Positions 1 through 32,869 of a stretch of 32,869 nucleotides of DNA are shown one piece after another; position 1 is the first letter of the stretch, and every line of letters starts with the position of its first letter. Both the position numbers and the translations under genes were made by a program. Source of the stretch: Alicyclobacillus kakegawensis NBRC 103104 (lineage in GTDB: Bacteria; Bacillota; Bacilli; Alicyclobacillales; Alicyclobacillaceae). Location of the stretch: assembly GCF_001552655.1 (NCBI RefSeq), contig NZ_BCRP01000028.1, positions 1-32,869 on the forward strand, read 5' to 3'. The notes under the pieces are model-generated. The model was not told the origin of the DNA and searched no databases. It saw nothing but the letters and a program-made list of their open reading frames with translations.

Positions 1-20
1 TCAACTCGTCTGTACATACG

Positions 21-53
21 CCGGGCAGAAGGACTGGACATCCTTCTGCCCGG
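21..53 (-). terminator. Strong hairpin downstream of the solute-binding protein gene
   Basis: A perfect 13-bp inverted repeat (CCGGGCAGAAGGA at 21-33, TCCTTCTGCCCGG at 41-53) with a 7-nt loop lies 55 bp past the stop codon of the minus-strand binding-protein gene. No clear T-run follows on the minus strand, so intrinsic termination is inferred from stem strength and position only; it could instead stabilise the mRNA 3' end. Confidence 0.5.
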
Positions 54-108
54 ATAGGCAGTCGCGCCACGTCGGCCGACAGCGGCTGTGTCAGCCGTGA
101 ACAGGCGA

Positions 109-1791
109 TTAAGACCGCGGCTTGAGGTGCATGACCACAATCTCCGGCGCTGGCCACGCCCAGGCGGCTGGCGTCACGTACGGATTGGACGCGTCCGGCC
201 AACCGGTGTACTTGCTGTCGTTGTACTCGTACCAGGTCGGCCCTTCAAACAACGGGATGGTGGGCAGGTTTTCGGCAACAATCTTCTCAATCTTGTAGAC
301 CGCCTGCTTCTGGGTGTTCTCGTCGGTAGTCGTCGAGAACGCCTGCAGGGCCTTGTCAACCTCCGCGTTGCTGAACTGTTCATAATTCTGCGGGCCGCCG
401 GTGCCGTAGGTGGTCTTGTAAATATAGTACGGATTCGGACCGGTGCCAGAGGAATAAATTGCTAAGTCGAACTTGTGGTTCTGCAGCATCGAAATATACC
501 CGCCGTACTGCTGCTGCTGGACCTGCACCTTGATGCCGACTTTCTGCAGATCCTGGGCAATCAGCTGAGCGGACATATCCCAGTCGGTCCAGCCGGCGAC
601 CACCTGCATCGTGAATGACAACGGCTTGCCGTCCGGCGTCTCAAAGATGCCGCTTGAGTTCTTCTTGAAGCCCGCGTCCTGCAGGAGCTTGACAGCCTGC
701 TGCTGGTTGTACGTGAACTCGGTGTCCTGTTTCGGCAGGTTGGGATCCAGCCAATCCTTCATGATGGGCATCAGCACCCCGGTCGGATTGGAGGCCTGCG
801 GGTACCCATACTCTGCCTTCTGGATGAGCGCGTTGCGATCAATCGCCAGGCTGATGGCCTTTCTCACGGTCAAATTGCTGAGAATCGGGTTCTTTAGGTT
901 CGGAATCACCTGAACATTGTTGTTGGGCGGGAACCAGTAATGATTGTTCGGACTCTTGGAAGTGTACACGTTCTTGATGTTCGGGATGAACTGGCTTGAC
1001 CAGTCGGCTTCTCCCTTGGCCAGCGCCAGGTTGGCCGAGTCGTTGCTGTTGTAGGACGGGATTTCAATTTCCGGCACGGGCGGCTTACCCAGGTAGTAGT
1101 TCGGGTTGGCCTTGAACTTGTAGTCTTGGGAGGTGAAGGTGTCCAGTACGTACGGACCGGTGCCGACCGGATTCTCGTTGTTGGTCTTTCTTGGGTCCGA
1201 TATGTTTTTCCAGATGTGCTCCGGCACGATGTACGTTTCGAGCACGTACATGGCAAACGGCACGTCCGGCTTCTTGAAGTCAAACACGACCTTGTTGTCG
1301 CCGTCCGCCTTCACGTCGGCCAGTTCCTGCCAGACTCCGCTGGTATCGAGCCCAGGGTTCTTCTTCAGCAGATTGAACGTGTATACCACGTCCTGCGAGG
1401 TGAACCTCTTACCGTCCGACCACTTGACGTTATCCCGCAGCGTCACCGTGAGGGTCTTGTTGCCATTGCTCCACGCCATGTCCTTGCCCAGGATGCCGTA
1501 CTTCTCGGGTCCCACAAGGTTGTAGTAATACAGCGGTTCATAGATGAAGCCGTCCGTCCCCGGGTTGGACGTCGATTGAAACGGATTGAAGTTGCGCTGA
1601 AAGCTGCCATACGGCGCGGGCACCATGACGATGGGTTGACCCTGGGTGCTGCCCTGCGACTGGGTCGTGTTGGCCTTCCCGGAAGAGTTGCCGCTGCTGT
1701 TGCCGCCGGAGCTGCTTCCACACCCAGCGGCCGCTGCCGAAAGCGCTATCGCTACCGCCGCTGCGCTTCCCATTTTCCAGGCCCTTGTCAT
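109..1791 (-). CDS. ABC transporter solute-binding lipoprotein, family 5 (peptide/oligosaccharide type)
   Basis: This 560-residue exported lipoprotein should capture a ligand outside the membrane for an ABC importer. The N-terminus has positive residues, a hydrophobic core and a lipobox ending in Cys24 (AAAAGC), followed by a Ser/Gly/Asn linker. The segment WSDGKRFTSQDVVYTFNLLK, near residues 125-145, is the classic family-5 (SBP_bac_5, OppA/DppA) signature, and the length is normal. An AAGGAGG at 1804-1810 supports the ATG at 1791. No permease or ATPase gene adjoins it; a hairpin follows. The gene upstream on the same strand is a LacI-family regulator, which for family-5 proteins suggests a sugar oligomer as ligand rather than a peptide. 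That is inference; the substrate cannot be read from sequence. Confidence 0.93.
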   Translation of the reverse strand: MTRAWKMGSAAAVAIALSAAAAGCGSSSGGNSSGNSSGKANTTQSQGSTQGQPIVMVPAPYGSFQRNFNPFQSTSNPGTDGFIYEPLYYYNLVGPEKYGILGKDMAWSNGNKTLTVTLRDNVKWSDGKRFTSQDVVYTFNLLKKNPGLDTSGVWQELADVKADGDNKVVFDFKKPDVPFAMYVLETYIVPEHIWKNISDPRKTNNENPVGTGPYVLDTFTSQDYKFKANPNYYLGKPPVPEIEIPSYNSNDSANLALAKGEADWSSQFIPNIKNVYTSKSPNNHYWFPPNNNVQVIPNLKNPILSNLTVRKAISLAIDRNALIQKAEYGYPQASNPTGVLMPIMKDWLDPNLPKQDTEFTYNQQQAVKLLQDAGFKKNSSGIFETPDGKPLSFTMQVVAGWTDWDMSAQLIAQDLQKVGIKVQVQQQQYGGYISMLQNHKFDLAIYSSGTGPNPYYIYKTTYGTGGPQNYEQFSNAEVDKALQAFSTTTDENTQKQAVYKIEKIVAENLPTIPLFEGPTWYEYNDSKYTGWPDASNPYVTPAAWAWPAPEIVVMHLKPRS

Positions 1792-1898
1792 CTCTACACT
1801 CGACCTCCTTTACATGTCCACAAAAGCATCGTACTTGAACACCCATGGAGTACTTGCACACCATCGCTCCCACGGCAGCCGGTGCGCACGGGCCGTCG

Positions 1899-1916
1899 CT
1901 TGAATGCGTTTTCAAG
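1899..1916. promoter_or_regulatory. LacI-family operator candidate upstream of the binding-protein gene
   Basis: CTTGAATGCGTTTTCAAG is a near-palindrome centred on CG (7 of 9 positions symmetric), the usual shape of LacI-family operators. It lies 108 bp upstream of the binding-protein start and downstream of the lacI-type gene. Its core GAATGCGTTTTC matches the second candidate at 3079-3090 at 10 of 12 positions. Confidence 0.55.
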
Positions 1917-2029
1917 GTGTAGGTGCGCGGCACCACATCCGCCCCTCCCCCTTTCTCTGTACGGGCAGATACAGGACAGGGCGGCCGACTTGGCGAGCCT
2001 GCCCTTTCGCCCATGCGTTCCTGGCCCTT

Positions 2030-3055
2030 CTATCCTAAGTGAATTGGGGGTCCCACCGTCTCCCGCACGACCAATTCCGTCGGAACGGTGATGATGGAGG
2101 GCAGCTTGCTCGGGTCCGCTATCAACCCAAGCAATTCCGCCGCCGCCTTTCTCCCCATCTCCTCCCGTTGCTGGCGGATAGTGGTCAAACCGGGAGTCAC
2201 ATAACGCGCCAATGTGATATCGTCAAAACCTATCACCGAAATGTCGCGCGCCACTTCCAGCCCGTGGTCACGAAAGGCGCGGATGGCGCCAATCGCCATG
2301 AGGTCACTCACACAGAACACGGCGGTTGGACGATGTGCGCAGTCAAGCAGACGACAGGCAGCCTGATAGCCACTTTCCTCCATAAAATCGCCTTTCAAAA
2401 CCCACTCTGGATGAAACGGAAGATTGCGTCTGCGCAACTCCTGCTGGTACCCAATCAATCGGTCTTGGCCCGGCTTTGTCGCCAGCTGGTCTCCGAGGAA
2501 AGCGATTTCCCTGTGCCCACAGTCTGCCAGATAGCGGACGGCAGCCACCGCTCCGCCGACATTGTCCGACGTCAGGTAACTTGCCCGTGAGCCAATCAAG
2601 TCCAGGTCCACAAACACGCACGGGATCTGGCTGTTGGCCAGCTCCGGCAACCCCGGGTCGCGCCGGGGAACGCCAAACACAAGCACCCCATCGACCTCGC
2701 GATGCCTAGCGCGGGCTTCAAAGCCGCTGACCGCTTGCTCCAGCTGCCGGTCCGCAAAGAACAGCACATCGTAGCCCTGACGCCCGACCACATCCTGGAA
2801 TGCGGAAATCAGGTCGCTGAAAAACGGGTGCCGCAATCCTACATTGACGTAGTCCTCAAAGAACACCCCAATGCACATCGTGCGTTTGGTCGCCAAGCTC
2901 CTGGCGATGGCGTTGGGTCGATAACCAAGCTCCTCGGTTATCCGCTGTACTTTCAGGCGAGTTGCCAGACTGACATCTCGGTACCCATTGAGAACTTTGG
3001 ACACCGTGGCGGCCGAGACACCCGCTCGCTTGGCAATGTCGTATATGGTCGTCAC
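2030..3055 (-). CDS. LacI-family transcriptional regulator
   Basis: A 341-residue DNA-binding repressor of the LacI/GalR family. Residues 1-60 form the helix-turn-helix and hinge (TIYDIAKRAGVSAATVSKVL, then GYRPNAIARSLA). The rest is a periplasmic-binding-like effector domain of normal length, including VIGFDDITLARYVTPGLTTI. The start is GTG at 3055, behind a purine-rich GGGAAGGG. It is on the same strand and upstream of the family-5 binding-protein gene, separated by 238 bp. Matching operator candidates occur in its own leader and in front of the binding protein, so autoregulation and control of that gene are likely. The effector is unknown; family membership is secure. Confidence 0.95.
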   Translation of the reverse strand: MTTIYDIAKRAGVSAATVSKVLNGYRDVSLATRLKVQRITEELGYRPNAIARSLATKRTMCIGVFFEDYVNVGLRHPFFSDLISAFQDVVGRQGYDVLFFADRQLEQAVSGFEARARHREVDGVLVFGVPRRDPGLPELANSQIPCVFVDLDLIGSRASYLTSDNVGGAVAAVRYLADCGHREIAFLGDQLATKPGQDRLIGYQQELRRRNLPFHPEWVLKGDFMEESGYQAACRLLDCAHRPTAVFCVSDLMAIGAIRAFRDHGLEVARDISVIGFDDITLARYVTPGLTTIRQQREEMGRKAAAELLGLIADPSKLPSIITVPTELVVRETVGPPIHLG

Positions 3056-3078
3056 ACGGCACCCTTCCCTACCTCGCA

Positions 3079-3090
3079 GAAAGCGGTTTC
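3079..3090. promoter_or_regulatory. LacI-family operator candidate in the regulator's own leader
   Basis: GAAAGCGGTTTC fits the common LacI-family pattern GAAAnCGnTTTC exactly and lies 24 bp upstream of the GTG start. It shares 10 of 12 bases with the core of the site at 1899-1916. A TATAAA hexamer lies further upstream on the minus strand (around 3120-3125), but no convincing -35 box was found. Confidence 0.5.
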
Positions 3091-3184
3091 GATGTCTCTA
3101 CCATCAAATTAGTGCGACTTTATAGATGCTTATTCGACACTCTGCTCGAAAGTCCTGCTGTGGCAACTAAAAATTTTTGCGAAA

Positions 3185-3209
3185 CTCGACAGCAAGGATG
3201 GGCGTCGAG
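3185..3209 (-). terminator. Weak terminator candidate behind the CBS-domain gene
   Basis: A 6-bp stem (CTCGAC at 3185-3190, GTCGAG at 3204-3209) is followed on the minus strand by TTTCGC and then an A5T5 run around 3171-3180. It lies in the 262-bp gap between the CBS-domain gene and the LacI-type gene. The stem is short, so this is tentative. Confidence 0.3.
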
Positions 3210-3317
3210 ACCTCACGGTCCCGCAAGCCTGAATCCCACCATTCAGACTCCGTCCGCTGCCGGGCGCCCCCAGCCACCCAGGTTCCCACGCCATCCCTGC
3301 AGTGATCGAGGAGGCCT

Positions 3318-3761
3318 CTAATCTCTCCTCTCCCGCACGTGTTTGTACAACAGGACCAGCAATGCCCGACGCGTCAGGAGCCCCAGCAGTTCTCCGTCTT
3401 CGTTGGTCACGCACAGGAACGGCCGGTTGATGGACAACTCCAGTGCTCTTAAAAACGATTCCGTCGCCTGGATGCACGGCGCCTCCGTCTTCATCACCTG
3501 CTCCACTGTTGCTTCCGACAGTCGTTCAAACTCGATACGCTCGTTGCCCAGGATGGAATCGAGAATCATCGTCTTGCTGATGATGCCCCGGACCCGCGAC
3601 CGTGTATCCAGTACTGGAATCGCGGAATACCCGCTCTTGACCAGGACCAAGAGCGCGTGCTCCAGGTTGTTGAATGGCTGTACGCAGGCCACGTTTTGCA
3701 CCGGAATCAACAGTTCCCGAATGTTCGTTGCCAGGATGTCTTTGCGGTCCATGTCCATCAC
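3318..3761 (-). CDS. darB: CBS-domain cyclic-di-AMP-binding protein, DarB/CbpB (YkuL) type
   Basis: A 147-residue cytoplasmic protein consisting essentially of two CBS domains (about residues 18-75 and 85-145). It is the same length as Bacillus subtilis YkuL/DarB and, from memory, shares its hallmark stretches NNLEHALLVL, SGYSAIPVLD and RIEFERL. In Bacillus, DarB binds cyclic di-AMP and in its apo form interacts with the (p)ppGpp synthetase Rel and pyruvate carboxylase, linking potassium and nucleotide signalling to the stringent response. The start is GTG at 3761 with GGAGG at 3771-3775 (9-nt spacing); the ATG at 3758 is the alternative. It is divergent from the spermidine synthase gene and stands alone. 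Assignment rests on recalled family similarity, not a search. Confidence 0.85.
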   Translation of the reverse strand: MMDMDRKDILATNIRELLIPVQNVACVQPFNNLEHALLVLVKSGYSAIPVLDTRSRVRGIISKTMILDSILGNERIEFERLSEATVEQVMKTEAPCIQATESFLRALELSINRPFLCVTNEDGELLGLLTRRALLVLLYKHVRERRD

Positions 3762-3955
3762 GAGGGACGCCCTCCTAGCATTGCATGTTTCTCAATCCAG
3801 CCGCCCGTATCGTCCAGGGCGCCAATCCCATTGTACCTTGTCGCGCGCGGGCTGTGGTGTCATTTCTCCGACATACCGCGAGGCTGCCCGCCGGCATCGA
3901 TTCCGCAAGTCTGCTAAACTGATAGGGAAGTCATGTCGCAAGGAGGAGATGGGCG

Positions 3956-4813
3956 TTGCCGTTTTGGTTTCACGAGCCTGCAGCCCCGGGACACTTCTTG
4001 GGCTGGAAAGTGAACCGAATGCTGTACTCGGGGCAGTCTCGTTACCAGCGGATCGAGTTTGTCGAAACGGAAGAGTTTGGTACGGCGCTCGTGCTCGACG
4101 GCGTCATGCAGACCACGTCCGGAGATGAATACATCTACCACGAGATGCTCGCCGGTGTCCCGCTGGCGGCCCACGAGAACCCGCAACGAGTGCTGATTCT
4201 CGGCGGCGGGGACTGCGGATTGGCTTCGACGGTGCTGCAGGACCCGCGCGTGCAGGAGCTGCGTATGGTGGAGATTGACGAGGAAGTGGTCAGCCTCTCC
4301 TGCACCTACCTGCCCCGACACACGCGCAGCCTGCAGGATCCCAGGCTGGCCATCACCTACCAGGACGGAGCCCAGTTCTTGGAACACGTCCGTCCCGAGT
4401 CGTACGACCTAATCCTGGTCGATTCGACCGATCCAGACACCAGCTCCGGCCAGTGGCTGTATACACCCGAGTTTCACGCCTCCGTTTTGCGCGCGCTCAA
4501 ACCAGGCGGTGCCTACGTGCAGCACTCGGGCACCCCGTTTTACGATCCGGACGTGCTCCGCAGCGTCAGCCGCGACGTGGCGGACCGTTTCCCGTCCTGC
4601 CAGGTGTACTGGACGACCATACCGACCTACCCGGGCGGCCTGTTCACCTTCACCGCCGGCAGCAAGGGACTGGATCTGAGCGTCCCTCGCCACCGTCTGC
4701 CCTGGAACACGCGGTGGTACAACGCGGAACTGCACAGGGCGGCCTTCGCGTTGCCTCAATCTGTCAAGGAACTGCTGCCCGATTCCATGCTCAAAGCCAC
4801 GACACCCGGCTGA
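3956..4813 (+). CDS. speE: Spermidine synthase (polyamine aminopropyltransferase)
   Basis: The 285-residue protein transfers the aminopropyl group of decarboxylated S-adenosylmethionine to putrescine or a related amine in the cytosol. The N-terminal beta domain is followed by a Rossmann methyltransferase-like fold with the nucleotide loop GGGDCG (83-88), acidic VEID (105-108), catalytic-region VDSTDP (D156) and the family motif IPTYPGGLFTFTAGS. The glycine loop reads GDCG where GDGG is usual. The start is TTG at 3956 behind AGGAGGAG at 3941-3948; the nearby ATG at 3949 is out of frame. speB and speD, common partners, are absent here. A hairpin closes the unit. Amine specificity is undetermined. 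Confidence 0.93.
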   Translation: MPFWFHEPAAPGHFLGWKVNRMLYSGQSRYQRIEFVETEEFGTALVLDGVMQTTSGDEYIYHEMLAGVPLAAHENPQRVLILGGGDCGLASTVLQDPRVQELRMVEIDEEVVSLSCTYLPRHTRSLQDPRLAITYQDGAQFLEHVRPESYDLILVDSTDPDTSSGQWLYTPEFHASVLRALKPGGAYVQHSGTPFYDPDVLRSVSRDVADRFPSCQVYWTTIPTYPGGLFTFTAGSKGLDLSVPRHRLPWNTRWYNAELHRAAFALPQSVKELLPDSMLKATTPG

Positions 4814-4820
4814 AGACCGA

Positions 4821-4856
4821 CTGGGCGACGCGCGGGCCTGCACCCGCGCGGCCCAG
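4821..4856. terminator. Hairpin between convergent genes
   Basis: CTGGGC (4821-4826) pairs with GCCCAG (4851-4856), and the inner CGCGCGGG (4829-4836) pairs with CCCGCGCG (4843-4850) around a 6-nt loop. It lies 8 bp after the speE stop and before the end of the convergent LysM-GH18 gene, so it may serve both strands. There is no T-run, so its strength as an intrinsic terminator is uncertain. Confidence 0.5.
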
Positions 4857-4936
4857 AGGCGACTTCCTGGCTTTCCAGATCCCGTACATTCTGCGTGTCC
4901 TCGCGGTGGCATCAGCCCAAGCGCCCGGATGGCCCG

Positions 4937-6286
4937 TCACCGGCGGCGCCTGCGGCGGCCCTGGGCGGACGCCCCCGGCTGCGGTGTAGGAACGGGCTGC
5001 CCACGCCGGACGTCGAACACGTCGTCAAGCAAATACCAATTCTGCGCGAAGCTGTTGGGCAGTACCCAGTAGCTCAGGCCGCGCAGATTGTACGACTCGA
5101 CCAGGCTGAACTTCGCAGCCACACTCAGGGCATCCTCAAACCACACCACGTGCTGCCGGCGCTCCCCGTCCGTGTAGTGGAAATACGGAGATGCGGCGCG
5201 CGTGTCCCACAGCACCTCGGACTCCCGCTCGATGGCCAACTCCATCGCCGCTTCACAGGACAACCCGGAGGCTCGTTCGCCGGGGCGCCAGGGCAGCGTC
5301 CAATCGTAGCCGTACAGCGCCATGCCCATCAAGATCTTGCGCGAGTCCATCTGCGAGGTCGCGTAATTCAACACGGCTCGCACTTGGTCAATCGGAGCCA
5401 CCGCCATCGGCGGGCCACCGACCCACCCCCACTCATACGTCATCAGCATCAGGAAATCCACCGCTTCGCCCAGGGCGCGGTAGTCAAAGGCGCCCATCCA
5501 GGAGGCCGTCGGCATGTCCTGGGTCTTCGGGCCCAAGGCAATGGAGACGGACATTCGCTGGCTGCGCAACGCGGCCGCCGCCTCGCGGACAAACTGGTTG
5601 TACAACTGCCTGTCGCCGGGACGCAGGTGTTCGAAGTCGATGTTCAAACCGGAGAATCCCTTGCTACGGGCTGTCTCCATGGCGTTGTTGAGGAGGCGCC
5701 CGCGCAGCGAAGCGTTGCTGAGGATGGTATGCGCGAGTTCGGTGTTAAACGTGTTACCGTCAAAATTGGTCATCGTCATGAGCGGCTGTATCCCCAATTG
5801 GCGGGCGGCTCGCAACGCCTGTTCGTCCCGCTGCGGCTCAAGAGATCCGTCCGCCCGCGCCTGGTAGCTGAAGATGGACAGGTAGGTGAGGTTTTGGATT
5901 TCCCTGACCACGTTTGCGTCACTGGCGCTCCCCTCTGGCAGCAGATAGGCGTTCACTTCAATCGTGCGCTTTTGCGGGACCGGTTTGGGCACATATAATG
6001 TCGTCCCGGCTTGCAGCGCCTCGACTTCCCGTTGGCTGAGCCACGCCCGCAGCAATTGGTCGCTCACCCCGACGCGACGCGCAATCTGCGCCAGTGTGTC
6101 GCCCGCCCGGACCTGGTACGGCTGCGCCATGTAGCGGTCTCGAGCGGGCAGCAAAAGGTGCAGACCAGGGGTCAACCGGTCCCGTTGACCCAGTTCGTTC
6201 AAGCGTATGATGCGCCGGGTTGAGACACCCAACTGATTGGCAATGGAACTGATGCTGTCGCCCGGCTTGACCGTATAGATGAACAT
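4937..6286 (-). CDS. LysM-domain glycoside hydrolase family 18 protein (SleL/YaaH-like)
   Basis: A 449-residue protein with two LysM peptidoglycan-binding domains (about 3-47 and 56-100) joined to a GH18 TIM barrel (about 107-425). The catalytic motif appears as GLNIDFEHL with the presumptive acid Glu219. This architecture matches Bacillus SleL/YaaH spore-cortex N-acetylglucosaminidases and YdhD-type relatives, so a role in the spore envelope or germination is likely by family. There is no signal peptide, as in SleL/YaaH. The protein ends in six consecutive arginines, which is unusual. The ATG at 6286 is preceded by AAGGGCGG (9-nt spacing). It follows a membrane-protein gene by 106 bp on the same strand. 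Confidence 0.9.
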   Translation of the reverse strand: MFIYTVKPGDSISSIANQLGVSTRRIIRLNELGQRDRLTPGLHLLLPARDRYMAQPYQVRAGDTLAQIARRVGVSDQLLRAWLSQREVEALQAGTTLYVPKPVPQKRTIEVNAYLLPEGSASDANVVREIQNLTYLSIFSYQARADGSLEPQRDEQALRAARQLGIQPLMTMTNFDGNTFNTELAHTILSNASLRGRLLNNAMETARSKGFSGLNIDFEHLRPGDRQLYNQFVREAAAALRSQRMSVSIALGPKTQDMPTASWMGAFDYRALGEAVDFLMLMTYEWGWVGGPPMAVAPIDQVRAVLNYATSQMDSRKILMGMALYGYDWTLPWRPGERASGLSCEAAMELAIERESEVLWDTRAASPYFHYTDGERRQHVVWFEDALSVAAKFSLVESYNLRGLSYWVLPNSFAQNWYLLDDVFDVRRGQPVPTPQPGASAQGRRRRRR

Positions 6287-6392
6287 CCTCCATTCCGCCC
6301 TTCCATACGCATGGCATACCCTCGCTTACCCTATGCACGAGCGGCCATGGGCGTGTGCCGAGTTGAGCGACCCAGAATCACAGGGGCGGTCC

Positions 6393-7877
6393 TCAACCCT
6401 TGGCCGGAGAATGGGAAGATTGGTGCACCAGCACGACCGCCGTTGTGTCCTGGTAGGCGATGCGCCAATCCGGTTGGCTTTCCAGGTAGGTGACGATGGG
6501 ATCTCCCGGAGGGAACAGGGCGGTTTCAAAACGGTACTTGTCCAAAAGCTCTGGACACTGCCACCATATGTTCTGCAGGGCCAAGTAATCATCGAACACC
6601 CCGCTGGCCAAAAACACATCCGTCCTGCCATCAACAAACGTCGGAATGCCGCGGTAAATCAGATACCCGCCCCAGTCGTAGGCGTTGAGCAGACGGTGCG
6701 TTAACCCATGCTGAAGCAGGTAGTTGACGGCCGCCACGGGATAGGCGCTGGTGCTGAAGTGTTTGTCCACGGGGCCCCGGACCTGGTTCCCATGCTCGAC
6801 ACAGAACACGATGGACGCGGCCACCCCCGCGGCGGTGAGAACGCTCTCCCCGAGGCGCAGCCATGGCCAAGCCAACAAGTCGCGAAGGGACTCCTCCCAG
6901 TCGGACAGGACCGCGGCGATGAGCGGAACAGCGCAGATGGTCGTGTAAGGCAGGAAACGCTGGTAGATGAGCGTCACCGCGAAAGAGCCGCCAAAAAACA
7001 GGGTTTCGCGCAGCGGCAGCTGGCGCCGGCGCGCGAGCAGCAGCAAAAACACAACGATAAGAAACGGCAGCACGACCTGTTGGAAGGATTGGGTGTGAAA
7101 GTCGGGCGAGTGCCACTCCATGATGTTGTCCACCAAGTCCTTGTTGGTGGATAACAGCCCATAGGTGAACGTCTGCAGGTGGTTCGGATTGAACAGCCCG
7201 AGGACAAAGCCAATCCCACCCGCCCCGACCAACTGCAGACGGGCCGGCCAGGACAGAGAAAACCCCTGCAGCCGGCCCAGGGAAGGGACAAAGCTCAGCA
7301 GGACCTCCAAGCCAATCATGACCACACCGATGCTGGCCGACGCGTGGGCGTTGGCCCACAGCCACAACAGGGGCGGTATGAGACACACCGCCCCCCAGTG
7401 GCCTTCCCGGACGTGGCTGAACAACCAGAGGAAGACAGCAAACAAGAGATACGAGACCAACTGCGGGCGCAGGGTCCAGAAGTCGAGCGCCACCCAAGTC
7501 GCCGCACAGGCCGCCAGAGCACTGCTCAGACGAGCGCCCCGGGAAACGCGGATTCCCAAGCGATACAGGACCAGCACCGTGAACGCGTGCAGGCCGGCGT
7601 ACAGCAGCCATGCCCCGAAGAATTGAAAGTGTCCCACCAACGCCGCCAGGACGACCTCAAACAGCCACTCGTGGGTCACCCAAGGGTGACCGTGCATTGT
7701 CCAGGAGAACGGATCCGTGGTGGGCACCTCATGCCGATCCAGGATGTAACGGCCGGCTGCCAGGTGCCAGGGAGTGTCCGGATCGGAAAGCGGGCGCATC
7801 GCATAGACGGCAAACCACGCAATCCAGCCGCACAGGACGGCATGCGGCAGACGCAGCCAGCGTCCCATCCAGGGCAT
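6393..7877 (-). CDS. Polytopic membrane protein, GT-C glycosyltransferase-like
   Basis: A 494-residue integral membrane protein with roughly ten hydrophobic segments and a C-terminal soluble tail of about 90 residues. An early extracytoplasmic loop carries DPDTPWHLAAGRYIL (32-46) and HEWL (69-72), resembling the acidic first loop of GT-C lipid-linked sugar transferases; the tail contains WGGYLIYRGIPTFVDGR. I chose ATG 7877 because AAGGAGGTG sits directly upstream with 7-nt spacing; extending upstream would add about 49 low-complexity basic residues overlapping the preceding gene. It is 67 bp downstream of another membrane-protein gene, probably in one transcript. Enzymatic function is not established; it could be a glycosyltransferase or an uncharacterised membrane family. 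Confidence 0.75.
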   Translation of the reverse strand: MPWMGRWLRLPHAVLCGWIAWFAVYAMRPLSDPDTPWHLAAGRYILDRHEVPTTDPFSWTMHGHPWVTHEWLFEVVLAALVGHFQFFGAWLLYAGLHAFTVLVLYRLGIRVSRGARLSSALAACAATWVALDFWTLRPQLVSYLLFAVFLWLFSHVREGHWGAVCLIPPLLWLWANAHASASIGVVMIGLEVLLSFVPSLGRLQGFSLSWPARLQLVGAGGIGFVLGLFNPNHLQTFTYGLLSTNKDLVDNIMEWHSPDFHTQSFQQVVLPFLIVVFLLLLARRRQLPLRETLFFGGSFAVTLIYQRFLPYTTICAVPLIAAVLSDWEESLRDLLAWPWLRLGESVLTAAGVAASIVFCVEHGNQVRGPVDKHFSTSAYPVAAVNYLLQHGLTHRLLNAYDWGGYLIYRGIPTFVDGRTDVFLASGVFDDYLALQNIWWQCPELLDKYRFETALFPPGDPIVTYLESQPDWRIAYQDTTAVVLVHQSSHSPAKG

Positions 7878-7944
7878 CCCATCACCTCCTTGAACCGGCA
7901 GCGGCGCCCGGGTGCGGCGCTGCGGACGATAGGGTCGTCCCCAA

Positions 7945-8823
7945 TCAACCGCGCCCGTCGCGCAGATGAACGTACAGGTTGGCCTGGGCAAGCATGGTGA
8001 ACGGGGACGTGAACACAAGGACAATGCCGTTGACTACGAGGATGGCCGTCGAGTTGTGGACCAACCCGGCCATGAGGGCGCCAATCACCGCCTGCACGAG
8101 CGTAATGAAAAAGTAGGTGATGACAAATACCCAGAAGACCCGCCAGCCTTGCTTGCGGGTCAACACCCACGACCTGCGAATGGCGGCCCACAGCAGCAAC
8201 GGCTCCGCAAAGACGATGGGGGAAACCTGGGAAAAGCGCACCGCAATCCAAACTCCAATCACGGCCGCGGCCAGGGCAACCACGACAGAAACCGGACCAA
8301 TCAAAGCAAATGCGAACGACATAATCAGTCCGGCGACAAAGACGAGGGCCGTCACCACAGCCAGCCACAGGAACCACCATAAAACCGTGGTCACCGCCAC
8401 CGCCAGGAGGCGGCGGGCTGATGTGGACAGGGCATCGTCCAAAGCCGGGGTGTCGCCGGTGGCCGACAGACTCAAGGGCAGGCGCAGCACCATCCCGAAC
8501 AACAGCGGCATCACGACCAACGCGCGCAGCAACCCGAGCACCGCAACCACCGCCGTGTTGTCTGCTTCCGCCGTGTCCGCCTGGGTTGCGTTGAGCCACT
8601 GCTCAAGCGACTTGTTATGGTTTAAGATGGACTGAAAGACGTCGGTCCATTGACTTACGGCGTGGTAGTCAAAAATGCCAAGAAGGACTAAATACGGCAC
8701 TAGGATGCACACCGACGCGGTGAGCCAGTAGCGAACATGGGCCCGATACTGGGCCCAGGTCGCGGATAAAACCGCCCCCACGCGCACCTTGCGCACCTCA
8801 AATTCGTTCCAGGAACCAGCCAC
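7945..8823 (-). CDS. Multi-pass membrane protein, YciC/GdpD-membrane-domain-like
   Basis: A 292-residue protein with about six transmembrane segments, spaced in pairs, and a short charged N-terminus. The pattern (N-terminal helix, DYHAVSQ loop, long hydrophobic stretches ending NLYVHLRD) recalls the poorly characterised YciC/glycerophosphodiester-phosphodiesterase membrane-domain superfamily. That is a weak family call. GTG at 8823 is preferred, with GGGAGG (8831-8836) 7 nt upstream; TTG at 8826 would leave only 4 nt. It lies 61 bp downstream of the ABC exporter genes and 67 bp upstream of the GT-C-like gene, suggesting cotranscription. Function unknown. Confidence 0.7.
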   Translation of the reverse strand: MAGSWNEFEVRKVRVGAVLSATWAQYRAHVRYWLTASVCILVPYLVLLGIFDYHAVSQWTDVFQSILNHNKSLEQWLNATQADTAEADNTAVVAVLGLLRALVVMPLLFGMVLRLPLSLSATGDTPALDDALSTSARRLLAVAVTTVLWWFLWLAVVTALVFVAGLIMSFAFALIGPVSVVVALAAAVIGVWIAVRFSQVSPIVFAEPLLLWAAIRRSWVLTRKQGWRVFWVFVITYFFITLVQAVIGALMAGLVHNSTAILVVNGIVLVFTSPFTMLAQANLYVHLRDGRG

Positions 8824-8887
8824 CAATCATCCTCCCAATCCTCTCGCATCCTTCCTATCATAACATACGCGCGCCGGGCCCAAGGAA

Positions 8888-10723
8888 CTACCGGATGCCG
8901 CGTTGCATCCGGCGCCCCTGCCCGTGCGCCTCTATGCCGTCCTCAATGCCCGACTTGCGGTGCAACTGTGCGTAGTAACCGTCCAGACGCAACAGCTCCT
9001 CGTGCCGCCCGGACTCGACAATCCGCCCCCGGTCGAGTACAAGGATGCGGTCCGCCTCGCGGATTGTCGACAGCCGATGGGCAATCACCAGCGTCGTGCG
9101 GTTTTCAGCCACCGCGGCCAGCCCTCGCTGCACCCACTCCTCCGTCCGGCTGTCCAAATTGGCGGTCGCCTCGTCCAGCACCAGCACGCGCGGGTTCAAA
9201 GCCACGATGCGGGCAAACGCGATGAGCTGACGCTCGCCCATGGACAAATTGGCCCCCTTGGCGAAAAGCTGGGTTTGGTAACCGTCCGGCAGCCGCTCAA
9301 TCACCCGGTGTGCGCCGACCGTGCGGGCGGCGCGGATGGCCTGCGCCTCGTCGATGTCGTCGCGGAACAGACGAATGTTGTCGAGCACGGTGCCGGTGAA
9401 CAGGTGAACATCCTGCTGCACCATGCCGACCAAGCGGTGCAGGTCCGCTTGCGCCATGGTGCGGATATCCACCCCGTCAATCCGGATGGAACCGCGGGAC
9501 GGATCATAAAAGCGCAGCAGCAGGTTCATGATGGAGCTCTTGCCCGCCCCGGTCGCCCCGACGACGCCGACGAACTGGCCCGGTTCCACAGTGAAATCGA
9601 TGTCTTTGAGCACCGGTTGGCCATCCCGATAGCCAAACCACACGTGGTCGAACTCCACCCGTCCCCGCACCTGGCTTGCCTGGATTCGCACCGGCTGCAC
9701 AGGATCGACAATCGCGGGTTGCACCCGCAGCACGCCGCCGATGCGCTCGGCGGCCACCATCGACGATTGCAGGGTGTTCCATTGCTGCGTGATGGAGTTG
9801 ATGGGCTGAAAGAACTGCCGGATGTAACTGATGAAAGCGTACAGAGTGCCGAACAAGATGGCATGGTGCAGCACCGCCGTACCACCCACCCAGGCCATCA
9901 AGGCCACGGCCACATTGCCAAGCAACTCCAGCGAGCGGTTGAACATCACCGACAGCCGGTACTCGGCGACGTTGGCCCGGTAATGCAGGCCATTGAGGTC
10001 GGCAAACGCGCGGGCCTGCCGGTCCTCCTGGCGAAAGATCTGGATGATACGCATGCCGGCCAGATTCTCCGCGAGAAAAGCGACTATGTTCGAGAGGCGG
10101 GTCCGGGTGGTTTGGTAGCGCTGCCGCAACCGGCGCCGAAACAATAGCGAAATGGAAAAAATAACAGGAATGACTATCATGCATTCGAGGGCGATGCGGG
10201 CATCGAGTTGAAACATCGCCACCACAATCATCACAACCGACAAGCCGTCGCGAATAAGACTGAGAAAGAACTGGGTGAAAAACTGGCTAACCGTCTCCGT
10301 GTCGCTGGACACGTTGGTGACGAGACGCCCGAGTGCGCGTTCATCGAAAAACGACATCGACTGGCGTTCGATGTGTTCAAAGAGGTCCTGGCGGATGCGC
10401 TGGACGATGCTCTGCCCGGTGTACTGTAGCAGCTGGATCTGTAGGTAATTGGCCACCACCCCGACCACCACGACGCCAATGTACACCAGGCTGATGACCA
10501 AGACCCCGTGCATGTTCGGACGGGAGACGGAAATGTCGTCGTCAATCGCGATTTTCACCAGGTACGGTTGAAGGACGGAGGCGGTGTTGAAAATCACCAC
10601 CAGCCCCATAACGGCAAGAAAGTTCCAGATGTACGGGCGCGCGTAAGGCAGGAGCCGTGTCAGGCTGTGCATGCCGGCGCCCGCGCCAGAACCCGCGGCG
10701 GGTGCGTGGGGGTCCCGATTCAC
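8888..10723 (-). CDS. ABC exporter half-transporter, subunit with complete Walker B (YfiC/BmrD-like)
   Basis: A 611-residue fusion of a six-helix exporter membrane domain (about 25-325) and a nucleotide-binding domain (about 350-590). Walker A is GATGAGKS (389-396) and Walker B is VLVLDE with catalytic Glu518. The signature motif reads LSMGE (493-497) instead of LSGGQ. Its GTG start overlaps the TGA of the preceding ABC gene by four bases (GTGA), with GGGGGAG 7 nt upstream, so the two subunits are translationally coupled and should form a heterodimer in the membrane. Heterodimers of this type (BmrCD, LmrCD, TM287/288) export drugs, lipids or peptides. Substrate unknown. Confidence 0.93.
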   Translation of the reverse strand: MNRDPHAPAAGSGAGAGMHSLTRLLPYARPYIWNFLAVMGLVVIFNTASVLQPYLVKIAIDDDISVSRPNMHGVLVISLVYIGVVVVGVVANYLQIQLLQYTGQSIVQRIRQDLFEHIERQSMSFFDERALGRLVTNVSSDTETVSQFFTQFFLSLIRDGLSVVMIVVAMFQLDARIALECMIVIPVIFSISLLFRRRLRQRYQTTRTRLSNIVAFLAENLAGMRIIQIFRQEDRQARAFADLNGLHYRANVAEYRLSVMFNRSLELLGNVAVALMAWVGGTAVLHHAILFGTLYAFISYIRQFFQPINSITQQWNTLQSSMVAAERIGGVLRVQPAIVDPVQPVRIQASQVRGRVEFDHVWFGYRDGQPVLKDIDFTVEPGQFVGVVGATGAGKSSIMNLLLRFYDPSRGSIRIDGVDIRTMAQADLHRLVGMVQQDVHLFTGTVLDNIRLFRDDIDEAQAIRAARTVGAHRVIERLPDGYQTQLFAKGANLSMGERQLIAFARIVALNPRVLVLDEATANLDSRTEEWVQRGLAAVAENRTTLVIAHRLSTIREADRILVLDRGRIVESGRHEELLRLDGYYAQLHRKSGIEDGIEAHGQGRRMQRGIR

Positions 10724-12471
10724 CCGACTGCTCCCCCTTCCTGCATCGCGTAGATGGACGCGTACACGCCGCCTTTGGCCACCAGTTCATCGTGGGTACC
10801 GCGTTCCACAACCTCTCCGTCATCCAGAACAAGAATCCGATCCGCATGGCGCACGGCGGACAACCGGTGAGAGATGACAATCGTTGTCCGTCCGCGCCGG
10901 ACACGCCGCAAATTCTCCAAAATACGCTTTTCCGTGTTCATGTCCACCGCCGACAGGCTGTCGTCCAGGATAAGGATGGGCGCCTGTTTGAGCAGGGCAC
11001 GGGCAATCGCCGCCCGCTGCCGCTGACCGCCCGACAGCGTGATGCCGCGTTCGCCGACCAGAGTGTCGTAGCCCTGCGGGAAATCGACAATTTCGTCATG
11101 AATGGAGGCCAGCCGCGCCGCCTCCTCAATCTCCCCCTGGGTCGCCGTCTCGCGGGAAAAGCCGATGTTCTCGCCTATGCTCGTCGAAAACAAGAACCCG
11201 TCCTGTGGCACGTAGGCTATCGCCTGGCGAAGATCGGCCAGCGCCAGGTCGCGGACGTCAATGCCGTCAATAAAGACCGTACCCGGGGGCGGATCAAAGA
11301 TGCGTGGCAAGAGATTGACCAGCGTGGTCTTGCCGCTGCCGGTGCGCCCGATGATGCCCAGGGTCTGTCCGGCCGGGATGTGAAATTGAACCTGGCGCAG
11401 CACGGCCCGGTTCCCTCCCGGATAGCGGTACTCGGGAAGGCGCACCTCGACCTCGCCCTTGATGTGCCCGGGCTGAACCGGCTTAGGCGCATCGGCAATG
11501 TCCGGCTCTTCCGTCAGCAGCACGGTCAAGCGCCGCAGAGAAGCGGAAGCGCGCTGGAAATTGTTAAACACAGAGCCCAACTGCTGCAGCGGCTGGATCA
11601 TCATCGTCAGGTACAGCGTGAAAGCCACGAACTCGCCCAGGTGGATGCGCCCAGAGACGGTCAGGTAGCCGCCATAGAGCAGGGCAATGGCAAAGCTGAT
11701 GGAACCCATCAAAGGAATGAGTGACTGAAACGTGGCGCTGCGACGAAACATCGCCATCTGCCGTACCACAATGGCGTCCAGGCGGGTCCGGAAGCGGCGG
11801 GCCTCGACGGCCTCGTTGGACGTTGCTTTCACGACGCGGATGGCCGACAGGCTCTCCTCGGCCAGGTCCGCGACGTCCGACAGAGCCTCCTGTACCTGGC
11901 GCGAAGCGTCGCGCAGGCGCGGGCCGAGGAAGACGACAAACAAGGGGACAAACAAAATAGGAATAATGGCCACCAGGGTCAACTTGACACTGACCGTACG
12001 AAAGGTCATGTACAAGGCCGACAACAGCAGGAAGACGGCGTTGAACAGGATGTTCATACCGCCGGACAAAGCATCCCGGACAGCGCGCACGTCATTGAGC
12101 GCGTGATTCAGCAGATCGCCGGTGCTGCGCCTGTGGAAATAGGCGGCCGACAGCCGCTCCCAGTGCAGGAACATCCGCTCCCGCAGCTGGTATTCAAAGG
12201 CGCGCCCCAAGTGCCCGTTCATCAACTGGCCGATGCCGTACAAGACCATATAGAGAGCGCCGATGGCGAGCAGGGTGAGGCTGTACATCGCAATGCTGTG
12301 CCCCGTCAGCCGTCTGGCCTGCAGCGCGTCCGTGAAATTACCCAAGACGTACGGAAACTGTACGGTAACGATTTCCGACGCAATGATGGACAGGCTGGAC
12401 AGCCCGTAGGCCCACTTTTTGGACCACAGAAAGCTGCGCAGCAGAGACTTTGGGTCGTCGATAAGTTCCAC
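10720..12471 (-). CDS. ABC exporter half-transporter, subunit with degenerate Walker B (YfiB/BmrC-like)
   Basis: A 583-residue exporter subunit: membrane domain about 15-315, nucleotide-binding domain about 340-575. Walker A is GRTGSGKT (375-382), the signature is a canonical LSGGQ (479-483), and Walker B is ILILDD with Asp504 where the catalytic Glu normally sits. Together with the partner's LSMGE, one composite ATP site is non-canonical and the other (partner Walker A/B plus this LSGGQ) is complete, as known for asymmetric heterodimeric exporters. The start is GTG at 12471; the only purine-rich element is a G6 run immediately before it, a weak RBS, but an in-frame stop 21 bp upstream excludes a longer form. 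Confidence 0.93.
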   Translation of the reverse strand: MELIDDPKSLLRSFLWSKKWAYGLSSLSIIASEIVTVQFPYVLGNFTDALQARRLTGHSIAMYSLTLLAIGALYMVLYGIGQLMNGHLGRAFEYQLRERMFLHWERLSAAYFHRRSTGDLLNHALNDVRAVRDALSGGMNILFNAVFLLLSALYMTFRTVSVKLTLVAIIPILFVPLFVVFLGPRLRDASRQVQEALSDVADLAEESLSAIRVVKATSNEAVEARRFRTRLDAIVVRQMAMFRRSATFQSLIPLMGSISFAIALLYGGYLTVSGRIHLGEFVAFTLYLTMMIQPLQQLGSVFNNFQRASASLRRLTVLLTEEPDIADAPKPVQPGHIKGEVEVRLPEYRYPGGNRAVLRQVQFHIPAGQTLGIIGRTGSGKTTLVNLLPRIFDPPPGTVFIDGIDVRDLALADLRQAIAYVPQDGFLFSTSIGENIGFSRETATQGEIEEAARLASIHDEIVDFPQGYDTLVGERGITLSGGQRQRAAIARALLKQAPILILDDSLSAVDMNTEKRILENLRRVRRGRTTIVISHRLSAVRHADRILVLDDGEVVERGTHDELVAKGGVYASIYAMQEGGAVG

Positions 12472-12595
12472 CCCCCAACGCGGTCGAAATCATCCGCCTA
12501 CGACTGAACAGGGCCGCTTCCATCGGCGAATATTACGTACCACAGATAGTTTACCTCATAAAGGAGAACGAAGGCACGCCGGCGCCGCCGCCCAA

Positions 12596-12654
12596 AGGCC
12601 GGCAGGGCTGCCCGGGAAACCCCGTGCAGCCCTGTATGCCCTGTATGCCGGCCT
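12596..12654 (-). terminator. Nested GC-rich hairpin downstream of pgi
   Basis: Outer arms AGGCCGGCA (12596-12604) and TGCCGGCCT (12646-12654) enclose inner arms CAGGGCTGC (12603-12611) and GCAGCCCTG (12626-12634), with a further small CGGGG/CCCGG cap. On the minus strand TTTGGG follows. It lies 114 bp past the pgi stop and probably terminates or attenuates pgi transcription before the ABC operon. One arm includes a 9-bp tandem repeat (CCCTGTATG at 12630-12638 and 12639-12647). Confidence 0.5.
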
Positions 12655-12682
12655 CCTGGCGACCAGCTCGGACGACCCTTTG

Positions 12683-12723
12683 GTACCTGTTCCGAATCCT
12701 CGACGTACCTATTTCGGATCCTC
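12683..12723. repeat. Two imperfect 19-bp direct repeats with 22-bp period
   Basis: GTACCTGTTCCGAATCCTC (12683-12701) and GTACCTATTTCGGATCCTC (12705-12723) match at 16 of 19 positions; all three differences are transitions. The period of two helical turns would place two protein-binding sites on the same DNA face. They lie in the 297-bp gap between pgi and the ABC exporter operon, which also holds the nested hairpin. No family of regulator can be named. Confidence 0.5.
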
Positions 12724-12768
12724 TACGCCATCGCGCCCCCGGCCGGCCAGCGGTGTCCGTGCGCCGGT

Positions 12769-14139
12769 TCAAGCCTCGCCGTAGCGGGAAATCCGCTCCT
12801 GGATGGTCTTTTGTTGGGCCTCAAAACCCGGCTTGCCGAGCAGAGCGAACATGTTCTTCTTGTAGGCCTCGACACCGGGCTGATCAAACGGGTTGACACC
12901 AAGCAGCAGGCCACTCATGGCGCAGGCCAGTTCAAAGAAGTAGAACAGTCCGCCGAGGGCGCGGGCGCTCCGGTCGGGTACCGATACCAAGAGGTTGGGG
13001 ACACCGCCGTCCGCGTGCGCCAGCGCTGTCGCCAGCCGCGCCTGGTCGTTGACCCAGGAGATCCCGCGGCCGGCCAGGTATTCCAACCCGTCGTCCAGCG
13101 TCGGGTCCGACGGCACCTGCACTTCACTTGCGGAACGCTCAATCTGCACAACCGTCTCAAACAAAGTGCGCAGGCCCTCCTGCACGTACTGGCCCAGCGA
13201 GTGCAAGTCGGTCGTGAAGCCGAGGGAAGACGGATAAATGCCCTTTCCGTCCTTGCCTTCGCTTTCCCCGAACAACTGCTTCCACCATTCCGCGAACTGG
13301 CGCAGGGCCGGTTCGTACACCGCCAGCACCTCTGTCGTCTTGCCGCGCCGGTATAGGACGTTGCGGACCGCGGCATAGCGGTACGCGGCGTTGTCCGCCA
13401 AAGACGGGGTGTTGAGCGCCTCTTCCATCTCCGCCGCACCTGTAAGCAGCTCACGAACATCGATGCCGACCGAGGCAAGTGGCAACAGGCCGACAGGAGT
13501 CAGGACCGAGTAGCGACCGCCGACGTCATCGGGAACGACGAATGTCCGATATCCCTCCTCCTCGGCCAACTGACGCAACGCCCCCTTGGCTCGGTCGGTG
13601 GTCGCCACGATACGCTGGCGAGCCTCCTCTTTCCCCGCGCGCTTCAGCAGCCAGGCGCGCAGAACGCGGAAAGCCACCGCCGGCTCCGTGGTCGTTCCCG
13701 ACTTCGAAATGACGTTGAGCGTCACCCGCTTGCCCTCGAGCACGCGCAAAAGGTCGTTCAGCGCATCGGCGCTCAGGTGGTTGCCGGCGAAATACAATTC
13801 CGGCCCCTTGCGTACGGCGGCCGGAAGCTGATTGTAATACTCCGGTTGACACCACTCAAACGCGGCCCTGGCCCCCAGGTACGATCCGCCAATGCCGATG
13901 ACCACCACGGCATCCGACTGTTCCCGAATTTGCGCCGCGGTTTCCAGCAGGCTGTCCAGGCCAGAGTTGAGAGTTTGAGAGGGTAAGTGAAGCCAGCCTA
14001 AAAAATCGCCGCCCGGAACCTGTCCCTGGTGCAGGCGACTGTGCCACGCATCCACCATCGGCTGCAGCTGCAGCCATTCGTGCTCCGCCGCGGCACCGCC
14101 GACAAACCTCAGATCCAGCTGAACCATGTCTGTCTGCAC
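12769..14139 (-). CDS. pgi: Glucose-6-phosphate isomerase
   Basis: The 456-residue enzyme interconverts glucose-6-phosphate and fructose-6-phosphate in glycolysis/gluconeogenesis, in the cytosol. Length fits the short bacillary form (about 450). Visible family features are VVIGIGGSYLGARA (sugar-phosphate binding), VISKSGTTTEPA (SIS-type phosphate loop), VGGRYSVLTPVGLLP (PGI signature 1) and YPSSLGFTTDLHSLGQY with the catalytic-region residues. GTG at 14139 has AGGAG 5 nt upstream; ATG at 14127 is the alternative. It stands as a separate unit with its own promoter candidate and a downstream hairpin. Confidence 0.97.
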   Translation of the reverse strand: MQTDMVQLDLRFVGGAAAEHEWLQLQPMVDAWHSRLHQGQVPGGDFLGWLHLPSQTLNSGLDSLLETAAQIREQSDAVVVIGIGGSYLGARAAFEWCQPEYYNQLPAAVRKGPELYFAGNHLSADALNDLLRVLEGKRVTLNVISKSGTTTEPAVAFRVLRAWLLKRAGKEEARQRIVATTDRAKGALRQLAEEEGYRTFVVPDDVGGRYSVLTPVGLLPLASVGIDVRELLTGAAEMEEALNTPSLADNAAYRYAAVRNVLYRRGKTTEVLAVYEPALRQFAEWWKQLFGESEGKDGKGIYPSSLGFTTDLHSLGQYVQEGLRTLFETVVQIERSASEVQVPSDPTLDDGLEYLAGRGISWVNDQARLATALAHADGGVPNLLVSVPDRSARALGGLFYFFELACAMSGLLLGVNPFDQPGVEAYKKNMFALLGKPGFEAQQKTIQERISRYGEA

Positions 14140-14168
14140 TCCCTCTCCTAGCGTGATCGCCAGCTATC

Positions 14169-14197
14169 ACTCTACCAATCCCGGCAAACGATAACAA
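14169..14197 (-). promoter_or_regulatory. Sigma-A-like promoter candidate for pgi
   Basis: On the minus strand TTGTTA (14192-14197) and TAGAGT (14169-14174) are separated by exactly 17 bp, each matching 4 of 6 consensus bases, 29 bp upstream of the pgi start. Moderate by sequence alone. Confidence 0.35.
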
Positions 14198-14200
14198 GCT

Positions 14201-14222
14201 CCTGTGGCCTCGCCCGCACAGG
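14201..14222 (-). terminator. Weak hairpin after the NhaC-family gene
   Basis: CCTGTG (14201-14206) pairs with CACAGG (14217-14222) over a 10-nt loop, 46 bp past the antiporter stop and just upstream of the pgi promoter candidate. There is only a scattered T-content downstream. Confidence 0.3.
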
Positions 14223-14267
14223 CGCCCGCCCCACGCGCATGTCGCGCTTGGCGGAAGCCCTGGTGCG

Positions 14268-15851
14268 TCAGCGCAGAACCACGCCCGCCGCCGCGTAGGC
14301 CAGCGTGCAAGCAGCGGCCACCCAGAGGGCGGCGCGCAGTTTCATGCGCGCGTAGTCCATCACAGGCAGGCGCATGACGGTCGCCATCGCCACCGTGTTG
14401 TCGCTCAGCGGCGAGGCAAAGCCGCCAAACGTGCCGCTCGCAAACACCGCGCCGACAATCAGCGGCAACGCCGTGTGCGTGGTGGCCGCGAGGCTGAAAC
14501 CGAGCGGCAACAGGATGCCCCAGGTGCCGAAGGACGATCCGATGACGTACGAGATCGCGGATCCAAATAGGAACAGGACCGGCGCTATCAGGCTGGTGGG
14601 CACCAGGTGGCCTATCGTCCGCTCCACGTACGTGTTGAAGCCCAGGTCGGTGGACACCGCCGACACGGCCCAGACCAACACCAAGAGTACGTTGACACCC
14701 ATCATCTCATTGCCGCCCTGCAGCACGCCGAACAAAATCCGGTCCACCGGTTGCCTGCGCGCCGCGTACCAGACCGTGCTGACGAGCAGCGTCAGCAGGA
14801 GCGCCTCCAACATCGCCCTGGCCGCGTTGGCCTGAGCCAACGCCGCCCACAAGCCAGGAGCTCGCGCGTGACCGTCCCACCAAGTGAGAAACAGCGTCAA
14901 CCCCAATAAGAGACCGAGCGGCAGGACGAGATTGAAGGTGTCCGGCGGCACCCGCTCAGCCACCAACTCCATCACATCCGGATAGGAATCTTCAGCCTCC
15001 CTGTCCGCTGTGGACAGAGCGCCGGCCGGAGCCCCAGCAGCCTGCCTGACACCCGCACGCACAGGCGGAGCCAGTTCCCCGGCGGCTTCCAGGTACGCTA
15101 CCTGAGGGGCGACACGCAGGCGCATGCGGCCATTCCCGCCGTGCTGTTGCGAATCAAGAGTTGCCCTGTCTTGGGAATCGGCCTCGTTCGCCGCCGCGGC
15201 GCGGGGCTCACGCACAAAAAAGGTCCGGTAGAGCGCGAAGAAGATCATGGCGATGGCAAAAAAATTCAAGGGAATGCTCATGAGGTAGAGCCGGTACGGA
15301 GAGCCTGCGACCGCCTGGTGCCGGCCGGCGGTGGCGATGAGCCCGACCATGTAGCCGACGAACGCGGTGCCAATCGGAATCAAGGCGCAGACCGGAGTGG
15401 AGGTCGCGTCAATCACGAAGGCCACCTTTTGCGTGGCCACCTTGAGCCGCGAGAACACCCTTTCCATCACAGGCGCTACGGTGATAATACGAAAATCGGG
15501 AGCCATAAAGGTCACCAAAGAAGAGAGCCACGTCACCGCAAAGGCGCCCCGCTCCGTTCGCACGCGCTGGCTCATCCACTCGGCGAAGCCGGTCACTCCG
15601 CCTGTGACGCGCACCAAACCTACGAAGGCGCCAAACCCATACAGAAACACCAGCAGGCGCAGGTTGTCCGGAACCGCAATCTCCTTAACAATGTACGACA
15701 GCAAGGCCTGTATGCCGGCCAAGGGGGCCGGGTGGAGCATGTATGCTCCTGTCAACAGCCCGAGCATCAGCCCGGGCAAAACCTGGCGCGTCACCAGGGC
15801 AACCGGGATGACGACCAGAAACGGCACAGCAGACCAGATGCTCGCATGCAC
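14268..15851 (-). CDS. NhaC-family Na+/H+ antiporter-like membrane transporter
   Basis: A 527-residue inner-membrane transporter of the NhaC (Na_H_antiporter, PF03553) type, which exchanges sodium or organic ions for protons. About ten to twelve hydrophobic segments fall into two halves. Family-like stretches include TFMAPDFRIITVAPVM, DATSTPVCALIPIGTAFVGY, ISYVIGSSFGTWGILLPLGF and FGGFASPLSDNTVAMAT. Between the halves lies a hydrophilic, Ala/Arg/Glu-rich loop (about 214-305) that is unusually long. The GTG start at 15851 has GGGAGGG 8 nt upstream. Transported ion is uncertain; some relatives exchange malate/lactate or amino acids. It is followed by pgi on the same strand. Confidence 0.85.
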   Translation of the reverse strand: MHASIWSAVPFLVVIPVALVTRQVLPGLMLGLLTGAYMLHPAPLAGIQALLSYIVKEIAVPDNLRLLVFLYGFGAFVGLVRVTGGVTGFAEWMSQRVRTERGAFAVTWLSSLVTFMAPDFRIITVAPVMERVFSRLKVATQKVAFVIDATSTPVCALIPIGTAFVGYMVGLIATAGRHQAVAGSPYRLYLMSIPLNFFAIAMIFFALYRTFFVREPRAAAANEADSQDRATLDSQQHGGNGRMRLRVAPQVAYLEAAGELAPPVRAGVRQAAGAPAGALSTADREAEDSYPDVMELVAERVPPDTFNLVLPLGLLLGLTLFLTWWDGHARAPGLWAALAQANAARAMLEALLLTLLVSTVWYAARRQPVDRILFGVLQGGNEMMGVNVLLVLVWAVSAVSTDLGFNTYVERTIGHLVPTSLIAPVLFLFGSAISYVIGSSFGTWGILLPLGFSLAATTHTALPLIVGAVFASGTFGGFASPLSDNTVAMATVMRLPVMDYARMKLRAALWVAAACTLAYAAAGVVLR

Positions 15852-15915
15852 GATGCGTCCCTCCCACGTGGAACCTCACCGTGCATAAGGTGCCACGCGC
15901 AGGCAAAATCATGCG

Positions 15916-15942
15916 GTGCAGGCATCACCTGATTGCCTGCAC
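15916..15942 (-). terminator. Hairpin closing the peptide-transport cluster
   Basis: A perfect 9-bp stem, GTGCAGGCA (15916-15924) with TGCCTGCAC (15934-15942), and 9-nt loop lie 84 bp past the last gene of the minus-strand cluster. ATTTTG follows on the minus strand, a weak T-run. Confidence 0.5.
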
Positions 15943-16025
15943 GGTGGACGGGACAATCTCCCAAGGAATTCCGAAACGCCCATCAATGAACCACAGTGAG
16001 AGAAGTCTCCACCACCGGCGGATGC

Positions 16026-16511
16026 TCAGCCAACAGGGATGGCCCAATGGACCCGCTGCTCATAACTGCCGGCCTGCGGCCCTGCATGAATCGTCACGTA
16101 GACACGATGGGTGGCCGGGCGATACACGGCGTCCGCCTCTGTAACGGTGCGGGCCAATTTGGGATCATGATAGACCACCGTAAGGTTGGTGCCCCCGTCC
16201 AGTTCCGCGTAGACATGCATCCACTTCACCACGTCCTGGCGGAGGTTCCCCCCCTTGGGCGGCTGATTCAACTGCAGCACACAAAAGTCGGTCTGGAACC
16301 CGGTCGCGTCGGTGGTGATCTCAGCCCGTCCGAGGTGGTGCGAGAGGACATAGGCAGCAAACTCCGAGGAATGTTCCGCCCGCAGGCGCAATGCTTGTCT
16401 GGTCATGACCGCAAAGGCCACGGCAAACAGGACGACAATCAAGCCTCCCGACAGGAGCAACAGGCGGTTGCGTCGAACCCGCGCACGCGAGGATGCGGAT
16501 GTTGAGATCAA
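16026..16511 (-). CDS. Small membrane-anchored protein of unknown function
   Basis: A 161-residue protein that I do not recognise. It has a short Ser/Arg-rich N-terminus, a positive cluster RRNR (13-16) and one hydrophobic segment (17-36), then a soluble domain of about 120 residues containing TDFCVLQLNQPP and VKWMHVYAELDGG, presumably outside the membrane. TTG at 16511 was chosen because GGGAGG at 16521-16526 gives a 9-nt spacing; longer versions run antisense-like through the upstream binding-protein gene and lack an RBS. It starts 76 bp after the second solute-binding-protein gene and is probably the last gene of that transcript, so an accessory role in uptake or the envelope is possible but unproven. 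Confidence 0.7.
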   Translation of the reverse strand: MISTSASSRARVRRNRLLLLSGGLIVVLFAVAFAVMTRQALRLRAEHSSEFAAYVLSHHLGRAEITTDATGFQTDFCVLQLNQPPKGGNLRQDVVKWMHVYAELDGGTNLTVVYHDPKLARTVTEADAVYRPATHRVYVTIHAGPQAGSYEQRVHWAIPVG

Positions 16512-16587
16512 GGGCAGCAGCCTCCCACAACCTACAGCCTCTTTCGAATTTACCGTAACCGAGGCCATAGGAGAAGTCCATGCCAAT

Positions 16588-18273
16588 TCAGGGGCTGGAC
16601 AGCCACCAATTCTCGATGTGGTACAAAGACCCTTGCGCCAAACTCGGTTCCGGCGCATCGGCAGCCCGCCAATGCACCCGCGACGAGTAGCCCATCGGCG
16701 TCCCGTACTGATACAGGAACACATACGGAGGGTCCTCGGAGAAGTCCTTCGCAATTTGCCCATACACCCGCTCCCGATCCTGCTCGTTCACGGTGCCATT
16801 CCCGGCTATCCACAGTTGATCGGTTTGAGGGTTTTTGTACCATCCTATGTTGTTTCCGTAGGGCGGAAAGTATTTGGAACTGAAAATCGATTCCTGGTCC
16901 GGGTCCGGTGTGTCCAGAGACCAAGCCAGCAATACGGCCTGAAACTTGCCCGGCTTGAGGTTCTGATTCATCCAATCCGAAAAATCGACAGCTTTCGGAA
17001 TGACCTCAATCCCGACCGCCTTCAGTTCCCGTTTCACCACCGCAACCGTCTGTTCACGCCGCGTGTCCCCGGCGTTGTACTGCAGCTCGAAGCGGAACGG
17101 ATGGCCATCCTTCTCCAGCACGCCACCCGGCCCCGGCTCCCACCCGGCGGCTTTGAGCAGGCGCTTCGCCTTAGCCGAGTTGTAGGTGTAGTGTGTGGCT
17201 TGGTTGTCCACGTCGTACCACGTATGCGGCAGAAACGGCGAATCGATGACCGCGCCGTCACCCTCGAGAATGGACCGCACCATCGCCTTGCGATCCAGGG
17301 CGTAATAGATGGCTTGACGTGTTGTCGGGTCGGCGAACGGATCAAAATCACCTGGGAAATTGGTCGCGTTGAAGTTAAAAGCTATGAACTCGTACTGCGG
17401 ACCCGGTTTGGCGAGAACCCGGACGTTGCCACTCTGCCGCACCGTGCCAAGCTGGTCCCACGGGATGGTCGTATCCATGTCCACATCGCCCCGCATCAAC
17501 GCCTCGGTCAACGCGTTCCCGGAGGCATAGATCTTGTAGACGACCTTCTTGATGCGCGGCTTTGGACCCCAATAGTTGGGACTTTGGTCAAATTCAAGAT
17601 ACTGCTTCGGCTTCCAAGCTTTCCACCGCCACGGTCCATCGGACACCGTATGGCTCGGATCCATACCGAACGCCGCCTCTCGCAAACGGCTCGCGGGCAC
17701 ACCTTTCAACACATGTTCGGGAATCGGCATCAGCTCGGCCAAATAGTCGCCAAACGGGGCGTACACGCTGTCCAACGTGATGCGCACCGTGTGCGCATCC
17801 ACTTTGTGGAGGCTCTTCACCTTGTCAAACTCTGTACGATCCGGAGAACCAACCTTGGAGTTCCTAATCATCTCAATGGTAAAGATGAGGTCATCCGCTG
17901 TCACCGGCTTGCCGTCGCTCCATCTCGCGTTGGTCTTCAGCTTGACGGTGTACGTCCTGCCATCTTTGCTGATTTCCAGCGGCGCGGCCGCCAGGTCCCA
18001 AGGTTCTACCGTGCGACGGCCCTGGCGGTCGAAATCATAGAGCGGGGCATATACGAGCGTCGCCGCCCCTCGAGAGACGGCATCCGTGATATAAACCGGA
18101 TTCAAGGTAGTGATATCCGTAAGCGATCCGTAGGTCAGCGTGTCTGGTCTGCCGCTGGTCGAGGACTGCGTGGCCAAACTCGCTTTCGTCCCCCTGCTGC
18201 ACCCACCCACAGCCAGGGTGAGCAACACAGCCGTTGCCGCGCTGACCGTCACAGCCCAGGTGCGTTTGTGCAT
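16588..18273 (-). CDS. Second family-5 solute-binding lipoprotein of the Opp cluster
   Basis: A 561-residue extracytoplasmic ligand-binding lipoprotein. The signal peptide ends at lipobox Cys25 (AVGGC). WSDGKPVTADDLIFTIEMIR is the SBP_bac_5 signature, and the remainder has the expected two-lobed length. GAGGAGG precedes the ATG at 18273. It follows OppC by 166 bp on the same strand, so it likely feeds the same permease as an alternative receptor, or responds to a different peptide. It is clearly diverged from the other two binding proteins in the window. Ligand undetermined. Confidence 0.93.
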   Translation of the reverse strand: MHKRTWAVTVSAATAVLLTLAVGGCSRGTKASLATQSSTSGRPDTLTYGSLTDITTLNPVYITDAVSRGAATLVYAPLYDFDRQGRRTVEPWDLAAAPLEISKDGRTYTVKLKTNARWSDGKPVTADDLIFTIEMIRNSKVGSPDRTEFDKVKSLHKVDAHTVRITLDSVYAPFGDYLAELMPIPEHVLKGVPASRLREAAFGMDPSHTVSDGPWRWKAWKPKQYLEFDQSPNYWGPKPRIKKVVYKIYASGNALTEALMRGDVDMDTTIPWDQLGTVRQSGNVRVLAKPGPQYEFIAFNFNATNFPGDFDPFADPTTRQAIYYALDRKAMVRSILEGDGAVIDSPFLPHTWYDVDNQATHYTYNSAKAKRLLKAAGWEPGPGGVLEKDGHPFRFELQYNAGDTRREQTVAVVKRELKAVGIEVIPKAVDFSDWMNQNLKPGKFQAVLLAWSLDTPDPDQESIFSSKYFPPYGNNIGWYKNPQTDQLWIAGNGTVNEQDRERVYGQIAKDFSEDPPYVFLYQYGTPMGYSSRVHWRAADAPEPSLAQGSLYHIENWWLSSP

Positions 18274-18439
18274 CTCCCAACCTCCTCGACCACCATACTG
18301 TGAATTCTATCCCTCGGCAGCACGGTCGTAAAGTTGGCCGTGGACCACGGCACACACTGGGCGCATAACGCCGTCGACCTGCCAAATTCGATGGACGACT
18401 AGAGCGCCTGAAGCAAGCAGGTGAACAGAGTACGCAAAG

Positions 18440-19357
18440 CTATTTCTCAAATGTAGGATCGAAGGCATCCCGCAATCCATCCCCGATGAAGTTCATGCAC
18501 AGGATGGTTAGGGTTATGAGGAACGCCGGCGGAATCCACGCCCAGGGTTCCGATTGCAAGACCAAGAAGTTGAGCGCCCCACTGAGTACATTGCCCCACG
18601 ACGGTGACGGCTGCTTCACGCCAAATCCGACAATCGCCAGGGCGGCCTCCGCACCAATGAGATTCGACATTAGCAAGGTCGCGTTGACCACCAGGGGTCC
18701 GATACTGTTAGGCAGCATGTGCTTCAGTATAATCCTCCACACCCCGGCTCCAACGGTTTGCGCCGCCAACACATATTCACTCTCACGCAGGCTGAGGAAC
18801 AGTCCTCGCACCAGGCGAGCGATGGCAGGCCACGATGTGAAGGCAATGACACATATCAGCAACCATATGTTCGAGAAGTTGAAGACCGCCACAATCACGA
18901 TGATGAGCAGGATGAAAGGGAAATTGAACATGAAGTCACAAAAGCGCATGATTATCGAGTCTATCCAACCGCCGTAGTAGCCGGCCAGGCCTCCCAGCAC
19001 GATGCCGATGACCATGACGAACACCATGTCCACGAATCCAATCAGCAAATCCGCCCGACCTCCATACAAGTCGCGCGCCAGGTAGTCAATTCCCTGGTCA
19101 TCCGTGCCGAGAAGGTGCTGCGCAGATGGAGGTTGGTCCGCTATCATCAAGTTGACCTGACGGGGATTCCAGTGGGTGAGCAGAGGAGCCGCCAGGCTCA
19201 TCGCTACGATTAGGAGTAGCACAATTACGCTGGCTACAGCCATCTTGTTTTTCATAAACCGTTCCATGGCCAGGCGGTTGGGGCTTTTACTGGAACGTCG
19301 TGCATTCAGCTTTCCGGGGTCGGTGGATGTTTCCGGAATCAACATATTCGTCGCCAT
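18440..19357 (-). CDS. oppC: Oligopeptide/dipeptide ABC transporter permease, OppC/DppC type
   Basis: A 305-residue membrane subunit with an N-terminal cytoplasmic tail, a first membrane segment (about 47-67) and a binding-protein-dependent permease domain with five further segments. LLGTDDQGIDYLARDLYGGR is the OppC-type conserved region, and the EAA loop reads LGFGVKQPSPSWGNVLSGA. I prefer ATG 19357, with GGGGGG 6 nt upstream; a TTG at 19375 would overlap the OppB stop by four bases and add six residues. It pairs with OppB to form the translocation pore energised by OppD and OppF. Confidence 0.93.
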   Translation of the reverse strand: MATNMLIPETSTDPGKLNARRSSKSPNRLAMERFMKNKMAVASVIVLLLIVAMSLAAPLLTHWNPRQVNLMIADQPPSAQHLLGTDDQGIDYLARDLYGGRADLLIGFVDMVFVMVIGIVLGGLAGYYGGWIDSIIMRFCDFMFNFPFILLIIVIVAVFNFSNIWLLICVIAFTSWPAIARLVRGLFLSLRESEYVLAAQTVGAGVWRIILKHMLPNSIGPLVVNATLLMSNLIGAEAALAIVGFGVKQPSPSWGNVLSGALNFLVLQSEPWAWIPPAFLITLTILCMNFIGDGLRDAFDPTFEK

Positions 19358-19371
19358 GCCGAGCCCCCCAA

Positions 19372-20331
19372 TCAATCGTAACGGATCCGTGGATCCACCA
19401 CCGCGTAGAGAATGTCCGCAATCAAATTGCCAATCAACACCCCGATCGCAATCAACAACGTCGTGGCCATGATGACGTTGTAGTCTTGTGTGGTGGCCGC
19501 TTGCAGCGTCACATACCCCATCCCCTGATACGCAAACAGGTTCTCCACAATGACCGCCCCGCCAATTAGACCGCCGATGTCAAAGCCAAACTGGGTGACG
19601 ATAGGAATCATGCCGTTGCGAAAGACATGCTTGCGAAAGACCTCGCCCTCCCGCAGTCCTTTCGCGTAGGCCGTGCGTGTGAAATCGCGCCTGGCCACAT
19701 CGAGCATGCTGCCGCGAGTGTAGCGACTGTACACGGCGCTGGATGTCAGGGCCACGCTCAGTGCCGGCAACAGCGCATGATAAATGTGATCCATCAGCGT
19801 CCCAGCGTCTGGTCCGGTCCCCACCGCATTCTGAGACGGAAATATCGGCAACTTGATAGCCAACAGATAAATGGCAAAAATACCTACAATATAGTAAGGT
19901 ATGGAAAACAATATCAGGTTGACGACGGAAGCCGTGTTATCAAAACCGCCGTACGGATTCCGTGATTGATAAATACCGAGCGGAACCCCGATGATGAGGA
20001 TAAAAACCTCAGCCATGGCGGCCAAGAGCAGGGTATTAACCAATGCGGGACCGATTACATCGCGAACAGGCACATGTTGAGAAAAGCTATAACCCCAATT
20101 GCCTTGCACGAAATTCCGCAACCAGATTACATATTGCTGCCAGAGTGGCTTGTTGAGTCCGTTGATCTCGCGCAAATGCTGTTTGAGCTGATCGATGTTC
20201 TGAATGCGGGGATTGAGCATCCCGTCTATCGCGTTTCCAGGAGCTGCGTGCATCAGCAAAAAGACGAATACGGTGATGGCAAACAGCATCGGAATCATGC
20301 CGAGGAGCCGACGTAAAATATAGGCTCCCAT
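19372..20331 (-). CDS. oppB: Oligopeptide/dipeptide ABC transporter permease, OppB/DppB type
   Basis: A 319-residue permease subunit with six membrane segments, starting MGAYILRRLLGMIPMLFAIT, typical of the OppB/DppB N-terminus. Conserved stretches include NTLLLAAMAEVFILIIGVPL and the EAA region YAKGLREGEVFRKHVFRNGM. ATG 20331 has GGGAGGGG about 5 nt upstream. It is the first permease gene after OppA (83 bp) and is followed at once by OppC, consistent with a single operon. Confidence 0.95.
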   Translation of the reverse strand: MGAYILRRLLGMIPMLFAITVFVFLLMHAAPGNAIDGMLNPRIQNIDQLKQHLREINGLNKPLWQQYVIWLRNFVQGNWGYSFSQHVPVRDVIGPALVNTLLLAAMAEVFILIIGVPLGIYQSRNPYGGFDNTASVVNLILFSIPYYIVGIFAIYLLAIKLPIFPSQNAVGTGPDAGTLMDHIYHALLPALSVALTSSAVYSRYTRGSMLDVARRDFTRTAYAKGLREGEVFRKHVFRNGMIPIVTQFGFDIGGLIGGAVIVENLFAYQGMGYVTLQAATTQDYNVIMATTLLIAIGVLIGNLIADILYAVVDPRIRYD

Positions 20332-20413
20332 AGGGTCCCCTCCCTGAAGTCAGTTGGGCGGGGCCTGGGCCCCGCCCTGCCCGCTACCGAGCGAGCAGCA
20401 ACAAACACAGCCG

Positions 20414-22153
20414 CTACTGCGAAATCCACCAATCCTGGATGTCCGTCTGCCCGCTTGGGGTCGCCCCTATCAACCAATCGCTTTGAGGAATATGGACTCT
20501 TTTATTGTACGCCCAGATGTCGTCGCGGTTGTAGATGAACAGCATCGGGAGCTGTTGATTTACGTACAGCTGCCAATTCACAAAGGCCTGCCTGCGATAG
20601 TTCTTGTTGAACGCCTTTTCGCTGAACGTCTTTTCAATCAGCGCGTCATTGTGGGGATCCTTCCACTGGTCGAAGTTCTGGGCATCGTTCGACATCCATA
20701 CGCCGCGCGGATCCGGATCAACCGTGAGAGAATTGGCCAAGAAGAACATATCGAGTTTCGGGTCCTTCGTGCTCATTCTCTTCAGCATCGTGTTGAAGTC
20801 AAGCGGTGTATCGGTCACCACGTGCAGGCCGACCTTCTGCAAATCGCTGGCGACTTCATCGCAAATGGCTTGAACTTGCGGGCTGCCACTGGAGAAAACC
20901 AAATGGTACGTCTCAGCCTGGCCGGTCTCGGGATCAATTCTCCATTTCTGCCCCTTAGGCAATTTGAACCCGGCTTCGTCCAGGAGCTGCTCCGCCTTTT
21001 TCGGGTCATACTTGTAGGTGTTCATGCCCTCCTGCGGCGTCGCGCTCGCCCAGGTATTGGGCAGTAGCGGACCGTAGGCCGGCTTTGCCAGTCCCTTGTA
21101 CACCCCCTGGCAGATGGCCTCTCTATTAATCGCGTATTCCATCGCCTGGCGCAGCTTGACATTTTGGAACTTCGGCTTATCCATTCGCAAACCGACATAA
21201 CCATAACTCAATGCCGGCTGCGCATGGGTTCCTAAATTAGGATCTTGTTTCATTTTTACAAAGGAGTCAAAGTCAAGATTGTTACCCTCGATGTTCATGT
21301 CTATCTGCCCGTTCTCAAGCAGAGTAGGCAGCACGTTCTCGCTTACATACTTAAGCACGATCTTTGAGATGTGCGGTTTCCCTTTGTAATAATTTTCATT
21401 TGCTTTGTATTCAACATTGCTCTGCCCGTTCACCTGTGTGGGGACATACGGACCAGAAACCACGGTCGGCTTCTTGTCGAAACTGGCATCCTGCCACTGG
21501 TCAAATGGCGTTTTGCCCCATACGTGGGATGGAAATGGTATCCAATTCGCGACGTAGTTCGCAATAAACGCCGGATCCGGCTTCGACACGGTGACCTGGA
21601 ATTCTTGATCGCTGATCTTCTTGAACCCGCCCGTGTCGGCGAACGATTTCACAGTGCCCTTGAGGACTTGGTCGGACCCCTTCAACGGACTGACGAGGTA
21701 ACCGTATTCGCCCTGGAATTGGTCCTGATAGGCCTTAGAGCCAATAAAGTTCAAGAACAACAAGACATCGTCGGAAGTAATAGGTTTCCCATCCGACCAG
21801 TGCGCCTTGGGATTCAGTTTGACGTCCAACGTCTTGTGCGTGCTGTCCGTGTATTTCCAAGATTGAGCTATCTGGGGTTTGACGCTTAGATTGTTATCCC
21901 AAGTCATCAGGCTGTCAAACGACAGACCCCACATCGCGAAGGTGGGGCTTGCATCGTTCATCAATGGGACCCACATATCCTCCCACTTGGTCGTTTCCCC
22001 TAAAGTCAGTGTTCCTCCGTTCACAGGCTTGTTGTTGGAGCTGCCGGTTGAGGTGTTTCCTCCGCCGCTGCCGCTTGCGCAGCCGGAAATGCACACAGTG
22101 AGTGATGCGGCCATGGCCATTGTTGCCAGCGAAGCTTTCCCTAGCGATTTCAT
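20414..22153 (-). CDS. oppA: Oligopeptide-binding lipoprotein, OppA type (family 5)
   Basis: A 579-residue extracytoplasmic peptide-binding lipoprotein. The signal peptide ends at lipobox Cys25 (CISGC), followed by a Gly/Ser/Thr/Asn linker. HWSDGKPITSDDVLLFLNF is the family-5 signature. ATG 22153 is chosen because AAAGGGGG lies 7 nt upstream; a more distal ATG at 22186 would add 11 residues that do not fit a signal peptide. It lies between the ATPase genes (103 bp upstream) and the permease genes, so it is the cognate receptor. Peptide length preference cannot be read from sequence. Confidence 0.94.
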   Translation of the reverse strand: MKSLGKASLATMAMAASLTVCISGCASGSGGGNTSTGSSNNKPVNGGTLTLGETTKWEDMWVPLMNDASPTFAMWGLSFDSLMTWDNNLSVKPQIAQSWKYTDSTHKTLDVKLNPKAHWSDGKPITSDDVLLFLNFIGSKAYQDQFQGEYGYLVSPLKGSDQVLKGTVKSFADTGGFKKISDQEFQVTVSKPDPAFIANYVANWIPFPSHVWGKTPFDQWQDASFDKKPTVVSGPYVPTQVNGQSNVEYKANENYYKGKPHISKIVLKYVSENVLPTLLENGQIDMNIEGNNLDFDSFVKMKQDPNLGTHAQPALSYGYVGLRMDKPKFQNVKLRQAMEYAINREAICQGVYKGLAKPAYGPLLPNTWASATPQEGMNTYKYDPKKAEQLLDEAGFKLPKGQKWRIDPETGQAETYHLVFSSGSPQVQAICDEVASDLQKVGLHVVTDTPLDFNTMLKRMSTKDPKLDMFFLANSLTVDPDPRGVWMSNDAQNFDQWKDPHNDALIEKTFSEKAFNKNYRRQAFVNWQLYVNQQLPMLFIYNRDDIWAYNKRVHIPQSDWLIGATPSGQTDIQDWWISQ

Positions 22154-22256
22154 TCCTTGTCCCCCTTTACATTCAAAAAACCACAATATATCTTCAACGC
22201 CCCATCACTGGTTCATGTAGAAAAGACTAGGGCCCCTCGCCCGCAACGCACCCGCC

Positions 22257-23276
22257 TCAGGCATGCAGGTGGCACGCTACAAAGTGCCCCGGCCGGACTT
22301 CCCGCATCTCGGGACGTTGAATTCTGCACTCATCCATCACCCGAGGGCATCGGGTATGGAATGGACAGCCTGCAGGAGGATTGGATGGGCTCGGTACATC
22401 CCCCTGTAAGATGATTCTCTCTCTCCTCCCCCGGCGTTTGGGCTCCGGAGCCGCCGACAGCAAGGCCACCGTGTACGGATGCAGCGGGTTTGTATAGAGC
22501 TCCCTCTTACTGGTTAACTCCACCAAGTTCCCTAAGTACATGACCCCCACTCGATCACTGATGTGGCGGACGACCGCAAGATTGTGCGAGATGAAAATAT
22601 AAGAGAGGTTGAATTCGTTTCGAAGATCGGCCATCAGGTTCAATATCTGAGCTTGAATGGATACATCCAAAGCCGATACGGCCTCGTCCGCGACAATCAG
22701 TTTAGGGTTGAGAGCGAGGGCTCGGGCAATACCGATTCGTTGCCTCTGACCACCCGAAAATTCATGCGGATACCGCAACCGGTCGTCCGCGTGCAGGCCC
22801 ACAGTCTCCAGAAGTTCACATACGCGCTCCACGACCTGCTTGCCCGTCATCTGTGTGTTCACCACTAATGGCTCAGCAATGATGCTTTGTACCGCCATTC
22901 TTGGATTGAGGGAGGAATAAGGGTCTTGAAAGATCATCTGCAGATTGGAGCGGATTCGGCGTAATTCTCGGCCACGCAGGCGCGTGATGTCCTGACCGTC
23001 AAAGATGATTCGCCCGGAGGTTGGTTCCACCAACCTCATCACCATGCGCGCCACAGTCGATTTCCCGCAGCCTGATTCGCCCACGATGCCGAGAGTTTCC
23101 TTCTCCTGTACGGTGAAAGACACTCCGTCGACGGCTCTCACATGACCGACCGTGCGTCTTAAGAGTCCCGACGTGATGGGAAAGTGTTTCTTGAGATCCA
23201 CCACCTGCAGCAACACATTCCCCGTGCTCTTGCTATCTCCGGAAGAGACCTGCGGTGCGCTCACGACCTTTTCCAT
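22257..23276 (-). CDS. oppF: Oligopeptide ABC transporter ATPase, OppF/DppF type
   Basis: A 339-residue cytoplasmic ATPase. Walker A is GESGCGKS (66-73), the signature FSGGQRQR (173-180) and Walker [13 protein letters not shown] (193-204) with an Asp-Glu pair. The C-terminal oligopeptide/HPY extension carries four cysteines spaced CX5CX6CX17C. The start ATG 23276 has AAGGAGA 8 nt upstream, and the OppD stop codon lies inside that RBS region, so translation of the two ATPases is coupled. Confidence 0.95.
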
Positions 23277-23288
23277 GCGGCATTCTCC

Positions 23289-24257
23289 TTACACAAGGCC
23301 ACAGCGGACCAGATGTCCGGGACGGATTTCACGTAATTCGGGCGGCCGTTCGCGGCAACTCGTCTGAACCAGCGGACACCGGTCGGCAAACCGACATCCT
23401 ACCGGAAATTCGCGTGCATCGGGTACCGTACCGGGAATGGAATACAGTTTCTCCGCCTCATCGTCCAAAGACGGGATTGACGCCATGAGCCCCTTCGTGT
23501 ACGGATGCAACGGATGAGCAAACAACTCGTCCGCCCCGACCGACTCCACGACCTGTCCCGCATACATGACGACTACATGGTCTGCCATTTCTGCCACCAC
23601 CCCCAGATCGTGAGTGATCAGGATGATAGCCGTGCCAAAATCGTCTCGCATGCGTTTCATGAGCTCCAGTACCTGTGCCTGGACTGTCACGTCCAACGCG
23701 GTGGTCGGTTCGTCGGCGATGAGCAGCTTCGGGTCACAGACCATCGCCATGGCAATCATCACGCGCTGACGCATTCCTCCCGACAGCTGATGCGGATACT
23801 CAGAGACGATTTCGTCTGCTCGCGGGACGCCGACAACCCGCAGCATTTCCACAGCTCGCTTCATGGCCTCCCGCTTGCCGATTTTCCTGTGCCGAATCAA
23901 TACCTCAGTAATTTGCTCGCCAACCCGTAACACAGGATTGAGCGCCGTCATGGGTTCCTGAAAGATCATGGAAATCTCGTTTCCCCGGATATCGGACATC
24001 TGTTGTTCTGTGAGTTGAACCAGATCCTTGCCCGCAAATTTGATCTTGCCGCTGACAATCTGTCCACGGGGCTTAGGAACGAGACGCATGATGGACAAGG
24101 ACGTCATACTCTTGCCGCATCCCGATTCCCCCACAATACACACGATCTGCCGTGGATACACTGTGAGATCGATGCCATCCACCGCGCGCACCTGCACATC
24201 TTTGTTGATGAAGTACGTCCTAAGGTCTTCAATGGCAAGCAACGGCTCCACTGCCAC
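23289..24257 (-). CDS. oppD: Oligopeptide ABC transporter ATPase, OppD/DppD type
   Basis: A 322-residue cytoplasmic ATPase, first gene of the cluster. Walker A is GESGCGKS (43-50), the signature LSGGMRQR (158-165) and Walker B LLIADEPTTALD (178-189). The C-terminus has the same CX5CX6CX17C arrangement as OppF; a DppD structure with a bound iron-sulfur cluster at such cysteines is known to me, so metal binding is possible. GTG 24257 has AGGAGG 4 nt upstream; GTG 24251 would give 10 nt and a protein two residues shorter. Confidence 0.94.
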   Translation of the reverse strand: MAVEPLLAIEDLRTYFINKDVQVRAVDGIDLTVYPRQIVCIVGESGCGKSMTSLSIMRLVPKPRGQIVSGKIKFAGKDLVQLTEQQMSDIRGNEISMIFQEPMTALNPVLRVGEQITEVLIRHRKIGKREAMKRAVEMLRVVGVPRADEIVSEYPHQLSGGMRQRVMIAMAMVCDPKLLIADEPTTALDVTVQAQVLELMKRMRDDFGTAIILITHDLGVVAEMADHVVVMYAGQVVESVGADELFAHPLHPYTKGLMASIPSLDDEAEKLYSIPGTVPDAREFPVGCRFADRCPLVQTSCRERPPELREIRPGHLVRCGLV

Positions 24258-24407
24258 CCAACCTCCTCATGCAACAGGCAGGCGGTCCTGCTGATCCCCC
24301 ATCCACGGCAACACAAATATGTCATAATTTCGTAGATATAGAAGCCGCATGCCGCCCATCAATCCAGTGGCCTTGTGTGACCGAATCGCCTTCCCTTTAT
24401 TTAGACA

Positions 24408-24436
24408 ATTATATTCTCGACTGAATTCAGTCGCAA
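24408..24436 (-). promoter_or_regulatory. Opp-cluster promoter with overlapping palindromic operator
   Basis: On the minus strand TTGCGA (24431-24436) and a perfect TATAAT (24408-24413) are separated by exactly 17 bp, 151 bp upstream of oppD. The spacer and part of the -35 box are covered by the perfect 16-bp palindrome CGACTGAATTCAGTCG (24418-24433). A dimeric repressor bound there would block RNA polymerase. The 502-bp gap 24258-24759 otherwise holds only this promoter, the oppD leader and the response-regulator promoter; I see no further gene. Confidence 0.65.
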
Positions 24437-24669
24437 ATAAGTCCTGTCAACTCAAGTAGCATCAAATTGACGGAAGTCGCGCAAGCATGGAATTCCGACC
24501 TGGAGAACTGTTGAAATCTATTCTATTTCAGAAAATGTCCCCCCGCAATCTTGAATTCCAGCATCACTCATTCCCTGTACCAAGAACGCGCGCTGGCGCT
24601 GCGATGGATAGCAGGTACCTTCGCGGATAAATGACAGAAAGTTCAATCTCTGCATCCGCCAGCGACGGC

Positions 24670-24678
24670 TGGTATACT
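24670..24678 (+). promoter_or_regulatory. Extended -10 promoter candidate for the two-component operon
   Basis: TGGTATACT (24670-24678) has the TGn extension plus a TATACT -10 box, 82 bp upstream of the response-regulator start. No convincing -35 hexamer was found, which extended -10 promoters tolerate. Confidence 0.4.
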
Positions 24679-24759
24679 GAGAACAGCAATCCATGCACGT
24701 GTGCTGGGAGGCGCCGGGACGCACCCGCCGACTGTACGCACATCCCAGGAGGTGACAGC

Positions 24760-25437
24760 ATGCGCATCCTCCTCGTCGAAGACGAAAAGCGCCTGGCGGC
24801 GGCGCTCCTGCAGTTGTTCAAAGAGCACAACTACGCGGCCGATGTCGCCTACGACGGCATGACTGGATGGGACCTGGCGAGCACGAACAGCTATGACATC
24901 CTCATCCTGGACGTAATGCTGCCCGAGATGAACGGATTGGAGATTGTCCGTCAGGTGCGCGCACAGAAGTTGGACGTGCCCATTTTGTTGTTGACGGCCC
25001 GCGACGCGGTCAGCGACCGAGTAGCCGGGCTTGACGCGGGTGCCGACGATTATCTCGTCAAACCCTTTGCCAACGAAGAACTGCTGGCCCGCATTCGCGC
25101 CCTGGCTCGTCGTCCGGCCGCACTGGTGGGTACGGACGCCATCGCCGCCGGCCCGTTTCGGATAGACCTGGCGAGCCGCGAGGCGACTCGGAATGGACAG
25201 CCGCTCAACCTGACTGCCAAAGAGTTCCAGTTGTTAGAACTGTTCATTCGCAACCACGGCAAAGTCCTGGCCAAGGACCTCATTTTGGACCGGGTTTGGG
25301 GGCCGGATGCGGACGTAATCGCCAATGCGGTGGAAAATTACGTTCACTTCCTGCGCAAGAAGATTGACCAGCCGGGACAGCCTTCCTATATTGAGACGGT
25401 GCGCGGCGTAGGCTATGTTTTTAAAATCCCTGAATGA
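24760..25437 (+). CDS. OmpR/PhoB-family response regulator
   Basis: A 225-residue DNA-binding response regulator: receiver domain 1-120 with acidic pocket EDE (7-9), phospho-acceptor Asp51 (ILDVMLP), Thr79 region (LLLTARD) and Lys101 (VKPF), then a winged helix (about 130-222) ending YIETVRGVGYVFKI. ATG 24760 has AGGAGG 7 nt upstream; extending upstream adds 43 unrelated residues. The sensor kinase gene follows 15 bp downstream, so the two form one operon. Targets are unknown; the divergent Opp cluster and nearby envelope genes are possible but unproven. Confidence 0.95.
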   Translation: MRILLVEDEKRLAAALLQLFKEHNYAADVAYDGMTGWDLASTNSYDILILDVMLPEMNGLEIVRQVRAQKLDVPILLLTARDAVSDRVAGLDAGADDYLVKPFANEELLARIRALARRPAALVGTDAIAAGPFRIDLASREATRNGQPLNLTAKEFQLLELFIRNHGKVLAKDLILDRVWGPDADVIANAVENYVHFLRKKIDQPGQPSYIETVRGVGYVFKIPE

Positions 25438-25452
25438 CAAGGGCGAGTTCCT

Positions 25453-26709
25453 GTGTTCAATCGTGTTCGGTTGCAATTGACCGCACTCACGGTCACCCTG
25501 TTTGCGGTCCTGTACGCGCTCTCCGCGTACGCCATCTTTTCCATCGTGCATCGCGCTGTATTGCACAATGTTGATTCCCAGCTGGTGTACGCCATCCACC
25601 AGTTCGAGGGCAATCCAAACCGCATGGCGGACCTTCCCCCCAACACCTACTGCATCGTGCGCGAGGGACCCTTGGTTAACACCAACGCCAGCTATCAGCT
25701 TGTCAGGTTCCTGCAAAACTGGCTGCAACACCAGGACCCCGACGAGAGCATTGTGGCGGACATACACGGACCCAATGGAACGGTGTACAGGATCTATTAC
25801 CAACCATTCCTCGACGCTGGCGGCCAGGTCTTCTACATCCTCTTGGCGCAGAACGTCAACCGCGAATGGGCGGTGCTGAACCAGCTGCGGGCCGTGCTTT
25901 GGTGGGTGGGCGCCAGCGGCGCGCTGGCCGCGGCGGTGCTCGGTTTCTGGCTGGCCGCCCGCGCGCTGCTGCCCATCCGCAAAGCGTACCAGCGGCAGAC
26001 CGAGTTCGTCGCCGACGCCTCGCACGAACTGCGCACGCCGTTGGCGGTGATACAGTCCAACCTGGATATTGTCCTCAACCACAGCGACCAATCGGTGGTC
26101 GACAACCTGGAATGGATTCAGAACGCCCGCGGCGAGGCCCGACGCCTCACGAAACTGGTGGAAGACCTGCTGACCTTGGCCCGACAAGATGCCGACAAGG
26201 CCTTACTACGCCGCGACAGGGTGGACACGAACGCGCTCGTGCACCGTCTGATTGAATTATTCCTACCCCTGGCCGACGCCCGGAACGTTCATCTTTCAGC
26301 GGACGTGGAGCCTGGCGTCATGATCTTGGGGGATGGCGACCGACTCCACCAGCTGTTCGTCATCCTGATTGACAACGCCATCAAGTACAACCGTCCCGGT
26401 GGACAGGTTTCGGTGCGCGTCCGCGCGAGCCGCAACTGGGCGCTGTTTCATGTGGAGGACACCGGCATCGGCATCCCGGAAGCAGACCTGCCCAGGGTGT
26501 TCGAACGCTTTTTCCGGGCCGATCCCGCCCGGCAGCACGAGGAGACGACCGGCGCCGGACTCGGTCTGTCCATGGCCCAGTGGATTGTCGAGGCCCATAA
26601 GGGGCGAATTCGGGTGGATAGTGTGGAGGGCAAAGGCACCACGGTCAGCGTGCAGCTGCCGCTGGCTGCACGCGGGAGCGACGCCCCGGCCAAAGGCGAG
26701 AAAGGCTGA
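25453..26709 (+). CDS. Membrane sensor histidine kinase
   Basis: A 418-residue kinase with two membrane segments (about 9-32 and 148-170) bracketing a 115-residue extracytoplasmic sensor. The H box SHELRTPL has His191, followed by dimerisation helices, N box DNAIKYN, G1 box EDTGIGIP, F box RVFERFFR and G2 box GAGLGLS. Between the second membrane helix and the H box only about 15 residues remain, so a normal HAMP domain is missing. The GTG start at 25453 is 15 bp after the response regulator. The signal sensed is unknown. Confidence 0.94.
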   Translation: MFNRVRLQLTALTVTLFAVLYALSAYAIFSIVHRAVLHNVDSQLVYAIHQFEGNPNRMADLPPNTYCIVREGPLVNTNASYQLVRFLQNWLQHQDPDESIVADIHGPNGTVYRIYYQPFLDAGGQVFYILLAQNVNREWAVLNQLRAVLWWVGASGALAAAVLGFWLAARALLPIRKAYQRQTEFVADASHELRTPLAVIQSNLDIVLNHSDQSVVDNLEWIQNARGEARRLTKLVEDLLTLARQDADKALLRRDRVDTNALVHRLIELFLPLADARNVHLSADVEPGVMILGDGDRLHQLFVILIDNAIKYNRPGGQVSVRVRASRNWALFHVEDTGIGIPEADLPRVFERFFRADPARQHEETTGAGLGLSMAQWIVEAHKGRIRVDSVEGKGTTVSVQLPLAARGSDAPAKGEKG

Positions 26710-26724
26710 GCCCCCGCACTACGC

Positions 26725-27501
26725 TCATACCTGGTACAAGCGGTGGATGACGTCGGCCAGCTCCAGCGCCGCCGCTTTCGCGTTGGCGGCAGCATCCTCC
26801 TCCCACGGATGATGCGGCAGGAGATCACGCAAGGTCACCGCCGTATCCGGTTGCACCCGGTAGTCTTGTCCGGCGATGGTGTAAAACTCGTTAATCCAAC
26901 CGAGCGCCGGCCTCAGGGCGATGTCCACCGTGATGCAGGCATGGGCCAACACAAATCCCGGGTGGCGCGAAGCCATACCAGCCAACCCGCCGCGCCAGGC
27001 CTGGGCGGTCCCAATCAGTTTGCGCCCGCCTGCCAGCACGTTGTAGGATCCATCGCAGTAGCTACCGGGGAGTTCCCCCGTCGCCGCGGAAACATTGTGG
27101 TCAGCCAGCCAGGCCAACAGCGGCCGGCACAGCAAGCGGTAATAGGCGTCCGTCGTTGCCGCCGCGTGCGTACGTGGGAGGATGAAGGACAGGTGAAGTA
27201 CGCCATCCCCCTGCGGGACCGCGGTGCCGCCCGTCTGGCGGACAATGACGTCCAGCCCCTTGTCCCGCAGCGCCTGGGCGGCCGCCTGCCCACGGTCGCC
27301 GGCGACGTCCCTGCGGCTGACCGCGATGCCCGGGTTATGGGCGGATCGCCACAAGCGAATGAGCGGCGGGGATTCACCTCTTGCCACCGCCTGCCCCAGC
27401 TGCATCTCCAGATCGGCGTTGTACTGCCCATCCTCTAAGGCTTCGAGGAAACTGAATTCCACCGTCTCGGGCAACAAGCTGCGTTCGTCCGTCGTCAACA
27501 T
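26725..27501 (-). CDS. Octanoyl-[GcvH]:protein N-octanoyltransferase-like protein (LipL type)
   Basis: A 258-residue member of the biotin/lipoate protein ligase fold. The motif GSYCDGSYNVLAGGRKLIGTAQA places the presumptive acyl-thioester Cys at 149 (from this start) and an active-site Lys 12 residues later; Bacillus LipL uses Cys150 to move octanoyl groups from GcvH to E2 subunits of pyruvate and other dehydrogenases. RQTGGTAVPQGDGVLHLSF is the substrate-binding stretch. ATG 27501 has GGGGGAGG 9 nt upstream; GTG 27507 would leave only 3 nt. It is convergent with the kinase gene (15 bp gap). LipM or a lipoate ligase is a less likely alternative. Confidence 0.82.
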   Translation of the reverse strand: MLTTDERSLLPETVEFSFLEALEDGQYNADLEMQLGQAVARGESPPLIRLWRSAHNPGIAVSRRDVAGDRGQAAAQALRDKGLDVIVRQTGGTAVPQGDGVLHLSFILPRTHAAATTDAYYRLLCRPLLAWLADHNVSAATGELPGSYCDGSYNVLAGGRKLIGTAQAWRGGLAGMASRHPGFVLAHACITVDIALRPALGWINEFYTIAGQDYRVQPDTAVTLRDLLPHHPWEEDAAANAKAAALELADVIHRLYQV

Positions 27502-27568
27502 GCCCACCGGCCTCCCCCATCCGTGACCATCTGCCGGCTACCACTATACCAAATCGAGCTTGATCGCG

Positions 27569-27605
27569 AAAAAAGCGCCCCGGCGCACCTCCATGCGGCC
27601 GGGGC
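27569..27605 (-). terminator. Rho-independent terminator of the NlpC/P60 gene
   Basis: On the minus strand a perfect 8-bp GC-rich stem (GCCCCGGC/GCCGGGGC, 27598-27605 with 27577-27584) with a 13-nt loop is followed by GC and a run of six T (27569-27574), 27 bp past the stop codon. This is the clearest intrinsic terminator in the window. Confidence 0.85.
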
Positions 27606-27631
27606 TGGAAAGATGTATGACGACCGTACGC

Positions 27632-28585
27632 TCAATCGAGCACCCGTGTGCATTTGGTCAATTTCGGTTCCCAGTAAGACGTGTCCAGCGACTGGTAGCA
27701 CACGCCTCCATGGACGGTGGCGGAGATGAACTGGCCGCCGCCGGCCCAGATGCCAACGTGTGAATACACATCTCCCGTGGTGTTGAAAAAGACGAGGTCT
27801 CCAGGCTGCAGCTCTGAGACGGAGATTTTCTGGCCGACCTGTGCCTGTCCCGCCGCGTCACGCGGCAGCTTGATGCCAAAGTGCGCGTACACGGTCTGCA
27901 CCAGCCCGGAACAGTCCCATCCACTGGTCGATTCCCCGCCGTACAGGTACGGATCGCCCAGGAACTGCTTTGCGTAATTCACGACCGCCTGCCCGCTCAC
28001 CGCCTGGGTCACCGTCTTCGGCGGCAGTCCGCCGCGCGAGGATAGCGACGTTCCGCCGCTGTTGGCCGACTCGGCCGGGCTTTGTGTAACCGAGGCAGAA
28101 GCGGTGCCGGAGAGGCGCAGGGACATGCCCGGATAGATCAGATTCGGGTTGGCAATCGAATTCCAGGCAACTAAATTCGCCACGCTGACCTGGTAGCGTT
28201 GGGCAATCGACCACAGCGTATCGCCCTTGCGTACGACATACGCTCTGGCACTGTTTGAGGACGTACCGACAGAGGTCGCGGCGGTCGAGGACGCATCACC
28301 CGACAAACGGAGGACCTGGTTAGGATAGATGAGATTGGGGTTGGCCAAGTGGTTGTACGCCACCAGTTGAGAAACCGTGAGACCGTGTCTGCGGGCGATG
28401 GACCAGACACTGTCTCCCGGCTTGACCGTGTACGTGGTGGCGGCCCAGGCGCTGGTTACACCGACCGTCCCTGCCAACGCGCTGCCCACGACAATCCCCA
28501 ACATGCTGCGGCCAAACCGCGTTCGCCGTACCGACGAACGACGGAGATGACGCGGCTGTCTGCGGTGTCGCTTGCGGTGTTTCAC
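27632..28585 (-). CDS. Secreted LysM-NlpC/P60 cell-wall endopeptidase
   Basis: A 317-residue exported peptidoglycan hydrolase. A basic N-terminus and hydrophobic core form a signal peptide (cleavage near 48, AWA-A). Two LysM domains (about 51-95 and 115-158) bind glycan, a Ser-rich linker follows, and the NlpC/P60 domain (about 198-317) carries catalytic Cys225 (GWDCSGLV) and His276 (YSHVGIW). Such enzymes cut within stem peptides during cell elongation or separation, as B. subtilis LytE/LytF/CwlS do. The GTG start has AAGGAG 8 nt upstream. It has its own promoter, a structured leader and a terminator, so it is monocistronic. Confidence 0.94.
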   Translation of the reverse strand: MKHRKRHRRQPRHLRRSSVRRTRFGRSMLGIVVGSALAGTVGVTSAWAATTYTVKPGDSVWSIARRHGLTVSQLVAYNHLANPNLIYPNQVLRLSGDASSTAATSVGTSSNSARAYVVRKGDTLWSIAQRYQVSVANLVAWNSIANPNLIYPGMSLRLSGTASASVTQSPAESANSGGTSLSSRGGLPPKTVTQAVSGQAVVNYAKQFLGDPYLYGGESTSGWDCSGLVQTVYAHFGIKLPRDAAGQAQVGQKISVSELQPGDLVFFNTTGDVYSHVGIWAGGGQFISATVHGGVCYQSLDTSYWEPKLTKCTRVLD

Positions 28586-28607
28586 TTCATCAACTCCTTG
28601 TGTTGTT

Positions 28608-28691
28608 TTGCGAGGGTCATTACCACATCCGGGAATCTGGCCGACAAAGCCAGCATCGTTCGAAGGTGGCTCCCCCGTTCGTATCTCGCAA
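28608..28691 (-). ncRNA. Structured 5' leader RNA of the hydrolase gene (unidentified)
   Basis: In the transcript, TTGCGAG and CTCGCAA arms (28685-28691 and 28608-28614) pair perfectly over 7 bp, enclosing 70 nt. Inside are a hairpin CTGGC/GCCAG (28637-28641 with 28649-28653) and a CCAC/GTGG helix (28623-28626 with 28666-28669), plus a GGGGGAGCCA box. It ends 22 nt before the start codon, next to the RBS. GGGGGAGCCA recalls ydaO-type c-di-AMP riboswitches, but their GGGGUGAAUC and CAGCUAAC boxes are missing, so no class is assigned. Confidence 0.4.
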
Positions 28692-28731
28692 TGGGACTCG
28701 TAGGATTGATATATTGAGAGGTTTTGTCGCT

Positions 28732-28760
28732 AGTGTAACGAGATTTGTCGAACGGCTCAA
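28732..28760 (-). promoter_or_regulatory. Promoter of the NlpC/P60 gene
   Basis: On the minus strand TTGAGC (28755-28760) and TACACT (28732-28737) are 17 bp apart, each 4 of 6 to sigma-A consensus. The predicted start near 28725 gives a leader of about 140 nt that contains the closed structure at 28608-28691. Confidence 0.5.
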
Positions 28761-28806
28761 GCCGTAGTTTTTTACAGACTTCCGTTCATGAAGAAAGACT
28801 ACAGCT

Positions 28807-28830
28807 TTCTGGAACTTCTAGAACTTCTAG
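28807..28830. repeat. Tandem 9-bp repeat at the lysR 3' end
   Basis: TTCTGGAAC, TTCTAGAAC and a partial TTCTAG follow one another without gaps. The repeat overlaps the stop codon of the LysR gene (28827-28829). Each unit is itself nearly palindromic (TTCTAGAA), so the block can also fold. Confidence 0.6.
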
Positions 28831-29732
28831 CGTGGCTCCCCGGACGTGCGCCACCACGACGCCAAGACGGAGGCAAACTGACCGGCGCACGCCGGCATAT
28901 TGCCCTCCCGCCGGCCGATGAGTGTGATGGTGCGCGCCCCCAGTTCTTTGTCCACCGGTTGTATGACCCGTAGCCGCCCCTCTGCGACATCGTCCGCGAC
29001 ACAGGAGCGAGGCAGGCAGGACAGACCTACCCCCAATTGGACCAGGCGACTGATGCTCTCCAGACTGTCTGTCTCCATGGCGACCGTGAGGGACACACCG
29101 GCTGAACGGGCCAGGTCATCCACGATGCGGCGCAGGCCGGATCCCCTGCGCATCAGCACCAGCGGCTCACTCATCCACTCGCTGCGCGAAGCTCGACCGC
29201 GCTCGGCCAACGGATGCCCAGGCGCCGCCACCAACAACAGCTCATCGCGCAGCAGCGGGATGGTCCAACAATCCACCATGTCCTCGCCCACTGTGGTCAC
29301 CACGCCCAGGTCAATCTCCCGCCGCTGCAGGGCCGCGGCAATCTCCTTGGACGATCCGCTCGTCACCTGAAACTGCACACGCGGGTGCTGGCGACGGTAG
29401 GCAGCCAAGACGGGCGGCAGCAGATAAATGGACGGGGTCAACCCGGCCCCCAGGTAGACCGTTCCCACGTCAGCGTCTGCGAGGGCGCTCAATTCGTCTC
29501 GCATCTTGTCATGCAGGCCCTGATGGCTCTTGGCGTAGCGATAGACCACGGTGCCGGCGCGGTTGAGGACCAGCCGCTTGCCCATCCGGTCAAACAACTT
29601 GACGCCCAAGCGCTCCTCCAACTGCTGCAGCTGCCGCGTCACGGTGGGTTGGGTTAGGTGCAGCTGTTCGGCTGCCTGCACCAGGCTCGACGATTCCACC
29701 ACGGCAATCAACGTGCGCAACCAAGCATCCAA
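28827..29732 (-). CDS. LysR-family transcriptional regulator
   Basis: A 301-residue LysR regulator: N-terminal winged HTH (about 1-60; AAEQLHLTQPTVTRQLQQLE, LGVKLFDR) and a co-inducer domain (about 90-295) with GLTPSIYLLPPVLAAYRRQHP and VQLGVGLSCLPRSCV. TTG 29732 is selected because AAGGTGAGG lies 8 nt upstream and the resulting length is normal for the family; the open frame continues 71 codons upstream with no plausible content, across the regulatory region. It is divergent from purA, with three palindromic half-sites between them, the usual LysR arrangement for controlling the neighbour and itself. The effector is unknown. Confidence 0.92.
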   Translation of the reverse strand: MDAWLRTLIAVVESSSLVQAAEQLHLTQPTVTRQLQQLEERLGVKLFDRMGKRLVLNRAGTVVYRYAKSHQGLHDKMRDELSALADADVGTVYLGAGLTPSIYLLPPVLAAYRRQHPRVQFQVTSGSSKEIAAALQRREIDLGVVTTVGEDMVDCWTIPLLRDELLLVAAPGHPLAERGRASRSEWMSEPLVLMRRGSGLRRIVDDLARSAGVSLTVAMETDSLESISRLVQLGVGLSCLPRSCVADDVAEGRLRVIQPVDKELGARTITLIGRREGNMPACAGQFASVLASWWRTSGEPR

Positions 29733-29774
29733 ACCATATCCCTCACCTTCATTCGATTGATGGCGCGGCCTGCT

Positions 29775-29805
29775 ATTATACGAAATCCGTATACAAAGTA
29801 TACGG
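29775..29805. promoter_or_regulatory. LysR-type operator and lysR -10 box in the lysR-purA intergenic region
   Basis: CCGTATAC-AAA-GTATACGG (29787-29805) is a perfect 8-bp inverted repeat containing the T-N11-A pattern of LysR sites (29790-29802). A third half-site TATACG at 29777-29782 pairs with CGTATA over 5 bp. A consensus TATAAT for lysR lies on the minus strand at 29775-29780, overlapping that half-site, which fits autorepression. No good -35 for purA was seen, as is common in activator-dependent promoters. Confidence 0.65.
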
Positions 29806-29958
29806 TAAATGAATTTTACACATAACACAATCGACCGTAGACTGGGAGGTGCACGAACGGTCTGCTGGCTCCATGACCGCGGTTTGGTCGAACGGTCGCG
29901 TCGGCGCAGCAGGCGCCGAAGCCACAGCCCGATTTTGCTGAACACGGAGGCGACGGAT

Positions 29959-31218
29959 ATGGTGCACGCGGTGGTAGGCGCCCAGTACGGAGATGAAGGA
30001 AAGGGGAAGATGGTCGACTATTTCGCCGTCGATGCCGACATGGTGATTCGCTACCAGGGGGGTGGCAACGCGGGCCACACGATTGTCAATGAACACGGCC
30101 GATTTGCCCTGCACTTGGTGCCCTCGGGTATCTTCAATCCTGACACCAAGGCGGTGCTGGGAGCCGGTGTGGTCATCCACCCGATGAACCTCGTCCACGA
30201 ATTGAAATCGCTTAACGACGCTGGAATCTCCACGGACAACCTGATCATCTCTGAACGCGCCCACCTGGTACTGCCGTATCACATTTGGCAAGACGAATAC
30301 GAGGAACTCGCGCGATCACGGAAAGTCGGAACGACTCGACAGGGCATCGGGCCAGCGTACCAGGACAAAGTTGGCCGCTTCGGCATTCAAATCGGCGAGA
30401 TGCGCGACCTTGGACATTTCCGCAGCCGAGTTGAACAGGCCTACCAGGCGAAGATGGAACGCATGCCAGGTATGGCCGCGTTTGCCCAGCCATTTTCCGA
30501 TATCTGGAGCGAATTGGTGGAGGCGCGTGAACACCTACTGCCCCACATTCACGACACGCTGCCCATCCTGCAAGCGGCGGTATCCTCCGGGAAATACGTG
30601 CTGCTCGAAGGCCAGCTCGGGATCATGCGGGACCTGGATTGGGGCGTCTATCCGTTTGTCACCTCTTCGTCGCCCATCGCTGGCGGCGTCCCGGCCGGGT
30701 GCGGCCTTCCTCCGCAAGCTGTAACACGCGTGACCGGCATCACAAAGGCCTACACGACGGCGGTTGGAGCGGGTCCATTCCCCACTGCGCTGAACGACGA
30801 ATTCGGCAGGCACCTACAGGACAAAGGGCATGAATACGGCGCCACCACCGGCCGTCGACGTGATTGCGGGTGGCTCGACATCCCGACGCTGCGTTACGGC
30901 GCCTTTATCAATGGGTACACGGAGCTGGCCGTGATGAAACTGGACGTCCTCTCTGGTCTCCCGCAGGTGGCATTATGTGTTGCCTATGAACTGGACGGTC
31001 AGCGCTACGACTATCCTCTGCCGTCCTACCAGTTGGAGCGGGTGACCCCGGTGTACGAATGGCACGACGGATGGCAAGAGGACCTGTCCGACTGTCGTCG
31101 TTTTGAAGATTTGCCGGAGGAGGCGAAAGGCTTGATTCAGCGGATTGAAACCCTGGTCGGTGTGCCCATCCGGTTTATCTCCGTCGGGCCTGACCGTCGG
31201 CAAACGATTGTCCGCTGA
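29959..31218 (+). CDS. purA: Adenylosuccinate synthetase
   Basis: A 419-residue cytosolic enzyme joining IMP and aspartate with GTP hydrolysis, first step of AMP synthesis. Visible are the P-loop-like GDEGKGK (11-17, Asp12), GHT with His40, GTTRQGIGPAY (124-134), YPFVTSSSPIAGGV, KAYTTAVGAGPFPTAL, the aspartate-loop motif GATTGRRRDCGWLD and GPDRRQT at the end. The normally near-invariant EGAQG reads EGQLG (217-221), and the C-terminus is a few residues short. ATG 29959 has GGAGG 8 nt upstream; an open frame extends 50 codons further without an RBS. A LysR partner is unusual for purA, so a diverged paralogue is possible. Confidence 0.9.
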   Translation: MVHAVVGAQYGDEGKGKMVDYFAVDADMVIRYQGGGNAGHTIVNEHGRFALHLVPSGIFNPDTKAVLGAGVVIHPMNLVHELKSLNDAGISTDNLIISERAHLVLPYHIWQDEYEELARSRKVGTTRQGIGPAYQDKVGRFGIQIGEMRDLGHFRSRVEQAYQAKMERMPGMAAFAQPFSDIWSELVEAREHLLPHIHDTLPILQAAVSSGKYVLLEGQLGIMRDLDWGVYPFVTSSSPIAGGVPAGCGLPPQAVTRVTGITKAYTTAVGAGPFPTALNDEFGRHLQDKGHEYGATTGRRRDCGWLDIPTLRYGAFINGYTELAVMKLDVLSGLPQVALCVAYELDGQRYDYPLPSYQLERVTPVYEWHDGWQEDLSDCRRFEDLPEEAKGLIQRIETLVGVPIRFISVGPDRRQTIVR

Positions 31219-31239
31219 GCCTGCCCACAGTGAATCGAC

Positions 31240-31266
31240 AGGCGCGTCGCGTACGCGCCTTTGTTT
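31240..31266 (+). terminator. Rho-independent terminator of purA
   Basis: A perfect 8-bp stem AGGCGCGT (31240-31247) and ACGCGCCT (31253-31260) with a 5-nt loop is followed by TTGTTT, 21 bp after the purA stop. Confidence 0.8.
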
Positions 31267-31304
31267 CGGTCGCATTGGCCCTATCATTCGTGTCAACTCA
31301 CGAA

Positions 31305-31336
31305 AAAATCTAACCGAAGGGGTAGGGATCACTCAA
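31305..31336. repeat. Left terminal inverted repeat of the IS
   Basis: Begins AAAATCTAACCGAA and ends GGGATCACTCAA; pairs with 32573-32605. Confidence 0.8.
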
Positions 31337-31343
31337 AAGAAAA

Positions 31344-32546
31344 TCAAACTATATCGCCCTGCACCCAAGGGAGTTGGGGAGCCGGTTGCGGCTGGGTCCC
31401 TGTGGCCAAGGCGTCTGGTCCCAGTCTTAATAGCGTTTCCAGTTGGCGATGGATTTGCAGGGGATTCAGGCTGGCCGCCCATGAAGCCCAAGCCCGCCGT
31501 GTGGGCTCGTCCAACACACTGCTTTCCAGCAGACGCTGCAGCGGTGTCCGAGCTGTGTCAAAGGTCTTGTGGACTTTGCTGCCGCGGCGTTGCTTGTGGA
31601 TGGTCTTACGGCCCGGGAGACAGGCGTTCGCATATGCGTCGAGCCATGCATATATCGTGTTCAGCCATTGCACGTGTTGGGGTGTATCGTAACGTTCGTA
31701 ACCGACGACCTCACGGACCAAGACACGGTTCTTCTGCTCTACATGGGCGTTGTCGTTCTTCTTGTAGGGGCGGCTGCGCGTGAATTGCAGGCCGTGTGTC
31801 TTGGTAAACCTCAGGATATGGTTATTCAAGAATTCTGAACTGTTGTCGGTATGGAGCCCCCAAACAGGTCCCAGCCACTGGGCCAAGATGTGCTGTAAGG
31901 CTTCTAAGACAGCCTTTTGACTACGGCCCAGAACCGCTTGACGTCTGCTGTAGCCCGTCACGAAGTCGACGACGGAGAGGGTGTAGGCGAAATGTCCGAT
32001 AGAAGAGCCGCCGTTGTGTTCGACCAGGTCAATCTCCAGCGCACCAGGTCGCTGCTCATTCCAGCGGTAGGTATCCACAGGAACCTCGGCACGGATCTTC
32101 GAGATAGCTCTAGTGGCCGTTGGGACCTTTTTCGTGCCAGGGCTGCGCCATGAGGCCATGCGCCGAGCCAAGGTGGCACGGCTGATCTGGGCCAGTTGAC
32201 TGCGCACCTCATCGGTGAGAATGAGTTCGCCATGCGCGGCAAGCTGCTCTGCTGTGGATAACAACACTGGGTGCAGACGCTCAGCACAGGGATAGTCCAA
32301 GGCATCCCAGACGAGTTGAATGACCGACATGGCGGCCTCGTACTTACGTTTTCGAGGCTTGGCGGGTCGGCGCGCGGTCGTATTTGGAGGATGCCGCAGT
32401 ACAGTAATGGCATGCTTTCTAGCATAACCGAGCGTGGTGACGACCTCGTCTATAATCTGGGATTTCTGGGATTTCGTCTTGGCCTTAGCGTAGCGTTCAC
32501 CCATGCTGGTCAGGTACTCTCTACGGCTCTGCAAGGACATACGCAC
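31344..32546 (-). CDS. IS transposase with DDE integrase core
   Basis: A 400-residue transposase: an N-terminal helical DNA-binding part (about 1-150, basic stretch RRPAKPRKRK at 59-68) and an integrase-core domain. The catalytic triad is readable as Asp173 (EIDLVEH), Asp234 (LHTDNSSEF) and Glu270 (NAHVEQKN), with 35 residues between the last two, the normal spacing. The GTG start at 32546 has AAGGA 6 nt upstream; ATG 32540 is the alternative. The frame is intact and the terminal repeats are present, so the element may still be active. The exact IS family needs comparison with a curated collection. Confidence 0.92.
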   Translation of the reverse strand: MRMSLQSRREYLTSMGERYAKAKTKSQKSQIIDEVVTTLGYARKHAITVLRHPPNTTARRPAKPRKRKYEAAMSVIQLVWDALDYPCAERLHPVLLSTAEQLAAHGELILTDEVRSQLAQISRATLARRMASWRSPGTKKVPTATRAISKIRAEVPVDTYRWNEQRPGALEIDLVEHNGGSSIGHFAYTLSVVDFVTGYSRRQAVLGRSQKAVLEALQHILAQWLGPVWGLHTDNSSEFLNNHILRFTKTHGLQFTRSRPYKKNDNAHVEQKNRVLVREVVGYERYDTPQHVQWLNTIYAWLDAYANACLPGRKTIHKQRRGSKVHKTFDTARTPLQRLLESSVLDEPTRRAWASWAASLNPLQIHRQLETLLRLGPDALATGTQPQPAPQLPWVQGDIV

Positions 32547-32572
32547 AACGATTCCTTCGGTTCGATTTCGAC

Positions 32573-32605
32573 TTGAGTGATCTAACCCCCTTTCGGTTAG
32601 ATTTT
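32573..32605. repeat. Right terminal inverted repeat of the IS
   Basis: Mirror of 31305-31336. It contains two overlapping small palindromes (TCTAACC/GGTTAGA and, crossing the outer edge, CGGTTA/TAACCG). GAGTGATC at 32575-32582 recurs just outside at 32610-32617. Confidence 0.8.
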
Positions 32606-32663
32606 AACCGAGTGATCGCGGCTTCTGGTCTTTCAACGCAATTTCGTGTACGCTTGATTTCAT
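32604..32663 (-). pseudogene. Nineteen-codon 5' remnant of a gene cut by the IS
   Basis: The frame MKSSVHEIALKDQKPRSLG starts at ATG 32663, with GGGAG 9 nt upstream, and stops at a TAA that spans the IS boundary (32604-32606). A promoter candidate precedes it. The start signals look real while the frame ends exactly at the junction, so it is best read as the beginning of a gene truncated by the insertion. The missing part is not on the other side of the IS (that side is the purA terminator), implying an associated deletion or rearrangement. Too short to identify; a genuine small peptide is the alternative. Confidence 0.5.
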
Positions 32664-32695
32664 AGTGGCGTTCTCCCTTCCTGAATTTTTCTAAA

Positions 32696-32713
32696 CCCGT
32701 TATACCAAACGGG
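32696..32713 (-). promoter_or_regulatory. Extended -10 promoter inside a palindrome
   Basis: On the minus strand TGGTATAAC (-10 at 32699-32704) lies within CCCGTT-N6-AACGGG (32696-32701 and 32708-32713), a perfect 6-bp inverted repeat, about 36 bp upstream of the interrupted ORF. It looks like a repressor-controlled promoter. The remaining 156 bp to the window end (32714-32869) become AT-rich and show no gene. Confidence 0.45.
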
Positions 32714-32869
32714 GTCAGGAGACCGCCACCTTCAAATTTCCACGAAATCCGGGACTACGCCATCGAACGATGCATAAATGTATTAAATGTAATGGTATAG
32801 GGGGGGATTTTGGACATAGTGTAAAATGAGTCTGGTCGATAAGTCGGTTTGTTTGTAAGTAACAATAGA

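Follow-up and report, generated by a model that had tools for sequence, protein, structure and literature searches.

The purA gene stands at the branch point of purine synthesis leading to ATP, and in Bacillus subtilis it belongs to the PurR regulon together with the remaining genes of purine synthesis. PurR binds there upstream of purA, and the PurBoxes, which are 14 bp each and contain a CGAA core, lie 16-17 bp apart (PMC8789054). A second point of comparison is offered by the LysR-type transcriptional regulators (LTTRs) BenM and CatM, which act at the PbenA and PcatB promoters of Acinetobacter. These have a Site 1 of the form ATAC-N7-GTAT and a Site 2 that overlaps the -35 element at PbenA, and the proteins hinder polymerase if they occupy Sites 1 and 3 (PMC6628147).

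We analysed a window of 32,869 nucleotides, an entire stretch of forward-strand DNA from Alicyclobacillus kakegawensis NBRC 103104, in which a lysR gene and purA are divergently oriented. The region between them resembles the BenM/CatM arrangement in having a Site 1 with the same ATAC-N7-GTAT sequence and T-N11-A geometry, and a Site 2 at the -35 element whose 3' half is weak, as at PcatB (PMC6628147). It differs in that the target is a central biosynthetic gene rather than one of aromatic catabolism, and the LysR proteins concerned are only generally related. With the Bacillus PurR-PurBox system the locus shares its target, purA, and a PurR that is still encoded in the family (PMC8789054); unlike in that system, however, purA is without a PurBox pair, the regulator is an LTTR and the sites are T-N11-A dyads. 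Among solved LTTRs, CbbR (the regulator of the Rubisco operon), NtcB and CysB are nearest to the family profile and have the full-length LTTR architecture in common with it, but they serve other pathways and match the profile with E-values of 2.6e-42 or weaker.

Taken together, comparative sequence evidence points, with a probability that we put at about 0.86, to a dedicated LTTR switch on purA, in which LysR would act at Sites 1 and 2, replacing PurR/PurBox control and travelling with a distinct PurA. LysR control of AMP synthesis, which the first-pass annotation of this DNA had proposed, is thereby strongly supported at the level of predicted regulation. Among the open-licence papers listed there was no report of LysR control of purA. 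The family Alicyclobacillaceae appears to have uncoupled the purA step from PurR by means of a private, putatively ligand-responsive regulator and to have adopted a PurA whose active-site loop is altered in place of the former enzyme, and a single conserved 75-bp switch marks these changes. This would be a clean case of the regulatory rewiring of a core gene by an apparently single-target LTTR.

The divergent pair and its regulator

A purA match was found in 41/41 Alicyclobacillaceae genomes examined, spanning 16 genera, and in every one of them the gene is divergently arranged with a lysR orthologue, which bears out the conservation of the pair that the first-pass annotation had set as a test. 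The lysR orthologue was placed in 37 of these genomes and, separately, in G381, G398, G415 and G417. As the 41 genomes make up one family, they represent many lineages but probably one origin of the arrangement. There is one PurA match per genome except in G023, which has an additional, fragmentary match containing a stop codon. This fragment (G023:C17:108991-109362) corresponds to a PurA C-terminus, is 42% identical and has an internal TAG, and is possibly a relic of a second purA.

Across 398 genomes of the class, 30 of them from the family, the family lysR genes score at least 360 bits, and the best other gene 229. No PurA match was seen within the 6.8-6.9 kb regions around the closest LysR genes from other families (G095, G077, G083). 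At 17 purA places in other families lysR adjoins purA at four, all of which carry the second purA type described below. By contrast, 12/12 canonical loci from the order and class have purA after dnaB with no lysR detected next to it, in keeping with the earlier statement that the pairing is uncommon.

The protein has the N-terminal HTH_1 domain (PF00126, 73.9 bits, 1e-20) and the LysR substrate-binding domain (LysR_substrate, PF03466, 164.2 bits, 3.4e-48) of LTTRs, both over their cut-offs; its start codon was placed from the sequence and the family alignment. Among the 25 of 53 NCBIfam matches listed none reaches its cut-off for lysR, and there is no BenM/CatM entry either among these or among 14 solved chains matched at E <= 1e-30.

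In the window a transposase-like gene lies 3' of purA on the opposite strand (31344-32546); its rve core match of 30.4 bits falls short of the Pfam cut-off (32.6). At 9 of the 29 family loci compared, purA is followed by reading frames for membrane proteins that resemble one another and look EamA-like by eye (L010, L012, L015, L017, L019, L021, L023, L025 and L026).

The conserved block and the purA promoter

The first-pass annotation had called three TATACG half-sites and a perfect 8-bp inverted repeat between the two genes, and both are present in the window. The half-sites start at 29777 (+), 29788 (-) and 29799 (+), at a pitch of exactly 11 bp, and the repeat reads CCGTATAC-AAA-GTATACGG. 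With up to three mismatches allowed, the window contains a single copy of the palindrome where 0.06 would be expected (one or more copies arose in 5 of 100 shuffles), and elsewhere in the 3.42-Mb genome there is no copy with fewer than two mismatches; TATACG alone is not rare, with six occurrences in the window against four expected. Coordinates of these and the other features are collected in Table 1.

Table 1. Features of the lysR-purA region, in window coordinates
Feature	Position	Strand	Remarks
lysR, LysR-type regulator, 301 aa	28827..29732	-	TTG start at 29732, GGTGAGGG upstream
lysR -10-like TATAAT	29775..29780	-	exact hexamer in 1/41 rows, own genome only
Site 1, candidate recognition site ATACGAAATCCGTAT	29778..29792	.	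ATAC-N7-GTAT, T-N11-A; centre ~-65
8-bp palindrome of the first-pass annotation	29787..29805	.	joins Site 1 (right half) to Site 2 (left half)
Site 2, candidate activation site ATACGGTAAATGAAT	29800..29814	.	second T-N11-A; centre ~-43, abuts -35
purA -35 TTTACA	29815..29820	+	TTTACA in 40/41, part of the anchor; promoter scan
CATA after -35	29821..29824	+	CAT part of the anchor, 41/41; final A 35/41
purA -10 TAGACT	29838..29843	+	17-bp spacer; family consensus TACACT
purA, adenylosuccinate synthetase, 419 aa	29959..31218	+	sole copy found in genome
Codons for G218-Q219-L220-G221 (GQLG signature)	30610..30621	+	other PurA: GAQG, GAQA or GGQG

To compare the family, the gaps of all 41 genomes, with no row left out, were aligned without indels on the anchor TTTTAC[AT]CAT, which is present in 41/41, giving 92 columns in which column i corresponds to window position 29764+i. 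Seventeen of the 92 columns (14, 15, 25, 27, 28, 36, 37, 49-55 and 57-59) are invariant in all rows. The anchor itself accounts for columns 50-55 and 57-59, and for column 49 in four rows, so that invariance there is partly by construction, the rows having been aligned on this motif; the other invariant columns are independent of it. The invariant columns read AT-N9-G-N-AT, followed by an AT-N11-AT that continues into the -35 element, and finally CAT. They delineate two T-N11-A sites with a pitch of 22 bp; in 41/41 genomes the alignment is free of indels as far as the spacer between -35 and -10. In Site 1, columns 14, 15, 25, 27 and 28 are those that never vary, and ATRC-N7-GYAT is found in 32/41; in Site 2, T-N11-A is found in 41/41 and the left half ATRC in 36/41, the right (3') half being degenerate. 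The layout expected of an LTTR target, namely a T-N11-A dyad near -65 with a second site near the -35 element, is thus seen in all 41 rows, with the site centres of -65 and -43 resting on a start of transcription placed at about 29850, seven bases after the -10 element. The purA promoter is sigma-A-like (TTTACA-17-TAGACT, 29815-29843) and matches 9/12 consensus positions, and its spacer is 17 bp in 38/41 and 18 bp in 3/41. The AT at 29822-29823, within the CATA, is in 22-bp register with half-sites 1 and 3, making it a possible fifth half-site.

In light of this alignment, the half-sites of the first-pass annotation stand, but its pairing of the second with the third does not: conservation suggests that the first is paired with the second, as Site 1, and the third with a degenerate fourth, as Site 2. 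The full 8-bp palindrome is perfect in only 1/41 family rows. Arm identity alone leaves the pairing unsettled, since the inner 4 bp of the palindrome pair in 19/41 rows and the 4-bp arms of Site 1 are exactly complementary in 13/41; the Site 1/Site 2 pairing was chosen because of its position relative to the purA promoter and its resemblance to BenM/CatM. Likewise, the reported overlap of half-site 1 with a lysR TATAAT box holds on the minus strand of the A. kakegawensis genome but is not a general feature of the family.

A model built from the sequences of 26/41 blocks alone recovers 41/41 with E-values of at most 8.1e-11, and the best of the remaining hits stands at 0.0078. The block model yields no second strong match in the 41 family genomes, so that no further target built in this way is seen, though the model demands the whole block under stricter filters and weaker or differently spaced sites could escape it.

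We envisage that LysR would bind as a tetramer to Site 1 (~-65) and Site 2 (~-43), and that the liganded protein would contact RNA polymerase and so activate purA. When free of ligand, LysR would probably keep purA expression low and limit that of its own divergent gene, and a shift in its position towards the conserved CATA may bring about repression. Our best guess for the ligand is a substrate-side metabolite of the PurA reaction, i.e. IMP or a precursor thereof, or aspartate. With 9/12 consensus matches the purA promoter could work without an activator, and repression is therefore possible. A reading that casts LysR chiefly as a repressor of purA whose effect the ligand lifts, rather than as an activator, draws on this fair sigma-A match and on the location of the CATA between the -35 and -10 elements, a place at which a dimer that had shifted would obstruct polymerase, as BenM/CatM do at Sites 1 and 3 (PMC6628147). 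We nevertheless consider it unlikely, though the strongest of the competing readings, because a Site 1 and a Site 2 so placed form an activating layout and, unlike in the described BenM/CatM arrangement, the -10 element is not seen to be covered by a complete third dyad.

A distinct PurA and the fate of the canonical gene

The purA product matches PF00709 at 7.6e-161 and is the single match in its genome by both protein and Pfam searches. It exceeds the family cut-offs for PurA (TIGR00184, 461.4 versus 395.55 bits; PRK01117, 509.2 versus 402), and scores 102.4 bits against the cut-off of 300 for the NCBIfam model of PurZ, the enzyme of the phage diaminopurine pathway. It is set apart by its GQLG signature. 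At the position of Gln224 (E. coli numbering without Met, as throughout), which we take to be an active-site residue of PurA, Leu is found in 23/23 sampled rows of the GQLG clade and Gln in 20/20 others. The clade has a Gln at the preceding position (GQLG instead of GAQG), and the position of Leu228 is occupied by Arg in 23/23 rows. Asp13, Lys16, His41, Thr129, Arg303 and Arg305, presumably likewise functional residues, are kept in 18/18 aligned family rows, as are Gln34 and Asn38 in the family PurA rows. Since the family models are matched, we still file the protein as PurA despite the missing Gln224, which raises the enzymological question of how PurA works without this residue.

The same GQLG signature is found outside the family in G042, G044, G045, G046 and G057. 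A scan of the 398 class genomes at E <= 1e-120 returned six genomes with this second-type PurA, G042, G044, G045, G057, G228 and G348, the last two being assigned by 90% identity rather than by a reading of the signature. In a tree of 43 PurA rows (18 family, 5 second-type, 12 canonical and 8 others; root not known), the family and second-type enzymes form one clade with support of 100/98, apart from the PurA of E. coli, Nonomuraea, Fusobacterium, Phocaeicola, alphaproteobacteria and canonical Bacilli, with long branches for Phocaeicola, Nonomuraea and Fusobacterium.

The second-type and family loci have in common a GQLG-type PurA and a divergent lysR, the latter being present at 6/7 second-type purA genes (G042, G044, G045, G057, G228 and G348); in G046 the upstream region is similar, with no lysR found within 2 kb. 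They differ in that G042, G045 and G057 have a further PurA match besides the second type, and in that the lysR of the second type shares 27-28% identity with that of the family. The two regulators are probably not orthologues, judging from their sequences, because another lysR gene of G045 is closer to the family lysR (36%) than is the purA-linked one (28%). A lysR tree of 32 rows places the second type on a branch of length 2.0 and leaves the shared ancestry of the two lysR types undecided. An AT-rich dyad, TTAT-N7-ATWA, was read by eye at a fixed place before the -10 element at 7/7 second-type purA genes (L174, L180, L181, L182, L188, L191 and L192). In G044, a 91% complete genome of a neighbouring family, the lysR-linked second-type PurA (L180) was found alone, with no canonical PurA, and is perhaps another displacement.

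In the Alicyclobacillaceae the distinct lysR-linked PurA appears to have displaced the ordinary one. Where Priestia has the order dnaB-purA-yycF, the A. kakegawensis genome has walR (yycF) next after dnaB, at a distance of about 550 bp, and no purA in the interval (L206, 3865-4431). The canonical gene is therefore missing from its usual place in this genome, the one in which the locus was examined, and the lysR-linked purA serves alone; elsewhere in the family the case for displacement is the single PurA match per genome.

A more far-reaching proposal is that lysR and the active-site-altered PurA constitute a portable unit, which in the Alicyclobacillaceae displaced a PurR-controlled housekeeping PurA and made AMP synthesis inducible by the LysR ligand. 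Such a unit may have originated as a second, inducible PurA, perhaps one that resists natural inhibitors of AMP synthesis such as hadacidin or alanosine. Because the lysR genes of the two branches are probably not orthologous, the pairing would on this proposal have formed, or formed anew, on more than one occasion. We regard the proposal as decidedly speculative and improbable as it stands.

PurR, PurBoxes and the ownership of the sites

A PurR-type control region was taken to be a PurBox pair preceding purA, with its CGAA and TTCG cores separated by about 30 bp. At a score of at least 9/10 such a pair was found before 9/13 canonical purA genes versus 0/41 of the family, with 300 bp scanned in the former and the real gap, up to 300 bp and often 116-250 bp, in the latter (80 bp before to 130 bp after the anchor in G381, G398, G415 and G417). 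Shuffled family gaps reach a score of 9 in 8/600. A search with exact cores gave the same picture, with pairs at 9/13 canonical, 0/41 family and 0/4 second-type purA genes. Two CGAACGGTC repeats in the purA leader (29854-29862 and 29889-29897), each containing a CGAA core, were considered as a PurBox and rejected, as they are direct rather than inverted and lie 35 bp apart.

PurR itself (PF09182) is present in 36/37 family genomes examined, including that of A. kakegawensis. Before purE, for which 30 loci from the 40 genomes with a purE match were scanned, a PurBox pair with a score of at least 9 is found at 8/30 loci, six of them scoring 10/10; the two at 9 may be due to chance, as shuffles reach 9 in 18/600. 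Exact cores within 450 bp are seen at 7/30 purE loci, against none in downstream controls and 42/2000 in shuffles, and purE of A. kakegawensis (L239) has no PurBox pair, with a score of 7. PurBoxes at a minority of purE loci therefore support a continued role of PurR for part of the family only. On the purA side, the predicted LysR switch apparently stands in place of PurR/PurBox control of the conversion of IMP to adenylosuccinate in the family.

The retention of PurR, its binding upstream of purA in B. subtilis (PMC8789054), and the CGAA cores of the leader repeats could all be invoked for the view that the conserved block is a site of another purA regulator, above all PurR, with lysR merely a neighbour. 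This is very improbable, given that the PurBox pair is absent from every family purA scanned, that the leader repeats have neither the orientation nor the spacing of PurBoxes, and that the block consists of two T-N11-A dyads adjoining an invariably paired lysR.

LTTRs commonly autoregulate, and in the A. kakegawensis genome half-site 1 overlaps the lysR TATAAT, but the notion that the sites serve lysR autoregulation alone, beside a constitutive purA promoter, is equally hard to sustain, as that hexamer is confined to a single row, Site 2 abuts the purA -35 element, and the distance from Site 1 to the edge of the lysR match (not its start codon) ranges over 16-474 bp in the 37 rows measured whereas the spacing to the purA -35/-10 elements is fixed, which argues that Site 1 belongs to the purA promoter.
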